A program made the position numbers and the translations under genes. A stretch of DNA of 64,000 nucleotides from Coriobacteriia bacterium. Its GTDB lineage: Bacteria > Actinomycetota > Coriobacteriia > Anaerosomatales > Anaerosomataceae. The first letter of the stretch is position 1. Each line of letters starts with the position of its first letter. Below the pieces are notes generated by a model. That model made no database searches and was not told where the DNA came from. It saw only the letters and a program-made list of their open reading frames with translations. Of the stretch, positions 1-64,000 are shown piece after piece. The stretch is taken from positions 124,001 to 188,000 of the forward strand of contig JAUSBK010000008.1 of the NCBI GenBank assembly GCA_030652115.1, in the 5' to 3' direction.

Positions 1-804
1 TTCGTCCTGGCGCTGCGGGCGGCGCGTTCGGGCAAGCTGCGGCGGATTCCCGCTCACTTCTATTCAGGCGCACTGGGCCTCGTGGCAGCGGGAGCGATCA
101 GCCTCGCCGCACCCGGGAACAGCGCTCGCCTGGACGTCACACCCTCCGAAGGGCTGCTCCAGACGGCGATCGCGGCCGCGAAGTACGTTGTCCACATCCT
201 GGTGGACTGGATGCCGCCGATGACCCCGTGGCTCCTCTGCCTCCTTCTGCTCGCGATCCCGGTCACGGGCGTTCTACGCAACACGAAGGAAGTAGGGCGC
301 ACGCCCGTATCGCTGCGTTCGGACTGGTGGGTCTGGGTGCTCCTCGGCCTGGCCACCGTCTCCACGCTCTTCGTGCGACCGTACTTCGCGGCCGAGCGCA
401 CGGTGATGTTCCTCGCGGTGTTCCTGGCCGTTGGCGCCGTATCGCTCCAGACAGGCTCTCGCACGACTTCAGTGCTCGAACGACTCCCGGCACTGGCCGC
501 CTCGGCTGCGCTCTGCCTGCTGCTCCTGGTGACCGTCGGAGACGTGGCGCTGAGCGGCTGGCAGGCCCGTAGCCTGAGGCTGGGGCAGCAAGAGCGGGCC
601 GAGGATGTGGCTCGGCAGAAGCAGGAGGGGCTGCGGGACATCGTTGTTGCCCCGCTTACCGACGATGTGCCCCGGCGCGGTGTGATGTGGGGCGACGGTA
701 CCGCAGACAAGGCGTTCTGGATCAACGGGATCCTGGCCAGCTGGTACGAAGTGGACAGTGTAGTCGTTTCGGGAGGCGCGCAGCCGGAGCAGGGTAGTCA
801 GTAG
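1..804 (+). CDS. polytopic membrane protein, C-terminal part (gene starts before the window)
   Basis: The frame is open from base 1 and ends at the TAG at 802-804, so only the last 267 residues are visible. They contain several hydrophobic segments (around residues 23-35, 71-86, 109-125, 135-150 and 163-180) and a polar, probably extracytoplasmic C-terminal tail of about 80 residues. An APGNSAR motif lies between the first two segments; a similar PGN..R pattern occurs in DUF6056-type membrane proteins of cell-surface loci, which is only a weak hint. No catalytic motif was recognised and the function is unknown. An internal ATG at 82 could be mistaken for the start, but the reading continues upstream without a stop. 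Confidence 0.7.
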   Translation, partial: FVLALRAARSGKLRRIPAHFYSGALGLVAAGAISLAAPGNSARLDVTPSEGLLQTAIAAAKYVVHILVDWMPPMTPWLLCLLLLAIPVTGVLRNTKEVGRTPVSLRSDWWVWVLLGLATVSTLFVRPYFAAERTVMFLAVFLAVGAVSLQTGSRTTSVLERLPALAASAALCLLLLVTVGDVALSGWQARSLRLGQQERAEDVARQKQEGLRDIVVAPLTDDVPRRGVMWGDGTADKAFWINGILASWYEVDSVVVSGGAQPEQGSQ

Positions 805-1103
805 CCGCGGCTGCGACAGTCCGGACCGGAGCTGTGCACTGAGCGTCATGAGGGCGCCACGGTATCGGAAGGCTGGTTGTTCGCGCACGCGAGCGAGACG
901 ACTGAGGAGGGGGCGGGCTGAAGAGGTGCGGTCACCGGCATTCGGCATGTTCTTCGTGGCACCCACTGTCTTCACCGGTACCTGGCGTTCGACATCGCGT
1001 GCTGCGCGATCGAGGGCCCGATGAGCGCACGCGGCCCTGGCGCTCGGCGTGTTCGCGTCGCCGGTGTTGAGCTTCCTCGGCGTCGGCTTCTGACGGGGGA
1101 GTC

Positions 1104-1568
1104 ATGAGACTCGACCTCATCTGCGTCGGCCGTCTCAAGGAGCGTCACTGGCGTGACGCGGCCGATGAGTACCTCAAACGTCTCGGCCCGTACGCACGCG
1201 TCTCGATGATCGAGGTCCCCGACCGCGACGTGACGGCCGACGAGGCGCGCGCGCTCGAGTCGGAGGCGGCAGGCGTGCTGAAGGCGATCTCCGAGGGCGC
1301 GACGGTGGTAGCGCTCGAGATCGGCGGCAGGATGCGCTCGTCCGAGGAGCTTGCCGCGTGGCTCGAAGCGCTCGGTACGTCGGGCAGGAGCCATGTGGCG
1401 TTCGTGGTGGGCGGTGCAGCGGGTCTGCATCCGGACGTGCTTGCGCGCGCCGACGAGCGCATTTCCCTCGGACCGCTCACGCTGCCGCACCAGCTTGCAC
1501 GCGTGGTACTGCTCGAGCAGTTGTATCGTGCCTTTCGCATCATCCGCGGTGAGCCGTACCATAGGTAG
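1104..1568 (+). CDS. rlmH: 23S rRNA (pseudouridine1915-N3)-methyltransferase
   Basis: RlmH methylates N3 of pseudouridine 1915 in helix 69 of 23S rRNA, using S-adenosylmethionine, on assembled 70S ribosomes. The 154-residue length is normal for this SPOUT-fold family. The SAM-binding knot is visible as FVVGGAAGL near residue 100, followed by RISLGPLTLPHQLAR and the conserved C-terminal end RGEPYHR. The usual GGADGL here reads GGAAGL. A GGGGGA ribosome-binding site sits just before the ATG. The gene is followed after 2 bp by the phospholipase-like gene at 1571, so the two are probably co-transcribed. Confidence 0.95.
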   Translation: MRLDLICVGRLKERHWRDAADEYLKRLGPYARVSMIEVPDRDVTADEARALESEAAGVLKAISEGATVVALEIGGRMRSSEELAAWLEALGTSGRSHVAFVVGGAAGLHPDVLARADERISLGPLTLPHQLARVVLLEQLYRAFRIIRGEPYHR

Positions 1569-1570
1569 CC

Positions 1571-1981
1571 ATGGGGCCGAAGGTGCATCTTACGCTCACG
1601 CGGCAGTGGGCGATCGAGGAGGGCTTCTCCGAGCGGGAGGCCGAGCTCATCGCGCGTGCCGACGTCGGATTCGACACGCGCTATCCGGCGCGAGCTTCGT
1701 TCGAGAACATCACCCGGCACTTCGCTCCCACGGTGTGGGTCTGGTCTGCACGATACCTGAAGCGCGCCGCGCGCTGGGGCGACCTCATGCTGCTCGGGTA
1801 TGCGCTGCACTGCGCGCAAGACGGCGTGGCCCACGGCCGGATCGGGACGAGACATCTGAGCGCGCTGGCGTTCAAGCGCGCGAATCCGGATGCATGGGAG
1901 ACGTCGCCTGTCGGCGTGCGGCGGAGAACTGAAGCGGTGACGAGGGAGCGGATGCGCCGCTATCGCGCGCTTGCAGGCTAG
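1571..1981 (+). CDS. small zinc-dependent phospholipase C-like protein
   Basis: This 136-residue protein has a His near the N-terminus (KVHLTLTR) and, around residues 80-92, the block LHCAQDGVAHGR. An H-x3-D-x3-H arrangement of that kind is typical of the all-helical zinc phospholipase C / S1-P1 nuclease fold. Family members are usually longer, so this is a minimal version. There is no signal peptide, so it should be cytoplasmic. Substrate is unknown; it may be a hydrolase of a phosphoester. It follows rlmH by 2 bp and meets the opposite-strand gene at 1978 tail to tail with a 4-bp overlap. The family call rests on motif spacing only. Confidence 0.6.
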   Translation: MGPKVHLTLTRQWAIEEGFSEREAELIARADVGFDTRYPARASFENITRHFAPTVWVWSARYLKRAARWGDLMLLGYALHCAQDGVAHGRIGTRHLSALAFKRANPDAWETSPVGVRRRTEAVTRERMRRYRALAG

Positions 1982-2211
1982 ACGAGTTTCGTGACCTGCA
2001 TCTCAACGCCCCACTGCTTCGCAAGGTCGGCTCCGAGCGCGGCGGCATCGTCGTAGTTGGCGTACATGCCCTGTGGCTTGGTTGAACCGTCCTCGAAGGC
2101 AAGCGCGACCCACCACAGTCCGCCCTCAGTGGCGGCCCCGATGCGGTCGACCCGGATGTGAGTGACCTTGTGGCCCTCTGTCTGGACGCCGTTGCTGTCG
2201 AGCAGGCCCAT
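1978..2211 (-). CDS. conserved small protein of unknown function (77 aa)
   Basis: The start chosen is the ATG at 2211 because an AAGGAGGG ribosome-binding site lies 5 bases before it; an in-frame ATG seven codons upstream would place that site inside the gene. The product is small, soluble and mildly acidic (residues such as EGHKVTHIRVDRIG, then a GLWWVALAFEDGS strand pair and a helical segment DDAAALGADLAKQWGVEM). It reads like a compact alpha/beta domain. No family was recognised with confidence and no function is proposed. Its 3' end overlaps the last codon and stop of the convergent phospholipase-like gene by 4 bp. Confidence 0.65.
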   Translation of the reverse strand: MGLLDSNGVQTEGHKVTHIRVDRIGAATEGGLWWVALAFEDGSTKPQGMYANYDDAAALGADLAKQWGVEMQVTKLV

Positions 2212-2362
2212 CGTGCCCTCCTTGCGATGCACTCTCTCTAACTCATTCCCGCATCGTCACGGGGATTCACGTGCAGATTGCGTGCCATCCTCAGGTTGCT
2301 TAAGAAACTCCAGAACCCCAGGCCGACGAGCGCGCGGAATCGAGCGACAGGTGGACGCCGCG

Positions 2363-2391
2363 TTGCCCCCTCAGGGGGCGGGCGGTATGCT
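2363..2391 (+). promoter_or_regulatory. promoter of argS
   Basis: TTGCCC (2363-2368) and TATGCT (2386-2391) are separated by 17 bases, a sigma-70-like arrangement, 39 bases before the GTG start of argS. A small CCCCCTCAGGGGG hairpin lies in the spacer. Confidence 0.5.
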
Positions 2392-2429
2392 GAATCGCCG
2401 ATGCCGACGACCGTGAGGAGCACCTGCTC

Positions 2430-4145
2430 GTGCGCGACACCCTGAACGCAGCCATAACTGCAGCACTCGTGGCCGCGATCGCCGAAGGCCGGCTACCCCT
2501 GGCCGAGCCGCCGCAGGTTCTCGTGGAGCGGCCGCGCGACCCGTCGCACGGCGACTGGGCCACCAACGTCGCGCTCGTATCGGCCAAGGCGGCAGGACTG
2601 CCGCCGCGGCAGATCGCCGAGATCATCGCCACCGACCTGCGCGAGCGCCTCGTGGGTGTGGCCGACACCATCGAGATCGCCGGACCGGGCTTCATCAATA
2701 TCCGGCTCACGCAGGGCGTGATGGCGAGCGTGGTCGCGAGCATCCGCGACCAGGGCGATCGCTACGGTGCTGCGCCGCGCACCGGTGCGCGCGTGCAGGT
2801 GGAGTTCGTGTCGGCAAACCCGGTGGGGCCGATGCATGTCGGCCATGGCCGGTGGGCCGCTCTCGGCGACTCGATCGCCCGGATTCTCGAGCACGCGGGT
2901 GATGCGGTCCAGCGTGAGTTCTACATCAACGATGCCGGCGTCCAGATGGGCATCTTCGCTGCGAGCGTCTCGGCGCGCTACCTGGAGCTCACCGGGCGCG
3001 AGGGGGCGTTTCCCGAGGACGGCTATCGCGGCGCGTACATCACCGACATCGCGCGCGAGATACTGGAGGCGGAAGGCGAAACGTGGGCCGACGCTCCGGC
3101 GGGCAAGCGTGAGGCGCACTTCAAGGAGCAGGCGTACGCGGCTGTGCTCGAGCATCTGAAGCGGGTGCTCTCCGGCATGGGCGTCGACTTCGACGTGTGG
3201 TTCTCCGAGCGCACCCTGCACGCCGCGGGCGCGATCGAGCGAGGCATCGAGCGGCTGCGCGAGGCCGGCTACGTCTTCGAGCATGAAGGCGCGCTCTGGT
3301 TCCGCTCCACCGACTTCGGCGACGACAAGGACCGCGTGCTCAAGAAGGCCGACGGCAGCTACACGTACTTCGCAGCGGACATCGCGTACCACGCCGACAA
3401 GTACGACCGCGGTTTCGACCTCGTTATCGACATCTGGGGCGCCGACCATCACGGCTACGTGAAGCGGATGGAGTCGGCTGTGGCCGCGCTGGGCCACCCC
3501 GGCAAGCTCGAGGTCATCATCGGCCAGATGGTGAACCTGTTCCGCAACGGCGAGGTCGTGCGCATGAGCAAGCGTACCGGCGAGATGGTCACCTTCGAGG
3601 ACCTGCTCGACGAGGTGGGCGCCGATGCGGCGCGCTACTTCTTCCTGCGCCGCTCCACCGATCAGCCGGTGGACTTCGACATCGCGCTCGCCAAAGAGCG
3701 TTCGGCGGACAACCCTGTCTACTACGTGCAGTACGCGCATGCGCGCATCTGTTCGATCCTGCGCAAGGCCTCCGGGGCCGACACCGCGGACGAGAGCGTG
3801 GATGTCGACGCGGTCGCGGCCGGCATCTCGGCGGATGACGGCGCGCTCGCGCTTCTGGGATCGGAGCCCGGCACGCTTGCCGGCGATGCCGAACTCGGAC
3901 TGCTGCGCACGCTTGCGGCGTTTCCCGAGACGGTCACGCTCGCCGCGCGTCAGCGCGCGCCGCACAAGCTCACGACGTACGCTGAGGACCTCGCGAGCGC
4001 TTTCCACCAGTTCTACACCCACTGCCAGGTGGTCGTGGATGACCCGCAGCTCCGCAGCGCGCGCCTCGCACTCGCCGACGCATCGCGGATCGTCCTGGCG
4101 CGCACGCTCGGCCTGCTTGGCGTGAGCGCCCCGCAGCGGATGTAG
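2430..4145 (+). CDS. argS: arginyl-tRNA synthetase
   Basis: ArgS charges tRNA-Arg with arginine at the expense of ATP in the cytoplasm. The 571-residue protein has the class I signatures: the HIGH-type motif HVGH at 136-139 within SANPVGPMHVGHG, and the KMSK-type motif RMSKRTGE at 378-385. An N-terminal Arg-tRNA synthetase additional domain precedes the catalytic core, and the DALR anticodon-binding domain begins near YVQYAHARICSIL and runs to the C-terminal LLGVSAPQRM. The GTG start is preceded by GAGGAG at 2415-2420. It is followed by lysA after 82 bp that hold a separate possible promoter. Confidence 0.97.
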   Translation: MRDTLNAAITAALVAAIAEGRLPLAEPPQVLVERPRDPSHGDWATNVALVSAKAAGLPPRQIAEIIATDLRERLVGVADTIEIAGPGFINIRLTQGVMASVVASIRDQGDRYGAAPRTGARVQVEFVSANPVGPMHVGHGRWAALGDSIARILEHAGDAVQREFYINDAGVQMGIFAASVSARYLELTGREGAFPEDGYRGAYITDIAREILEAEGETWADAPAGKREAHFKEQAYAAVLEHLKRVLSGMGVDFDVWFSERTLHAAGAIERGIERLREAGYVFEHEGALWFRSTDFGDDKDRVLKKADGSYTYFAADIAYHADKYDRGFDLVIDIWGADHHGYVKRMESAVAALGHPGKLEVIIGQMVNLFRNGEVVRMSKRTGEMVTFEDLLDEVGADAARYFFLRRSTDQPVDFDIALAKERSADNPVYYVQYAHARICSILRKASGADTADESVDVDAVAAGISADDGALALLGSEPGTLAGDAELGLLRTLAAFPETVTLAARQRAPHKLTTYAEDLASAFHQFYTHCQVVVDDPQLRSARLALADASRIVLARTLGLLGVSAPQRM

Positions 4146-4157
4146 CGGCTCCCCGGT

Positions 4158-4187
4158 TTCGCCTCGTGCGGCGCACTCGTGTATCCT
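4158..4187 (+). promoter_or_regulatory. candidate promoter of lysA
   Basis: TTCGCC (4158-4163) and TATCCT (4182-4187) with an 18-base spacer lie 40 bases before the lysA ATG. The -35 box is weak, so this is a modest call. Confidence 0.3.
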
Positions 4188-4227
4188 CACTCCCTACAGG
4201 AGACCCCGAAGGGGAGGAACACGCGCC

Positions 4228-5589
4228 ATGGCCCGACCGTCGACCCCGCGCCCGCCTGCGGCCCCCGATCAGCTGACCGCGGCCGATCTCATGCCGATCC
4301 TGCCGACAACCGCCGAGGTCAAAGACGGCCACCTGTGGATCGGCGGCGTGGACATGGTTGAGCTGGCACGTGAGGCGGGCACTGCGCTCTACGTGATGGA
4401 CGAAGCGACCATCCGCCAGCAGCTCGCCGACTACGTCACCTGGACGCGCTACCACTGGAAGGACGTCGACGTCGTCTACGCCGGCAAGGCCTTCCTGACC
4501 CTCGGCATGGTGAAGATCGTCGAGGAGGAGCAGTGCTGCCTGCTCTGCGCCTCCGGCGGCGAGCTCGCCTATGCGCTGCGCGCCGGCTTCCCGATGGAGC
4601 GTGTGCAGATGCACGGCAACAACAAGACGCCGGCCGAACTGGCCGAGTGCCTCGATGCGGGCATCGGGCGCATCGTGGTGGACAACTTCGAGGAGATGGA
4701 GCGTCTATCGGCGCTTGCGGCCGGGCGAGGCGCCACGCAGCGGGTGCTCATCCGTGTGACGCCGGGTGTGGCCGCCGACACGCACGACTTCATCATGACC
4801 GGCGCCGAGGACTCCAAGTTCGGCTTCGGTCTCAACCAGGGTCTTGCGATGGAGGCCGTCAAGCGCGCCATCGCGCTTCCCGGTATCGAGTTCGAGGGCC
4901 TGCACATGCACATAGGCAGCCAGATCTTCGCGCTGCACAGCTACGCGAAGGCGATCGAGGTCATGGTCGGCTTCATGCAGCAGATCAAGGCCGAGACCGG
5001 GCACGACGTCCGCATGCTGGACGTGGGCGGCGGCCTCGGCGTGGCCTACGGCGTGCCGGACGAGCCTTCGACCGTGAAGGAGTTCGGTAAGATCGTGGTC
5101 GACGGCATCAAAGAAGAATGCGAGCGCCACGGTCTGCCCGTGCCGCGGATGGCAGTCGAACCCGGCCGCTCGATCGTCGCGAACGCCGGTGTGACGCTCT
5201 ACACCATCGGCTCGATCAAGGAGATCCCGGGGATCCGCACGTACGTGGCGATCGACGGCGGGATGTCGGACAATATCCGCACCTCGCTTTACGACGCGCA
5301 CTACGAGGCGATCATCGCGAACAAGGCCGACCAGCCTCGCGAGATGGTCGCCACCATCGCCGGCAAGCACTGCGAGAGCGGCGACATCGTCGTCAAGGAT
5401 GCGCCGCTGCAGATGCCTGAGGTGGGCGACGTCGTGTGTGTGTGCGCCACCGGCGCCTACTGCTTCTCGATGAGCAGCAACTACAACAAGCAGGTACGCC
5501 CCGGCGTGGTGTTCGTGCGCGACGGCGAGTGGCGCTGGTCGCTTCGCCGGGAGACATACGAAGACCTCATGAAGAGCGATCTCGGATAG
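4228..5589 (+). CDS. lysA: diaminopimelate decarboxylase
   Basis: LysA removes CO2 from meso-diaminopimelate to give L-lysine, the last step of the pathway, with pyridoxal phosphate. The 453-residue sequence shows the fold III decarboxylase features: the cofactor lysine in VVYAGKAFL (Lys87), the HMHIGSQ strand near 226-232, the glycine-rich phosphate loop DVGGGLGVAYG (265-275), the EPGRS motif (311-315), and HCESGD (381-386) supplying the active-site Cys from the other subunit. A GGGGAGG site lies 10 bases before the ATG. The N-terminus is about 25 residues longer than many homologues and rich in Pro/Ala. Confidence 0.97.
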   Translation: MARPSTPRPPAAPDQLTAADLMPILPTTAEVKDGHLWIGGVDMVELAREAGTALYVMDEATIRQQLADYVTWTRYHWKDVDVVYAGKAFLTLGMVKIVEEEQCCLLCASGGELAYALRAGFPMERVQMHGNNKTPAELAECLDAGIGRIVVDNFEEMERLSALAAGRGATQRVLIRVTPGVAADTHDFIMTGAEDSKFGFGLNQGLAMEAVKRAIALPGIEFEGLHMHIGSQIFALHSYAKAIEVMVGFMQQIKAETGHDVRMLDVGGGLGVAYGVPDEPSTVKEFGKIVVDGIKEECERHGLPVPRMAVEPGRSIVANAGVTLYTIGSIKEIPGIRTYVAIDGGMSDNIRTSLYDAHYEAIIANKADQPREMVATIAGKHCESGDIVVKDAPLQMPEVGDVVCVCATGAYCFSMSSNYNKQVRPGVVFVRDGEWRWSLRRETYEDLMKSDLG

Positions 5590-5629
5590 CGGTCCGCGTG
5601 AATGGCATCCGTCTCGCATGGGTGATGGC

Positions 5630-6082
5630 ATGAGACGAGTGGTGAAGTACATCTGCCTGGTCACGGGCGCTCTCGCGCTGGCCCTCGGCGTTGTCGGCAT
5701 CTTCCTGCCGATGTGGCCGACGACGCCCTTCCTGCTGCTCGCGGCGGCGTGCTTCATCCGGAGCTCCGACCGGCTGTACGCCTGGCTGCTCGAACACGAG
5801 CACCTCGGGCCGTATATCCGGGACTACCACTCGGGCAGGGGCATCCCGCTCCGCGCCAAGCGCATCACGCTGGCTACGATGTGGATCACGTCGCAGGCGT
5901 CGTGGATGATCATCATGGCGCACCGGGGTGTACGGGCGTGGACCGTGGGGTATGCCGTTCTCCTGTTCGTAGTGGCGGTCGGCGTGCACTACTACATCGG
6001 GTTCCGAATCCCCACGCGGTCAGGGGAGCCAGACGCCCCGTCCGCCGAGGGAGACGGCGACCCGGAGGATGCAAGCGCATAG
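5630..6082 (+). CDS. DUF454 (YbaN-type) inner-membrane protein
   Basis: This is a 150-residue membrane protein with an N-terminal hydrophobic segment (KYICLVTGALALALGVVG), the family-typical FLPMWPTTPFLLLAAACF, a short amphipathic stretch, then two C-terminal membrane segments and a Glu/Asp/Ala-rich tail. The P-x2-P-T-T-PF-L-L-A-A pattern is diagnostic of DUF454/YbaN. Function is not established; one member is linked to haem uptake loci, which is not supported here. The ATG at 5630 is preferred because GGTGAT precedes it; an in-frame ATG at 5618 has a poorer site. The gene lies between lysA and hom. Confidence 0.85.
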   Translation: MRRVVKYICLVTGALALALGVVGIFLPMWPTTPFLLLAAACFIRSSDRLYAWLLEHEHLGPYIRDYHSGRGIPLRAKRITLATMWITSQASWMIIMAHRGVRAWTVGYAVLLFVVAVGVHYYIGFRIPTRSGEPDAPSAEGDGDPEDASA

Positions 6083-6182
6083 AGCCGTCGGCGCTCTGCC
6101 CGCGGGGGCGGAGGTGCGTTCGCCTGCGCTATACTTCACGGCACGAACGACCACTTCGTCTCTCGCCGGAAAGGCGCCGCTC

Positions 6183-7469
6183 ATGCGCACTGTGAACGTC
6201 GGACTCATCGGCCTCGGCACCGTCGGCAGCGGCGTCGTGGAGATCCTGAACCGCCATGGCGAGCAGTTCCGCACACGCGCCGGCGTCGACCTCGCGCTCG
6301 CACGCTGTGCCGACCGCGATCCCGCGCGCGCCGAGGCTCTCGGCCTCGCGCCCGGGGCGTTCACCACGGATGCGGCCGACATCATCGGCGACCCGTCTAT
6401 CGACATCGTCATCGAGCTCATCGGCGGCACCGGCGTCGCGCGGAGCATCGTGCTCGACGCGCTGGCGGCCGGCAAGACCGTCGTGACCGCCAATAAGGCG
6501 CTCATGGCCACGCACGGCCAGGAGATCATGGATGCGGCCGCAGCCACCGGCGCGGACATCCTGTTCGAGGCTGCGGTGGGTGGCGGCATCCCGATCATCG
6601 GCCCACTCAAGCACAGCCTGGTCAGCAACGAGATCCAGGCGGTCTACGGCATCGTGAACGGCACCACCAACTACATGCTCTCGAGGATGGCCGACGAGGG
6701 ACTCGACTACGACACGGTGCTTGTCGAGGCGCAGGAGCGCGGCTTCGCCGAGGCGGATCCGACAGCAGACGTGGACGGCCTCGACGCCGCGGCGAAGATC
6801 GCCATCCTTGCGTCGATCGCCTTCAACTCGCGCGTCACGTTTGCCGACGTGCCCGCCGAGGGCATCCGGTCGATCACACCCGGCGACATCGACTACGCAC
6901 GCGAGACAGGCTACGTGATCAAGCTCATGGCGATCGGCAAGCGCACGGCCGAAGGCCTCGACATCCGCGTGCAGCCCACGATGATCCGCGCGGACCATCC
7001 ACTGGCGAAGGTGAACGGCGTCTACAACGCCATCTACGTCGTGGGCGACGCGGTGGGCGAGACGATGTTCTTCGGCGAGGGCGCCGGCTCTCTTCCGGCC
7101 GCCTCGGCTGTGGTGGGCGACGTCATCGAAGCGGCGCGTTACATCGAGGGCGAGTGCCGGTCCCTGGTCGGCTGCACCTGCACCGAGAGCATCCCGGTCC
7201 GCGACATCGCCGACCTCACCACCTCGTACTACCTGCGCATTCACGTCCGCGACGAGCCGGGCGTGCTCGCTGCCATCGCGGGCATCTTCGGCGATCACGG
7301 TGTGTCGCTTGCCTCGGTCATCCAGAAGCGTGCCGAAGACGGTGGCGCCGAGATCGTGTGGATCACCCATGAGGCCGCCGAACGCGACATGCGCTTGGCG
7401 CTCGCAGCGATCGAGCAGCTCGACGTGGTCGACGCTGTTGGCTCCATTCTGCGTGTGGAGGAGCTGTAG
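6183..7469 (+). CDS. hom: homoserine dehydrogenase
   Basis: Hom reduces aspartate-4-semialdehyde to homoserine with NAD(P)H, the branch point to threonine and methionine. The 428-residue protein starts with a Rossmann motif (GLIGLGTVGSG), continues with the catalytic domain (NKALMATHG, AAVGGGIPIIGPL, GIVNGTTNYMLS, and ADPTADVDGLDAAAKI), and ends with an ACT domain (YYLRIHVRDEPGVLAAIAG) that usually binds threonine for feedback control. A -10 box TATACT at 6130-6135 lies upstream and would place the transcription start near 6142, so the open frame extending back to 6069 is not used. thrB follows 3 bp after the stop. Confidence 0.96.
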   Translation: MRTVNVGLIGLGTVGSGVVEILNRHGEQFRTRAGVDLALARCADRDPARAEALGLAPGAFTTDAADIIGDPSIDIVIELIGGTGVARSIVLDALAAGKTVVTANKALMATHGQEIMDAAAATGADILFEAAVGGGIPIIGPLKHSLVSNEIQAVYGIVNGTTNYMLSRMADEGLDYDTVLVEAQERGFAEADPTADVDGLDAAAKIAILASIAFNSRVTFADVPAEGIRSITPGDIDYARETGYVIKLMAIGKRTAEGLDIRVQPTMIRADHPLAKVNGVYNAIYVVGDAVGETMFFGEGAGSLPAASAVVGDVIEAARYIEGECRSLVGCTCTESIPVRDIADLTTSYYLRIHVRDEPGVLAAIAGIFGDHGVSLASVIQKRAEDGGAEIVWITHEAAERDMRLALAAIEQLDVVDAVGSILRVEEL

Positions 7470-7472
7470 CCG

Positions 7473-8390
7473 GTGTCCGTTAGCGTCACAGTGCCAGCGT
7501 CATCGGCCAACCTCGGGCCGGGATACGACGCGTTCGGGCTGGCGCTTGGGCTCTACAACGAGTTCGAGGGTGAACTCGCCGCCACCTGGCGTGTCGAGGT
7601 CCGCGGCGAGGGAGCAGGGCGACTCCACGCCGACGAGAGCAACGAGGTCGTTCGGGCGATGAAGCGCGTGTTCGCCGAGGTGGAGCAGCCTGACCTTGCG
7701 GCTGACATCGTCTGTCACAACGGGATTCCCGTGGGCCGTGGGCTTGGGTCTTCGGCCGCGGCAATCGTCGGGGGGCTGGTCCTCGGCGACGCGCTGGCGG
7801 GCACACACCTCGGGAAGCGCCGCCTGCTTGAGATCGCGGCCGAGGCTGAAGGACACGCCGACAACGTGGCCGCTGCGCTCTACGGGGGCTTCACGGTCGT
7901 CTCGGGCGCGGTGCCGCATCTCACCTGCGCGCACGTGGATCCGGCGGGTGGCCTGGCCGCGCTGATCGTGATCGGCGAGCAGGAGCTTTCTACCTCGCTC
8001 GCGCGCGAGGCGTTGCCGGCGAGCGTGCCGCACGCCGATGCGGCTGCCAACGCGGGCCGCGCCGCGCTTGTCGCCCTCGGACTGGCGACGGGCACGCGCG
8101 AGTTCCTAGAGACCGGTCTGCACGACGCCATCCATGAGCGTTACCGGGAGGAACTGGTTCCGGATCTCGACGCCATCCGCAGCCTGCTTGAGGCGGTCGG
8201 TGCGGGACCCGCCGTGCTCTCCGGCGCGGGACCGACCGTGATCGCCCTCGTGCAGGAGCTGAGCGACGCCAGGGCGCTCGAACGCGCGCGGGTGCTTGCG
8301 GAGGTCGCCCGTACGGCGCTCGACGGCATCGGCAGAGGCCGGGTGCTGCCGCTGCCTATCGATCGCGTTGGCGCGCGACAGTCTGCGTAG
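7473..8390 (+). CDS. thrB: homoserine kinase
   Basis: ThrB phosphorylates homoserine at the hydroxyl with ATP; the product is used by threonine synthase. The 305-residue protein is a GHMP kinase with motif 1 VPASSANLGPGYDAFGLAL at the N-terminus, the phosphate-binding loop PVGRGLGSSAAAIVGG around residues 87-101, and the C-terminal VLSGAGPTVIAL motif. The GTG start follows the hom stop by 3 bp, with GGAGGAG in the end of hom as ribosome-binding site. No threonine synthase is visible in the window. Confidence 0.96.
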   Translation: MSVSVTVPASSANLGPGYDAFGLALGLYNEFEGELAATWRVEVRGEGAGRLHADESNEVVRAMKRVFAEVEQPDLAADIVCHNGIPVGRGLGSSAAAIVGGLVLGDALAGTHLGKRRLLEIAAEAEGHADNVAAALYGGFTVVSGAVPHLTCAHVDPAGGLAALIVIGEQELSTSLAREALPASVPHADAAANAGRAALVALGLATGTREFLETGLHDAIHERYREELVPDLDAIRSLLEAVGAGPAVLSGAGPTVIALVQELSDARALERARVLAEVARTALDGIGRGRVLPLPIDRVGARQSA

Positions 8391-8498
8391 ACGCACGGGT
8401 GTCTCGGAAAGAGCCACGATGGGGAATGAACACGGTATCCCAATGCGCTTGCCGGTTCGACGCCTCGGCATATGCGCGCTTTCGGAATCGGAGCATCC

Positions 8499-9299
8499 AT
8501 GAGTGACGAGCGCCCGGTCATCATCGCGCAGATCTCGGACATGCACTGCGGGTCCCAGTACCACATCCCGAGTCTCGCCACGCGCGTGGTAGACGAGATC
8601 AACGAGCTCGCCCCGGATGCGCTCGTGGTCACCGGGGACCTCACGGACATGGGCTTTCGGCAGGAGTTCAAAGTCGCGCACCGGTTGATCTCACGCATGC
8701 GAGTCGAGCACGTGATGGTGCTTCCCGGCAACCACGACGCACGCAACGTCGGCGACCTCCACTTCGAGGAGCTGTTCGGCCCGCGATCCACCGAGATGGC
8801 GTTCCGGGGCGTTCACGTGCTCGGCCTGGACTCCTCCGAGCCGGATCTCGATTCCGGGCGCATCGGCCGTCAGCGCTACGAGTGGATTCAGGAGCGCTTC
8901 TCGGACCCCGCCGAGTTCAAGATCGTGGCGCTGCACCACCACCTGCTGCCCGTTCCGGGCACCGGCCGCGAGCGCAACATCGTCTACGACGCCGGAGACC
9001 TGCTGCGCGTGCTGAACGGCAGCGGCTGCGACGTGGTCATGTGCGGCCACAAGCACGTGCCCAACGTGTGGCGGCTCGAGGAGATGGTGATCGTGAACGC
9101 CGGCACGGCATGCTCGCACCGTCTCAGGGGCATGACGCGCGCCAGCTACAACGTCATCGAGATCTACCCGGACCGCGTCCGCATAGTGCTGAAGCATCCG
9201 TTCCACGATCCCGAGGTGGTTGCCGACTTCGAGCGAGACCTGCGCCGGGAGTGTACCTGGCGTCCGCATGCCGATGGCCGCCAGGGGGAGTGCGACTGA
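8499..9299 (+). CDS. calcineurin-like metallophosphoesterase
   Basis: The 266-residue protein has all five dinuclear-metal motifs: AQISDMHCG (D-x-H), VVTGDLTDMG (GD), LPGNHD (GNHD), LHHHLLP and CGHKHVPNVW (GHxH). Order and spacing resemble the class III cyclic nucleotide phosphodiesterase / Icc group, acting on a cyclic or linear phosphodiester in the cytoplasm. The start chosen is the ATG at 8499; a frame extending to 8472 adds only nine residues. The last base of its stop codon is the first base of the cyclic diphosphoglycerate synthetase start, so the two are translationally linked. A role in breaking down that cyclic phosphate is a tempting but untested inference. Confidence 0.88.
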   Translation: MSDERPVIIAQISDMHCGSQYHIPSLATRVVDEINELAPDALVVTGDLTDMGFRQEFKVAHRLISRMRVEHVMVLPGNHDARNVGDLHFEELFGPRSTEMAFRGVHVLGLDSSEPDLDSGRIGRQRYEWIQERFSDPAEFKIVALHHHLLPVPGTGRERNIVYDAGDLLRVLNGSGCDVVMCGHKHVPNVWRLEEMVIVNAGTACSHRLRGMTRASYNVIEIYPDRVRIVLKHPFHDPEVVADFERDLRRECTWRPHADGRQGECD

Positions 9300-10639
9300 T
9301 GCCGCGTGCGATCGCGCTCATCGACGGCGAGCACTACCCGCCGGTCGTGCGCTTCGCGCTCGGCGAACTGGGCCGAACGCACGAGGTCCTCGCGGCGGTC
9401 TTCATCGGGGGCACCGAGAAGGTCGACGCCGCCGCGAGCGAGGAGGCCTATGGCGTCCCCGTGGTCGTCGGGCCCGATCGACAGGCGGCCCTTGCCGAGG
9501 CGGTGGAGCGCTATGCCCCCGAGGTCGTGGTCGACCTCTCGGACGAGCCGGTGCTCTCGGCAGCCGACCGCATGGCGCTCGCCGGCGTTGCACTCGGACT
9601 CGGCGTGGGGTACCGCGGTGCCGACTTCAGCTTCGATCCCCCGCACCGCGATCTCCGGACTGCCACGCCGAGCCTGGCGATCATCGGCACGGGTAAGCGG
9701 GTGGGCAAGACCGCAGTCTCGGCCCATGTGGCCCGGTACCTGAAGGCGGCCGGTCGCGACATCGTCGTGCTCGCGATGGGCAGGGGCGGTCCGGCTGCAC
9801 CCGAACTCATTCGGGGCGACTTGGTGGCGCTCACCACCGACGACCTCCTCGCGCTTGCGCGACAAGGCGTGCACGCCTCCTCGGACAACTACGAGGACGC
9901 GGTCATGAGCCGCGTGACCACGGTGGGCTGTCGTCGCTGCGGCGGCGGATTGGCGGGGGAGACGTTCTTCAGCAACGTAGCCGAAGGCGCGCTGCTCGCC
10001 GACTCGCTCGGCAAAGACCTGATGGTGCTCGAGGGTTCGGGCGCGGCGATCCCGCCGGTGCACGCCGACGCTACGCTGCTCGTGGTGGGCGCGGGGCAGG
10101 GCGTGCCGTACGTGCGCGACTACTTCGGGCCGTTCCGGCTCCGGCTCGCCGATGCCGTGGTGGTGGCCGGCGCCGAGGAGCCCATCGCCGACCCGGCGGC
10201 GCTCGCGGAACTCGTGGCGGCCATACGCACGGTGCGCGAGGACGTGCCTGTGGTGCTCGTGACCTTCCGGCCACGCCCGCTCGCCGACGTGTCGGGCGCG
10301 CGCGTGTTCTTCGCGACGACCGCGCCGGCGTCGCTCATGCCGGTCCTCACGTCGCACCTCGAATCGGTCTACGGCTGCGAGGTCGTGGGCGCCAGCCCGC
10401 ATCTTTCGGACCGGGCTCGCCTGCGCGAGGACATGGCCGCCCGGTCGGGCCGTTACGACCTGCTGCTCACCGAGCTCAAGGCCGCGGCGATCGACGTCGT
10501 CGCGGCCGCGGGGGCGGAGGCGGGAGTCCCGACGGTCTTGTGCGACAACGAGCCCGTATCGACCGACGGCGGCGATCTTGCCGCCGTGATCGACCATGTC
10601 GTGGGCCTCTCGGCCATGCGACACGAAGCCAGGAGCTGA
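9299..10639 (+). CDS. cpgS: cyclic 2,3-diphosphoglycerate synthetase
   Basis: This enzyme forms the intramolecular phosphoanhydride of cyclic 2,3-diphosphoglycerate from 2,3-diphosphoglycerate and ATP; it was characterised in methanogenic archaea. The 446-residue sequence has the N-terminal signature LIDGEHYPPVVRFAL, an acidic central loop VVVDLSDEPVLSAADR, the connector YRGADFSFDPP, and a P-loop GTGKRVGKT at 130-138, then EGSGAAIPPVHADA typical of the family. Length matches archaeal members. The start overlaps the metallophosphoesterase stop by one base. The next gene encodes the 2-phosphoglycerate kinase that makes its substrate, which strongly supports the assignment. Confidence 0.88.
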   Translation: MPRAIALIDGEHYPPVVRFALGELGRTHEVLAAVFIGGTEKVDAAASEEAYGVPVVVGPDRQAALAEAVERYAPEVVVDLSDEPVLSAADRMALAGVALGLGVGYRGADFSFDPPHRDLRTATPSLAIIGTGKRVGKTAVSAHVARYLKAAGRDIVVLAMGRGGPAAPELIRGDLVALTTDDLLALARQGVHASSDNYEDAVMSRVTTVGCRRCGGGLAGETFFSNVAEGALLADSLGKDLMVLEGSGAAIPPVHADATLLVVGAGQGVPYVRDYFGPFRLRLADAVVVAGAEEPIADPAALAELVAAIRTVREDVPVVLVTFRPRPLADVSGARVFFATTAPASLMPVLTSHLESVYGCEVVGASPHLSDRARLREDMAARSGRYDLLLTELKAAAIDVVAAAGAEAGVPTVLCDNEPVSTDGGDLAAVIDHVVGLSAMRHEARS

Positions 10640-10641
10640 TG

Positions 10642-11601
10642 ATGCCCAACAATCCACCCGTCATCATCCAGGACCAGAAGCACGGTCTGCCGATGAGCAA
10701 GGGCCTGCTCGCGCAGACCTTCACCGCGACCGGCTTGAGCCCGGGTCGCGCTTACGCTGCCGCGCAACGCGTGCAGGACGAGATGCGTGCCGAGGGTCGT
10801 CTCGAAGTGACGCTCGCCGAATTGCACGACCACGCCGAGCGGGTCTTGGCCGAGGACGCCGGCCCCGACATCGCCACCCGCTACCGGCGTCTCAATGACA
10901 TCTCGCGGCTCGAGCGACCGCTGATCGTGCTCATCGGCGGCACCACCGGCGTCGGCAAGTCCACCATCGCGGCCGAGGTCGCGCACCGGCTCGGTATCAC
11001 GCGCTTCGTCTCGACAGATAGCATTCGTGAGGTCATGCGTGGTATCTTCTCTCGGGAACTCATGCCCGCGATCTACGAGAGTTCGTTCGATGCGTGGCGC
11101 GGTCTGAGGGTTCCCGTCCCCCGCGGCGCCAGTCCCGTTATCGTTGGATTCCGCGAGCAGGCCGCCGTCGTGGCCACCGGCATGAAGTCGCTCATCGATC
11201 GCGCGGTGGTAGAGGGCGTCAGCATGGTGCTTGAGGGCATCCACGTCGCTCCGGGGTACATCGAGCCTTCCCCGTTCAAGAACGCGCATGTCGTACAACT
11301 CCTGATATCGGTGGACGACGAAGAGGCGCACCGCAGCCACTTCTACATCCGCGAGATTCAGACCGACGGGATGCGGCCGTTCGAGCGGTATCGGGCGAAC
11401 TTCGACAACATCCGGCTGCTCGGCCGGTACGTCGAGGACCTTGCGGTGGAACACGGCATACCGGTCGTTCACAGTCACCAGCTCGACCGCACGGTGGCCG
11501 AAGTGCTCGAGCTCATCGTGGACACGGTCATATGCACCGACGAGCGGACAGGAGCGGACGAAGTCTGTAGTCCGCCGAGTGAGAGGAAGCAAGGCAGATG
11601 A
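10642..11601 (+). CDS. 2-phosphoglycerate kinase with N-terminal ATP-cone-like domain
   Basis: The kinase phosphorylates 2-phosphoglycerate with ATP to 2,3-diphosphoglycerate, the precursor of the cyclic compound. In the 319-residue product, residues 1-85 resemble an ATP-cone domain (PMSKGLLAQTFTATGLSPGRAY), followed by the P-loop GGTTGVGKS at 99-107, the TDSIREVMRG segment, and ESSFDAWRG, as in archaeal 2-phosphoglycerate kinases. The second of two adjacent ATGs (10642) is preferred because AGGAG lies 6 bases away; the one at 10639 would touch the previous stop. Its own stop overlaps the fsa start (ATGA). Cytoplasmic. Confidence 0.88.
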   Translation: MPNNPPVIIQDQKHGLPMSKGLLAQTFTATGLSPGRAYAAAQRVQDEMRAEGRLEVTLAELHDHAERVLAEDAGPDIATRYRRLNDISRLERPLIVLIGGTTGVGKSTIAAEVAHRLGITRFVSTDSIREVMRGIFSRELMPAIYESSFDAWRGLRVPVPRGASPVIVGFREQAAVVATGMKSLIDRAVVEGVSMVLEGIHVAPGYIEPSPFKNAHVVQLLISVDDEEAHRSHFYIREIQTDGMRPFERYRANFDNIRLLGRYVEDLAVEHGIPVVHSHQLDRTVAEVLELIVDTVICTDERTGADEVCSPPSERKQGR

Positions 11602-12260
11602 AGTTCTTCTTGGACACCGCCAATCTGCGGGAGATCGAGGAAGCGGCCTCGTGGGGTGTGCTCGCGGGCGTAACGACCAACCCGACGCTGTATGCGCGCG
11701 AGGGCGGCTCGCTTGCCGGCTTCCACAGCCACATCCAGCGGATCTGCGACATCTGCGACGGTCCTGTCTCGGCCGAGACGGTGAGTCTCGACCGCGAGGG
11801 GATCGTGGCCGAAGGCCGCGAACTCGCAGCGCTTGCGCCTAACGTGGTCGTGAAGGTGCCGGTCATGCCGGAAGGCCTTGCCGCCACCAAGACGCTTGCG
11901 GCCGAGGGCATGGACGTCAACATGACGCTCTGCTTCACCGTTCCGCAGGCGCTCATGGCCGCCCGCGCGGGTGCTCGCTACGTGAGCCCGTTCATCGGCC
12001 GTTTCGATGACATCTCCGAAGACGGCCTCGAGCACTTGAGCAACATGATCGTCGCGCTCAACCACTACGACTTCGATCATCCGGTCGAGGTCATCGCCGC
12101 CTCCGTGCGGCATAACCAGCACGTTGTCGCCGCCGCCATGATGGGTGCGGACATCGCCACCGTGCCGTTCGGCGTTCTCGAGAAGCTGGTGAAGCACCCG
12201 CTCACCGATCGCGGACTCGAAGCGTTTCTTGCAGACTGGGAGAAGGTGAAGAACGCGTGA
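11598..12260 (+). CDS. fsa: fructose-6-phosphate aldolase / small transaldolase
   Basis: This is a 220-residue TalC/MipB-type class I aldolase. The short form lacks the extra helices of full-length transaldolase. Visible motifs are MKFFLDTANLREIE, GVTTNPTL, the Schiff-base lysine in NVVVKVPVM (Lys86), VNMTLCF and SPFIGRFDDI near residue 140. It interconverts fructose-6-phosphate with dihydroxyacetone plus glyceraldehyde-3-phosphate, or acts as a transaldolase; sequence alone does not separate the two. It overlaps the 2-phosphoglycerate kinase (ATGA) and the rho gene (GTGA), so carbon metabolism and rho are in one transcript. Confidence 0.9.
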   Translation: MKFFLDTANLREIEEAASWGVLAGVTTNPTLYAREGGSLAGFHSHIQRICDICDGPVSAETVSLDREGIVAEGRELAALAPNVVVKVPVMPEGLAATKTLAAEGMDVNMTLCFTVPQALMAARAGARYVSPFIGRFDDISEDGLEHLSNMIVALNHYDFDHPVEVIAASVRHNQHVVAAAMMGADIATVPFGVLEKLVKHPLTDRGLEAFLADWEKVKNA

Positions 12261-13609
12261 GTGCACGTCCCCGCAAGCGCGGTCGCCGTGGTGGCGGCCA
12301 GCCGCAGGAGGTTGTCCAGCCCTCGATCACCCGTGAGGAGCTTCAGGCGAAAACCGTGGCCGAGCTCCGCGCGATGGCGGCCGAGATCGAACTCGACGTG
12401 AAGCTTCTCAAGAAGAAGGAAGAGCTCATCGAGGCGGTGTACAACGCCAAGATCAAGTCCGAGGGCTTCGTGGACATTCTCGGCATCCTCGATGTGCTTC
12501 CCGAAGGCTACGGGTTCATCCGCACGAGCGGATACCTGCCGGGCGACAACGACGTGTACTGCTCGATGTCGCAGATCCGCCGCGCCGACCTTCGCCGCGG
12601 CGACATGATCAAGGGCCAGGTGCGTCCGCCCAAGGAGTCGGAGAAGTATCCGGCCCTCACGCGCGTTGTGGCCGTGAATGGCCACGACCCCGAGGAGGCG
12701 CGCCGCCGCAAGGTGTTCCGCGACCTCGTGCCGGTGTACCCGGACGAGCGCCTCCGCCTCGAGCACGGCGAGAAGGAGATCACGGCTCGCGTGATCGACC
12801 TCGTCGCTCCGATCGGCAAGGGTCAGCGCGGGCTCATCGTCTCTCCGCCGAAGGCGGGCAAGACGACCGTGCTCAAGGACATCGCCGCTTCGATCAGCGC
12901 GAACAACCCTGAGGTCTACCTCATGTGCCTGCTCGTAGACGAGCGGCCCGAGGAAGTCACCGACATGGAGCGCTCGATCAAAGGCGAGGTCGTCTCCTCG
13001 ACGTTCGACATGCCTGCGGACAACCATATCGCGGTCGCCGAGCTCGTGATGGAGCGCGCCAAGCGCCTCGTCGAGGCCGGCTACGACGTGGTCATCCTGC
13101 TCGACTCGATCACGCGACTCGCGCGCGCCTACAACCTCGCGACCCCGGCATCCGGCCGCATCCTGTCTGGCGGTGTCGACTCCACTGCGCTCTATCCGCC
13201 GAAGAAGTTCTTCGGCGCGGCGCGCAACATCGAGGGCGGCGGCTCGCTCACCATCCTTGCGACCGCGCTTGTGGACACCGGCTCGAAGATGGACGAGGTG
13301 ATCTTCGAGGAGTTCAAGGGCACCGGCAACATGGAGCTCCGACTCGACCGCCGCCTCGCCGACCGGCGTATCTTCCCGGCCATCGACGTGATCACCTCGG
13401 GCACCCGCAAGGAGGAGCTCATCCTCGACCCGATGGAGGCGCCGTTCGTGTGGGGTCTCAGGCGGATCCTGCACGGCGTAGACTCCACGGAGCGCGCCAT
13501 GGACATGCTCATCAAGGGCCTCAAGCAGACGAAGTCCAATCAGGAGTTCCTCACCAAGATGGCCAAGAGCGCGAGCGACAAGCGCACCACCAACGGGATC
13601 GAACTCTAG
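12257..13609 (+). CDS. rho: transcription termination factor Rho
   Basis: Rho is the hexameric RNA-dependent helicase that ends transcription and enforces polarity. The 450-residue protein has a short basic N-terminus (RPRKRGRRGGG), the Rho N-terminal helical domain (KTVAELRAMAAEIEL), the cold-shock-like RNA-binding domain (PEGYGFIRTSGYLPGDNDVY), the Walker A motif SPPKAGKT at 197-204, Walker B in VVILLDSITRLARAYN, and the Q/R-loop SGGVDSTALYPPKKFFGAAR. Unlike many actinobacterial Rho proteins it lacks a long Arg/Asn-rich insertion. Start is GTG at 12257, overlapping the fsa stop. Confidence 0.97.
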   Translation: MSARPRKRGRRGGGQPQEVVQPSITREELQAKTVAELRAMAAEIELDVKLLKKKEELIEAVYNAKIKSEGFVDILGILDVLPEGYGFIRTSGYLPGDNDVYCSMSQIRRADLRRGDMIKGQVRPPKESEKYPALTRVVAVNGHDPEEARRRKVFRDLVPVYPDERLRLEHGEKEITARVIDLVAPIGKGQRGLIVSPPKAGKTTVLKDIAASISANNPEVYLMCLLVDERPEEVTDMERSIKGEVVSSTFDMPADNHIAVAELVMERAKRLVEAGYDVVILLDSITRLARAYNLATPASGRILSGGVDSTALYPPKKFFGAARNIEGGGSLTILATALVDTGSKMDEVIFEEFKGTGNMELRLDRRLADRRIFPAIDVITSGTRKEELILDPMEAPFVWGLRRILHGVDSTERAMDMLIKGLKQTKSNQEFLTKMAKSASDKRTTNGIEL

Positions 13610-13619
13610 GCATTCTGTA

Positions 13620-13709
13620 CGCGACCCGGGAGGGTAGACCACGCTTGCTGTCCTCGGCGCGAAGCCCGCGCCTGCGGAGGCTGCGCTTAGGTCTCCCTCC
13701 CGGGTCGCG
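13620..13709 (+). other. long imperfect inverted repeat downstream of rho
   Basis: Bases 13620-13640 and 13690-13709 pair as a stem of about 20 bp with a single unpaired T; the outer 14 bp (CGCGACCCGGGAGG and its complement) are perfect. The 49-base inner part contains the smaller GCCTGCGGAGGC hairpin. No T-tract follows, so it is not a classical intrinsic terminator. It could act in Rho-dependent 3' end formation, be a small structured RNA, or be a miniature repeat element. Confidence 0.4.
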
Positions 13710-13807
13710 GCAATACTCGGTAAGGTCAAGACCGGGCAGGCGCGTGTCGCGGCCTCACGGCTTCCGCCTCGCTGAAGGGTAAGACCAAGAATGCGGAGAC
13801 TTCACTC

Positions 13808-13837
13808 TTGAGCAAAGTATACCCCGGGGGGTATACT
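13808..13837 (+). promoter_or_regulatory. promoter with CsoR/CstR-like palindromic operator for the DUF302 gene
   Basis: TTGAGC (13808-13813) and TATACT (13832-13837) with an 18-base spacer form a strong promoter. Bases 13816-13837 are a perfect palindrome with arms AGTATACCCC and GGGGTATACT around a GG centre, covering the spacer and -10 box. ATACCC...GGGTAT palindromes are the typical operators of CsoR/CstR/FrmR-family repressors, so repression responsive to copper, sulfur or a related signal is likely. Confidence 0.6.
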
Positions 13838-13868
13838 GCGCGCAGTGCCCCCGGCAAAGGAGCGAACC

Positions 13869-14255
13869 ATGGACATGGACGTCACCATCACGAGCGGCAA
13901 GGACTTCGATGCGACCGTGCGGGCCGTGGTCGAAGAGACGGCGGCTGCCAAGTTCCGTGTGCTCGCCACCCACGATGTCTCGGCCACGCTCGCCGAGAAG
14001 GGATTCGAGCGCGAGCGCGTGACGATCGTTGAGGTGTGCAGCGCGAAGCACGCGCACGCGGTACTGGCAGCGGACGTGCGCATCGGCCTCATGCTGCCGT
14101 GCCCCATCATGGTGTACGCCGAGGGCGACGCGGTGAAGGTCACTACCATGCGGCCGACCATCATCGGCGGCTTCTTTCCGGAGGCTGATCTCGGTGATGT
14201 GCCCGACGAGGTCGAGCAGGCGATCGTCCGCATCATGGAACGTGCAGCAGTCTAG
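13869..14255 (+). CDS. DUF302 domain protein
   Basis: The 128-residue protein matches the DUF302 pattern: an N-terminal ferredoxin-like strand-helix (TSGKDFDATVRAVVEETAAAKFRVLATHDV), the CSAKHAHAVLAADVRIGLMLPCPIMVY core with Cys residues, and a C-terminal MRPTIIGGFF block. DUF302 proteins form a compact alpha/beta fold, are often found beside thiosulfate/sulfide or metal-stress genes, and have no agreed enzymatic function. The ATG at 13869 has AAAGGAG at 13856-13862; upstream ATGs near 13845 lack a site. It is transcribed alone between rho and rpmE behind its own palindromic operator, which implies stress-induced expression. Confidence 0.85.
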   Translation: MDMDVTITSGKDFDATVRAVVEETAAAKFRVLATHDVSATLAEKGFERERVTIVEVCSAKHAHAVLAADVRIGLMLPCPIMVYAEGDAVKVTTMRPTIIGGFFPEADLGDVPDEVEQAIVRIMERAAV

Positions 14256-14256
14256 A

Positions 14257-14285
14257 TTGTCGCGTGTCACACCCCGTGCTATGAT
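14257..14285 (+). promoter_or_regulatory. promoter of rpmE
   Basis: TTGTCG (14257-14262), 17-base spacer, TATGAT (14280-14285). It starts right after the DUF302 stop and lies about 60 bases before the rpmE GTG. Confidence 0.6.
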
Positions 14286-14344
14286 TCGTCGGCTGTCACC
14301 AGCGCCTGGTCGGAAACCAGGTGCATACGTATGGAGGTCCCAAA

Positions 14345-14785
14345 GTGCGTACCGGTATCCACCCTGACTACGTCGACTGCAAGGTCACCTGCTCGTGCGG
14401 CGAGACCTTCCAGACCCGTTCCACCAAGCCTGAGCTCCACGTCGAGCTCTGCTCCAAGTGTCACCCGTTCTTCACCGGCACCCAGAAGCTCGTCGACTCG
14501 GGCGGTCGCGTGCAGCGCTTTGCCGACAAGTTCGGTAACGCCGCCGCAGCCGTGGCCGAGAAGGAGGCCGCCGCACGCGAGGCGCGCCAGAAGACCGCCG
14601 AGGAAGCCGCGCTCGTGGCTCGCGAGGCAAAGGCCGTGAAGGACTCCACGAAAGTCGACCGTACCGCCAAGGTCGAGGTCGAGGCCGCCGTCGAGAGCGG
14701 CGAGGCCGCTGCCGACGTGGTCGAGGACGGCGCCGAGGTTGCTGACGACGCCGTTGAGGCCGTCGAAGAGGCGAGCGCCGAGTAG
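14345..14785 (+). CDS. rpmE: ribosomal protein bL31 with a long C-terminal extension
   Basis: bL31 is a protein of the 50S subunit that bridges to 30S. The first 70 residues are a normal zinc-binding bL31: MRTGIHPDY, then CKVTCSC and [14 protein letters not shown] with four cysteines for zinc, and [11 protein letters not shown]. The remaining 75 residues are an unusual extension: an Ala/Glu/Lys/Arg helix likely to be coiled coil, then a strongly acidic, Ala/Val/Glu/Asp-rich tail. Typical bL31 is about 70 residues and this one is 146. The GTG start at 14345 follows GGAGG by about 9 bases. A hairpin terminator follows the stop. Confidence 0.93.
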
Positions 14786-14813
14786 GTTCGGTAGCGCGAC
14801 GCTGGTATCATCG

Positions 14814-14838
14814 GGAAGGCGGGGAAGCCCCGCCTTCC
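14814..14838 (+). terminator. hairpin terminator after rpmE, in the thyX leader
   Basis: GGAAGGCGGGG (14814-14824) pairs perfectly with CCCCGCCTTCC (14828-14838) around an AAG loop and is followed by TGTGTT. The stem is strong and the T-tract weak. It lies 21 bases before the thyX start, so read-through may set the rpmE/thyX ratio. Confidence 0.55.
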
Positions 14839-14858
14839 TGTGTTATGGAGGACCGTCC

Positions 14859-15542
14859 GTGGACGTGAGGCTGCTCAACCACACATCCGATCCGGAACGC
14901 GCCATCGCCGCCGCCGCGCGGTTGTGCTACGCGCCGGTCGGTGCCGCGGAGCTGCTCGAGGTCATGAGCGACGAAGCGGTCCGGAAGGTCCTCAAGACGA
15001 TCATCACCTCGGGCCACACCTCGGCGCTCGAGCACGCGAGCTACACGTTCGCGATCGACGGCGTGAGCCGCGCGCTCACGCACCAGCTGGTGCGACATCG
15101 GCTGGCGAGCTACAACCAGCAGTCGCAGCGCTACGTCACCTACGCCGAGGAGCCGTCGTTCGTGGTCCCGCCGTCGGTGGCCGGCGATCCGGTGGCCGCC
15201 GAGGCGTTCGCCACTGCGACCCGGGCCGCGTTCGACGCATACCGCGGCCTGCTCGACGCGGGAGTACCCGCCGAAGACGCGCGCTACCTGCTCCCGAACG
15301 CGATGGAGACGAAGATCGTCGTCACCATGAACGTTCGCGAGCTGCTCCACTTCTTCGAACTGCGCTGCTGCAAGCGGGCGCAGTGGGAGATATGCGATCT
15401 CGCGCTCGCCATGCTCGAGCTCGCCGAGCCCACTGCTCCGTACATCTTCATGGACGCCGGGGCATCGTGCCGCCGGGGTCCGTGCCGCGAGGGCAAGATG
15501 ACGTGCGGCGATCCGTACCCCAAAGCCGCGAAGCGGGAGTAG
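14859..15542 (+). CDS. thyX: flavin-dependent thymidylate synthase
   Basis: ThyX methylates dUMP to dTMP using FAD, NADPH and 5,10-methylene-tetrahydrofolate, yielding tetrahydrofolate without needing classical ThyA. The ThyX signature RHR-x3-S-x4-SQR is present at residues 79-91 (RHRLASYNQQSQR), with HASYTFAIDGVSRALTHQL before it and an RCCKRAQWEI block near the C-terminus. Length of 227 residues is normal. The start is GTG at 14859, with ATGGAGG upstream; the in-frame opening back to 14739 lies over rpmE and is rejected. The dCMP deaminase at 21611 provides its substrate. Confidence 0.95.
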   Translation: MDVRLLNHTSDPERAIAAAARLCYAPVGAAELLEVMSDEAVRKVLKTIITSGHTSALEHASYTFAIDGVSRALTHQLVRHRLASYNQQSQRYVTYAEEPSFVVPPSVAGDPVAAEAFATATRAAFDAYRGLLDAGVPAEDARYLLPNAMETKIVVTMNVRELLHFFELRCCKRAQWEICDLALAMLELAEPTAPYIFMDAGASCRRGPCREGKMTCGDPYPKAAKRE

Positions 15543-15545
15543 CAG

Positions 15546-16538
15546 ATGTCCGAGACGCACGACGAGTGCACGATCCGCCCGACCCACATCGGCGGACAGG
15601 CCCTGCTCGAGGGCATCATGATGCGCGGCAAGTACAACTGGGCCGTCGCGGTACGGGAGCCTTCCGGTCAGATCTACACCGAGGAGCATGACCTGGTCTC
15701 GGCCAAGGACAAGCATGCCTGGCTCAAGTGGCCGATCATCCGCGGCATGTGGGGTTTCTACGAGACGATGGTGCTTGCCATCAAGGCGTTCGGCATCTCG
15801 GCGGAGCACGCCGGCGAGACCGAGGAGGAGCAGCTCACCTCCAAGGAGATCGGGTTCACGATGGTGCTTGGCCTCGGGCTGGCGATCGGGCTCTTCATCG
15901 TCTTGCCGGCCATAGTCACCAACCTGTTCGTTGACTCGATCGAGCAGCCGTTCACCTGGAACGTCGTGGACGGCGTGCTGCGCCTCGTGGCGTTCTTCCT
16001 CTACATCTGGGCGGTGAGCCGCATCAAGGAGATCCATCGGGTCTTCGCCTACCACGGCGCCGAGCACAAGACGATCCACGCCTACGAGCACGGCCTCCCG
16101 CTCGAGACCGATGTCATCCAGCGGTACGGCACGCTGCACGTGCGGTGCGGCACATCATTCCTGCTGATGGTGATGGTCGTGGCGATCGCGGTGTTCTCGC
16201 TCGTGCCCGGCAAGGCGATCCTCGCGCTGTGGGGTGTGAGCGCTCGCGGATGGATCCTGCTCTTCAACATCTCCACCCGCATCCTGCTGCTCCCGCTCAT
16301 CGCGGGAATCGCCTACGAGATCACCGTGAAGTGGGCGGGGACGCACCCTGACAACCCGCTCGTGAAGGTGTTGCTCTGGCCGGGCATGCAGATGCAGCGA
16401 CTGACGACCGCGCCGCCGGATGACAGCATGGTGGAGATCGCAGTCGCGGCGATGAACCTCGTCGTTGCACGCGAGGATGCCGAAGCGGCAGCCCGCGGCG
16501 AGGCGCCAGCGTGCGTGCCGGAAACGATCGACCTGTGA
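15546..16538 (+). CDS. DUF1385 (YqhQ-type) membrane protein
   Basis: The 330-residue product carries the family hallmark HIGGQALLEGIMMRG near the N-terminus, a cytoplasmic region, at least four membrane segments (around residues 100-125, 140-157, 207-230 and 236-258), and the conserved YHGAEHKTIHAYE motif between segments, whose His and Glu residues could bind metal. DUF1385/YqhQ proteins are widespread in Firmicutes and Actinobacteria and often lie beside prfA and rpmE, as here. The molecular role is unknown. It follows thyX by 3 bp and precedes prfA by 12 bp. Confidence 0.9.
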   Translation: MSETHDECTIRPTHIGGQALLEGIMMRGKYNWAVAVREPSGQIYTEEHDLVSAKDKHAWLKWPIIRGMWGFYETMVLAIKAFGISAEHAGETEEEQLTSKEIGFTMVLGLGLAIGLFIVLPAIVTNLFVDSIEQPFTWNVVDGVLRLVAFFLYIWAVSRIKEIHRVFAYHGAEHKTIHAYEHGLPLETDVIQRYGTLHVRCGTSFLLMVMVVAIAVFSLVPGKAILALWGVSARGWILLFNISTRILLLPLIAGIAYEITVKWAGTHPDNPLVKVLLWPGMQMQRLTTAPPDDSMVEIAVAAMNLVVAREDAEAAARGEAPACVPETIDL

Positions 16539-16550
16539 GGACCAGTCACC

Positions 16551-17618
16551 ATGCGTGAGAAGCTCCAGTCCATACTCGCGACCTACGATGAGATCACCGC
16601 GAAGCTCTCGGACCAGGCGGTCCTGAACGACCAGAAGGAGTACGCCCGTCTGGCCAAGGAGCACTCGGCCATGACGCAGCTCGCAACGAAGATCCGCGAG
16701 TACTTCGGCGTGCTCGATGGCATCGCCGATGCTCGGGAGATGCTCAAGACCGAGAGCGAAGCCGAGATGAAGGAGCTCGCGAAAGACGAGCTCGACGAAC
16801 TCGAGGCGCACCTGGAACCGCTCGAGGAAGAGCTCAAGGTGATGATGCTCCCGGCCGACCCGAACGACGAGAAGAACGTCATCGTCGAGATCCGCGCCGG
16901 TGCCGGTGGCGATGAGGCGGGCCTGTTCGCGGGCGACCTCTACCGCATGTACACGCGCTATGCCGAGACGCAGAAGTGGAAGGTCGAGGAGATCGACGCC
17001 GGCGAGAACGAAGTCGGCGGCTACAAAGACGTCTCCTTCATGATCAAGGGCAAGGGCGTCTACTCGAAGATGAAGTTCGAGAGTGGCGTCCACCGCGTGC
17101 AGCGCGTGCCCGCCACCGAGAGCCAGGGCCGCATCCACACGTCCACCGCGACCGTGGCGGTGCTGCCCGAGGCCGAGGACGTGGAGATCGAGATCAACCA
17201 GTGCGACCTTAGGGTCGACGTGTACCGCTCGAGCGGTCCCGGCGGCCAGAGCGTGAACACCACCGACTCGGCGGTCCGCATCACCCACCTGCCCACGGGC
17301 GTGGTCGTGCAGTCGCAGAACCAGAAGTCCCAGCTGCAGAACAAGGAGGCAGCGATGCGCGTGTTGCGCGCGCGCCTCTACGAGGCCGAAATGGACCGCC
17401 AGCAGGCCGAGCTCGGTGCCGCCCGCAAGAGCCAGATCGGCTCGGGCGACAGGAGCGAGAAGATCCGCACCTACAACGTGCCGCAGGACCGCATCACCGA
17501 CCACAGGATCGGGCTTACGGTGCACAACCTGCCGGGGGTGCTCATGGGGGACCTCGATGCCCTGCTCGAGGGGTTGGCGGCCGCCGACCGGGCCGAGCGG
17601 CTGGCGGCGGTGGTCTAG
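16551..17618 (+). CDS. prfA: peptide chain release factor 1
   Basis: RF1 recognises UAA and UAG and triggers peptide release on the ribosome. The 355-residue protein contains the stop-codon reading loop PAT at residues 187-189 (the RF1-type PxT) and the GGQ catalytic loop at 231-233 in [17 protein letters not shown], whose Gln is the target of the methyltransferase encoded next. The N-terminal coiled coil is intact. GAGGACC precedes the ATG. prmC begins at the base after its stop. Confidence 0.97.
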
Positions 17619-18500
17619 GTGGCCGAGCGCGTCTGGACAGTCAAAGACGCGCTGGATTGGACAGTCGAGTTCCTCGGCCGCAAGAACGACGAGCATCCTC
17701 GTCGCTCGGCCGAGTGGCTGCTCTCATCGGCCACCGGGCTCTCGCGCGTGGAACTCTACGCCTACTTCGACCGCCCGCTCTCGCCCGAAGAACGCGAGCG
17801 GTATCGGACGCTCGTGGCGCGACGTGCCGAGGGGATGCCGCTGCAGTACGTGACCGGCGAGATGCCCTTTCGCCACCTCGTGGTGCACGTGGAGCCCGGC
17901 GTGTTCATCCCGCGGCCGGAGACCGAGGTGCTCGTGGACGTGGCGCTCGAGCACATCGCGGACATGGCAGCGCCCCGGGTGATCGACCTCTGCACGGGGT
18001 CCGGCTGCGTAGCCGTGTCGATCGCAACCGAGCATCCGGACGCTCGCGTATGGGCCGTCGAACTCGGACAGACGGCATTCGGTACCGCTTGTCGAAATGC
18101 GCTTCACGCGGAAGTAGCAGACAGGGTACAAGTAGTTCATGGAGACCTTTTCGATCCGCTGCCGGCAGAACTCCTCGGGACCATCGACTTCATCGTGTCG
18201 AACCCCCCGTACGTTCCCAGCGCGGATCTTCCCGATCTGCCCGCCGAGGTGCTCGGCTTCGAGCCCCACGAGGCGCTCGATGGCGGCGCGGACGGGCTGG
18301 ACGTCTTTCGACGGATCGCCGATGGGGCCGGGCGCTGGCTCACACCGGGGGGCGGACTCGCAATCGAACTCGACAGCGGGCGAGTGGCGAGCGCCGCGGC
18401 GCTCCTTGAAGCAGGATTTGAGGGTGTAACGGTCCGCAAGGACCTGACCGGACGGGACCGGATCGTCTATGCACGGAAAGGTAGGGCGATGCAGCCATGA
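17619..18500 (+). CDS. prmC: release factor glutamine methyltransferase
   Basis: PrmC methylates the Gln of the GGQ motif in release factors using S-adenosylmethionine. The 293-residue protein has the N-terminal helical substrate domain, the linker IPRPETE, the SAM loop VIDLCTGSGCVAVSIA (121-136) and the catalytic NPPY at 195-198 followed by VPSADLPDLPAEV. The start is GTG immediately after the prfA TAG, so the two are coupled. A segment around 18060-18140 has visibly lower GC and less biased codons than its surroundings; the frame stays intact. Confidence 0.95.
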   Translation: MAERVWTVKDALDWTVEFLGRKNDEHPRRSAEWLLSSATGLSRVELYAYFDRPLSPEERERYRTLVARRAEGMPLQYVTGEMPFRHLVVHVEPGVFIPRPETEVLVDVALEHIADMAAPRVIDLCTGSGCVAVSIATEHPDARVWAVELGQTAFGTACRNALHAEVADRVQVVHGDLFDPLPAELLGTIDFIVSNPPYVPSADLPDLPAEVLGFEPHEALDGGADGLDVFRRIADGAGRWLTPGGGLAIELDSGRVASAAALLEAGFEGVTVRKDLTGRDRIVYARKGRAMQP

Positions 18501-19141
18501 ACAAGGTGATCCACATCGACCCCGAAAACCCCTCGGCGGAAGTCGTCAATCTCGCCGCCACGATCTTGAGGGACGGGGGCATCGTCGTGTTCCCGACCGA
18601 GACCGTGTATGGGATCGGCGCTTCCGCTACGTCGTGTCTGGGTCCGCAGGAGATCATCGACATCAAGATGCGGCCCAAGAACAAGCCCCTGCCGTGGCTC
18701 GTCGAGGATGAGGCGGCACTCGACAAGTACGGCGTGGAGGCACCCGAGTACGCTCACCGGCTTGCCAAGGCGTTCTGGCCCGGCGCTCTCACCATCGTGG
18801 TGAAGGCGGCCGACATCGTCGCACCCGAGTTCCGGGACGACCGCGGTGCAGTGGCGCTGCGCTCGCCGGACCACGAACTGGTGCAGGAGCTCATCCGCGC
18901 GAGCGGCGCGGCGATCATCACCACCTCGGCGAACACCTCCGGCCAGCCCGCGGCCGCGTCGTTCGAGGAGCTTGAGGAGCGCATCATCGCGGCGGCCGAC
19001 GTCACCCTCGACGGTGGGGAGACGCCGCACAAGCAGGCGTCCACGGTCGTGGATTGCACGGGTCCCGAGCCGATCGTGACGAGGATCGGTCCGGTCCCTG
19101 CCGAGGAGATCATGGCCGTTGCCAAAGGGCTGACGGCCTAG
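18497..19141 (+). CDS. tsaC: L-threonylcarbamoyladenylate synthase
   Basis: TsaC/YwlC makes threonylcarbamoyl-AMP from threonine, bicarbonate and ATP, the first step of the t6A modification of tRNAs that read ANN codons. The 214-residue sequence shows FPTETVYGIGA, the KMRPKNKPLPWLV loop, WPGALTIV, and TTSANTSGQPAAA near residue 150. It is the single-domain form, lacking the C-terminal Sua5 domain. The ATG overlaps the prmC stop by 4 bases. Confidence 0.93.
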   Translation: MNKVIHIDPENPSAEVVNLAATILRDGGIVVFPTETVYGIGASATSCLGPQEIIDIKMRPKNKPLPWLVEDEAALDKYGVEAPEYAHRLAKAFWPGALTIVVKAADIVAPEFRDDRGAVALRSPDHELVQELIRASGAAIITTSANTSGQPAAASFEELEERIIAAADVTLDGGETPHKQASTVVDCTGPEPIVTRIGPVPAEEIMAVAKGLTA

Positions 19142-19171
19142 GGCCGAACGGCTTCGTTGATACGCTACAAT

Positions 19172-19208
19172 CTGCGGGAGGCGCCCGTCACCGGGCAGCC
19201 TCCCGCAG
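19172..19208 (+). terminator. strong hairpin between tsaC and rpiB
   Basis: CTGCGGGAGGC plus GCCCG (19172-19187) pair with CGGGC plus GCCTCCCGCAG (19192-19208), with a TCAC loop and one bulged A, giving a 16-bp stem. No T-tract follows. A TACAAT -10-like box (19166-19171) sits just before it, so the hairpin is either the end of the prfA-prmC-tsaC transcript or the very 5' end of the rpiB message. Confidence 0.4.
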
Positions 19209-19226
19209 CCGTCGTTAGGGGAGTCC

Positions 19227-19673
19227 ATGCGCATCTACCTCGGCGCCGATCACGCCGGCTTCCAACTCAAGGAGCATGTCCGCGAAACGCTCCGCGCGTT
19301 CGGCCACGAGGTGGTGGACGTGGGGACCGCCGCCGAGGACTCGGTGGACTACCCGGACTATGCCCGGGAGGTAGCGCTCGCGGTCGGGAGCGGCAAAGCC
19401 GATTTCGGCGTGCTCGTGTGCGGCACCGGCCTTGGGATGGCGATAGCCGCCAACAAGTTCGCCGGCGTGCGGGCGGTTCCGCTCTCGGATCCCGAGATGG
19501 CGCGCATGGCGCGGCGGCACAACAACGCGAACGTGATCACGCTGGCGGGCAGGTATCTCGAGCCGGCTCAGGCCGACGCGGTGCTCGAGGCCTTCCTTTC
19601 AACCGAGTACGAGAACGGGCGTCACCAGCGCCGGATCGACAAGATCACCGGGTTCGAAGACAGTCAGGCGTAA
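19227..19673 (+). CDS. rpiB: ribose-5-phosphate isomerase B
   Basis: RpiB interconverts ribose-5-phosphate and ribulose-5-phosphate in the pentose phosphate pathway. The 148-residue protein starts with the phosphate-binding [13 protein letters not shown], has [13 protein letters not shown], the active-site Cys in [14 protein letters not shown], and the [14 protein letters not shown] segment. GGGGAG lies just upstream of the ATG. glyA follows after 14 bp. A very GC-rich hairpin precedes the gene. Confidence 0.95.
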
Positions 19674-19687
19674 CGGAAGGAACCGAG

Positions 19688-20932
19688 ATGGCGCTGCGCT
19701 ACCTGCCCCAGTCCGACCCCGAGCTCGCTCAGGCGATCGACGCCGAGTTGGCACGGCAGCGGGGCACGATCGAGCTGATCGCGTCGGAGAACTTCGTCTC
19801 GATGGCCGTGCTCGAAGCCGCGGGCACCGTGCTTACGAACAAGTACGCCGAGGGCCTGCCGGGCAAGCGCTACTACGGCGGTTGCGAGCGCGTGGATGTG
19901 GTGGAGAACCTCGCGCGCGACCGCGCGAAGGCGCTCTTCGGCGCCGAGCACGCCAACGTACAGCCTCACGCGGGCGCGCCGGCGAACCTCGCCGCCTTCT
20001 ACGCCTTCATGCAGCCGGGCGACACCTACCTCGGCATGAGTCTCGCCATGGGTGGACACCTCACGCATGGCTCGCCAGTCAACTTCTCGGGCAAGTGGTT
20101 CAACGTGGTGCCCTACGGCCTGGGCCCCGACGAGCGCATCGACTACGACGAGGTCGAGCGACTCGCCAAAGAGCATCGGCCGACGATGATCGTGGCCGGT
20201 GCCTCGGCGTACCCACGCATCATCGACTTTGAGCGGTTCGGGGCGATCGCCGCCGAGGTGGGCGCAAAGCTCATGGTGGACATGGCGCACATCGCCGGCC
20301 TCGTGGCCACAGGCGCGCATCCGTCGCCCGTCCCGCACGCCGACGTGGTGACCTCGACCACGCACAAGACGCTCCGCGGCCCGAGAAGCGGTCTCATCCT
20401 CTGCAAAGCCGAGCACCAGGTCGCCATCGACAAGGCGGTCTTCCCGGGCATCCAGGGCGGTCCGCTCGAGCACATCATCGCGGCGAAGGCGGCCGCGTTT
20501 TCCGAGGCGATGCAGCCGGAGTTCAAGGCGTACATCGATTCTGTCGTCGTCAACGCTCGCGTAATGGGCGAGGCGATGGTCGAGGCGGGCTTGCGGCTCG
20601 TCTCAGGCGGTACCGACAACCACCTGATGCTCGTGGACCTGCGCCCTGCGCAGGTCACCGGCAAAGACGCGGAGAGGCTGCTCGAAGAGGTCGGCTTCAC
20701 GGTGAACAAGAACGCCATCCCGAACGACCCGGAGAGCCCGTTCGTCACGAGCGGCATCCGCGTCGGTTCGGCGGCGATGACCACACGCGGCTTCAACGAG
20801 GAGGAGGCCCACACCGTGGGACGCCTGCTCGCCGAGACGATCTTCAAGCGCGACGAGCCCGCGAAGCTCGAGGCCATCAAGGCCGAGGTCCGCGCGCTCG
20901 TGGATGCGCACCCGCTCTATCCCGAGCTCTAG
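19688..20932 (+). CDS. glyA: serine hydroxymethyltransferase
   Basis: GlyA converts serine and tetrahydrofolate to glycine and 5,10-methylene-tetrahydrofolate, the one-carbon donor used by ThyX. The 414-residue protein has [26 protein letters not shown], the cofactor lysine in [14 protein letters not shown] (Lys227), and [13 protein letters not shown]. One conserved block is altered: the usual NVQPHSG...AN reads [11 protein letters not shown]. The ATG at 19688 has GGAAGGA upstream. An open frame in phase continues back through rpiB to 19157 but is not coding there. Confidence 0.96.
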
Positions 20933-20947
20933 CCCAAGGAGACCCGC

Positions 20948-21595
20948 ATGGTACGCGATGCACGCTGGGACAACGTGGTCGTCGTCGACCACCCGCTCGT
21001 GCAGCACAAGCTTTCCATCCTGCGCGACATAGGGACCGGCGCGAAGGAGTTCCGCGAGCTCGTGAAGGAGCTTGCGATGCTCGAGGCGTATGAGGCGACG
21101 CGCTCGTTCCAGCTTGCCGAGACCGTCGTCAACACGCCGATCACGGCCACGACCACGTTCGTGCTGGCAGGGAAGAAGGTCGCCGTCATCCCGATCCTGC
21201 GCGCGGGTCTAGGGATGGTCGAGGGCATCCTCGAACTCATCCCTGCGGCGAAGGTGGGGCACGTCGGCCTCTATCGCGACCCGGAGACGCTGCAGCCTGT
21301 CGAGTACTACTGCAAGCTCCCCGAGGACATCGGCGAGCGCGACGTGCTGATCGTCGATCCGATGCTCGCGACCGGCGGCTCGGCCGCCGCTGCGGTGAAG
21401 TTCCTGCGCGAGCGCGGTGCGCGCGAAATCAACCTGCTCGTGCTGATCGCGGCCCCCGAGGGCATCGAGGAGTTCAACCGCAGCTGCGATAACGTGCGCA
21501 TCTACACCTGCGCGATCGACAGCCATCTGAACGATCACGGCTACATCGTGCCCGGACTTGGCGACGCGGGCGATCGCCTCTTCGGCACGAAGTAG
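20948..21595 (+). CDS. upp: uracil phosphoribosyltransferase
   Basis: Upp salvages uracil with PRPP to give UMP. The 215-residue sequence has [13 protein letters not shown], the [11 protein letters not shown] loop, the PRPP-binding motif [15 protein letters not shown] and the C-terminal uracil-binding [20 protein letters not shown] precedes the ATG. It lies between glyA and the dCMP deaminase gene, all with short gaps, so these pyrimidine genes are probably one operon. Confidence 0.96.
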
Positions 21596-21610
21596 CGAGG
21601 GGAGGCAGCG

Positions 21611-22069
21611 GTGGCGCGCCCGTCGTGGGACGAGTACTTCATGGCCATCACCGACCAGGTGGCCCAGCGTGCCACGTGCACGCGGCGTCACATCGGCGCC
21701 GTGCTCGTGAAAGACAAGCGCATTCTCGCCACCGGCTACAACGGCGTGCCGTCGGGGCTCGCGCACTGCGACGAGGTCGGCTGCCTGCGCGAGAAGCTCG
21801 GGATCCCATCGGGCACGCAACATGAGCTGTGCCGCGGCATCCACGCCGAGCAGAACGCGGTCATCCAGGCGGCACGGCACGGCATCGCCATCGACGGCGC
21901 CACCGTGTACTGCACGCACCAGCCGTGCGTGCTGTGCGCCAAGATCCTCATCAACGCCGGGGTGAAGGAGATCGTCTACCGCGAGGCATACCCCGACGAA
22001 CTCTCGACCGAGATGCTCGCCGAGGCAGGGATCACGCCGAGGCGCTTCGCAAGCGGTGAGGACGCGTGA
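21611..22069 (+). CDS. dCMP deaminase (ComEB-type)
   Basis: This zinc enzyme deaminates dCMP to dUMP, feeding ThyX. The 152-residue protein has the catalytic [10 protein letters not shown] (His and Glu) and the zinc-binding [13 protein letters not shown] (two Cys), plus an N-terminal Cys/His-bearing loop ([12 protein letters not shown]) that in dCMP deaminases binds a second zinc. GTG start with GGGGAGG upstream; the stop overlaps the next gene by 4 bases. In some bacteria comEB sits with competence genes; here the neighbours are pyrimidine and wall genes. Confidence 0.93.
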
Positions 22070-23139
22070 ACCTCGTCCCGCACCTGCTCGTGATCGCGAC
22101 GGCACTCGGCGTCACGCTTGTACTCACGCCGGTGGTGCGCCTGGTTGGCGTGCGGTGGGGGATCGTGGCTCACACGGGCGGCAGGCACGTGCACACCGGT
22201 GCGATACCGCGGATCGGTGGCGTCGCCATGTTCGCCGGCTTCGCGGCCGCCGTGCTGGTGCGATGGCTTGGCGAACGACTCTGGGGATGGCCGCCGGCGC
22301 TCACCCTCATCGGTGAGCCCGCACTCGGCGTTCTGGCGGGGCTTGCGATCATGTTCGGCGTTGGCTTGCTCGACGACGTGGTCGACCTCACGCCATGGCA
22401 GAAGCTGCTCGGTCAGGTGATCGCCGCAGGCGTGGCGTATGCAGGCGGCGTGCGCATCGACTTCGTGGGCAACCCGTTCGGCGGAGGGCTGCTGCTTATC
22501 GGCGTGCTCTCGCTGCCGGTGACGGTGTTCTGGATGGTGGGTTTCGCGAACGTGGTGAATCTCATCGACGGCCTCGACGGCCTCGCCGCCGGCATCACGG
22601 CGATCGCTGCGGTGAGCCTCCTCGTGCTCGCCCAGGAGACCAACCAGCCGCTTGCAGCCGTTCTGGCAGCGGCTCTCGTGGGGGTATGCGTGGGATTCCT
22701 GCGCTACAACTTCAACCCGGCGTCGATCTTCATGGGGGATTCGGGGGCGTTGTTCCTCGGGTTCTGCCTTGCGTGCATATCGCTTCTCGGCGTGATGAAG
22801 TCGGTCGCGGCGATCACGCTGGTCGTGCCGCTGCTCATCTTAGGCGTGCCGGTGTTCGACACGTTCTCGGCGATCGTGCGGCGTCGCAGGAGCGGTCGGC
22901 CGTTCCACGAGGCCGACAAGGGCCACATCCACCACCGGTTGCTGGGTCGCGGATTCAGCCAGCGGCAGACGGTGCTCATCATCTACGTGTGGTCGGTCGC
23001 GCTTGCGGTGGGCGGGTACGCGATGCGGTGGGTCGCGCCGCTCTTCAAGATACTCACGTTCGCCGTGCTTGCCGGTCTCTCGGGGCTGATGGCGTACTGG
23101 CTGGGTCTGTTTGAGGTGGCCCACCACGACGACGAGTAG
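22066..23139 (+). CDS. wecA: undecaprenyl-phosphate N-acetylglucosamine 1-phosphate transferase (WecA/TagO family)
   Basis: This membrane enzyme transfers a GlcNAc-1-phosphate-type sugar from a UDP-sugar to undecaprenyl phosphate, starting a surface polysaccharide or teichoic-acid-like chain. The 357-residue protein has about ten membrane helices, the [18 protein letters not shown] loop with the Asp pair, [27 protein letters not shown], and the cytoplasmic [10 protein letters not shown] motif of the family. The start overlaps the dCMP deaminase stop. Downstream glycosyltransferase, LCP and ligase genes at 32-46 kb are its likely partners. It is followed by an intrinsic terminator. Confidence 0.92.
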
Positions 23140-23192
23140 GGCGCCCGGCACCCCTTTGCGGGAGCCGTCGCGGTAAGTCGCCAAGCTCCTGC

Positions 23193-23214
23193 ACACGCCT
23201 CCGCGTGTTTTGTT
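23193..23214 (+). terminator. intrinsic terminator between wecA and the ATP synthase operon
   Basis: ACACGC (23193-23198), loop CTCC, GCGTGT (23203-23208), then TTTTGTT. The T-tract overlaps the -35 box of the atp promoter. Confidence 0.65.
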
Positions 23215-23241
23215 GTTGCAGTCTTAACGTTGTTGTATAGT
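23213..23241 (+). promoter_or_regulatory. promoter of the ATP synthase operon
   Basis: TTGTTG (23213-23218), 17-base spacer, TATAGT (23236-23241). A leader of about 150 bases separates it from atpI, containing a GAGGCCACCCCCGGGGCC self-complementary stretch. A second possible -10 box, TATCCT, lies at 23392-23397 directly before atpI. Confidence 0.55.
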
Positions 23242-23399
23242 GAGCACGCTTTCTGAGGCCACCCCCGGGGCCTTCGACGCGGAACTCACTGCACGCCGTT
23301 CTCTACGGCCGCGCCTCCGCAGTCCATCCTCCCCGGCTGTGACCTCGTACGGGTGAGGGACGCAAGCGAAGGGACCGCGCGATTTCCGCTGTATCCTCC

Positions 23400-23702
23400 G
23401 TGTTCGGCAATCCTGTCGTCGCCGCAGCGCTCGGTGCGCTGCTCGGCGTTCTCTTCACGTTCATCTCCCACCGCGCGAGCGGGTTCGTGACCGCGCGCGA
23501 CCCGATGCGGGGCGTGGCCTTCTATGGAGCGGTCATGGTGGCCCGGATGATCACCGCGGTCGCCGCACTCGGCATCTACTTCATCGCAGCGCGCGACGGT
23601 CTCGCGCCCTTCGGCATGGCGCTCGGCCTGTCATTCATCGCCGGTCTCGGTTTCGAGGCCGTGAAGGCATCCCGGATTCCCACGTCGCACACGCCCGCTT
23701 AG
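23400..23702 (+). CDS. atpI: small membrane protein at the AtpI position (ATP synthase subunit I-like)
   Basis: The 100-residue product has three or four hydrophobic segments: residues 4-24, 40-61 and 67-87, with a basic loop SHRASGFVTARDPMR in between. Position and topology fit the AtpI/Atp1 group, thought to help c-ring assembly or Mg2+/Ca2+ entry; sequence similarity within this group is always low. The start is GTG at 23400, with no good ribosome-binding site, so the exact start is uncertain. It precedes atpB by 18 bp. Confidence 0.65.
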   Translation: MFGNPVVAAALGALLGVLFTFISHRASGFVTARDPMRGVAFYGAVMVARMITAVAALGIYFIAARDGLAPFGMALGLSFIAGLGFEAVKASRIPTSHTPA

Positions 23703-23720
23703 AGGAGGGGGACCGCAATC

Positions 23721-24530
23721 GTGTCTGCACCAGTTGTCAGCACCGCCGGGTTGGCCGCAGAGGCAAACCCGATGTCCGAGAAGATCGCGGAGTTGTTGCA
23801 CGAGCTTTCCGTGCTGCCGTTCTCCGAGCACTCCGCGTTCAGCCTGACGAACTACATGTTCTGGCTGATCATCGGCGTCGCGCTCGTGCTCATCTTCTTC
23901 ATCGCGGCGTCGCGCAAAGTCAGCCTGGTGCCCAGCGGCATCGGCAACCTCGCCGAGGCAGGCGTGGAGTTCGTGCGCAACGGGATCTGCGTTGACGTCA
24001 TGGGCCCCGAGGGGAAGAAGTACTTCCCGTTCCTCGGCACCATCTTCTTCTTCGTGCTCTTCAACAACCTGCTCGGGAACATCCCGCCCGCGCTGCCCGG
24101 AACCGGTACCGTGGGCACCACGTTCACGTGGGCCATCATCGTGTTCCTCGTGTACAACGGGATCGGCATCAAGAAGGTCGGATTCGGCAAGTACATGAAG
24201 AGCTTCGTGCCGCACGGAACGCCGTTCTGGCTCGCGCCGATCATCTTCCTGATCGAGATCATCTCGCACCTGCTGCGCCCGTTCACGCTGGGTATCCGAC
24301 TCTTCGCCAACATGTATGCCGGGCACATCATGCTCGGCGTCTTCGCGATCTTTGCGGCGCTCGCCATCGAACACTTCTCGGCCACGAGCTTCATCGTGTT
24401 GCCGCTGTCGGTTCTGATGCAGATCATCCTGCGCGCCTTCGAGCTGATGGTCGCCGTGCTTCAGGCGTACATCTTCTCGATCCTCACCGCCGTCTACATC
24501 GACGGCGCGCTGCACGCGGGTGAGCACTAA
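23721..24530 (+). CDS. atpB: F0F1 ATP synthase subunit a
   Basis: Subunit a forms the two proton half-channels next to the c-ring. The 269-residue protein has the essential Arg in LRPFTLGIRLFANMYAGH, preceded by the FLIEIISHLLRPF helix, and about six membrane segments, ending with LMVAVLQAYIFSILTAVYI. The N-terminus (about 45 residues) is extracytoplasmic. The GTG start has GAGGAGGGGG upstream. A 97-bp gap before atpE contains only a weak hairpin. Confidence 0.96.
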   Translation: MSAPVVSTAGLAAEANPMSEKIAELLHELSVLPFSEHSAFSLTNYMFWLIIGVALVLIFFIAASRKVSLVPSGIGNLAEAGVEFVRNGICVDVMGPEGKKYFPFLGTIFFFVLFNNLLGNIPPALPGTGTVGTTFTWAIIVFLVYNGIGIKKVGFGKYMKSFVPHGTPFWLAPIIFLIEIISHLLRPFTLGIRLFANMYAGHIMLGVFAIFAALAIEHFSATSFIVLPLSVLMQIILRAFELMVAVLQAYIFSILTAVYIDGALHAGEH

Positions 24531-24564
24531 CAGGTGTCAACCGCCGCAAGGACACGCGGCGTGA

Positions 24565-24837
<273 letters not shown>

Positions 24838-24869
24838 GAGCCACAGAAAGCACGAGAGGAGCGAACAGC

Positions 24870-25370
24870 GTGGAACTCATCATCCCAGGTACCACCGAGA
24901 TGTTTGTCAATCTCGTCGCGGCGGCCATTCTCTTCATCGTTTTAGGGAAGTTCGCGTTCCCGCCGATCACGAAGATGCTGGACGAGCGCGCCACCAAGAT
25001 CCGCGAGTCACTCGAGAGGGCCGAAGACACCCGTGTCGAGGCCGAGCGGCTCCTGGACGAGTACAAGGTGCAGATGGCCGAGGCTCGCGCCGAGGCCACG
25101 CAGGTCATCGAGCAGGGCCGCAAGGTGGCCGAGTCGATGAAGACCGAGATCCTCGCCAAGGCCAAGGAAGAGGCCGAGGCCGAGAAGGTCAAGGCGATCG
25201 CCGCCATCAACGCCGAGAAAGAGTCTGCCATGGCCGAGCTCAGGGGCCAGGTAGCCGACCTCTCGGTCGCGGTCGCGGGAAAGATCATCGGTTCGAGCCT
25301 TTCGCGGTCCGACCACGAGGCGCTCATCGACAAGTACCTCGCTGAAGTGGGGAGCTTGAATGAGAACTAG
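24870..25370 (+). CDS. atpF: F0F1 ATP synthase subunit b
   Basis: Subunit b is the peripheral stalk. The 166-residue protein has one N-terminal membrane helix (FVNLVAAAILFIVLGKFAFP), then a long charged coiled coil with heptad Ala/Glu/Lys/Arg, ending in AGKIIGSSLSRSDHEALIDKYLAEV, which contacts delta. GTG start with GAGAGGAG upstream. Its last 11 bases overlap the atpH start. Confidence 0.95.
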   Translation: MELIIPGTTEMFVNLVAAAILFIVLGKFAFPPITKMLDERATKIRESLERAEDTRVEAERLLDEYKVQMAEARAEATQVIEQGRKVAESMKTEILAKAKEEAEAEKVKAIAAINAEKESAMAELRGQVADLSVAVAGKIIGSSLSRSDHEALIDKYLAEVGSLNEN

Positions 25371-25917
25371 CGAGACGATCGAGACCCACGCCCGGGTCCT
25401 CTTCGAGCTCGCCACGCTCGCCGACGTCGTGGATGCAGTCGACGCCGACCTCGCATCGGTCGCAAAGGCCGTGCGTGGCCACGTCGACTTGCATCAGACG
25501 CTCCGGGACACGGGCCTGCCCGCCGAGAAGAAGCGCGACATCATGCGCGACATCTTCGGCGAATCGGTCACACCCGAAGCGCTCGCGATCGTCACGCTCA
25601 TGGTCGAGCGCGGCCTCACCGACTCGCTCGGTGATCTCGCGCGCGTCTTCAGCGAGACCGCCGAGGCTCGCCGTGGCGTCGTGGTCGCCGATGTGACCAC
25701 GGCTATCGAACTCGACGAAGCGCTGCGGGCGAAGCTCGTCAAGCAGCTGTCCGAAGCCACGGGGCGGCCCGTCACCCTGCGCGAGCGGGTGGACGCATCC
25801 GTCCTCGGTGGTATCCGCATCAACATTGCCGGCCGCGTGCTCGACGGGACCGTTGCGTCCCAACTCGACGGCGTGCGTCAGGCTCTCACGAACGTACGTC
25901 AGGGAGGTGAGGCGTAA
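25360..25917 (+). CDS. atpH: F0F1 ATP synthase subunit delta
   Basis: Delta links the peripheral stalk to the top of F1. The 185-residue protein has the N-terminal six-helix domain (ETHARVLFELATLADVVDAV) and the C-terminal RGVVVADVTTAIELDEALR...VDASVLGGIRINIAGRVLDGTVASQL segment typical of the OSCP/delta family. It starts inside the end of atpF, and atpA begins at the base after its stop, indicating tight coupling. Confidence 0.94.
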   Translation: MRTSETIETHARVLFELATLADVVDAVDADLASVAKAVRGHVDLHQTLRDTGLPAEKKRDIMRDIFGESVTPEALAIVTLMVERGLTDSLGDLARVFSETAEARRGVVVADVTTAIELDEALRAKLVKQLSEATGRPVTLRERVDASVLGGIRINIAGRVLDGTVASQLDGVRQALTNVRQGGEA

Positions 25918-27489
<1,572 letters not shown>

Positions 27490-27492
27490 GCG

Positions 27493-29815
<2,323 letters not shown>

Positions 29816-29817
29816 CC

Positions 29818-30246
29818 ATGGCCCGTACCCTCCTGTGCGAGATCGTCACTCCGGAGAAGATCGTCTACACCAACGAGGTGGAGATGGTCGTCGCTCCCAC
29901 GCTCGACGGCGAGGTGGGCATCCTGCCGCTCCACGCTCCGCTCGTGACCGTTCTGCGCCCGGGCGAGCTTCGCGTGCGCTACAACGACGGCAAGGACGTC
30001 GAATGGTTTGCGGTCTCCGGCGGCTACCTGCAGGTCTACAACGACAAGGTGATCGTGCTGGCGGACGCCGCCGAGCATGCGTCGCGGGTGGACGTGGACC
30101 GTGCGCGCCAGGCGAAGGAGCTCCTCGAGCAGCGCATGGCCACGATCAAGGAGAAGCCGCTCATGGAGCGCGAGGACATGTCGGAGTGCGAGGAAGATCT
30201 GAAGTGGTGCGAGGTCCAGCTCCAGGTGGCCGAGCGTCGCTCGTAG
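29818..30246 (+). CDS. atpC: F0F1 ATP synthase subunit epsilon
   Basis: Epsilon couples the shaft to the c-ring and can inhibit ATP hydrolysis. The 142-residue protein has the beta-sandwich domain (EIVTPEKIVYTNEVEMVV, DGEVGILPLHAPLVTVL, FAVSGGYLQVYNDKVIVLAD) and a C-terminal helical hairpin VDRARQAKELLEQRM followed by an additional charged segment MEREDMSECEEDLKWCEVQL. It ends the atp operon and is followed by a terminator hairpin. Confidence 0.95.
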   Translation: MARTLLCEIVTPEKIVYTNEVEMVVAPTLDGEVGILPLHAPLVTVLRPGELRVRYNDGKDVEWFAVSGGYLQVYNDKVIVLADAAEHASRVDVDRARQAKELLEQRMATIKEKPLMEREDMSECEEDLKWCEVQLQVAERRS

Positions 30247-30272
30247 CGCTTCACACGGATCAGTAACGTGAT

Positions 30273-30303
30273 ACGGCGGGTCCCCTCGGAGGGGGCCCGC
30301 CGT
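30273..30303 (+). terminator. terminator of the ATP synthase operon
   Basis: ACGGCGGGTCCCC (30273-30285) pairs with GGGGGCCCGCCGT (30291-30303) around TCGGA, with one internal T/G pair. It lies between atpC and murA. The following CTGCTACCCTTT is only weakly T-rich. Confidence 0.6.
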
Positions 30304-30326
30304 CTGCTACCCTTTGAGAACATCGC

Positions 30327-31619
30327 ATGAAGGGAATCGTCTCGGGTATGGCATCCATCGTGGTCACGGGCGGCCGCCCGCTCACCGGAACGGTGCGCGT
30401 GGGTGGCGCCAAGAACTCGGCACTCAAGCTGATGGCGGCGGCGCTTCTCGCGCCGGGCGCTTCGGTCATCAAGAACGTGCCTGACATCAGCGACGTTTCC
30501 GTCATGGCCGAGGTGCTCGAAGGCCTCGGCGCGAAGGTCACGCGCGAGGACCACTCGGTGCGCGTTGACGCGACCCATCTCACCTCACTGGAGACGCCCT
30601 ACGAGCTTGTGGCGCAGATGCGCGCGTCGATCGTGGTGCTCGGTCCGCTCGTGGCCCGCTTCGGCCGCGCGCGCGTGGCCATGCCGGGCGGCTGTAACAT
30701 CGGCTCGCGCAAGATCGACATGCACATCCACGGGCTCGAGCACCTCGGCGTGCGCATCGCGTTCGAGCACGGGTACATCGACGCCACCGCGCCCGACGGC
30801 CTCAAGGGCGATCACGTGCTGCTCGACTTCCCGAGCGTGGGCGCCACCGAGAACCTACTCATGGCTGCCGTGCTCGCCGAGGGCGTCACCACGATCGAGA
30901 ATGCGGCGCGCGAGCCGGAGATCAGCGACCTGGTGGACATGCTCATCGGGATGGGCGCGCACATCAAGGGACGGGGCTCGTCCACCCTCATGATCCAGGG
31001 CGTCCCCGAGCTGGCACCGGTCGTTCACACGACCGTGGGCGACCGCATCGAGGCCGGGACCTTCCTCGTTGCAGGGGCGCTCGGCGGGGGGCCGGTCACG
31101 GTGACCGGCTTCGACCCGGCGCATCTCGAGATGCTCATCATCAAGATGCAGCTCGCCGGTTGTACGTTCGAGATGCTGCCCGACGGCGCCACAGTGCGCC
31201 GCACCGGCGCGATCAGGCCGGTGGACATTGCCACGCTCCCGTATCCGGGCTTCCCGACCGACATGCAGGCGCAGTTCATGGCGCTCGTCTCACTCGCGAA
31301 GGGTGACTCGGTCATCACCGAGAACGTCTTCGAGAACCGTTTCATGTTCGCCGACGAGATCAAGCGCATGGGCGCCGATGTGGACATCGAGGGCCACCGT
31401 GCGCTCGTGCGCGGCGTGTCCGCGCTGCAGGGTGCGCCGGTGCGCTCGCCCGATCTGCGCGGGGGTGCGGCGCTCGTGCTCGCCGCGCTTGTGGCCGAAG
31501 GTGAGACGACCGTCTCCGATGTGCACCACATCATGCGGGGCTACGAGGACTTTGCGGGCAAGCTCGCCGCGCTCGGCGCGGATGTCCGGCTTGTCGAAGA
31601 CGAGCACACCGCCGAGTAG
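30327..31619 (+). CDS. murA: UDP-N-acetylglucosamine 1-carboxyvinyltransferase
   Basis: MurA transfers enolpyruvate from PEP to UDP-GlcNAc, the committed step of peptidoglycan synthesis. The 430-residue protein has [16 protein letters not shown], the Cys-bearing loop [18 protein letters not shown] (Cys123, the fosfomycin target, so the fosfomycin-sensitive form is expected), and [20 protein letters not shown]. Two starts are possible: ATG at 30327 and ATG at 30348 (MASIVVTGG), the latter closer to typical family N-termini. Confidence 0.95.
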
Positions 31620-31654
31620 CCGATCTGGCTACCGAACAGCTGAGGGGGAGGCAC

Positions 31655-32077
31655 ATGCTCGACCGTGAGGCCGTGAAGGCTATCATCCCGCACCGCGACC
31701 CGTTCCTGTTGGTGGACCGCGTGCTCGAGCTCGAGAGTGGCGTGCGCGCCACAGGCGAGCTCGACGTGCGTCCGGACATGTTCTGGGTGCCCGGCCACTT
31801 CCCCGACTACGCCGTCATGCCGGGCGTGCTCATCGTCGAGGCCCTTGCCCAGGTAGGCGCGGTGGCACTGCTCTCGCTTCCCGACAACCAGGGCAAGCTC
31901 GCGTTCTTCGCCGGCATCGACAAGGTGCGCTTCAAGCGGCAGGTCGTTCCCGGCGATACGCTCACGCTCGAGTGCGAGATCACCAAGGCGCGTGCGAGCA
32001 TCGGATTCGGCGAGGCGCGCGCGCTCGTGGGCGGCGAACTCGCCTGCGCGGGCACGCTGATGTTCGCGATACAATAG
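31655..32077 (+). CDS. fabZ: 3-hydroxyacyl-ACP dehydratase FabZ
   Basis: FabZ dehydrates 3-hydroxyacyl-ACP in fatty-acid elongation. The 140-residue hotdog protein has [15 protein letters not shown], the catalytic His48 in [11 protein letters not shown] and Glu62 in [14 protein letters not shown], and the [14 protein letters not shown] strand. GAGGGGGAGG precedes the ATG. It is placed between murA and the UDP-sugar dehydrogenase. Confidence 0.95.
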
Positions 32078-32117
32078 CGCGGCTGTACCTGCCCCCGAAC
32101 GAAGGGCCACACGGGCA

Positions 32118-33413
32118 ATGGGACTTCTTGAGCGCATCGACGACGGAACGGCCGTGCTTGCGGTCGTCGGTCTCGGGTACGTCGGCTTGCCGCTTGCGGT
32201 CGAGATGGGCAAGGCCGGCCATCGCGTGATCGGCCTCGAGGTGTCCGCCGAGAAGGCCGCGCTCATCAACGCGGGCACGAGCTACATCCCCGACGTGCCC
32301 ACTCCCGACGTGAAGGACCTTGTCGACCGCGGCCTGCTCTCGGCCACGACCGATTTCGCGCGTGTCTCCGAGGCGGATGCGGTCGCCATCTGCGTTCCCA
32401 CGCCCATCAACGAGAACAAGGAGCCGGACATCTCCTTCATGGAGAGCGCCGCCCGCTCCATCCTGCCGTACCTGCATTCCGATATGCTCATCACGCTCGA
32501 GTCCACCACGTATCCAGGCACCACCGAGGAGGTCCTCCAGCCCATTTTCGAATCGGGCGGACTCACAGTGGGCACCGACATCTACCTGGCGTTCTCACCT
32601 GAGCGCGTCGACCCGGGCAATCCCGTGTGGCAGACGCGCAACACGCCGAAGGTCGTCGGCGGCGTCACGCCGGAGTGCACGAAGGCCGCCGTCGCGCTTT
32701 ACGGTCGCTACATCGACTCCGTCGTGCCGGTGAGTTCCACGCGCGCTGCCGAGATGACGAAGCTCCTTGAGAACACCTTCCGCGGCGTGAATATCGCACT
32801 CATGAACGAACTCCTCATGCTCTGCGAGCGGATGCACGTGAACCTCTGGGAGGTCATCGAGGCGGCCAAGACCAAGCCGTTCGGCTTCATGCCGTTCTAC
32901 CCCGGCCCCGGTCTCGGCGGGCACTGCATCCCGGTCGATCCGCTCTACTTGTCGTGGAAGGCGCGTGAGTACGACTTCCGCACGGAGTTCATCGATCTCG
33001 CGTGGCGCATCAACGACAACATGCCGTACTACGTGGTCACGCGGCTGATGGACGCGCTCAACCTGCAGCGCAAGTCGCTCGCCGGGTCGCGCGTGCTCCT
33101 GCTCGGCGTGGCGTACAAGGCGGATATCGACGACGTGCGCATGTCGCCCGCCAAGCGCATCGCCGAAGTGCTGCTCGAGAAACAGGCCGAGGTCGTCTAC
33201 TGCGACCCGTACGTGGACGCGTTCAGCGCGAACGGTGCGGCAATCCCACGTGTCGATCTCACCGCCGAAGAGCTGGGGCGTGCCGACGTCACCCTCGTCG
33301 TCACGGCGCACCGCGTCTTCGACTTCGAACTCATCGCCGACGAGAGTCGTCTTATCCTCGACACGAGAAACGCCCTGTGGAACCGTCCCGGGGAGAACGT
33401 CGTTCGTCTGTGA
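32118..33413 (+). CDS. UDP-N-acetyl-D-hexosamine 6-dehydrogenase (WbpA/WecC family)
   Basis: This enzyme oxidises C6 of a UDP-N-acetyl-hexosamine (GlcNAc or ManNAc) to the uronic acid with two NAD+, supplying an acidic sugar for a surface polymer. The 431-residue protein has the Rossmann motif VVGLGYVGLPLAVEMG, VPTPINENKEPD, SPERVDPGNPVW, the conserved Lys in MTKLLENTFRGVNIALMNE, and the catalytic Cys270 in GPGLGGHCIPVDP. SPERVDPGN favours the WbpA/UDP-GlcNAc subgroup, but the epimer cannot be decided. It sits at the start of the polysaccharide region. Confidence 0.9.
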   Translation: MGLLERIDDGTAVLAVVGLGYVGLPLAVEMGKAGHRVIGLEVSAEKAALINAGTSYIPDVPTPDVKDLVDRGLLSATTDFARVSEADAVAICVPTPINENKEPDISFMESAARSILPYLHSDMLITLESTTYPGTTEEVLQPIFESGGLTVGTDIYLAFSPERVDPGNPVWQTRNTPKVVGGVTPECTKAAVALYGRYIDSVVPVSSTRAAEMTKLLENTFRGVNIALMNELLMLCERMHVNLWEVIEAAKTKPFGFMPFYPGPGLGGHCIPVDPLYLSWKAREYDFRTEFIDLAWRINDNMPYYVVTRLMDALNLQRKSLAGSRVLLLGVAYKADIDDVRMSPAKRIAEVLLEKQAEVVYCDPYVDAFSANGAAIPRVDLTAEELGRADVTLVVTAHRVFDFELIADESRLILDTRNALWNRPGENVVRL

Positions 33414-33431
33414 GCGTTCGGTAACAGATGT

Positions 33432-33477
33432 TTGAGCACTGGTGCACGTACGATACAATCGGCGTTCGCCGTACGTG
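33432..33477 (+). promoter_or_regulatory. promoter of the LCP gene with a flanking inverted repeat
   Basis: TTGAGC (33432-33437), 16-base spacer, TACAAT (33454-33459). The -10 box is flanked by a perfect 8-bp inverted repeat, CACGTACG (33445-33452) and CGTACGTG (33470-33477), 17 bases apart, which may be an operator or a hairpin at the transcription start. Confidence 0.5.
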
Positions 33478-33511
33478 TTCACAAGGCCAGAGATACGGGT
33501 GACTTAGATTC

Positions 33512-34888
33512 GTGGGACAGCATTCTGCCAGCAAACCATCACGTCGTTCGGGTGCTCGCACCCGTTCGGGCAAGCTCGAGACGCCACGCCCGAACCAGCG
33601 CGTCCGACCCACCGAGGTGATGGAAAGCACATCGGTTGCCCGCATCCGGCACGCCCGGCGCAAGAAGGCCGCGAAGCGCGCGGCGCTCGCCACGTTCCTC
33701 GTGATCGTGCTGGTGCTGGCCGGGGGCGTTGCCTGGGGCTACTCGATCCTGCACTCGGCACAGCAGACTATGAACGAGAACTCGCAGGACAACGGCGATC
33801 TCGAGAAGGCGATCACCCCGCGCGTGCCCGACGAACCGTTCACCGTGCTGCTGCTGGGACAGGACAACCGTCCGGGGGAGAGCGCGGCACGTGCCGACAC
33901 GATCATCGTGGCGCGTATCGATCCGGAGAACGACAAGGTTTGGATGCTCTCTATACCCCGTGACACGCGCGTGGAGATCCCCGGCTACGGCACCGACAAG
34001 ATCAACGCGGCCACCTTCCACGGCGGCCCCGCGCTCATGGTCGATACCGTCGAGGAGTTCCTCGGCATCCCGGTCAATCACTACATGGACATCGAGTTCG
34101 ACGGATTCATCCAGGTGGTCGATTCACTCGGCGGCGTGTGGATCGACGTGGATGCCGAGATCGACGACGAGAAGGCCTCGAGCCACGGTTCGTACACCGC
34201 CTCGTACATCGCCGAGGGCTACCAGCTCCTCGACGGCGACCACGCGCTCACGTTCGTACGCAGCCGCGACTTCCCCGATGCCGACTTCACGCGTATGCGG
34301 CACCAGCAGCAGTTCTTCAAGGCGCTTGCCGATCAGGCCACGCAGTTCGACAACGTCATCAAGATCCCGGGCATGGTTGAAGACGTGGCGCAGTTCATGT
34401 CGACCGACATGTCCATGAGCCAGATCATCGAGGTGGCGATGGCGCTCCGCGACATGGGCGGCGCCAACGTGCAGACCGCTACAGTGATGGGCGAGTGGAA
34501 GTCCCCCTACGTGTGGCCGGACGAGGACAAGAAGGAGTTCCTCGTGGACGCCATGATGGCCGGTCTTCCGTTCGACGCCACCGCCACCGTCGAGACGGGC
34601 ATCGACCCTTCGGCCGTCACGGTGACCGTGCGTAACGGCGCGGGCATCGAGGGGTGCGCAACGGCCGCGTCGGACATGCTCACGCAAGCTGGCTACGCGG
34701 TAGGCGAGGTTGGCAACGCCAACCAGTTCGTCTACGAAGAGACGCTTGTCATCTACTCGACCGATCGCGCCGCTGCGGTGCAGGTTGCGACCGTACTGCC
34801 GAAGGGGCGTGTGGTGGAGAGCCGCGGCATGTACTCGTTTTCGACCGACGTGCTCGTGGTCGTGGGCAAGGACTACACCACCTGGTAG
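33512..34888 (+). CDS. LytR-CpsA-Psr (LCP) family wall-polymer ligase with LytR_C domain
   Basis: LCP proteins attach polymers carried on undecaprenyl pyrophosphate to peptidoglycan outside the cell. The 458-residue protein has a basic cytoplasmic N-terminus of about 55 residues, one membrane helix (AALATFLVIVLVLAGGVAWG), then the LCP domain with LLLGQDNRPGESAARADTIIV, LSIPRDTRVEIPG, DKINAATFHGG, and FVRSRDFPDADFTRMRHQQQF, whose Arg and Asp residues bind the pyrophosphate. A C-terminal LytR_C domain starts at VTVRNGAGIEG. GTG start after GGGTGA; the alternative ATG at 33620 would shorten the cytoplasmic tail. The downstream glycosyltransferase gene converges on it. Confidence 0.92.
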   Translation: MGQHSASKPSRRSGARTRSGKLETPRPNQRVRPTEVMESTSVARIRHARRKKAAKRAALATFLVIVLVLAGGVAWGYSILHSAQQTMNENSQDNGDLEKAITPRVPDEPFTVLLLGQDNRPGESAARADTIIVARIDPENDKVWMLSIPRDTRVEIPGYGTDKINAATFHGGPALMVDTVEEFLGIPVNHYMDIEFDGFIQVVDSLGGVWIDVDAEIDDEKASSHGSYTASYIAEGYQLLDGDHALTFVRSRDFPDADFTRMRHQQQFFKALADQATQFDNVIKIPGMVEDVAQFMSTDMSMSQIIEVAMALRDMGGANVQTATVMGEWKSPYVWPDEDKKEFLVDAMMAGLPFDATATVETGIDPSAVTVTVRNGAGIEGCATAASDMLTQAGYAVGEVGNANQFVYEETLVIYSTDRAAAVQVATVLPKGRVVESRGMYSFSTDVLVVVGKDYTTW

Positions 34889-34899
34889 ATCACGGGCGG

Positions 34900-36123
34900 C
34901 TACTCGGCGCTGTACGCGACCCTTTCCAGTAGCTCCACGATCCGCGCGGCCTGCAGGTCCCGGCCGAACGCCTCCTCGGCAAGCGCGCGCGCTGCAAGGC
35001 CCATCGCCTTGGTGCGCTTCTTGTCGTCGGCGAGCGACTCGATCGCGTCGGCGAGCGCCACGCCGTCACCCACAGGTACGTAGAGGCCGGCACCGTGGTC
35101 CTCCACAAGCTCACGCGTCCAGCCCGGCTGGTTCACGATCACGGGGCGTCCCGAAGCCAGCGCGTCGAAGAACTTGTTGGGTGAGTTGGTGGCGAGGATC
35201 GGCTTGTCGCCGAACAGCGTCATGAGCACGTCGGCGGTGCGCGTGAGCGCGGGCACCTCGGTCTTGGGGATACGGCCGAGCAGGAGCACGTTCTCCAGGC
35301 CCTCGGTGAGCCGCTGCAGCTCGGGCAGGCTCTTGCCGTCTCCGGCGATCGCGAACACGATGTCGCTGCGGCCGCGCTCCTTGAGGGTGCGGGCCGCCTC
35401 GGGCACCTGCTCGTGCACGGCGTTGCTCGGGCCGATCGCGCCTGTGTAGCCCACCACGAACTTCCCGGCGAGTCCGTAGCGCTTCGAGACCGCCGAGTCC
35501 TTGCGGCCGGGGTGGAAGCGCTCGAGGTCGGAGAAGTTCGGGATCATCTCGATCTTGCAGGGCGGCGTGCCCTCGGCGACCACGCCCTCGGCCATGCCGG
35601 GCGAGACCGGCACCACCGCGACCGCCCGCCTGTATGCCGCGCGCTCAAGGCGCTTGGCCACGGTTGCGATGAGGCCGTGGCGTCTGATCGCGCCCATCTG
35701 GATGGCGGCTTCAGGCCACAGGTCCTGCACCTCGAAGACGAAGGGGACGGCCTTGACCTTCGAGACCGCCAGGCCCGGCAACGCGACCGTGATGGGTGTC
35801 GAGGAGGCGAAGACCACGTCGGGCCGGGGCACCCACAAAGCCACCCATACCGAGCTCAGCATGAACGCCGCGAAGGACAGGATGCGGCGTAGGTGTCCCA
35901 TGTAGTTGGAGTAGCCCACGCGCACCGCGCGGACCTTGATGCCGTCGATCTCACCGCGCGAGACGAAGTGCGAGCGGTACTCGTCGGGAAGGTTCGAGGC
36001 ACTGGTGAGCACGGTGACCTCGTGGCCCGCGTCCGTGAGCGCCCGCGCAAACTCGTAGCTGCGCGTGAGCCCGAGTGAGGATTCAGGTGTGGCGAAGAAC
36101 TGGTAGATGTAGAGGATCCTCAA
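34900..36123 (-). CDS. glycosyltransferase family 4 (WbuB-like)
   Basis: The 407-residue cytoplasmic GT-B enzyme transfers a sugar to a lipid-linked chain. The acceptor domain starts MRILYIYQFFATPESSLGLTR, followed by GHEVTVLTSASNLP and a hydrophobic helix that may touch the membrane (SFAAFMLSSVWVALWVPRPD). The donor domain has GYTGAIGPSN, the FAIAGDGKSLPEL loop, and NSPNKFFDALASGRPVIVNQPG with the Glu-equivalent region ahead of the helix. It resembles enzymes that add GlcNAc- or FucNAc-like sugars in O-antigen clusters; the donor cannot be read from the sequence. It is on the opposite strand to its neighbours. Confidence 0.88.
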   Translation of the reverse strand: MRILYIYQFFATPESSLGLTRSYEFARALTDAGHEVTVLTSASNLPDEYRSHFVSRGEIDGIKVRAVRVGYSNYMGHLRRILSFAAFMLSSVWVALWVPRPDVVFASSTPITVALPGLAVSKVKAVPFVFEVQDLWPEAAIQMGAIRRHGLIATVAKRLERAAYRRAVAVVPVSPGMAEGVVAEGTPPCKIEMIPNFSDLERFHPGRKDSAVSKRYGLAGKFVVGYTGAIGPSNAVHEQVPEAARTLKERGRSDIVFAIAGDGKSLPELQRLTEGLENVLLLGRIPKTEVPALTRTADVLMTLFGDKPILATNSPNKFFDALASGRPVIVNQPGWTRELVEDHGAGLYVPVGDGVALADAIESLADDKKRTKAMGLAARALAEEAFGRDLQAARIVELLERVAYSAE

Positions 36124-36212
36124 CGGGCGGTCCTTCGCGAAAGAAGCGGGCCGATGGGGCGGATGCTATCCTACCACGGAGAATCCGACCTCCCGAGCGC
36201 GGAAGGCAGGTC

Positions 36213-37346
36213 ATGAGCGCGAGCGTGTCCGAGCGGCCGATGGTCTGCCACGTGACCTCGGTGAACATCCCCACCGATGGCCGTATCCTGTACCACGAGT
36301 GCCGCTCGCTCGCCAAGCGCTGGCGTACCCTGCTCGTGTGCCGCGACGACAGCGAGTCGCGCACGCTCGAGGGCGTGGATATCCTCACGATGCCCCGGCG
36401 CGGCGGCAGGCTCCGCCGATGGGCCGAGGTGCGCAACGTGGTGGCGCTTGCCGAAGCGCAGCGTGCCGATCTCTACCACTTCCACAACATCGAGCTCGTC
36501 GGGGCGATGGCTCGCTTCGCGCGCCGCGCGGGCGTGCCGGTGATCTACGATTCGCACGAGCACCATCCCGACGCGATGCTCACCAAGACGTACATCCCGG
36601 CACCGCTCCGGGGGCTCGCCGCCTGGTGGGTGGACCGCACGGAGCGCCGCTACGTGCCCGGCTTCGATGCGGTGGTGGTGGCCGACGAGGCGCTCGAGCG
36701 CCGCTACGCCGAGCTGGGCGCCAGGCGTGTGGTGCGCCTCGACAACTTCCCGCCGCTCGATATCTTCCCGCCCGGCTCGGGGACGCCTCCCGAGGTGCCA
36801 ACGCTGCTCTATGTGGGCTCGATCTCCGAGGTGCGCGGCTTCGACGAGATGCTCGAGTGCATTCGGCTCGTTCGCCAGGAGATTCCCGAGGCGCGGCTGG
36901 TGATCGTGGGAACGCCCACCGAGGAGGTAGCCTCCCGCCTTGGGGAGTTGGACGCCGGGTCGGTCGTGCTCCGGGCGCCCGTGCCGTACGGTGAGATAGC
37001 AGGCGTGATGCAGGGCGCGAGCGTGGGACTCTCGCTCCTGCGCGACATCCCCAAGTTCCAGAAGAACGTCCCGACCAAGGTCTTCGACTACATGGCCTCG
37101 GGCATCCCGTACGTCTCAACCGACCTCGCACCGGTCCGCGCGCTCACCGGCGGGGTGGGCGGCGCACTGGTGCCGCCGGGTGATGCCAGGGCCGCTGCAG
37201 AGGCCGCGCTCGCGTTCTTGCGCGACCCCGACCGGGCGCGCGTTGCTGCGCGTGAGGGCCGGGCGCTCATCGAACAGCGCCTCAATTGGGACGCCCTCGT
37301 GCCGAGGCTGACCGGCCTCTACGAGGAGCTCCTCGGCGAGCGATAG
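36213..37346 (+). CDS. glycosyltransferase family 4
   Basis: The 377-residue GT-B glycosyltransferase begins with MVCHVTSVNIPTDGRILYHE, a start seen in family 4 enzymes acting in polysaccharide clusters. The linker YDSHEHHPDAMLTKTYIP and the donor-domain blocks LLYVGSISEVRGFDEML, RLVIVGTP and VPTKVFDYMASGIPYVSTDLAP are present. The usual E-x7-E motif is only partly conserved. ATG at 36213 follows GGAAGGCAGG, with TATCCT at 36167-36172 as a -10 box. The gene is divergent from the glycosyltransferase at 34900-36123, sharing an upstream region of about 90 bp. Confidence 0.87.
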   Translation: MSASVSERPMVCHVTSVNIPTDGRILYHECRSLAKRWRTLLVCRDDSESRTLEGVDILTMPRRGGRLRRWAEVRNVVALAEAQRADLYHFHNIELVGAMARFARRAGVPVIYDSHEHHPDAMLTKTYIPAPLRGLAAWWVDRTERRYVPGFDAVVVADEALERRYAELGARRVVRLDNFPPLDIFPPGSGTPPEVPTLLYVGSISEVRGFDEMLECIRLVRQEIPEARLVIVGTPTEEVASRLGELDAGSVVLRAPVPYGEIAGVMQGASVGLSLLRDIPKFQKNVPTKVFDYMASGIPYVSTDLAPVRALTGGVGGALVPPGDARAAAEAALAFLRDPDRARVAAREGRALIEQRLNWDALVPRLTGLYEELLGER

Positions 37347-37453
37347 ACCGATCCGGAGTCTGGCAGTGCCCTGCTCGGCCTCATGTGGCTCTGGTGAGCG
37401 GCCGATGACGGGTGGTAGAGTCATCACAACGAGGCCTGCGACGGAGGTTGAGC

Positions 37454-39157
37454 ATGCACCTTGCACGAACGCGAGACGGTCGGTACCACACCGCCATGCG
37501 ATGGGCGGGCCTGCTCGGGCTACTCGTGATCGTGGCCTCGCTCTTCTCGGGCATCCCGGTGGCAGCTACTGCGGCGCCCGGCGACCCGGTGCTCTACGAG
37601 CAGACCGATGCGCGGTTCTCGTTCGCGGGCTCGTGGCTCACCTACTCGGCGGCGCCGCTCTCGGGCGGCAGTCACGGGTTCACCAACACAGCCGGCGCGT
37701 CAGTCACGCTCACGTTCGTGGGCACGCGCCTCGATCTGGTCGCGATGACCGGCCCGAAGTTCGGCAACGCCCAGGTGAGCGTGGATGGCGGCGCGCCCAC
37801 GAACGTGGACTTCTACAGCGCTGACACGCTCGTGCAGCAGACCGTGTACACGACCGGGGATCTCGCGTCCGGGCTGCACACGGTGAAGATCGCCTGCGCC
37901 GGCACGAAGAGCGCTCCGGCGACCGACACGTACGTGAGTGTGGATGCCGTGTGGGTGAGCGGGACGCTCACCGGCGCGGCCGCCGAGCAGTCGGACTACC
38001 GCATCGCGAAGCGCGGGAGCTGGGTCACGTACAGTACCGCCGGTCTCTCGGGCGGCAGCCACATGTTCTCGAACGTCACGGGCAACGAGTACGCGATCGC
38101 CTTCACCGGGACGCGCCTTGACCTGGTGGCGATGACCGGTCCCAAGTTCGGCATCGGGTCGGTGAGCATCGATGGCGGTGCGCCGGTCGATGTGGACTTC
38201 TACAGCGCGGCCACGACGACACGGCAAATGGTGTACTCGACCGGCGATCTCGCCGCAGGCGTGCACGTGGTGCGCGTGAAGTGCACCGGCAGGAAGAACC
38301 CGGCCGCAACCGACACCTTCATCGGCCTGGATGCGGCGCTCGTGACCGGCGCCATCAGGCAGGCGACCATGCGCTACGAGGAAACCGACCCACGGCTCGG
38401 CTGGGCCGGTCAGATGAGCGAGGCGCTCTCGCCTGCCTTCTCGGCGGGCCGCTACATCTGGGCGGGGCCGTCGTGGGGTGCGATGTCGGTCTCGTTCGTG
38501 GGCACCGGGATGGACTGGATCGGCGTGGTTGGCCCGCAGTACGGCATCGCTGAGGTCACGGTCGACGGCGGCGCGCCGGGCTACGTGGACCTCTACAGCC
38601 CGGCGGTGCAGACGAACCGGGAGGTCTACACCACCGGCGAGCTGCCCTGGGGCCTCCACACAGTCACCATCGGGTGGACCGGCCGCAAGAACGATGCCGC
38701 GAGCGGCACCTACATCTCCTACGATGCATTCGACGTGGGTGGCGACATCGTCCAGGCGCCCACGCCTGTTCAGCCGGTGTTCGCCGAATTCAACTACCCG
38801 TGGAACCGCTACCTCGTGGTGGACAAGAGCGACCTGCGGATCTACTACGTCGTGGATGGAGCGCTCATCGCGAGCTATCCCGTGGCTGTGGGCAAGGCCA
38901 GCACGCCGACGCCAAGCGGCATCTGGCGGATCGGCGCCAAGTACTACTCCTCAGGCGTATTCGGCCCACGCAAGATGCGCATGTTCCGGCAATCGGGCAA
39001 CACGTTCGTCTACACGGCATACAACATCCACGGGACGAACGTGGACTCCAGCATCGGAACCTATGCCTCGCACGGATGCATCCGGCTCCACAACTACGAC
39101 ATCCTGGTGCTCTTCGACATGGTGCCGCTCGGCACGATGGTGGTCACCCGCAACTAG
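37454..39157 (+). CDS. secreted L,D-transpeptidase with three tandem beta-sandwich-like repeats
   Basis: The 567-residue protein has a signal peptide (hydrophobic residues 17-35, cleavage after about ATA at 40). Three repeats of about 125 residues follow (47-172, 178-302, 307-430), each with TRLDLVAMTGPKFG-like, SVDGGAPxxVDFYS and VYTTGDLxxGLHTV blocks. They look like carbohydrate-binding or jelly-roll modules that could anchor to wall glycans. The C-terminus (450-567) is a YkuD L,D-transpeptidase with NIHGTN and ASHGCIRLHN, catalytic Cys542. It would form or cut 3-3 cross-links in peptidoglycan. The ATG at 37454 has ACGGAGG 7 bases upstream. The stop overlaps the convergent flippase gene. 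Confidence 0.88.
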   Translation: MHLARTRDGRYHTAMRWAGLLGLLVIVASLFSGIPVAATAAPGDPVLYEQTDARFSFAGSWLTYSAAPLSGGSHGFTNTAGASVTLTFVGTRLDLVAMTGPKFGNAQVSVDGGAPTNVDFYSADTLVQQTVYTTGDLASGLHTVKIACAGTKSAPATDTYVSVDAVWVSGTLTGAAAEQSDYRIAKRGSWVTYSTAGLSGGSHMFSNVTGNEYAIAFTGTRLDLVAMTGPKFGIGSVSIDGGAPVDVDFYSAATTTRQMVYSTGDLAAGVHVVRVKCTGRKNPAATDTFIGLDAALVTGAIRQATMRYEETDPRLGWAGQMSEALSPAFSAGRYIWAGPSWGAMSVSFVGTGMDWIGVVGPQYGIAEVTVDGGAPGYVDLYSPAVQTNREVYTTGELPWGLHTVTIGWTGRKNDAASGTYISYDAFDVGGDIVQAPTPVQPVFAEFNYPWNRYLVVDKSDLRIYYVVDGALIASYPVAVGKASTPTPSGIWRIGAKYYSSGVFGPRKMRMFRQSGNTFVYTAYNIHGTNVDSSIGTYASHGCIRLHNYDILVLFDMVPLGTMVVTRN

Positions 39158-40689
39158 GGACGGCGGCCGAGCCGTGCGCGTGCCGAGGCGGCCAGCTCGC
39201 GCGCGAACGCCCGCTCGTCAGCGCGCACCCCGCCGAGTGCGAGCAGGGCGAGCGCGTAGACCACCACGCCTGCCGCTCCTTCGGCAAGAAGCGCCCAGAA
39301 CGTGGTGGGGAGCGCGAGCGTGACGCCCCAGACCGCGAGCGCCATCACGCCGGTGGCACCGGCGACCGGCAGCAGTGAGGCCCACGGCACGCGCCACGGC
39401 ATGAACCGGCGGCTCTGGAGCCACGTGAGGCCCACGAGCAGGACGTACGCGGCCGCTGCGGACCAGCCTGCGGCGATGTAGCCGTAGCGCGGCACGAAAG
39501 CGATCGTGAGCGCCACGTCGAGGGCGGCCGCCGCGAGCGTGTTGGCCATGATGAGCTTCGAGCGCTTGTGGATGGTGAGTCCCGCCGAGCCGAGTTGCAC
39601 CAGGCCGCCGAGGAGCGTGGCCGCCGCGATGACGCCGAGCACCGGGTAACCGCTGCGGTACTGCTCGCCGGTGAAGACCCACATGAAGTCCCGCGCGATC
39701 ACCGCGAGCCCGGCCAGTAGCGGCACCGTCACCAGCGCGAAGTACCGCGTGAACTGCGACTGCATCTTGGCCGCGGTGTCCTGGCCGTGCTCCTCGAAGT
39801 TCTGGATGAGCACGGGGAGCATCGTCATGATCAGCGGCAGCGTGAGCAGCTGGATGATCTTCTCGCCGAGGCCGTAGGCGGTGGAGTACACGCCCACTTC
39901 GGCGGTGCCCCGCGCCCACTCGATCACGTACCGGTCGAGGAAGCCGAGCGCCCACAGCGCCGCACCCGCGGGGACGAGCGGCGCGCCAAAGGCCACGAGC
40001 TCGGCGAACGTGCTGCGGCTCACTTCGGCAGGGGAGAGCGAGCCGTCGGCGCGGAGCTTCACGAGCGCCCACGGGATCACGATGGCGCTTCCCACCGCCA
40101 CACCGGCGAAGATGCCCGCAGCGCCCCAGCCGAGGACGCCCACGAACACGACCGCGAGCGCGTTGGTGAGCAGTGTGGCCGTGATCGAGATGCGCGCATA
40201 GTCCTTGGCGCGGTTGGCCGCGCGCAGGACCTCCATGAAGACGAACAGCGAGTAGTTGCAGAAGAAGTACGCCGCCGAGACCGGCACGAGCCGTGCCACG
40301 AGCGGATCGATCGCGCCTGTTGCGAGCGTGCCCACGCCGTAGATGAGCGCTGCCACCAGTCCGAGCATCGCGATGACCGACCACACCACCGTGGCGATGT
40401 AGCTCCCGAGCGCGCCGTGTTTCTTGCTCGGCCAGTAGAAGCGCAGCGCGGCCGAGGCGATGGATTCGGCGGCCACGCGCGCGCCGAGCACCAACATGGC
40501 GTTGATCACGTAAAACGCGCCGTAGTCGGCGGCGTCGATCACCCGCGTGAAGAGCGGCACGGTGACAAGCGAGGTGAGCGCAGGCACGAAGCGTACCGGC
40601 AGGTAGCGCGCCGCGTCCGAGCCGGCGAGCCGCAAGGCCTGCTTGAGCAGCCCGCTGTCGCTGTGCTCGGCGGGTCGTTCCTCGTCCAC
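39154..40689 (-). CDS. polysaccharide flippase / MATE-like oligosaccharide transporter
   Basis: The 511-residue membrane protein has 12-14 hydrophobic helices and the Polysacc_synt/Wzx features: an N-terminal FVPALTSLVTVPLFTRVID segment, AAESIASAALRFYW and FGAPLVPAGAALWALGFLDRYVI. It should flip lipid-linked repeat units across the membrane. The GTG start at 40689 has GGGAGGG upstream; the frame extends 39 codons further to 40806, but this part lacks a site and looks non-coding. It converges on the L,D-transpeptidase gene with a 4-bp overlap. Confidence 0.88.
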   Translation of the reverse strand: MDEERPAEHSDSGLLKQALRLAGSDAARYLPVRFVPALTSLVTVPLFTRVIDAADYGAFYVINAMLVLGARVAAESIASAALRFYWPSKKHGALGSYIATVVWSVIAMLGLVAALIYGVGTLATGAIDPLVARLVPVSAAYFFCNYSLFVFMEVLRAANRAKDYARISITATLLTNALAVVFVGVLGWGAAGIFAGVAVGSAIVIPWALVKLRADGSLSPAEVSRSTFAELVAFGAPLVPAGAALWALGFLDRYVIEWARGTAEVGVYSTAYGLGEKIIQLLTLPLIMTMLPVLIQNFEEHGQDTAAKMQSQFTRYFALVTVPLLAGLAVIARDFMWVFTGEQYRSGYPVLGVIAAATLLGGLVQLGSAGLTIHKRSKLIMANTLAAAALDVALTIAFVPRYGYIAAGWSAAAAYVLLVGLTWLQSRRFMPWRVPWASLLPVAGATGVMALAVWGVTLALPTTFWALLAEGAAGVVVYALALLALGGVRADERAFARELAASARARLGRRP

Positions 40690-40815
40690 GCGTCCCTCCC
40701 GGTGGTGGCTCGGTGTCGTAGCGGCGCACTGCGCTTCGGCGCGCCGCGGCGCCGATGCTATGCTACCAGGTGGCCCGGCCGGCGCACGCTCCGGCCCCGA
40801 TCCCACAGGTGAGCG

Positions 40816-42183
40816 GTGAACGTACCTTCGGCCGGTGTCACACCCGGCGGCGACATACCCGCACGCGAGACAGTGCAGCGCTGGACGGCTCTCGGGCTGG
40901 TGGCGCTCGTCGCTGCGGCGGCGCTCGACATCAGCGGCCGTGTGGCCGAAGTCGGCCCGGCGCGCTTCACTGTCTACCAGCTGCTCGCACTCGCACTCAC
41001 GCTCGTGACGGTGTGGCAGCTCGTGCGCGAGCGTTCCGGCGTGCCCAGGACGCCGCTCAACTTGCCGCTCGTGGCGTTCCTCGGCACGGCGGCGCTGTCG
41101 CTCGTCTTCGCCACCGAGCTCGCGCCCGCTGTCGTGCAGCTCGCGAGCCTCACCTCGAGCGTGGTGCTCGTGCTCGTGGTGGCCGTGCTCGTGCGCTCGC
41201 CGAAGCAGGGTGCGCTTGTGGTGGGCGGCGTGCTCGCCGTTGCGGCCGTCTTTGGCGTGCTTGCGGTGCTCGAGTGGGCCGACGTGTTCTCGGTGCAGCC
41301 GGACGTCTTCTTCACGCCCGGGTACGGCATCCGCGCACGGGTGACCTTCCTCGATCCGAACATCCTCGCCTCGTTCCTCATGAGCGCGATCCTGCTCGCC
41401 GCACCGCTTCTAGCACTCGCGCCGATGAAGCGTTCGTGGCGCGTGGCCGGCGTGCTTGCCGCCGTGGTGGCGCTCGCGGGACTCGCGGCCACCTACTCGC
41501 GTGGCGGGCTGGGCGGCGTGGTGATCGGCCTTGTGGCGGTGGCGGCGCTCATGCGTGCCCCGCGCCGCGTGCGTGCGGCCTTCGTCGCCGTGATGCTGGC
41601 GGCCATCGTGATCGTCGGCGTGCTCGTCTTCGACGCGCAGTGGGTCGAGGAGAACGTGGTGGCAGCGGGGGAGACCGGCTCGGCCACCAACCGCGTCTAC
41701 ATGGTGGAGGGCGCGCTCGCGATGTGGCGGGACCATCCCTTCGGCGTGGGGCTCGACAACTACCAGCTCGTGTATCCCGCGTACCGCGATCCGCGCGCCG
41801 ACGCGGGCATCACCGAGTCGCACACGGCGTACGTGACCGTGCTCGCCGAGATGGGCTTTCTCGGCCTGCTCGCGTTCCTGTGGGTGCTCGGCGCGTTCTT
41901 TCTGCGCACGGCGCTTCCGGCCGCACGTCGCGCGCGCGACGTGACGCTGCATGCCCTTGCAGCTGGCGCGTTCGCCGCAGCCCTCGCGCTCGCGGCCCAG
42001 GCGTTCACCTACAGCCTCGAGGCGTCCAAGTTCTGGTGGTTCGCCATCGGCCTCGGCGTGGCGGCGTGGCGGATGGTTGCCGCCGAAGCCGATCCGGCGT
42101 CTTCGGCGCCACTTGGCGCGGTGCCCGGTGGCGGTCCGCGTCCGCATGCGAAGCCCGCGGAACGGGAACTCTCTCTCACGTAG
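40816..42183 (+). CDS. O-antigen ligase / polymerase-like membrane protein (Wzy_C domain)
   Basis: The 455-residue protein has 10-12 membrane helices. The family block ATYSRGGLGGVVIG (the S-R-G/A-G signature), the extracytoplasmic loop with HPFGVGLDNYQLVYP, and SHTAYVTVLAEMGFLGLL identify the O-antigen ligase/Wzy_C superfamily, which polymerises or transfers lipid-linked glycans outside the cell. The Pro/Ala-rich C-terminus is cytoplasmic or disordered. GTG start preceded by AGGTGAGC. A TATGCT -10 box lies at 40759-40764 in the divergent region shared with the flippase gene. Confidence 0.87.
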   Translation: MNVPSAGVTPGGDIPARETVQRWTALGLVALVAAAALDISGRVAEVGPARFTVYQLLALALTLVTVWQLVRERSGVPRTPLNLPLVAFLGTAALSLVFATELAPAVVQLASLTSSVVLVLVVAVLVRSPKQGALVVGGVLAVAAVFGVLAVLEWADVFSVQPDVFFTPGYGIRARVTFLDPNILASFLMSAILLAAPLLALAPMKRSWRVAGVLAAVVALAGLAATYSRGGLGGVVIGLVAVAALMRAPRRVRAAFVAVMLAAIVIVGVLVFDAQWVEENVVAAGETGSATNRVYMVEGALAMWRDHPFGVGLDNYQLVYPAYRDPRADAGITESHTAYVTVLAEMGFLGLLAFLWVLGAFFLRTALPAARRARDVTLHALAAGAFAAALALAAQAFTYSLEASKFWWFAIGLGVAAWRMVAAEADPASSAPLGAVPGGGPRPHAKPAERELSLT

Positions 42184-42205
42184 GCCGCGCACGAAGGGAG
42201 CACCG

Positions 42206-43021
42206 ATGCTGCACGACACGCTGAGCATCCCGGAGGCCGATGTCGCCCGCGTCCGTGAGGTCTCGCCCGCACCACGGGTGGCGCTCGTTCTTGGCTCGGG
42301 GCTCTCCGGGCTTGCCGATATGGCCGAAGACGCCTCGCGCATCCCGTATACCGACCTCGAGGGCTTCCCAAAGGTGGGCAACGTAGCTGGCCACGCGGGC
42401 CAGCTCGTGTGCGCCACGCTCGAGGGCGTGCAGGTCATCATGTTCCAGGGCCGCGTGCACCAGTACCAGGGCGTGAGCGCGCTCGAGGCCGCCTACCCGG
42501 CGCGCCTGGCCGCTGCGCTCGGCTGCGAGATCCTCGTGGTCACCAACGCGTCGGGCGGCATCTCCGCGCACCTCGACACGGGCAACATCGTGCTCATCTC
42601 GGACCACATCAACCTGATGGGCACCAACCCGCTCATCGGCTGGACGGGCCCGGAAGGCGGCGTGCCGTTCGTGCCGATGCGCGACGCCTACGACGCTGAT
42701 CTGCGCGCCAAGGCGTACCTCGCTGCTTCGGCAGAAGACGTGATGCTCCACGACGGCGTGTACGCCGGCCTCCTCGGCCCGAGCTACGAGACGCCCGCCG
42801 AGGTGGCGTACCTGCGCACCACCGGCGCCGACGTGGTGGGCATGTCGACCGTGCCCGAAGTGATCGCGGCGCGTGCGCTGGGCCTGCGTGTTCTCGGTTT
42901 CTCGCTCGTCACCAACATGGCGGCGGGCGTGGGGCTTTCGCACGCCGAGGTGCTCGAGGCCGGGCGCCTTGCGGCCGATGACCTCACGCGCCTGATGCTT
43001 GCTATACTACGAGCGCTGTAA
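42206..43021 (+). CDS. punA: purine nucleoside phosphorylase (trimeric PNP family)
   Basis: PNP cleaves guanosine and inosine (possibly also methylthioadenosine in some relatives) with phosphate to base plus ribose-1-phosphate. The 271-residue protein has VALVLGSGLSGLADM, NVAGHAGQLVCATLEG with the phosphate-binding His, the conserved MFQGRVHQYQG, TNASGGI, the GLLGPSYETPAEV loop and SLVTNMAAG at the C-terminal base-binding Asn. AAGGGAGC precedes the ATG. The ahcY gene follows after a terminator-like hairpin. The nearby ahcY and mtnA genes suggest purine/methionine salvage. Confidence 0.92.
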   Translation: MLHDTLSIPEADVARVREVSPAPRVALVLGSGLSGLADMAEDASRIPYTDLEGFPKVGNVAGHAGQLVCATLEGVQVIMFQGRVHQYQGVSALEAAYPARLAAALGCEILVVTNASGGISAHLDTGNIVLISDHINLMGTNPLIGWTGPEGGVPFVPMRDAYDADLRAKAYLAASAEDVMLHDGVYAGLLGPSYETPAEVAYLRTTGADVVGMSTVPEVIAARALGLRVLGFSLVTNMAAGVGLSHAEVLEAGRLAADDLTRLMLAILRAL

Positions 43022-43026
43022 GCAGT

Positions 43027-43050
43027 CGCCGGCACCCCGGGCCGGCGTTT
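43027..43050 (+). terminator. hairpin after the PNP gene, in the ahcY leader
   Basis: CGCCGGC (43027-43033) pairs perfectly with GCCGGCG (43041-43047), 7-base loop, then TTTCGT. It sits between PNP and ahcY, downstream of a TATACT -10 box (43003-43008) that lies in the end of the PNP gene, so it may attenuate rather than fully end transcription. Confidence 0.45.
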
Positions 43051-43067
43051 CGTATGAGAGGAACACC

Positions 43068-44327
43068 ATGGATCACCACGTGAAAGACCCTGCGCTGGCC
43101 GCTGCCGGTAAGGCGCGCATCGAGTGGGCCGACGCCGATATGCCGGTGCTCGCGAGCATCCGCGATCGCTTCGAGGAAGAGAAGCCGCTTGCCGGCGTTC
43201 GGATCGCCGCCTGCCTGCACGTGACCACCGAGACCGCCAACCTGATGCGTACGCTCAAGGCCGGCGGCGCGGATTGCGTCCTGTGCGCCAGCAACCCGCT
43301 CTCCACGCAAGACGACGTTGCCGCCGCGCTCGTGAGCGAGTACGGCATCCGCACCTACGCCATCAAGGGCGAGGATACCGAGAGCTACTACGCGCACATC
43401 GACGCCGCGATCGCTTTCAAGCCGCAGATCACGATGGACGATGGCGCCGACGTGGTGGGCCGCATCCACGCCAAGTTCCCCGAGGCGCTCGAGGGGATCC
43501 TCGGCGGTACCGAGGAGACCACCACCGGCGTGATCCGTCTGGCCGCAATGGCCGACGACGAGGCGCTCAAGTACCCGATTATCGCGGTGAACGAGGCCAA
43601 CACCAAGCACCTCTTCGACAACAGGTACGGCACCGGCCAGTCCACGATCGACGGCATCATCCGCGCCACCAACCGCCTGATCGCCGGCCGCACCGTGGTC
43701 GTCTCCGGCTACGGCTGGTGTGGCCGCGGCATCGCGAGCCGTGCCGAGGGTCTGGGCGGCAACGTGATCATCTGCGAAGTCGACCCGCTCAAGGCGCTCG
43801 AAGCGGTCATGGACGGCTACCGCGTGATGCCGGCCGTTGAGGCCGCAGCGCAGGCCGACATCTGGATCACCGTGACCGGCGACATCAGCGTCATCGATTC
43901 GCCGGCCTTTGACGCCATGAAAGACGGCGCCATCATCTGCAACTCCGGCCACTTCAACGTTGAGATCAACATCCCGCACCTGCGCAACGTTGCGGTCTCA
44001 AGCCGCGAGGTGCGCCCGCTTGTTGAGGAGTTCGTGCTCGCCGACGGCCGCAAGGTATTCCTGCTCGCCGACGGCCGCCTCGTGAACCTTTCGTGCGCCG
44101 AGGGCCACCCGGCCTCGGTCATGGACATGAGCTTTGCCAACCAGGCGCTCTGCGCCGAGTTCATGGTGGAGAACGCCGCCGACATGGAAGCCGGCGTGTA
44201 CGAGGTGCCGGTGGAGATCGACGAGGAGATCGCCGCACTTAAGCTCGCGAGCATGGGCGTGGAGATCGACGTGCTTACCGAGGAGCAGGAGAAGTACCTG
44301 AGCTCCTGGCAGGAGGGCACGGTCTAG
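43068..44327 (+). CDS. ahcY: adenosylhomocysteinase
   Basis: AhcY hydrolyses S-adenosylhomocysteine to adenosine and homocysteine, clearing the product of methyltransferases. The 419-residue protein has ACLHVTTETANLMRTL, the catalytic Lys/Asp in NEANTKHLFDNRYGTGQS, the NAD-binding VVSGYGWCGRGIA, and the C-terminal NLSCAEGHPASVMDMSF. GAGAGGAA precedes the ATG. A TATACT box inside the end of the PNP gene may provide a separate promoter. A strong terminator follows. Confidence 0.96.
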   Translation: MDHHVKDPALAAAGKARIEWADADMPVLASIRDRFEEEKPLAGVRIAACLHVTTETANLMRTLKAGGADCVLCASNPLSTQDDVAAALVSEYGIRTYAIKGEDTESYYAHIDAAIAFKPQITMDDGADVVGRIHAKFPEALEGILGGTEETTTGVIRLAAMADDEALKYPIIAVNEANTKHLFDNRYGTGQSTIDGIIRATNRLIAGRTVVVSGYGWCGRGIASRAEGLGGNVIICEVDPLKALEAVMDGYRVMPAVEAAAQADIWITVTGDISVIDSPAFDAMKDGAIICNSGHFNVEINIPHLRNVAVSSREVRPLVEEFVLADGRKVFLLADGRLVNLSCAEGHPASVMDMSFANQALCAEFMVENAADMEAGVYEVPVEIDEEIAALKLASMGVEIDVLTEEQEKYLSSWQEGTV

Positions 44328-44353
44328 GTTTCAGCCACAACACGAGTTGCTGC

Positions 44354-44385
44354 CGAAGGGGCGGGCCGAGAGGCTCGCCCCTTCG
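44354..44385 (+). terminator. terminator of ahcY
   Basis: A 14-bp stem, CGAAGGGGCGGGCC (44354-44367) with GGCTCGCCCCTTCG (44372-44385), closes a GAGA tetraloop, with one G-T pair, followed by TGTT. It may also end transcripts of the opposite-strand gene whose stop is at 44551. Confidence 0.65.
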
Positions 44386-44395
44386 TGTTGGGCGG

Positions 44396-44447
44396 GCGTG
44401 CGGGAGTCCCGCGAAAGGGCGACATGCGAGCGTGCGGGAGTCCCGCG
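44396..44447 (+). repeat. two copies of an 18-bp self-complementary repeat
   Basis: GCGTGCGGGAGTCCCGCG occurs at 44396-44413 and again at 44430-44447, period 34. Each contains a GCGGGA/TCCCGC hairpin. The surrounding 44390-44550 gap shows further GC-rich inverted segments but no gene that I can support. Confidence 0.4.
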
Positions 44448-44550
44448 CTGCGTAGTCCTCGCCGGGGCCCCGCGGCGCCTCGGAGGGCATGCCTCCTCGG
44501 CGCCTTCCCCGGCTGCGGAGTGACTCCGCGCAGGACCCCGCACGTCCGCC

Positions 44551-45972
44551 CTACGCCCCGCCCGTTGCCCTTCGGTGCGCTGCCAGGAAGTCGGCGCCCA
44601 CGAGCGCGGCTACGATCCACAGGCTTTCGAAGAAGATGAACGTGTTGAAGAGCGCCATCACGCTGACGGCCGCCATCGCGGCGAGTCCCGCGGGCGCGAG
44701 CGGCTCGTGACCCGCGCGGAGCGACTGCACGAGCAAGTAGAGCAGGCCGCCGGCCAGCACCACTTCGGCAAGCAGGCCGAGCACGCCCACTTCGGCGGGT
44801 ACCGAGAACGGCATCTGGTGCCCGTCGGTCACCGGGTCGATCGTCACGCGGCTGTCGGCGTAGCCGGGGTACGCCGCGCGGAACGCCTGGATGCCCACGC
44901 CGGTCACGGGGTGGTCGGCGAACATCTCGATCGAGACCTCGGAGAGGTAGACGCGGTCCATCGCCGAGGCATCGGTGGTGAAGTCCACGATCGAGTATGC
45001 GCGCTCGCCCACGCCGGGGATCACGAGCACGAGCGCGAAGAGCGCCACGAGGCCCACGAGGAACGCCACGCGCTCGCGCGCACGCCGGATGAGGAGCGCG
45101 CCGAGGACGACCGCGCCCACCACGATGCCCACGAGCGCCGCGCGCGAGAACGAGACGCCGATGCCCGCGAGCGCGAGCGCCACGGCGCCCGCGTAGAGCG
45201 CCTGGTGCGCGAGGCGCGAGGTGGAAAACGCGCGCTCGGCGGCGAAGAGCGCGGAGAGCACGAGCAGGAGCGCCATCGTGTTGGGGTTATCGAAGAAGCC
45301 GGAGGCGCGGACCACTTCGGCGGACTCGGCGAAGGTCTCCGTGGCGCGCATCACTTCGAGGGGAAAACCGCTCACGAACGCCTGGCCGAGTGCCGCGACC
45401 GCCGAGACCGTGCCGGCGGCGATCGTGGCGAGCGTGATGTCGCCGCGTCCGGTCTCGGTGCGCGCCGCGCGCGAAAGGACGAAGTACGCGCCCACGAGGA
45501 ACGCCAGGTGCAGGATGCCCACGCCGGAGAGCGAGAGCGAGTAGGACAGCGGCACCGAGAGCGCGGCGGCGGCGAGGAAGACGAGGATGCCGAGGTCCCA
45601 GGCGCTCAAAGCGCGCCAGTTCGGCAGGGCGCGTGGTTTGGCGCGCAGCCAGCGGAGCGCCGCGCCGGCCACCACGGCCACGACCACAACGCGTGAGACT
45701 GAAAGCGAGAACGGCACGTGCGTGATGTAGCCGTACGCGTCGAGCGCCGAGCAGCCGATGAAGAGCACCACGCTCGCGCGCTCGTCGGCAAGGCAAAGCA
45801 GCGCGGCAGCGGCGGCGAACACGGTGAGGCTGGCGCCGTATCCCGCCCACTCGTGTGCCGCGAACGCCCACACGAAGAGGGTGCCGAGCAGGACCCACGC
45901 CACACCCAACGCCGACGGGCGGTCAGCCCAGGGCGTGCGCTCGATCTCGGCTGGGGTGGCGGGCTCGGTCAC
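44551..45972 (-). CDS. second O-antigen ligase / polymerase-like membrane protein
   Basis: The 473-residue protein has about 12 membrane helices and the same superfamily signs as the ligase at 40816: a GVSFSRAALVGIVVG block (S-R-A/G), the loop DHPVTGVGIQAFRAAYPGY, and PFSVPAEVGVLGLLAEV. It differs in sequence from the other copy, so it is not a recent duplicate. Two such proteins usually mean separate polymerase and ligase, or two polymers. It is on the minus strand with a GTG start at 45972, and a TACAAT -10 box on the same strand at 46013-46008. It is separated from the flippase by the nucleoside/SAH genes. Confidence 0.85.
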   Translation of the reverse strand: MTEPATPAEIERTPWADRPSALGVAWVLLGTLFVWAFAAHEWAGYGASLTVFAAAAALLCLADERASVVLFIGCSALDAYGYITHVPFSLSVSRVVVVAVVAGAALRWLRAKPRALPNWRALSAWDLGILVFLAAAALSVPLSYSLSLSGVGILHLAFLVGAYFVLSRAARTETGRGDITLATIAAGTVSAVAALGQAFVSGFPLEVMRATETFAESAEVVRASGFFDNPNTMALLLVLSALFAAERAFSTSRLAHQALYAGAVALALAGIGVSFSRAALVGIVVGAVVLGALLIRRARERVAFLVGLVALFALVLVIPGVGERAYSIVDFTTDASAMDRVYLSEVSIEMFADHPVTGVGIQAFRAAYPGYADSRVTIDPVTDGHQMPFSVPAEVGVLGLLAEVVLAGGLLYLLVQSLRAGHEPLAPAGLAAMAAVSVMALFNTFIFFESLWIVAALVGADFLAAHRRATGGA

Positions 45973-46044
45973 GCGCGTCTCCTGAAGGCGGCGGTCACGT
46001 CCCCGCGATTGTAGCGCAGGCGGGGGACGTGTCCCGGCAGAGCG

Positions 46045-46083
46045 TTGACCGGCTGATGTCAGAGGCGTACGGTATCACGTACG
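46045..46083 (+). promoter_or_regulatory. candidate promoter/operator of the YefM-YoeB-type pair
   Basis: TTGACC (46045-46050) is a good -35 box; TACGGT (46068-46073) at 17 bases is a poor -10. It overlaps an inverted repeat, CGTAC (46066-46070) and GTACG (46079-46083), a plausible antitoxin binding site. Confidence 0.3.
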
Positions 46084-46099
46084 TGAAGGGAGCGTGCAC

Positions 46100-46345
46100 A
46101 TGACCACCAACTACACCGCCACCGAGGCGCGCAAGCAGCTCTACGGGCTCGTCGACCGCGTGCAGGAGACGCACGAGCCGGTGTGGATCACCGGCAAGCG
46201 GGGGAGCGCGGTGCTGGTTTCCGAAGAGGACTGGCGCGCGGTCCAGGAGACGCTCCACCTCGTCTCGATTCCCGGCATGCGCGAGTCGATCCTCGAGGGG
46301 ATGGCCACGCCGGTCGATGAGCTTGCCGACGAGCTCGACTGGTGA
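46100..46345 (+). CDS. YefM/Phd-family antitoxin
   Basis: The 81-residue protein begins TTNYTATEARKQLYGLVDRVQETHEPVWITGKRGSAVLVSEEDWRAVQETL, the DNA-binding Phd/YefM fold, and ends with an acidic helix (ESILEGMATPVDELADELDW) that should wrap the toxin. It would neutralise the toxin and repress the operon. The ATG at 46100 is 8 bases after AGGGAG; a GTG at 46094 is too close to that site. The stop overlaps the toxin start by 4 bases. Confidence 0.9.
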   Translation: MTTNYTATEARKQLYGLVDRVQETHEPVWITGKRGSAVLVSEEDWRAVQETLHLVSIPGMRESILEGMATPVDELADELDW

Positions 46346-46599
46346 GCTGGCGCCTCGTCTACACCAAGGCCGCGCAGAAGGATGCACGGCGGCTTGCCGA
46401 GGCGGGTTTGCGGCCCAGGGCCGAGGCGCTGCTCGCGGTGCTCGCCGAGGACCCGTACGCTCCGCCGTTCGAGAAGCTCGTGGGGGATCTCGCCGGCGCG
46501 TGCTCGCGGAGGATCACCATCCAGCATCGGCTCATATATCAGGTGCTCGATGCCGAGCGGGTCGTGAAGGTGCTCCGAATGTGGAGCCACTACGAGTAG
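46342..46599 (+). CDS. YoeB/Txe-family mRNA interferase toxin
   Basis: The 85-residue RelE-superfamily RNase cuts mRNA on the ribosome. The family-defining C-terminal half is clear: FEKLVGDLAGACSRRITIQHRLIYQV, then a C-terminal SHYE with the catalytic His and Tyr. Catalytic Glu and Arg are at the expected positions (FEKL, SRRI). GTG start, overlapping the antitoxin stop. The pair is intact, so presumably functional. Confidence 0.9.
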   Translation: MSWRLVYTKAAQKDARRLAEAGLRPRAEALLAVLAEDPYAPPFEKLVGDLAGACSRRITIQHRLIYQVLDAERVVKVLRMWSHYE

Positions 46600-46698
46600 C
46601 ACGACCTCGCGCACCGCGCGGTGGCCCACTCGCACTCGGCTATACTGAGTGACCGGTTCGCACGCGGCACCTCCGAGCACACGACTGGAGTCGATCCG

Positions 46699-47928
<1,230 letters not shown>

Positions 47929-47938
47929 GGGCGCGGCG

Positions 47939-48850
47939 GTGGACTACGGCAGTCTCCTGGGAGTCATCGGCGGCGTGATCGCGCTCGTGGCCGTCGGTGT
48001 GGTGCTGCGCGTGACCGGACTGCTCACTGCAGACGACGCTCGGCCGCTCAACACGGTGCTCATCTGGGTCGCGCTGCCTGCGCTCATCTTCAGCGCAGTG
48101 AAGGGGTCGCCTCTCGATCCCTCGTTCGCGCTGTTGCCGGCCATCGGATGGCTGGTCGTGCTATTCGGCCTCGCGGTGGCCTGGGGGCTCGTCAAGCTCC
48201 TCAAACTGGAGGGACCAACAGCCGGCGCGTTCATCATGGTGGCCGTCTTCGGGAACACCGCATACGTCGGGTATCCGGTGGCATCCGCGCTGCTTGGCGA
48301 CTCAGGACTCGTTCGCGCCATCTTCTCCGACGTCTTCGGCAATACCGCGGCGGTCATCTCCCTCGGCACGATCGTGGCGAGTCACTACGGCGCGCACGAC
48401 GTGAAGGTCAACCCGCTGAAGGAGATCGTGACCTTCCCGCCGTTCATCGCGCTGGCCCTCGCGCTTGTGCTGCATTCGGTTCCGATTCCGGATCTGGTGA
48501 CATCCTGGTTAGATGCCCTCGGTAAGATCGTCGTGCCGGTGATCATGATCTCGGTGGGCCTCACACTCAAGCCGCGAGCCCTGCGCGGGCATCTCGGGCG
48601 TGCGTCGATAGTGGCGTTCATGAAGCTCATCGTGCTGCCGCTCGTGGCACTTGTGCTCGGACTTCTGCTGCTGCCCGATCCGGCGTCGCGGCGCATCGCC
48701 GTGCTGGAGGCGGGCGTGCCCACGATGATGCTCATCATGATCATGGGGCTCAGATTCAAGCTCGATGTGGATTTCATCGCCTCGGCGATCCTGGTCACGA
48801 TGTTGGGGTCCGTGCTGACGATTCCGCTGCTGCAGCTGCTCATCGGCTGA
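47939..48850 (+). CDS. AEC-family auxin/malate-type permease
   Basis: The 303-residue protein has ten membrane helices with the AEC family pattern: N-terminal VGVVLRVTGLLTADDARPLNTVLIWVALPALIF, the FGNTAYVGYPVASALLG motif, and a second half VPVIMISVGLTL...EAGVPTMMLIMIMGLRFKLD. It exports or imports an organic acid or amphipathic anion; substrate unknown. GTG start at 47939 after GGGGTAGGGG, only 10 bp after mtnA. Confidence 0.88.
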   Translation: MDYGSLLGVIGGVIALVAVGVVLRVTGLLTADDARPLNTVLIWVALPALIFSAVKGSPLDPSFALLPAIGWLVVLFGLAVAWGLVKLLKLEGPTAGAFIMVAVFGNTAYVGYPVASALLGDSGLVRAIFSDVFGNTAAVISLGTIVASHYGAHDVKVNPLKEIVTFPPFIALALALVLHSVPIPDLVTSWLDALGKIVVPVIMISVGLTLKPRALRGHLGRASIVAFMKLIVLPLVALVLGLLLLPDPASRRIAVLEAGVPTMMLIMIMGLRFKLDVDFIASAILVTMLGSVLTIPLLQLLIG

Positions 48851-48884
48851 GTGCGGCCGCTCCGCCGCCCCAGAAAGGGCGAGC

Positions 48885-49637
48885 ATGGGCGGCATCCTCG
48901 ATCTCATCTTCCCGCCGAGGTGCGCCGGCTGCGACCGTCCGGGCACGCTCCTGTGCGATGCCTGTCGCGGGACGCTTCCGCTCATCGATCCCGGCTCGGC
49001 GTGTGCGCGCTGCGGGGCGCCGATGCTCGGCGCGTCTGGTCCGTGCGCCGAGTGCCGCGGTCGTGCGTTCGCGTTCTCGGTAGCGCGCTGTGCCGCGCGC
49101 CTCGAGCCCCCGGTCTCGCGTGCCGTCGTGATGCTCAAGGACAGCGGCGAGCGCCGCTATGCCGCCGTCCTGGCGGAGCTGCTCGCGACAGCTGCTGACG
49201 GCTGGCTCGCGCCGGGAGCCGTTCTCGTGCCTGCGCCAGCTTCGCCTGCGGCGGTGCGCCGACGCGGTTTCGACCACGCCGCGGACATCACGCGTGCGCT
49301 CGGGCGGCTCACAGGCGCCGAGGTGCAGTGCCTGCTGCGCGCCACGGGCAGTGCCGACCAGCGGGCCCTCGGCAGGGAAGCACGCTTCGCGAACCGTGCG
49401 ACCGCGTTCAGGCTGGCCGGGCCGCGCGAGATCGCAGCCGGCGCGTCGCTGCCCGAGCGGGTCGTGCTCGTCGACGACGTGTTCACGACCGGCGCCACAC
49501 TCGATGCCGCCGCTCGTGTGCTGCGCGGTGCGGGCGTGGCCGAGGTACGGGCGCTTGCGGTTGCACGCGCGTGCGAGCACGTCGCTTGCGTGAGCGTATC
49601 CGAAAGGATACAATCCGAAGGAGCGTCGCTTGATTGA
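48885..49637 (+). CDS. comF: ComF family phosphoribosyltransferase-like protein
   Basis: The 250-residue protein has the N-terminal zinc finger (CAGC, CDAC, CARC, CAEC) and the phosphoribosyltransferase fold with VLVPAPASPAAVRRRGFDH and the PRPP loop VVLVDDVFTTGATLDAAARVL. ComF family members are needed for DNA uptake in competent bacteria; the exact activity is unclear. Its last 8 bases overlap the toxin gene, and its 3' end contains the promoter and operator of that pair. ComF-HPF neighbourhoods are common; here HPF lies 6 kb downstream. Confidence 0.88.
   Translation: MGGILDLIFPPRCAGCDRPGTLLCDACRGTLPLIDPGSACARCGAPMLGASGPCAECRGRAFAFSVARCAARLEPPVSRAVVMLKDSGERRYAAVLAELLATAADGWLAPGAVLVPAPASPAAVRRRGFDHAADITRALGRLTGAEVQCLLRATGSADQRALGREARFANRATAFRLAGPREIAAGASLPERVVLVDDVFTTGATLDAAARVLRGAGVAEVRALAVARACEHVACVSVSERIQSEGASLD
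49586..49614 (+). promoter_or_regulatory. promoter/operator of the second toxin-antitoxin pair, inside comF
   Basis: TTGCGT (49586-49591), 17-base spacer, TACAAT (49609-49614). A perfect palindrome with arms GTATCC (49596-49601) and GGATAC (49606-49611) around GAAA covers the -10 region: a classic autoregulation site for the HTH antitoxin. Confidence 0.6.
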
Positions 49638-49920
49638 GGTTCGACAGACCCGGGACTTCCGCGACTGGCTGAGGCAACTCAAGGACCCGGATGCCAGAGA
49701 CCGCATCGTGATGAGACTGCGCCGTCTGTCGGTGGGTAATCCGGGCGATGTGAAGCCGGTCGGCGGCGGCGTCTGGGAGATGAGGATCGACTGCGGGCCG
49801 GGCTACCGACTGTACTTCACCTGGCGAGGTGATCAGGTGGTTGTGCTGCTGGCTGGCGGTAACAAGTCGACGCAGCAGCGCGACATCAGGCGGGCACAGG
49901 AACTGGCGTGGCGACCGTGA
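49630..49920 (+). CDS. RelE/HigB-like addiction module toxin (COG3657 type)
   Basis: The 96-residue protein is a RelE-superfamily toxin of the type once called addiction module killer protein: it starts IEVRQTRDFRDWLRQLKDPDARDRIVMRL, then DVKPVGGGVWEMRIDCGPGYRLYF and VVLLAGGNKSTQQRDIRRAQELA. It probably cleaves ribosome-bound mRNA. A TTG start at 49630 is supported by AAGGAG 6-7 bases away. It overlaps comF by 8 bases and the antitoxin by 13 bases. Confidence 0.88.
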   Translation: MIEVRQTRDFRDWLRQLKDPDARDRIVMRLRRLSVGNPGDVKPVGGGVWEMRIDCGPGYRLYFTWRGDQVVVLLAGGNKSTQQRDIRRAQELAWRP

Positions 49921-50222
49921 GGAGCAAGAGAGTGCGGAAGCATAAGCTGAAGACCTACCCCTGGGACGTTGTCGACCACCTCGACTCCGACGAGGCGATT
50001 GCCCGGTATCTCGACTTGGTCCTCGAGGAGGACGATCCGGTCCTGCTGGCAGCTGCCCTCGGCGACGTCGCTCGCGCCAAAGGCATGACGAGTGTCTCGC
50101 GCGAGACCGGACTCGGTCGCGAGAGCCTCTACAAGGCGCTGTCCAGCTCGGGCAACCCCGAGTTCGCCACGGTGCACAAGGTGATCCGCTCCTTCGGGCT
50201 CAAGCTGCACGTGACGACCTAG
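49908..50222 (+). CDS. HTH antitoxin (HI1419-type addiction module antidote)
   Basis: The 104-residue antitoxin has the family order KTYPWDVVDHLDSDEAIARYLDLVLEEDDPVLLAAALGDVARAKGMTSV, then the helix-turn-helix RETGLGRESLYKALSSSGNPEFATVHKVIRSFGLKL. It is expected to bind the toxin and the GTATCC/GGATAC operator. The GTG at 49908 is inside the toxin gene; later GTGs are possible. The first 15 residues are strongly basic (RSKRVRKHKLK), longer than in typical members. Confidence 0.88.
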   Translation: MATVRSKRVRKHKLKTYPWDVVDHLDSDEAIARYLDLVLEEDDPVLLAAALGDVARAKGMTSVSRETGLGRESLYKALSSSGNPEFATVHKVIRSFGLKLHVTT

Positions 50223-50261
50223 CTGCGCGCGCCTGTCGTCACGGCCTGTTACACTTCTTCT

Positions 50262-50520
50262 TGCTTTCACCCGGGTCTGTGGTTGCGGGCGCGCAAGCGT
50301 CCTAGTCCAAGGTAGGCGCGGCCGAAAGGACCCACGTAAGCGCGAGGCCAAGCCTCGTCGTGAGCATGGCGCGCCTTAGGGGTAAGTCGTACCGTCCGCG
50401 GCAGCCGAGAGGTCGCTGCGGGCGAGAGGGCCGGTAGTGAGACCCAGTCTTGCGGAAGCTCCGGTATGCGGGTGTGGGGCCAAAGACCAGGTCAGCCGGG
50501 TGAAAGCATCGAGGGGCACA
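50262..50520 (+). ncRNA. candidate structured non-coding RNA or leader upstream of the amino-acid transporter
   Basis: This 313-bp gap between the antitoxin and the binding-protein gene has no credible ORF but strong folding potential. 50287-50294 (GGGCGCGC) can pair with 50369-50376; inside it is CGAGGC-CAA-GCCTCG (50343-50357). A 10-11-bp stem with GAGA loop occupies 50396-50421. Downstream GACCC...GGGT and GGCC pairings flank an A/G-rich segment ending near the ribosome-binding site GAAGGGAG. No T-box, lysine, SAM, glycine or cobalamin consensus was recognised. Because it lies between comF and hpf, a raiA-type RNA is one possibility; a novel riboswitch-like leader is another. Confidence 0.4.
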
Positions 50521-50535
50521 GCCGAAGGGAGCCGC

Positions 50536-51375
50536 ATGACAACCGCACGTCGCCTGCTCGCGATCGTTCTCGCCGCCGCGCTCGTTCTTGCGATGGCCGG
50601 CTGCAAGAAGGAGGCCGAGGAGCCTGCGCTCCAGCCCAAGGTCGCTCCGCCTGTGATCTCCACCGAAGGCGTCCTCAAGGTGGGTGTCGACCTCGGTTAT
50701 CCGCCGTTCGCGGGTGTGGACAACGACAAGAACGCCGGCATAGACGTGGACATTGCCGCCGCGATCGCCGAGCGGCTTGGCCTCAAGGTGGAGCTCGTGG
50801 ACGTGAAGCCCAGCGAGCTGGCCGAGGCGCTCAACGATGGTACGGTCGACATCGCGCTCGGCGGGATCTCGATCACCGACGCAGTGACGGCCGACGTATC
50901 CACCGCCGGCTCGTACCTGATCGACGGCCCCGGCATCTTCTCGGTGGTAGCGACCGACTCAGTACCCACCACACTCACTGCAGCGGACCTCCCGGGCAAG
51001 CGCATTGCCGCGCAGCAGGGAAGCCCCGCGTTCTGGACGCTCGAGAGCGACTACGGCGAGGGCTTTGCGACCCAGTACCCGTCGCTCAAGGCAGCATTCG
51101 ACGCGCTTGAGGCAGGCGAGGTCGATCTGGTCGTAGGCGACTCGGCAGTCGGCGCCTACATCGCGCGCGACTACGCCCGCGTATCGTTCGTCGGGCAGTT
51201 CGGGGCGGCGCAGCCGCTCGGCATCGCGGTCAAGAAAGACGCCACCGAACTTGAGGCCGTCATCCGGGAGGCCGTGGACGCGCTCGCCGCCGACGGCACT
51301 CTCGACACGATCCGCACCAAGTGGTTGGGGCATCTTCCGTCGCTCGAGGTGCCGGTCGAGGAATCCACGAACTGA
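50536..51375 (+). CDS. extracytoplasmic solute-binding protein family 3 (lipoprotein), canonical order
   Basis: The 279-residue lipoprotein has a signal peptide with lipobox LAMAGC (Cys23) and a family 3 binding fold in normal order: LKVGVDLGYPPFAGVDN, VDIAAAIAERLGLKVEL, then the hinge and TLTAADLPGKRIAAQQGSPA and the closing ADGTLDTIRTKWLG. The usual Arg that holds the amino-acid carboxylate (in TITPERA-type motifs) is missing: here SITDAVTADVS. The ligand may therefore not be a standard amino acid, or binding may be weak. ATG at 50536 after GAAGGGAG. It precedes a permuted binding protein, permease and ATPase. Confidence 0.85.
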   Translation: MTTARRLLAIVLAAALVLAMAGCKKEAEEPALQPKVAPPVISTEGVLKVGVDLGYPPFAGVDNDKNAGIDVDIAAAIAERLGLKVELVDVKPSELAEALNDGTVDIALGGISITDAVTADVSTAGSYLIDGPGIFSVVATDSVPTTLTAADLPGKRIAAQQGSPAFWTLESDYGEGFATQYPSLKAAFDALEAGEVDLVVGDSAVGAYIARDYARVSFVGQFGAAQPLGIAVKKDATELEAVIREAVDALAADGTLDTIRTKWLGHLPSLEVPVEESTN

Positions 51376-51467
51376 CGCTTCGCCTCGCACCTTTGCGGTA
51401 TAGTCATTCACGGTAGTCAAAGGGGGGTGCCGGAAGGCGCTCGTCGCAAGCAGATGAAGGAGGCTCC

Positions 51468-52343
51468 ATGAGCAAGACCAAGAAGTTCGTTGCGCTGTTC
51501 CTGGTCTTCGCGCTGGCGCTCAGCATGGTTGCGCTGAGCGGCTGCACGGACGATGGCGAGGACACGGACGAGGGCACCGAAACCACCGAGCGCGCTGCGA
51601 TCACCAGCGTTGACGATCTCGGCGAAGGCGACAAGGTCGGCGTCCAGTCTGGTACCACGGGCGAGGGTTGGGCCAAGGAAAACCTCGAGCCCAACGGTGT
51701 CGAGGTCGTTCCTTACGACGACATCCTGCTTGCCTTCTCGGCGCTGCAGGCTGGCGACGTTGACGGCGTTATCAACGACCTTCCGATCAGCCAGGACATC
51801 GTCAAGGACGAGACCCGTGGCCTCGAGATCGTTGAAGAGATCAAGACCGACGAGACCTATGGCTTTGCATTCAACAAAGACGACGCCGCGCTCCGCGACG
51901 CCGTCAACTGGGCGCTTGCCGAGTGCATCGCCGATGGCACGTACGACGAGGTCTACGAGACCTGGTTCGGCGCAGCCCCGATGTCGTATCCCGAGGCTGA
52001 GAGCGGCGTGACCGCCAAGCCCGCGGATGCTCCCGCGCTGATCACCGCCGGCAAGATCGTCGTCGGCTCCGACACCGCGTTCCCGCCGTTCGAGAACGTC
52101 GAGGGTGGCGAGACGGTGGGCTTCGACGTCGACCTGCTGAATGCGATCGGCGAGAAGCTCGGCCTCACGGTCGAGTTCAAGAGCTACAAGTTCGACGCGC
52201 TCATCACGGGCGTTCAGGCCGGTACCGAGTTCGATCTGGTCGCCTCGGCGATGACGATCACTGACGAGCGCAAGCAGTCGGTCGACTTCTCCGATCCGTA
52301 CATCAACTCGAACCAGTCGCTGGCGGTCAAGAAGGCCGAGTAG
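51468..52343 (+). CDS. circularly permuted family 3 solute-binding lipoprotein
   Basis: A lipoprotein (lipobox ALSGC, Cys26, then an acidic Asp/Glu/Thr linker) of 291 residues. The order of the binding domain is inverted relative to the family: residues 44-170 are the part that is normally second (DDLGEGDKVGVQSGTTGEG, VVPYDDILLAFSALQAG, VINDLPIS, YDEVYETWFG), and residues 175-291 the part that is normally first (KIVVGSDTAFPPFENVEGG, VGFDVDLLNAIGEKLGL, SAMTITDERKQSVDFSDPY). Both halves are complete; the break is at the hinge, and the ligand residues Arg (TDERK) and Asp (NDLP) are kept. It should bind a polar amino acid. A TATAGT -10 box lies at 51399-51404; a hairpin follows the gene. Confidence 0.88.
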   Translation: MSKTKKFVALFLVFALALSMVALSGCTDDGEDTDEGTETTERAAITSVDDLGEGDKVGVQSGTTGEGWAKENLEPNGVEVVPYDDILLAFSALQAGDVDGVINDLPISQDIVKDETRGLEIVEEIKTDETYGFAFNKDDAALRDAVNWALAECIADGTYDEVYETWFGAAPMSYPEAESGVTAKPADAPALITAGKIVVGSDTAFPPFENVEGGETVGFDVDLLNAIGEKLGLTVEFKSYKFDALITGVQAGTEFDLVASAMTITDERKQSVDFSDPYINSNQSLAVKKAE

Positions 52344-52373
52344 TGGCCGAGCGGTAACACTGCGGTAGACTTG

Positions 52374-52404
52374 GGGCCGGCGGTTCTCTTAGAGCCGTCG
52401 GCCC
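52374..52404 (+). terminator. hairpin between binding-protein and permease genes
   Basis: A 14-bp stem (52374-52387 with 52391-52404, CTT loop, two G-T pairs) followed by TGTCATTTG. Partial termination here would make more binding protein than permease, a common arrangement in ABC importers. Confidence 0.55.
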
Positions 52405-52440
52405 TGTCATTTGTCCGAGCCCGTCGTAGGAGGGCCCGCG

Positions 52441-53766
52441 ATGTCGAAGTTCCGCAATTCGGTGGGGTACGTGGTCGCGGGGATCGTCGCGGTGGTGCTG
52501 GTCGCGATGCTACTCACGATGACCGGTCCGGAACGGGTGCTCTTCGAGCGGAATGCGCCGCGCGGCAAGAAGGGCACCGTAAGCGACATCTACGTGATCT
52601 CGCCCACGCGCGATGAGATCACCATCGGCAAGTCGCAGACCAACGTGGTCGCCGATCTTGCCGAGATCGACGACAACCTCGCCGCTACGATCGTCCGCAC
52701 GCCGGCCGGTGCCGGACTGGGCAAGGGCGAGTGGGTCCTCAGCGCCGAGGAGACCAGCCCCACGCCGGTGCTGCTCAACGGCGACGAGATCGAGGGGACA
52801 CCCACGCTCGCGGACGGGGACGTCATCACCGTCGGAGGCTCCGATGTGACGTTCACCGTGGGGCGCACGGGCATCCTCGGCGGACTCGACTGGTGGGAAG
52901 CGGGCAAGATCTCGCATCTCTACGCCTCGCCGAAGATCATTGCCGAGGCATTCCCCATTGTGTTGGCGGCCTTCCCCATCTCGCTTGTGGCGGTGCTCGT
53001 CTCCTTCGGGCTGGCGATTCCGGGCGGCCTCATGCTCGCCTTCATGAAGATGGCGAAGAGCCGATGGTTCCGCATGCCGGCAACGCTTTACGTGGACTTC
53101 ATCCGCGGCACGCCGATCTTCCTGCAGATCCTGCTCGTGTTCTTCGGCCTCACGCTTCTGCCGCCGTGGCAGGCGCTCGTCAAGGCGGTGCCTGCGATCA
53201 ACGAGAGCGGCCTGTTCGGCGTGGACAACTCCATGTGGATCCGGGCGTTCGTGGTCTTGAGCTTCAACTCGGCGGCATACATGGCCGAGATCTTCCGCGC
53301 GGGCATCCAGTCCATCAGCAAGGGGCAGATGGAAGCGGCGCGTTCGCTCGGCATGACCACCGCCGCCGCCATGACCTTTGTGATCATCCCGCAGACAGTG
53401 CGGCGCATCCTGCCGACGATGATGTCCGAGTTCATCCTGCTGTTCAAAGACACGTCGCTGTTCGCGGCCGTTGGTATGGGTGAGATGGTCATGAGGGCGC
53501 GTGAAGTGGCGTCGAGCACGCTCAACGTCTCGCCGTACCTGCTCGCCGCGGGCTTCTACCTCGTGATCACCATCCCGCTCGGCCGTCTCGTCCAGCAGCT
53601 CGAGAACCGGCTCGCGCGCTCGGAGGGTGGCGGCGCAGCCACCTTCGAGAAGAGCGAGAAGGACAACCTCGCGGCAGCTGCGGCCAAGAAGGCCGCTGCC
53701 GAGGCTGCTGCAGCGGAGAAACTCAGGATCGACGATGCTGCCCACCGACACGCGACCGGCCGATAG
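52441..53766 (+). CDS. polar amino-acid ABC permease with an extracytoplasmic FHA-like domain
   Basis: The 441-residue protein combines three parts. Residues 8-28 form a membrane helix (VGYVVAGIVAVVLVAMLLTM). Residues about 50-145 look like a forkhead-associated fold: ISPTRDEITIGKS, GEWVLSAEE, PVLLNGDEIEG, LADGDVITVGGSDVTFTVG; the phosphothreonine residues are not conserved (GK for GR, no Ser/His). Residues about 165-400 are a HisM/GlnP permease with LYVDFIRGTPIFLQ and the ATPase-contacting EAARSLGMTTAAA. An Ala/Lys/Glu-rich tail follows. N-in topology places the FHA-like domain outside, next to the binding protein. ATG at 52441 with TAGGAGGG. Confidence 0.85.
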   Translation: MSKFRNSVGYVVAGIVAVVLVAMLLTMTGPERVLFERNAPRGKKGTVSDIYVISPTRDEITIGKSQTNVVADLAEIDDNLAATIVRTPAGAGLGKGEWVLSAEETSPTPVLLNGDEIEGTPTLADGDVITVGGSDVTFTVGRTGILGGLDWWEAGKISHLYASPKIIAEAFPIVLAAFPISLVAVLVSFGLAIPGGLMLAFMKMAKSRWFRMPATLYVDFIRGTPIFLQILLVFFGLTLLPPWQALVKAVPAINESGLFGVDNSMWIRAFVVLSFNSAAYMAEIFRAGIQSISKGQMEAARSLGMTTAAAMTFVIIPQTVRRILPTMMSEFILLFKDTSLFAAVGMGEMVMRAREVASSTLNVSPYLLAAGFYLVITIPLGRLVQQLENRLARSEGGGAATFEKSEKDNLAAAAAKKAAAEAAAAEKLRIDDAAHRHATGR

Positions 53767-53772
53767 GGGGCG

Positions 53773-54540
53773 ATGACGATGAGCGAACACACCACCACCC
53801 CCGCGTACAGCGGCCCGATCGTCCGGATCCGCAACCTCAGGAAGTGCTTCGGCGAGGTTGAAGTGCTCCGCGACGTGGACATGGACGTGCAGAAGGGCGA
53901 GGTTGTGGTCATTCTCGGGCCGAGCGGCTCGGGCAAGTCGACGATGCTTCGCTGCGTGAACCGGCTCGAGGAGCCCACCGGCGGGGAGATCTGGCTCGAG
54001 GACATCAAGGTGAACGACCCCAAGACGAACATCAACGAGGTGCGCGAGCGCATCGGCATGGTGTTCCAGCAGTTCAACTTGTTCCCGCACCTCACGGCCA
54101 AAGACAACGTGATGCTGGCGCAGCGCAAGGTTCTCAACCGCTCAAAGCACGAGGCCGAGCGCATCGCGCTCGAGCAACTCGAGCGCGTGGGCCTTGGCGA
54201 CCGCGTGGACTACTTCCCGGCGCAGCTTTCCGGCGGCCAGCAGCAGCGCGTGGCGATCGCCCGCGCGCTTGCGATGGACCCGCACGTGATGCTCTTCGAC
54301 GAGGTCACTTCGGCACTCGACCCGGAGCTCGTGCGCGGCGTGCTCGACGTCATGAAGGAACTCGCCAAGGCTGGCATGACGATGCTCGTGGTCACCCACG
54401 AGATGGGCTTTGCCCGCGATGTGGCGAGCCGCGCCGTGTTCATGGACGGCGGCGTGATCGTGGAGGAGGGCACTCCCTCCGAGGTGTTCGACCATCCGCG
54501 GAACGAGCGCACGAAGGACTTCCTCGGCCACATCTCATAA
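53773..54540 (+). CDS. polar amino-acid ABC transporter ATP-binding protein
   Basis: The 255-residue ATPase has Walker [10 protein letters not shown], the Q-loop [11 protein letters not shown], the signature [15 protein letters not shown], Walker [17 protein letters not shown] and the switch His in VVTHEMGFA. It belongs to the GlnQ/HisP group and energises the permease 6 bp upstream. Cytoplasmic. The operon of two binding proteins, permease and ATPase is a complete importer. Confidence 0.95.
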
Positions 54541-54611
54541 GTGTGGTGTCGCGTGGCCGAACGGGAATACTCCCTGCATCAGCGGTGGTCCGTGAGGCAG
54601 GGGAGGCCCCC

Positions 54612-55322
54612 ATGGGCGCGTGCAAGTGGTGTGGCGCGGAGAACGTCGAGAACGTTGTAACGTGCGCGAACTGCGGTCAGTCACTCGGTGCTGGGGAGGA
54701 ACCCGATACCTTTGATGCCGAGGCGTCTGGCAGCGCGGCGAGCGCGCAGGTCGACGAGCAGACTGCGGCCGGCATGGCCGATGCAGGTCCGCCGCCCGTA
54801 GCAGCCGTCCCGCCGGCACCCGAGTCGCCGCCGCCGGTCACACCAGTCCCGGTCGCGCCCGCAGCGCCGCAGGCTCCCGTTGTTGCGGCGCCCGTCCCTA
54901 TGGCCGCGCCACAGTACGCCCCGCCGCCGCAGCAACCGGCCTACGCCCCGCCGCCGCAGCAACCGGCGTACGCCCCGCCGCAGCAGTACGCGGCACCCCC
55001 ACAGCAGTACCCGCCCCCGCAGCAGTACGGCTACACTCAGCCGCCGACGCAGCCGCCCAAGTCCGGCCTCGGCAACGCCATCGCCGTGACGATCCTGTGC
55101 TGCTTGCCGCTCGGCATCGTGTCGATCGTGTACGCCACGCAGGTGGACAAGAAGTGGGCGATGGGCGACTACGCCGGTTCACAGCAGGCCGCCAAGAAGG
55201 CCAACATGTGGGCGTCCATCGCGGCGGCCGTGGGCATCGTCTGGATCATCGTGTCCGGCATCATCGGGTATACGACCGCCGAAACGAACACCACCACCAC
55301 GCCCTACTACTACACCTACTAG
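54612..55322 (+). CDS. zinc-ribbon, Pro/Gln-rich, CD225 (dispanin)-domain membrane protein
   Basis: The 236-residue protein has an N-terminal zinc ribbon (CKWCGAENVENVVTCANCG), a disordered Pro/Ala/Val then Pro/Gln/Tyr-rich linker with a nine-residue repeat YAPPPQQPA, and a C-terminal CD225 domain (GNAIAVTILCCLPLGIVSIVYATQV, GDYAGSQQAAKKANMWASIA, VGIVWIIVSGIIGY). CD225 proteins have one re-entrant and one membrane-spanning helix and are of unknown role in bacteria. ATG at 54612 after GGGGAGG; the frame is open back to 54543. It is followed by the DUF2752 gene after 10 bp, a frequent pairing. Confidence 0.88.
   Translation: MGACKWCGAENVENVVTCANCGQSLGAGEEPDTFDAEASGSAASAQVDEQTAAGMADAGPPPVAAVPPAPESPPPVTPVPVAPAAPQAPVVAAPVPMAAPQYAPPPQQPAYAPPPQQPAYAPPQQYAAPPQQYPPPQQYGYTQPPTQPPKSGLGNAIAVTILCCLPLGIVSIVYATQVDKKWAMGDYAGSQQAAKKANMWASIAAAVGIVWIIVSGIIGYTTAETNTTTTPYYYTY
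54915..54995 (+). repeat. 27-bp in-frame tandem repeat (codes YAPPPQQPA)
   Basis: Two full 27-bp units start at 54915 and 54942, and a partial third at 54969, in the linker of the CD225 protein. Slippage here would change linker length without breaking the frame. Confidence 0.6.
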
Positions 55323-55332
55323 CAGGAGCGCG

Positions 55333-55758
55333 ATGAGCCAACCGGCACCCACCACACCGGGCGCGGCGGAACGCGCCCGGGCGCTGCTGTTCCTCGGCAT
55401 CGCCGTGGGCGCGGTGGTGGCGATTCTCGTACCGGCGGTGGGAAGGCTCGTTCCCGAGTGCGCGTTGCGCACGCTGACCGGCCTCTACTGCCCCGGGTGC
55501 GGCACCCGTCGCGCGATGCTCGCGCTCGTGCAGGGCGATCTGGTCACCGCGCTCCGGCAGAACGCGTTCGCGGTCGTGGCGGTCGGACCGGTGCTCGTGG
55601 GCATCGTGCGCGACGCACTCGAGGCGTTCGGCGTGCGCCTGTGGCCGCGCCTGCGCTGGCCACCCGCGCTCGTGTGGGCGTTCGGCATCGGGGTGCTCGT
55701 GTTCTGGGTCGCGCGCAATCTGCCCTTTGCGCCGTTCACGTACCTGGCGCCGTTCTAG
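55333..55758 (+). CDS. DUF2752 membrane protein
   Basis: The 141-residue protein has the DUF2752 motif CALRTLTGLYCPGCGTRRAMLALVQGD, with its three cysteines, between a first membrane helix (LFLGIAVGAVVAILVPAVG) and two further helices (AVVAVGPVLVGIV and WAFGIGVLVFWVA). Function unknown. It is usually found next to CD225 proteins, as here, and is likely part of the same operon. Cysteine pairs could bind metal or be redox active. Confidence 0.9.
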   Translation: MSQPAPTTPGAAERARALLFLGIAVGAVVAILVPAVGRLVPECALRTLTGLYCPGCGTRRAMLALVQGDLVTALRQNAFAVVAVGPVLVGIVRDALEAFGVRLWPRLRWPPALVWAFGIGVLVFWVARNLPFAPFTYLAPF

Positions 55759-55860
55759 CGCGGCATGGAGATTCCGCGGAGATACCCGCTCCAGGGGTGC
55801 CTCATCGGCGGCGGCGCGGGTATGTTCATAGTGTCCGGACTCTACTAAGGAGGCCACGGT

Positions 55861-56403
55861 ATGCAGATGATCGTGAAGGGCCGCCGCATGGACGTTACCC
55901 CTGCTATCCGGGAGTACGCCGAGGAGAAGATCGGGCGCGTCACGAAGATTCTGAACAGTCAGCTCATGAGCGCAGAAGTAGAGCTCTACACCGAGCGCAA
56001 CAAGTCTATAGAGAAGGGTCAGGTCGCCGAAGTAACGGTCTACACCAAGGGGCACGTGATCCGGGCCAAGGAGGCGGCATCGGATCTCTTCGCCGCCATC
56101 GACCTGGTAAGTGAGAAGCTCGAGAGCCAGGTGCGCAGGTACAAGGACAAGACCGTGGACCGGCACACCAAGGGCGTGTCGGCGGCCGCGATTGCGCCCG
56201 CTCCCGCACCGGAAGAGCTTGACGAGCCGGCCATCGTGAAGACCAAGACGCTTGCCACCAAGCCGATGAGCACCGATGAGGCGATTCTGCAGATGGAACT
56301 CCTGGGCCACGACTTCTTCGTCTTCCGATCCGAGGACACGGAAGGGACCAACGTTCTGTACCGCCGCAACGACGGCGACTACGGGCTCATCACATCAGCG
56401 TGA
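55861..56403 (+). CDS. hpf: long-form ribosome hibernation promoting factor
   Basis: The long HPF joins two 70S ribosomes into an inactive 100S dimer in stationary phase. The 180-residue protein has the N-terminal RaiA/YfiA domain (MQMIVKGRRMDVTPAIREYAEEKIGRVTK, AEVTVYTKGHVIRAKEAASDLFAAIDLVSEKLESQVRRYKDK style) and, after an Ala/Pro linker, the dimerising C-terminal domain (PMSTDEAILQMELLGHDFFVFRSEDT...YRRNDGDYGLI). AAGGAGG precedes the ATG. A -10-like CATAGT (55828-55833) and TATGTT lie upstream, so it probably has its own promoter. Confidence 0.95.
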   Translation: MQMIVKGRRMDVTPAIREYAEEKIGRVTKILNSQLMSAEVELYTERNKSIEKGQVAEVTVYTKGHVIRAKEAASDLFAAIDLVSEKLESQVRRYKDKTVDRHTKGVSAAAIAPAPAPEELDEPAIVKTKTLATKPMSTDEAILQMELLGHDFFVFRSEDTEGTNVLYRRNDGDYGLITSA

Positions 56404-56427
56404 CAGCCCCCTTGAGGGGCGAGGCGA

Positions 56428-56455
56428 GAGGCGCGGGCCAGAGCCCGCGCCTTCT
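56428..56455 (+). terminator. terminator of hpf
   Basis: GGCGCGGGC (56430-56438) pairs with GCCCGCGCC (56443-56451), loop CAGA, extended by A-T, followed by CTTCTCCATTT. A second small hairpin, GCCCCCTTGAGGGGC, precedes it at 56406-56420. Confidence 0.6.
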
Positions 56456-56509
56456 CCATTTCCGGCCTGTTACCAGCGGAAAGTTGATGCATCCTTAACC
56501 AAGGGTCGG

Positions 56510-56539
56510 TTGACAGCGTCCATTGGACGCACATATTGT
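56510..56539 (+). promoter_or_regulatory. promoter of the unknown gene at 56612
   Basis: A perfect -35 box TTGACA (56510-56515), an 18-base spacer, and TATTGT (56534-56539). It lies 72 bases before the gene in a locally AT-richer region. Confidence 0.55.
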
Positions 56540-56611
56540 GATGTGAGCTTCACCAGTTGCGCACATTCACTCCAGTCGTAGTCGTGGTGGCAGCTGATGC
56601 TAGGAGAACGA

Positions 56612-57277
56612 ATGGAGCACGTCGTTTCGAGCGCCCTTATTGGCGAGATCGAAGAGGCGCTCGGCCAAGTGTCCGAGATTCGTGCAGTGCGCGTGGTCAC
56701 GTCGTCCGACGGGTTCATAGACGAGATCCACGTTCTCGCGCTGCCCTCCAAGGCGCCCAAGCAGCTGGTGCGCGATATCGAGTCCACTCTCATGGCTGCC
56801 TTTGGCATCGCCATCGACCACAAGAAGATCTCCATCGCCCAGCTGGGGCAGGAGTCCGTGCCTATCACCACAGAGTCCGCCAAGCTCAAGGCACGGGCGC
56901 AGATCAAGAACATCAACGTTGAGGTAGCGGGCGTCTACGTGAACATCTCGGTGGCGCTCGAGCTCGAGGGCGAGCTGTTCGTGGGCCGCGCTACCGGGCC
57001 GGCGAGCCGTACCGGGCGGGAGCGCCTGGTGGCCGAAGCCACGCTCGATGCCATCGCGCAGTACCTGCAGGGCGCGTTCACCTTCGCGCTCGAAGATGTG
57101 GAGATCATCCGCCTGGGTAGGGAGAGCATCGCCTGCGCGTGCGTGGTGCTCGTGACCTCGCTGGGCGAGCAGGCGTTTGCGGGCTCCGCGCTCGTGCGCC
57201 AGAATGACAAAGATTCCATCGTCCGAGCCACGCTCGATGCCATTAACCGGCGGCTCGGCTTCTTGACAACCCCATAG
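56612..57277 (+). CDS. conserved protein of unknown function, possible internal repeat
   Basis: The 221-residue soluble protein has an N-terminal alpha/beta segment (EIRAVRVVTSSDGFIDEIHVLAL, then VRDIESTLMAAFGIAIDHKKISIAQL), like a small ACT- or ferredoxin-type unit, and a second region VEVAGVYVNISVALELEGELFVGRATGPASRTGRERLVAEATLDAIAQYL ending VRATLDAINRRLG. The ATLDAI blocks at the end of each part suggest two related sub-domains. I do not recognise the family. The ATG at 56612 follows AGGAGA by 6-7 bases, preferred over the ATG at 56597. A strong promoter and the following signalling genes suggest a regulated role. Confidence 0.6.
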   Translation: MEHVVSSALIGEIEEALGQVSEIRAVRVVTSSDGFIDEIHVLALPSKAPKQLVRDIESTLMAAFGIAIDHKKISIAQLGQESVPITTESAKLKARAQIKNINVEVAGVYVNISVALELEGELFVGRATGPASRTGRERLVAEATLDAIAQYLQGAFTFALEDVEIIRLGRESIACACVVLVTSLGEQAFAGSALVRQNDKDSIVRATLDAINRRLGFLTTP

Positions 57278-57410
57278 ATGATCCCAGTTTGGGCCAACGC
57301 CGTGGCAATCCGTTGGAACACTGTCAGCAACCTACTGAGCGGAGCGGACAGGGTTCTTCCGTCACTAGCGGGATGGGAGAAGACACCACCTAGACAGGGG
57401 GTCTTCTCAC

Positions 57411-57485
57411 ATGAAGCGTATCGCCTTTTTGCTCGCCTCGCTTGCTGCTCTCGTCATGGGCGGCGGCGCTGTTTGGAAGTGGTAA
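57411..57485 (+). CDS. 24-residue hydrophobic microprotein
   Basis: A short ORF starting MKRIAFLLASLAA and ending GGGAVWKW, with TAA at 57483-57485. It has one basic start, one membrane-length hydrophobic stretch and a Trp-Lys-Trp end, like a single-pass small membrane peptide. An AGGGGG site lies about 10 bases before the ATG. It lies in a 257-bp gap before the HD-GYP gene. It overlaps a possible longer start of that gene in another frame. Expression is not proven; it could be a leader peptide. Confidence 0.4.
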   Translation: MKRIAFLLASLAALVMGGGAVWKW

Positions 57486-57534
57486 GTGCTTTACCCATCG
57501 GCGTTGGCCCAAGTACGTCGTGTGGTGGATCAAC

Positions 57535-58809
57535 ATGATTCCCACACGAATGAGACTATATGTTTGGGCGATCGTGCTGCTGGCTGGCGGCGTGGCGGCT
57601 CTTGTTGTACCCACGCATCCTGTGACTGACTGGCGGCCGCTGCTTGTCCTTGGTGGCGTTGTTCTCGCATTGAGCAGTGTGGCGGCCGAGCTTCCGTTCG
57701 CCACTTCCATATCCATGGCCTATGCGGCCCTTTTCGCCGCACTCGTCTACTCAGGTCCAGTTGGTGCAGGCTTCGTTGGGTGTCTGTGCGCATTCTCACT
57801 GCAGGAGGTGCGCGAGCATAAGCCGGCGCTACTGATCATTGGCAATGGTGCGCAGATTGCTCTCGCGTGCATGATTGCTGGTCTCGTCTACGAGAGTATC
57901 GGGGGTCATCTGCTCCAACTAGGCCCGCCGGCGGACGTGACTGTCGGCAGCGGCCTGCTGGCGCCTCTTGCGGCAACCACGGTCTTCTTCGCGTGTAATC
58001 TCGTGCTTGTTGGCGTGGGGGTCGCCCTCAAGACAGGCATGAGCGCGAAGATGACTATCAGGGCTCTTGAACCTGCCGCCTATTGGGTTAGTCTCGTCGT
58101 CCTCGCACTGCTCGGCTACGTCATGGCGCACCTGATGAGTCTATCCTCGTGGCTAGGCGTTCTGCTCTTGGTGCTACCCTTCCTGGCCGCTCGGCGAACG
58201 TTCCGCGTGTACGTTGAATTGTCCGAGGCGTACGCCTCAACGGTGCGTTCTCTGGTGACGGCAATCGAGGCCAAAGACCCCTACACGCGGGGTCACTCGG
58301 AACGCGTCGCGGTCTACACGCGTAGGCTCGGGGATCACCTTGGTCTGCCACGAGCACAGCTGGATCTGCTCGAGCGCGCGGCCCTGCTCCACGACGTAGG
58401 GAAGATCGGCATCGAGCTGGACACGCTGAGCTCCCCGATGCAACTCAGCGCCGAGGAGGTCCGGCTCATTCGACGGCACCCTGTGCTGGGCAGTGAGCTT
58501 GTCAGTGATGTCGAGTTCCTCGCAGACATCGTGCCCGTCATCCGGCATCACCACGAGCGTTACGACGGGGCCGGGTACCCTGATGGGTTGGCTGGCGTGG
58601 ACATTCCGCTACTTGCTCGAGTGATGGCCGTCGCGGACTCCTATGACGCGATGACGTCGAATCGGGCCTATCGCCCAGCGATGACACAAGAGCAGGCGAT
58701 CGTCGAGATTGAGCGGGTTGCGGGCACGCAACTCGACCGCAACATGGCTCTGCAGTTCACTTCGATGCTCGCCGACGGTCAGGAAGTGGGGATGCCGCAT
58801 GAGGCGTGA
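57535..58809 (+). CDS. HD-GYP domain protein with N-terminal membrane sensor
   Basis: HD-GYP enzymes hydrolyse cyclic di-GMP (or related cyclic dinucleotides). The 424-residue protein has about 8 membrane helices in residues 5-220 resembling a MASE-type sensor, followed by SLVTAIEAKDPYTRGHSERVAVYT, LLHDVGKIGI (HD motif near residue 285) and HHHERYDGAGYPDGLAG (GYP motif near 338), plus ARVMAVADSYDAMTSNRAYRPAM. All motifs for activity are present. The chosen ATG at 57535 (MIPTRMRLYVW) has a weak GTGGAT site; the frame continues upstream to 57442. The stop lies 11 bp inside the next gene. Confidence 0.88.
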   Translation: MIPTRMRLYVWAIVLLAGGVAALVVPTHPVTDWRPLLVLGGVVLALSSVAAELPFATSISMAYAALFAALVYSGPVGAGFVGCLCAFSLQEVREHKPALLIIGNGAQIALACMIAGLVYESIGGHLLQLGPPADVTVGSGLLAPLAATTVFFACNLVLVGVGVALKTGMSAKMTIRALEPAAYWVSLVVLALLGYVMAHLMSLSSWLGVLLLVLPFLAARRTFRVYVELSEAYASTVRSLVTAIEAKDPYTRGHSERVAVYTRRLGDHLGLPRAQLDLLERAALLHDVGKIGIELDTLSSPMQLSAEEVRLIRRHPVLGSELVSDVEFLADIVPVIRHHHERYDGAGYPDGLAGVDIPLLARVMAVADSYDAMTSNRAYRPAMTQEQAIVEIERVAGTQLDRNMALQFTSMLADGQEVGMPHEA

Positions 58810-60007
58810 TCCCAACCCCCTGCATGCCTCAAGAACCCCACGCCAGCTCTGGTATCTCACCGCGCTGATCGGCCTTGGATTCCTTGCGATCGCGGCCATC
58901 TGGCCTGGTCGTGATATGGGGTTTGACCCCGCTCTCGCCGCGGGTCTCGCCGCCGCGTTCTTCGCCACCCGACTCCTCACTATTCGGCTCCCGCAGGGTG
59001 ACGACGTCTATGTGACGCTGGTGGTCGGACTGGTCGCCCTGGCGGTAGCGGACATCACTGTAGCGGTGGCTGCATCCGCGCTGGCCGGAGTCGTTGAGTC
59101 GATTGCGCGGTTCTCGCAATCATCGAGACCGGCGGCCGTCTCGCGCGCTCTAGATGCGACACGCGCTACTGCCGTACTAGCCCTGATGGCGCCCTGGCAG
59201 CTGGTACTCCATCGATCTCTGAGCGCGACAGCTCACGACGATACCCTGATCATGTGGCTGCTGGTGGCTGGGATGATGTACTCGGGGCTGGACATCCTCA
59301 CGATGGCGGTCCAGCAGCGCATCGCAGGCGGTCTGCCGGTGATCCAGGGCATCGCAACGCTGCAGCGCCCCCTGGCGACGATGTACCTCGTGCACCTAGC
59401 GATGGCGGCAGTAGCGGTGCGCCTCTATGCCGAGTCGGCTTCGTGGGCTTTCCCTATTGCTCTGCTGCTCACGCTGATTCTGCAGAACAGCTTCAACCTG
59501 TATCTGCGGATCCGCAGAGGCTACGCCGACACGATCGGTGCGCTCGCGCATGCGGCGGAGTTGGATCGACCGCATGACTCCGGACACGCCCGGCGTGTTG
59601 CGGACCTTGCGGTCGCGGTCGGTCGCCGGATGGGGCTGTCGAGCCGGGAGTTGGAGCGCATCGGTTACGCTGCGTTGCTTCACGACATCGGCCGGATGGG
59701 CGATGTGGGCGATGACATGAGCGGAGTTCATGCACACCGAGGGGCCGAGATCGTGACTTCGATCCCGTTTCTTGAAGATGTGGCACCGCTGATTGAGCGT
59801 CCATGCGAGGACGACGCTGCACGCCAACCCGTCGGTGCCGAGATCGTCCGAGTATGTTCTCACTACGATCGACTTCGAGCGAATGTCGGTGCCCAGCAGG
59901 CGCTCGACGAGCTGATCGAGGAGTCCGGCGGCCTGAGCGGCCGCGTGCTGGAGATTCTCAATGACGTTGTCCGAAACCCGCACGCGAGGGTCGGTGCGGT
60001 TCGGTGA
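58799..60007 (+). CDS. membrane protein with a degenerate HD domain
   Basis: The 402-residue protein has about 8 membrane helices similar in layout to the preceding gene, then an HD domain: AAELDRPHDSGHARRVADLAVAVGRRM, LLHDIGRMGD and HAHRGAEIV. The GYP motif is lost (VCSHYDRLRANVGAQQALDEL), and this part is shorter. It is probably an inactive or altered paralogue of the neighbouring HD-GYP protein, perhaps regulating it or acting as a sensor. It starts 11 bp inside the end of that gene and overlaps the next start by 4 bases. Confidence 0.8.
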   Translation: MRRDPNPLHASRTPRQLWYLTALIGLGFLAIAAIWPGRDMGFDPALAAGLAAAFFATRLLTIRLPQGDDVYVTLVVGLVALAVADITVAVAASALAGVVESIARFSQSSRPAAVSRALDATRATAVLALMAPWQLVLHRSLSATAHDDTLIMWLLVAGMMYSGLDILTMAVQQRIAGGLPVIQGIATLQRPLATMYLVHLAMAAVAVRLYAESASWAFPIALLLTLILQNSFNLYLRIRRGYADTIGALAHAAELDRPHDSGHARRVADLAVAVGRRMGLSSRELERIGYAALLHDIGRMGDVGDDMSGVHAHRGAEIVTSIPFLEDVAPLIERPCEDDAARQPVGAEIVRVCSHYDRLRANVGAQQALDELIEESGGLSGRVLEILNDVVRNPHARVGAVR

Positions 60008-60564
60008 TCATGGCCGAGATCATCATCGTGGGTCTGGCTCTGTCCCTCGCCGCGGGTGGCTCCCTCAAGAACCTCGCGCAGGAGCCGCTGAAGGGTGAGT
60101 GGGCGCTGCTCCTGCTTCTCCCGGCACAGCTGCTCTGGCCCGGAGTGTCTGCTCGTCTGGGCCTTGAGTGCGCCTTGAGCATCATCATCTGGCTGCTCAT
60201 GATGGCGAGTCTCGCTGCAGTGCTGATGTTGAACGCCCCGCGCCGCTGGATGCTTGGCTTTGCCGCGCTCGGGATTGCAGCCAACATCCTCGTGATCGGC
60301 CTCAATCAGGCGATGCCTGTGGACATCCGGGCGGCCTCGGAGATTGGTGCCACCCGGGTGGCCTCGCGCGAAGCCCTCGCGAACGACTGCCTGCACGAAG
60401 AGATGACGGAGGACACGGCGCTCCTGCTTCTCGCCGATGTGATAGCCGTGCCGGGACCTCCCTGGCAGCGAGGCGTGCTAAGCGTCGGTGATCTTCTGCT
60501 TGCGCTGGGACTTGGAGGCTGGGTGTTCGCCGCCTGCAAGGGTGGTCGCGTCCAAGTTGTCTAG
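60004..60564 (+). CDS. DUF5317-type membrane protein
   Basis: The 186-residue protein has four or five hydrophobic segments: EIIIVGLALSLAAGGS, WALLLLLPAQLLWPG, LSIIIWLLMMASLAAVLML, LGFAALGIAANILVIGL, and a C-terminal VLSVGDLLLALGLGGWVF typical of DUF5317. Between the last two lies an extracytoplasmic segment of about 55 residues. Function is unknown. GTG start at 60004 within the previous stop; an ATG at 60010 is the alternative. It completes the HD-GYP/HD/DUF5317 operon. Confidence 0.75.
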   Translation: MIMAEIIIVGLALSLAAGGSLKNLAQEPLKGEWALLLLLPAQLLWPGVSARLGLECALSIIIWLLMMASLAAVLMLNAPRRWMLGFAALGIAANILVIGLNQAMPVDIRAASEIGATRVASREALANDCLHEEMTEDTALLLLADVIAVPGPPWQRGVLSVGDLLLALGLGGWVFAACKGGRVQVV

Positions 60565-60668
60565 CGTGACGCGTCCTATTCGGGTTGACTGTTGCGCTGC
60601 TGCTAATCATGCGGTGAAATAGCGCATAGCCTCTCGGGGTCTCCAGAGCCAGTTCTTAGGGGGGAACA

Positions 60669-63600
60669 ATGGCAGGGGTGGAGGCCGTCTCGCGCGGTAT
60701 TCCGAATTTCGGTCCGGTCGTCAAGCGCAAGCACATTCTGAATGCCGCTCGGCTCGGCTGCCCGGCGCTCACGGTTGTGTGCGCGCCACCCGGGTATGGC
60801 AAGAGCGTCCTAGCAGCACAGCTTGCGGGAGAGTCGCGCGCGGATTCTGCGCTGTGGGTGCCACTGTACGACCTGGACATGCGCACGGACGAATGGCTAG
60901 GACGCGTCGCGGAGGCACTGGTTCCCGGCGCCGGGACATCCAGTACGGCGGCTGAGGCTCTTCCGCAATTCAGTCCAGACGTCGCCCACGGCGACGTCAT
61001 GCTGCGCATCCGGAACGGGCTCTCATGTCACACCGGTCGCGTAATTGACATAGTGCTCGACGGTGCGAACCGTGTGGAGGAGCTACGCTCACTGCAGGGC
61101 CTTGCGGACCTGCTTCGTAGGTGCACCTCGCAGGCGAGCAGGGTGTTAATCACATGCAGGGCTATCGCCGATGACACACGCGTGTCCAGCCCGTCTCTTC
61201 TGTGGCTGATTGGCCACGATGAATTGCGGTTCGATTCTTCTGAGGTTGTTGAGTTAATCATGCTCGCAGGCGAGGGCGTGATTGCCGAGTCTCGGGCGCT
61301 TCAGCTCATGGATCGTTTCTCCGGCCATCCTGCCCTAACATCGCTAATGGCTAGGCACGGACGCATCGACGATGCGGTCGATCCACCGCAGGACCTCGTA
61401 TGGTACACACGCAGGCTTGTCGCGGAGTGTGACGTCAGTACTCTGCAAGACGCGTACTGTGCCGCGCTGCTTCACGAGGGCCCGGCTTCGGAGTTGAACA
61501 GCTGTGTGGAGCAGGCAGGGTTTGGAGGATGTGACTGGTTTGCCCTGCAAGATCTGGCGCCACTACTGAAGGCGGTTGTGGATGTTGACGGTAGCCCCGT
61601 GGACTTCAGGATTCACGCGGTCTTGCGCGAGGCGATTCTGTTTGAGGCGGCTCGTCGATTGGATTCGCTTGACTGTGCATCGCTTAGGGCGTCTGCGTTA
61701 GCGCGCATGACCCATACCAGGGACTACTCGCGAGTTGCCGGTACCTTATGGGCAGCTTGTACCGGTGACGAGGCATCGGAGTGGTGCGAGAACCACGGCA
61801 TGAGTCTGCTGCATCAGTGTGGATCGTCCACGGTGGAACGATGTCTCCGGAAGATCCCTCCGATGACACTGTCCTCGAGTGCGCGGCTACTGCTCCTCAG
61901 GTCGGCCACGATGCGGGAGCAAGAGCGCAGAGACGAGGCGCTGATGCATGCGAAGCTTGCACAGCGTATCGCGGAGGCTGATGCGGATTTCGAGACACAG
62001 GCCCGAGCGTTGCTCTTCGAGGTGCGCCTGGCAATCGACTATGCTGATCTGCCGATGGCCGGGGCGGCTCTCAACGAGCTGAGTGGGCCACTTCGCGCGA
62101 ACCTGAGCGCCTCGGCTGACTGTCTGTTCCTGGCTTATGCGTCGCTACTCCACGCGCAGTCAGCAGACTGTGTCGAGTCAGGCGAGACCCTGAATCAAGC
62201 GATCATGTCCCTCAATGCACTCCCGGAGACCACGCATGAGGCAGTCTGGGCGGTCAACTGCATCGCCGGAGTGGCAGGACTGCTTCATGGGCGATGGGAC
62301 GAGGCCAACCTCCTGTTTCTAAAGGCCTGTCGTTGGTCAGGCATCAGTCCACTTCAAGTCCTGCAGCTGCGTGCGAACGGTGCTGTAGCCCACATGGAGT
62401 TGGGTTCGCTGTGCGAAGCTGAATCACTTCTGCGTGGCGTACTGGCGGACGCTCGAGACGCGGGTCTCTCGCTGCTCGGCGCGTACGCGCTTGGAACGCT
62501 CGCCGGGGTTCGTTGGCCTTCGGACTCGCGGGAGTCCGCATCCTTGTGGGCTGACTGTCAGCGCGCGATGCGAGATCATGGTGATCTTGTTGGGGAGTCG
62601 ATGGAGCACATACTTCAGTCGATGCTCTGTCGCGCGGCCCACTCCGGTGAGCAGGCGTTGGCCCACGCCGAGAGTGCGATGGCGCAAGTGCAGGAGGTGG
62701 GTGAGTCCGCACGCCTCCTCCGTCTTTCAGCCGAAATCGAGATTGCAGCGTCGATGCTTGCGCTGGGTGACCGTTGGGGTGCACGGCGTGTCTCCTCCCG
62801 GGCTGCCGAGGAACTCCAAGGAACGCAGGCGAATGCGCACCTCCTCTGCATCCACATGATCCTAGCGGAGCTTGACCGCTTGGAGGGCAAACACGAGTCC
62901 GCGACGGCCGGCTTACAGCACTTTGCAGAATACGTCTCCACCGGCTCCGCCAACTGGCGGTTGGCGATGTATGTGCGTGCATTCCCGGGTCTCCTCGGGG
63001 TGCTTGTTCGGGCCTTCAGCCCTGGGAACCTGCCGCTTCGCATGCTGCGACTCGTTCCTGAGGAGGTGATCGATACCGCGTGCGCTTGCGCCGCTGGCAG
63101 CATCGGCCCGGAGGACAGGCAGGTGTTGCTCGCTCGATCGCGGGGCACCGAGGACCCGGCTCGCGCGCAGACAGCATCTCCCCCGACGTGTACGGTTCGC
63201 TTCTTCGGCGGATTTGAAGTGACCGTGGACGGGCATGTCGTCGAGGACTCGCATTGGCGCAAGCGCAAGGTGCGCCTGCTGTTCGCGATGCTTGCGGCCG
63301 GTCGGGGGCAGGAGCTCCCGAGAGATGTCATCCTCGAGCGGCTGTGGCCGGGAATGGAGGAAGACCGCGCGCGTCGCAACTTCTACGTCACATGGAGCGC
63401 GATGAAGCGCGCACTGAGCAGTGAATCCTCCGCCGACATCACGGGCCGCTACGCACTTTGCTCGAGCGGGGTGTGTCGCGTTACCCGCGCCGTCAGGAGC
63501 GACCTCGACGCGTTTTGCGAGGCGATCGAGGTTCTCCGTGCGGCCAACGCTCGCGAGGACATCACCGGCGTCCTGGTTGCGGCGCGACGTCTCGTTGGCG

Positions 63601-63977
63601 TCTACACGGGTGATTTCCTGCCGGGTGATGTCTACGAGGAGTGGTTCACGGATGTACGTGAGCAGGCGAAGCATGAATTCTGCGATGCGATGTTGGTGGC
63701 CGCAGAAGGCGCCGAGGCTACAGGAAACACCTCGGAGGCGCTTGCGTTCTTGAGGAAGGCGGGAGTTGTCGACCCGTGGCGCGAGGACATCTACCAGAGG
63801 ACTATGCGGTGTCAGATTGGCGCGGGACAACGCAGCCGGGCCATAGAGACCTACATGGCGTGCCGAGGGAGGCTCGTCGATGACCTGGGAATCGATCCCT
63901 CCACGGAAACAACGAGGCTCTACGAGGCGGTTCTGGCTATGGACTCGGAGACTCGCGAGATCGCACCCGGCGTTTAG
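60669..63977 (+). CDS. large BTAD-containing ATPase/TPR transcriptional regulator
   Basis: The 1102-residue protein is a signal-integrating activator of the STAND type. It has a P-loop APPGYGKS (39-46) with a Walker B-like IDIVLDGANRV near 125, a long TPR-like helical middle (about 380-800), a winged-helix DNA-binding segment from residue 840 (FFGGFEVTVDGHVVEDSHWRKRKVRLLFAML, ERLWPGMEEDRARRNFYVTWSAMKRAL), and a C-terminal BTAD domain (LVGVYTGDFLPGDVYEEWFTDVREQ, LVDDLGIDPSTETTRLYE). This order is that of large AfsR/LuxR-like regulators with a BTAD output. Codon use is less GC-biased than in the housekeeping genes. Targets are unknown. Confidence 0.85.
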   Translation: MAGVEAVSRGIPNFGPVVKRKHILNAARLGCPALTVVCAPPGYGKSVLAAQLAGESRADSALWVPLYDLDMRTDEWLGRVAEALVPGAGTSSTAAEALPQFSPDVAHGDVMLRIRNGLSCHTGRVIDIVLDGANRVEELRSLQGLADLLRRCTSQASRVLITCRAIADDTRVSSPSLLWLIGHDELRFDSSEVVELIMLAGEGVIAESRALQLMDRFSGHPALTSLMARHGRIDDAVDPPQDLVWYTRRLVAECDVSTLQDAYCAALLHEGPASELNSCVEQAGFGGCDWFALQDLAPLLKAVVDVDGSPVDFRIHAVLREAILFEAARRLDSLDCASLRASALARMTHTRDYSRVAGTLWAACTGDEASEWCENHGMSLLHQCGSSTVERCLRKIPPMTLSSSARLLLLRSATMREQERRDEALMHAKLAQRIAEADADFETQARALLFEVRLAIDYADLPMAGAALNELSGPLRANLSASADCLFLAYASLLHAQSADCVESGETLNQAIMSLNALPETTHEAVWAVNCIAGVAGLLHGRWDEANLLFLKACRWSGISPLQVLQLRANGAVAHMELGSLCEAESLLRGVLADARDAGLSLLGAYALGTLAGVRWPSDSRESASLWADCQRAMRDHGDLVGESMEHILQSMLCRAAHSGEQALAHAESAMAQVQEVGESARLLRLSAEIEIAASMLALGDRWGARRVSSRAAEELQGTQANAHLLCIHMILAELDRLEGKHESATAGLQHFAEYVSTGSANWRLAMYVRAFPGLLGVLVRAFSPGNLPLRMLRLVPEEVIDTACACAAGSIGPEDRQVLLARSRGTEDPARAQTASPPTCTVRFFGGFEVTVDGHVVEDSHWRKRKVRLLFAMLAAGRGQELPRDVILERLWPGMEEDRARRNFYVTWSAMKRALSSESSADITGRYALCSSGVCRVTRAVRSDLDAFCEAIEVLRAANAREDITGVLVAARRLVGVYTGDFLPGDVYEEWFTDVREQAKHEFCDAMLVAAEGAEATGNTSEALAFLRKAGVVDPWREDIYQRTMRCQIGAGQRSRAIETYMACRGRLVDDLGIDPSTETTRLYEAVLAMDSETREIAPGV

Positions 63978-64000
63978 ATTCAGTTAACGTCCAGCTAAGA

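Follow-up and report, generated by a model that had tools for sequence, protein, structure and literature searches.

Does the window analysed here, a stretch of 64,000 nucleotides from a Coriobacteriia bacterium, encode a solute-binding protein of family 3 that was circularly permuted in nature, and, if so, how did such a protein arise and what would it do? A preliminary description of the DNA, made from the sequence alone, had proposed that in one lipoprotein gene the two halves of the binding domain are swapped, with the break at the hinge, both ligand residues retained and a lipobox at the new N-terminus. The gene and its parts are as follows.

51468–52343, + strand: permuted family 3 lipoprotein gene (open reading frame, 291 aa)
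51468–51545, + strand: signal peptide and lipobox, residues 1–26, with Cys26 in the motif LSGC (from the sequence; kept in orthologues)
51546–51599, + strand: acidic tether from the lipid-anchored Cys to lobe 2, residues 27–44 (from the sequence; low pLDDT)
51600–51971, + strand: first segment, residues 45–168, lobe 2 plus the C-terminal helix pair of lobe 1 (profile and structure-sequence matches, model)
51972–52049, + strand: new 26-aa linker from the old C-terminus to the old N-terminus, residues 169–194 (sequence likeness, model)
52050–52340, + strand: second segment, residues 195–291, main part of lobe 1 (profile and structure-sequence matches, model)

Three sequence comparisons agree on the swapped order. 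In a Pfam scan the protein scored 134.4 bits against PF00497 (cut-off 26.4) in a match split into two stretches, the best of which placed the start of the profile (positions 1–93) on residues 197–290, near the C-terminus. In a phmmer search of solved structures, the N-terminal part of AncQR (4zv1) corresponded to residues 195–290 and its C-terminal part to residues 44–168. TIGR01096 likewise matched in two stretches; in a control, the canonical sister of genome G042 gave a single collinear stretch (62–291 = 15–250). Because the start of the profile and the C-terminal part are matched in swapped places, the protein, which lacks the canonical segment order of PF00497, is on these alignments a permuted derivative of family 3 rather than a canonical member. 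(Note that the Pfam scan listed SBP_bac_3, Lig_chan-Glu_bd and SBP_bac_5, and that at an E-value of 0.001 it contained no match to the OpuAC family, so that by sequence the protein is not of OpuAC type.)

The first segment corresponds to the C-terminal part of a canonical family 3 protein and ends after the C-terminal helix pair (..YETWFG); the second corresponds to the N-terminal part and stops directly past the hinge strand (..NQSLAVKKAE, then the stop codon). As judged from these end points, the break falls where the chain first passes from one lobe to the other, at the hinge, as had been proposed. The proposed swap of two halves holds for their order and not for the idea of whole lobes: since the first segment comprises lobe 2 together with the closing helices of lobe 1, this is a true circular permutation and not an exchange of lobes. 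The ligand pair of family 3, an Arg in lobe 1 and an Asp in lobe 2, is present as Arg268 and Asp104. Asp104 lies in the first segment, Asp202 and Arg268 lie in the second, and all three are invariant in an alignment of 19 orthologues, so the proposal that both ligand residues are retained stands, as does that of a lipobox (LSGC) in front of lobe 2. By homology to GlnBP, the three residues presumably hold the amino and carboxylate groups of the ligand; at the positions of the GlnBP contacts Lys115 and His156 the permuted protein has Gln60 and Asn103.

Structure prediction, which had been named beforehand as a check, gave a compact, two-lobed AlphaFold2 model (pLDDT 90.1, pTM 0.85) from an input alignment of 20 permuted proteins, close relatives for the most part; the linker was modelled at a pLDDT near 90. 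In comparisons with VIA-align, numbered with Cys26 as residue 1, model residues 17–146 matched residues 123–251 of GlnPQ SBD1 (Z 12.1, 127 residues, rmsd 2.1), and model residues 163–257 matched residues 7–97 of AncQR 4zv2 (Z 10.1, 90 residues, rmsd 1.2, 49% identity). These piecewise matches indicate a family 3 fold for each piece and a swapped order of the pieces. Because the protein is a permutant and the Foldseek comparison is sequential, full-length TM-scores were low (about 0.3–0.45 by query length) and gave no information on the fold. Few long sequential alignments spanned the full length of the model, and OpuAC gave one of them (Z 11.0, 204 residues, rmsd 5.0); middling full-length VIA-align rows for HisG, LAO (1–204) and MetQ were rejected as close relatives and read as lobe-on-lobe pseudo-symmetry. 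The predicted model thus has the two-lobed type II fold of family 3, with both halves predicted to belong to a single Venus-flytrap domain; the contrary outcome, which the preliminary description had named as fatal to its claim, was not seen.

It is unlikely, although this is the strongest of the alternatives, that the halves instead pair between chains in a domain-swapped dimer, or that the protein is a degraded paralogue with no role in binding. Engineered permuted constructs of ribose-binding protein show swapped elements (PMC10601554), and AlphaFold models are monomer predictions; against this, the confident modelling of the 26-aa linker and the pTM of 0.85 favour pairing in cis. Decay of a paralogue is opposed by the invariant ligand residues and by low dN/dS values (0.10–0.23 in pairwise comparisons of the window protein with three relatives). 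The linker evolves more loosely, with a dN/dS of up to 0.8 in one pair.

As a separate observation, PfVFT1 of Plasmodium (PDB 5jkq) was the top VIA-align match both of this model and of that of a second permuted protein, G378, described below. The alignment of 5jkq chain D with model residues 113–259 begins at the helix pair that follows lobe 2 in the permuted protein, which hints that the chain order of PfVFT1 may differ from the canonical one.

The gene of the permuted protein has the following neighbours.

50266–50504, + strand: raiA RNA motif, directly upstream of the operon (RF03072, 151.6 bits; cut-off 101.3)
50536–51375, + strand: S1, a second family 3 binding-protein gene in canonical order, without the ligand Arg (PF00497 1e-27, one stretch)
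52441–53766, + strand: permease of polar amino-acid type (BPD_transp_1 3.2e-24; TIGR01726 50.1 bits, cut-off 42.2)
53773–54540, + strand: ABC ATPase of the transporter (ABC_tran 9.6e-38)

The operon thus runs from canonical S1 through the gene of the permuted protein to those of a His/Glu/Gln/Arg-type permease and an ABC ATPase, and the adjoining permease and ATPase genes are those of a polar amino-acid ABC importer. The slot order S1, SBP2, permease, ATPase recurs at nearly all loci of the bacterium's order that are readable far enough, and the SBP2 slot is occupied by a permuted or a canonical protein, depending on the genome. The closest canonical slot-mates (in genomes G032, G038, G042, G045, G051 and G056) are about 60–78% identical to the permuted protein per half, and the canonical sisters in this slot are also lipoproteins. 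In S1, the Arg equivalent to GlnBP Arg75 is missing in every orthologue aligned, which extends to the whole set what had been noted for the gene at 50536. Because S1 lacks this residue, it is plausible from the sequences that the permuted protein is the main binder of the operon. The S1 gene is retained across the order despite the lost ligand Arg; its product may have a ligand that is not an amino acid, or may work with no ligand at all.

At its N-terminus the permease is extended by about 155 aa (52441–52905, + strand), a region that looks FHA-like by eye (ITIGKS..DDNLAATIVRT..LADGDVITVGG) and had no match in Pfam. The canonical sister operons, and some permuted operons too, have short permeases that lack this region, and a strict tie between the permutation and the extra region was rejected, the permuted operons of families f5 and f14 having short permeases. 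The raiA RNA was found at 13 of the 14 related operons scanned, whether the binding protein was permuted or canonical; according to a review, raiA RNAs often lie upstream of genes for periplasmic binding proteins (PMC11477304). Also in the neighbourhood are a comF-like gene (48885–49637) upstream of the raiA RNA, genes for a Gp49/HigB-like toxin and a HI1420-type antitoxin between these two (49630–50222, + strand), and a raiA/HPF gene (55861–56403) downstream of the operon.

A search for homologues with the same segment order, another of the checks proposed at the outset, returned full-length collinear permuted proteins from 23 of the 69 genomes of the order, in seven families and at 65–100% identity; one of the carriers, G006, is a single-contig genome. 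In each homologue, lobe 2 is preceded by a lipobox of its own and the reading frame ends past the hinge strand. The permuted gene was also found in collection records titled Coriobacteriia, Actinobacteria, Actinomycetota or Slackia. For the trees, permuted sequences were first rotated into canonical order. The 23 permuted proteins of the order formed one group in a quick tree (140 rows, SH-aLRT 88); in a more careful tree, in which 13 of the 23 were included, support for the permuted clade was moderate (89/91). In both trees this clade adjoined the canonical slot-mates of families f2, f7 and f13, and the rotated sequences nested within canonical members of family 3, as expected of descent from inside PF00497.

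Permuted family 3 proteins occur in other lineages as well. The break falls at the hinge in G382 (family f25), in the lipoprotein of G641 from another class of the phylum (L238:1236–2228, + strand) and in that of G590 (family f54; L239:4388–5530, + strand), which lies outside the class of the window. It falls one beta-alpha unit later in G378 and G415 (both f25), the former ending ..SGTTGADWVRENLM, and in G091 (f20), a recent case in a single draft genome. A Lachnospiraceae protein (L057:3939–5573, + strand) begins with a signal anchor, continues with two tandem permuted units (D2-D1-D2-D1) and is cut by the end of its contig; scanning beyond the phylum consisted of one scan of a genome collection. 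An AlphaFold2 model of G378, computed from an alignment of canonical relatives cut at the breakpoint, was again confident (pLDDT 92.2, pTM 0.83), and its residues 135–269 matched roughly the first 130 residues of several family 3 structures. The two breakpoints within f25 may reflect one event followed by a shift, or two events.

In the careful tree, the permuted proteins of f25, f20 and G641 adjoined canonical proteins of their own groups, and well-supported branches forced at least four changes of state; in a larger tree, which includes G590 and the Lachnospiraceae protein, they forced at least five. We treat G590 and the Lachnospiraceae protein as one independently permuted lineage, beside those of f25, f20 and G641. 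Could all permuted family 3 proteins nevertheless stem from one ancient permutation, spread by transfer and followed by several reversions? The hinge breakpoint common to the window clade, G382 and G641 would fit such a history. However, an AU test rejected a single clade for the 18 permuted rows of the careful tree (dlnL 588, p = 8e-34), two breakpoints exist, and permuted proteins of f25 and f20 find their nearest relatives among the canonical proteins of the respective family (70–82% identity in D1 and 66–77% in D2 for the best cases); we regard the single event as quite improbable and reject it for those 18 rows. Permutation in family 3 is probably recurrent, with at least five independent events sampled, two breakpoints and several instances in the raiA-linked operon, which together would make a natural set of canonical and permuted orthologues.

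How did the window clade come by its permuted gene? The operon has two adjacent family 3 genes, and the permuted gene might have been fused from parts of two such neighbours, for example S1 and SBP2. Yet both halves are closest to the same canonical SBP2 genes (G042, 77/68%; G032, 74/70%), as against about 30–36% identity with S1, and we therefore reject such a chimera, which we consider quite improbable. That the same few canonical proteins are nearest to both halves implies that one gene was permuted rather than two joined. A tree of the D2 half agrees with a single-gene origin; a tree of the D1 half was poorly resolved, with the permuted clade not cleanly recovered, seven changes and few starred branches.

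The linker points to the route. In the example WFGAAPMSYPEAESGVTAKPADAPALITAGK, its start resembles the canonical C-terminal tail WFGAEPLSIP, the point at which canonical genes stop, and its end resembles the canonical stretch before lobe 1 (..TLTPGK), a match made by eye in a second half of low complexity. Linkers of the other permuted lineages also start like the tails of their own canonical sisters and end like their tethers; that of G091, for example, begins WIDADNPPTLP as against the canonical WIDADNPPTMP. An old C-terminal tail followed by an old N-terminal tether is what a head-to-tail duplication with fusion and trimming would leave, and this resemblance suggests that the canonical order came before the permuted one. 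In such a course, an ordinary family 3 binding-protein gene would have been duplicated in tandem and the copies fused in frame, after which the second signal peptide, lobe 1 of the first copy and lobe 2 of the second would have been lost. The resulting chain would run from the tether through lobe 2 and the C-terminal helices of lobe 1 to the linker and the remainder of lobe 1. No fused duplicate intermediate was found in the genomes of the order; tandem canonical domains do occur in the class (G160).

Although the source genome comes in 14 contigs and draft or metagenome assemblies are numerous among its relatives, a misjoin by assembly or binning, which had been named at the outset as the other outcome that would undo the claim, is hardly credible and is rejected for the window clade, given the conserved operon slot, the purifying selection and the occurrence of one order at 65–100% identity in 23 genomes of seven families, one of them a single contig. 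The order being common to at least 23 related genomes, and similar swaps having arisen independently in other lineages, the rearrangement is real and natural and not a sequencing error.

Taken together, the gene very probably encodes the lipid-anchored amino-acid-binding protein of a polar amino-acid ABC importer, derived from an ordinary family 3 protein by duplication, fusion and trimming and folding as one Venus flytrap. By sequence and model it is predicted to be, most likely, a working amino-acid-binding lipoprotein that is tethered through the opposite lobe. The chain would still fold as a single flytrap whose ligand site lies where the two lobes face each other. From its homology, its conserved residues and its operon we infer that an amino acid would be captured there and handed to the adjoining permease. 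We likewise infer the amino-acid nature of the ligand, the duplication route and any benefit of the new tether point. The main physical change would be that the lipid tether, 18–26 residues long in the ten permuted proteins measured, enters lobe 2 at the hinge and not lobe 1. In the paper on the structure of TpMglB-2, the possibility was raised that a permuted chain relieves tethering strain (PMC4990184), and by analogy this could apply to the permuted family 3 protein.

Many natural circular permutations have been recognised between distant proteins, the event itself long erased. Here the route and the breakpoints can be read because each half is about 60–78% identical to a canonical protein in the same operon slot and the linker resembles the old termini. 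If our reading is true, pairs of canonical and permuted orthologues would make it possible to measure how chain order affects folding, tethering and transport. Annotation by domain match hides permuted proteins, which pass as ordinary family 3 members.

With canonical family 3 proteins (GlnH/GlnBP, ArtJ, LAO/HisJ and the SBDs of GlnPQ), the permuted protein shares homology in both halves, the predicted lobes, the Asp/Arg pair and the ABC operon; it differs in the order of its segments, its termini at the hinge, the tether into lobe 2 and the extra linker. The preliminary description knew of no natural case in this family, and a search of the open-access literature likewise found no description of one; precedents exist in other classes of binding protein. 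TpMglB-2 (Tp0684) of Treponema pallidum is a natural circular permutant for which a ‘Type Ic / Cluster Bc’ was proposed; it is reported to retain ligand binding and closure, and its authors left open an origin of the permuted part from another gene (PMC4990184). It too is a lipid-anchored, naturally permuted ABC binding protein, but it has the type I sugar-binding fold (cluster B), another breakpoint and no close sequence relation to the protein described here, which matches family 3 and other type II proteins and so falls outside Type Ic / Cluster Bc. Glycine-betaine-binding proteins, molybdate-binding proteins and CysB are circular permutants of one another, in pairs below 24% identity that were recognised by structure (PMC2395249). 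They share with our case a permuted order inside the binding-protein fold; unlike them, the permuted and canonical orthologues here are about 60–78% identical per half and occupy one operon slot. Tandem domains of the GlnPQ type resemble the fused state of the duplication route in having adjoining family 3 domains in one chain, but there two full canonical domains are fused to the permease, whereas here one permuted domain stands alone. The family 3 case is distinguished by how little its canonical and permuted forms have diverged and by the repeated origin of the permuted order.
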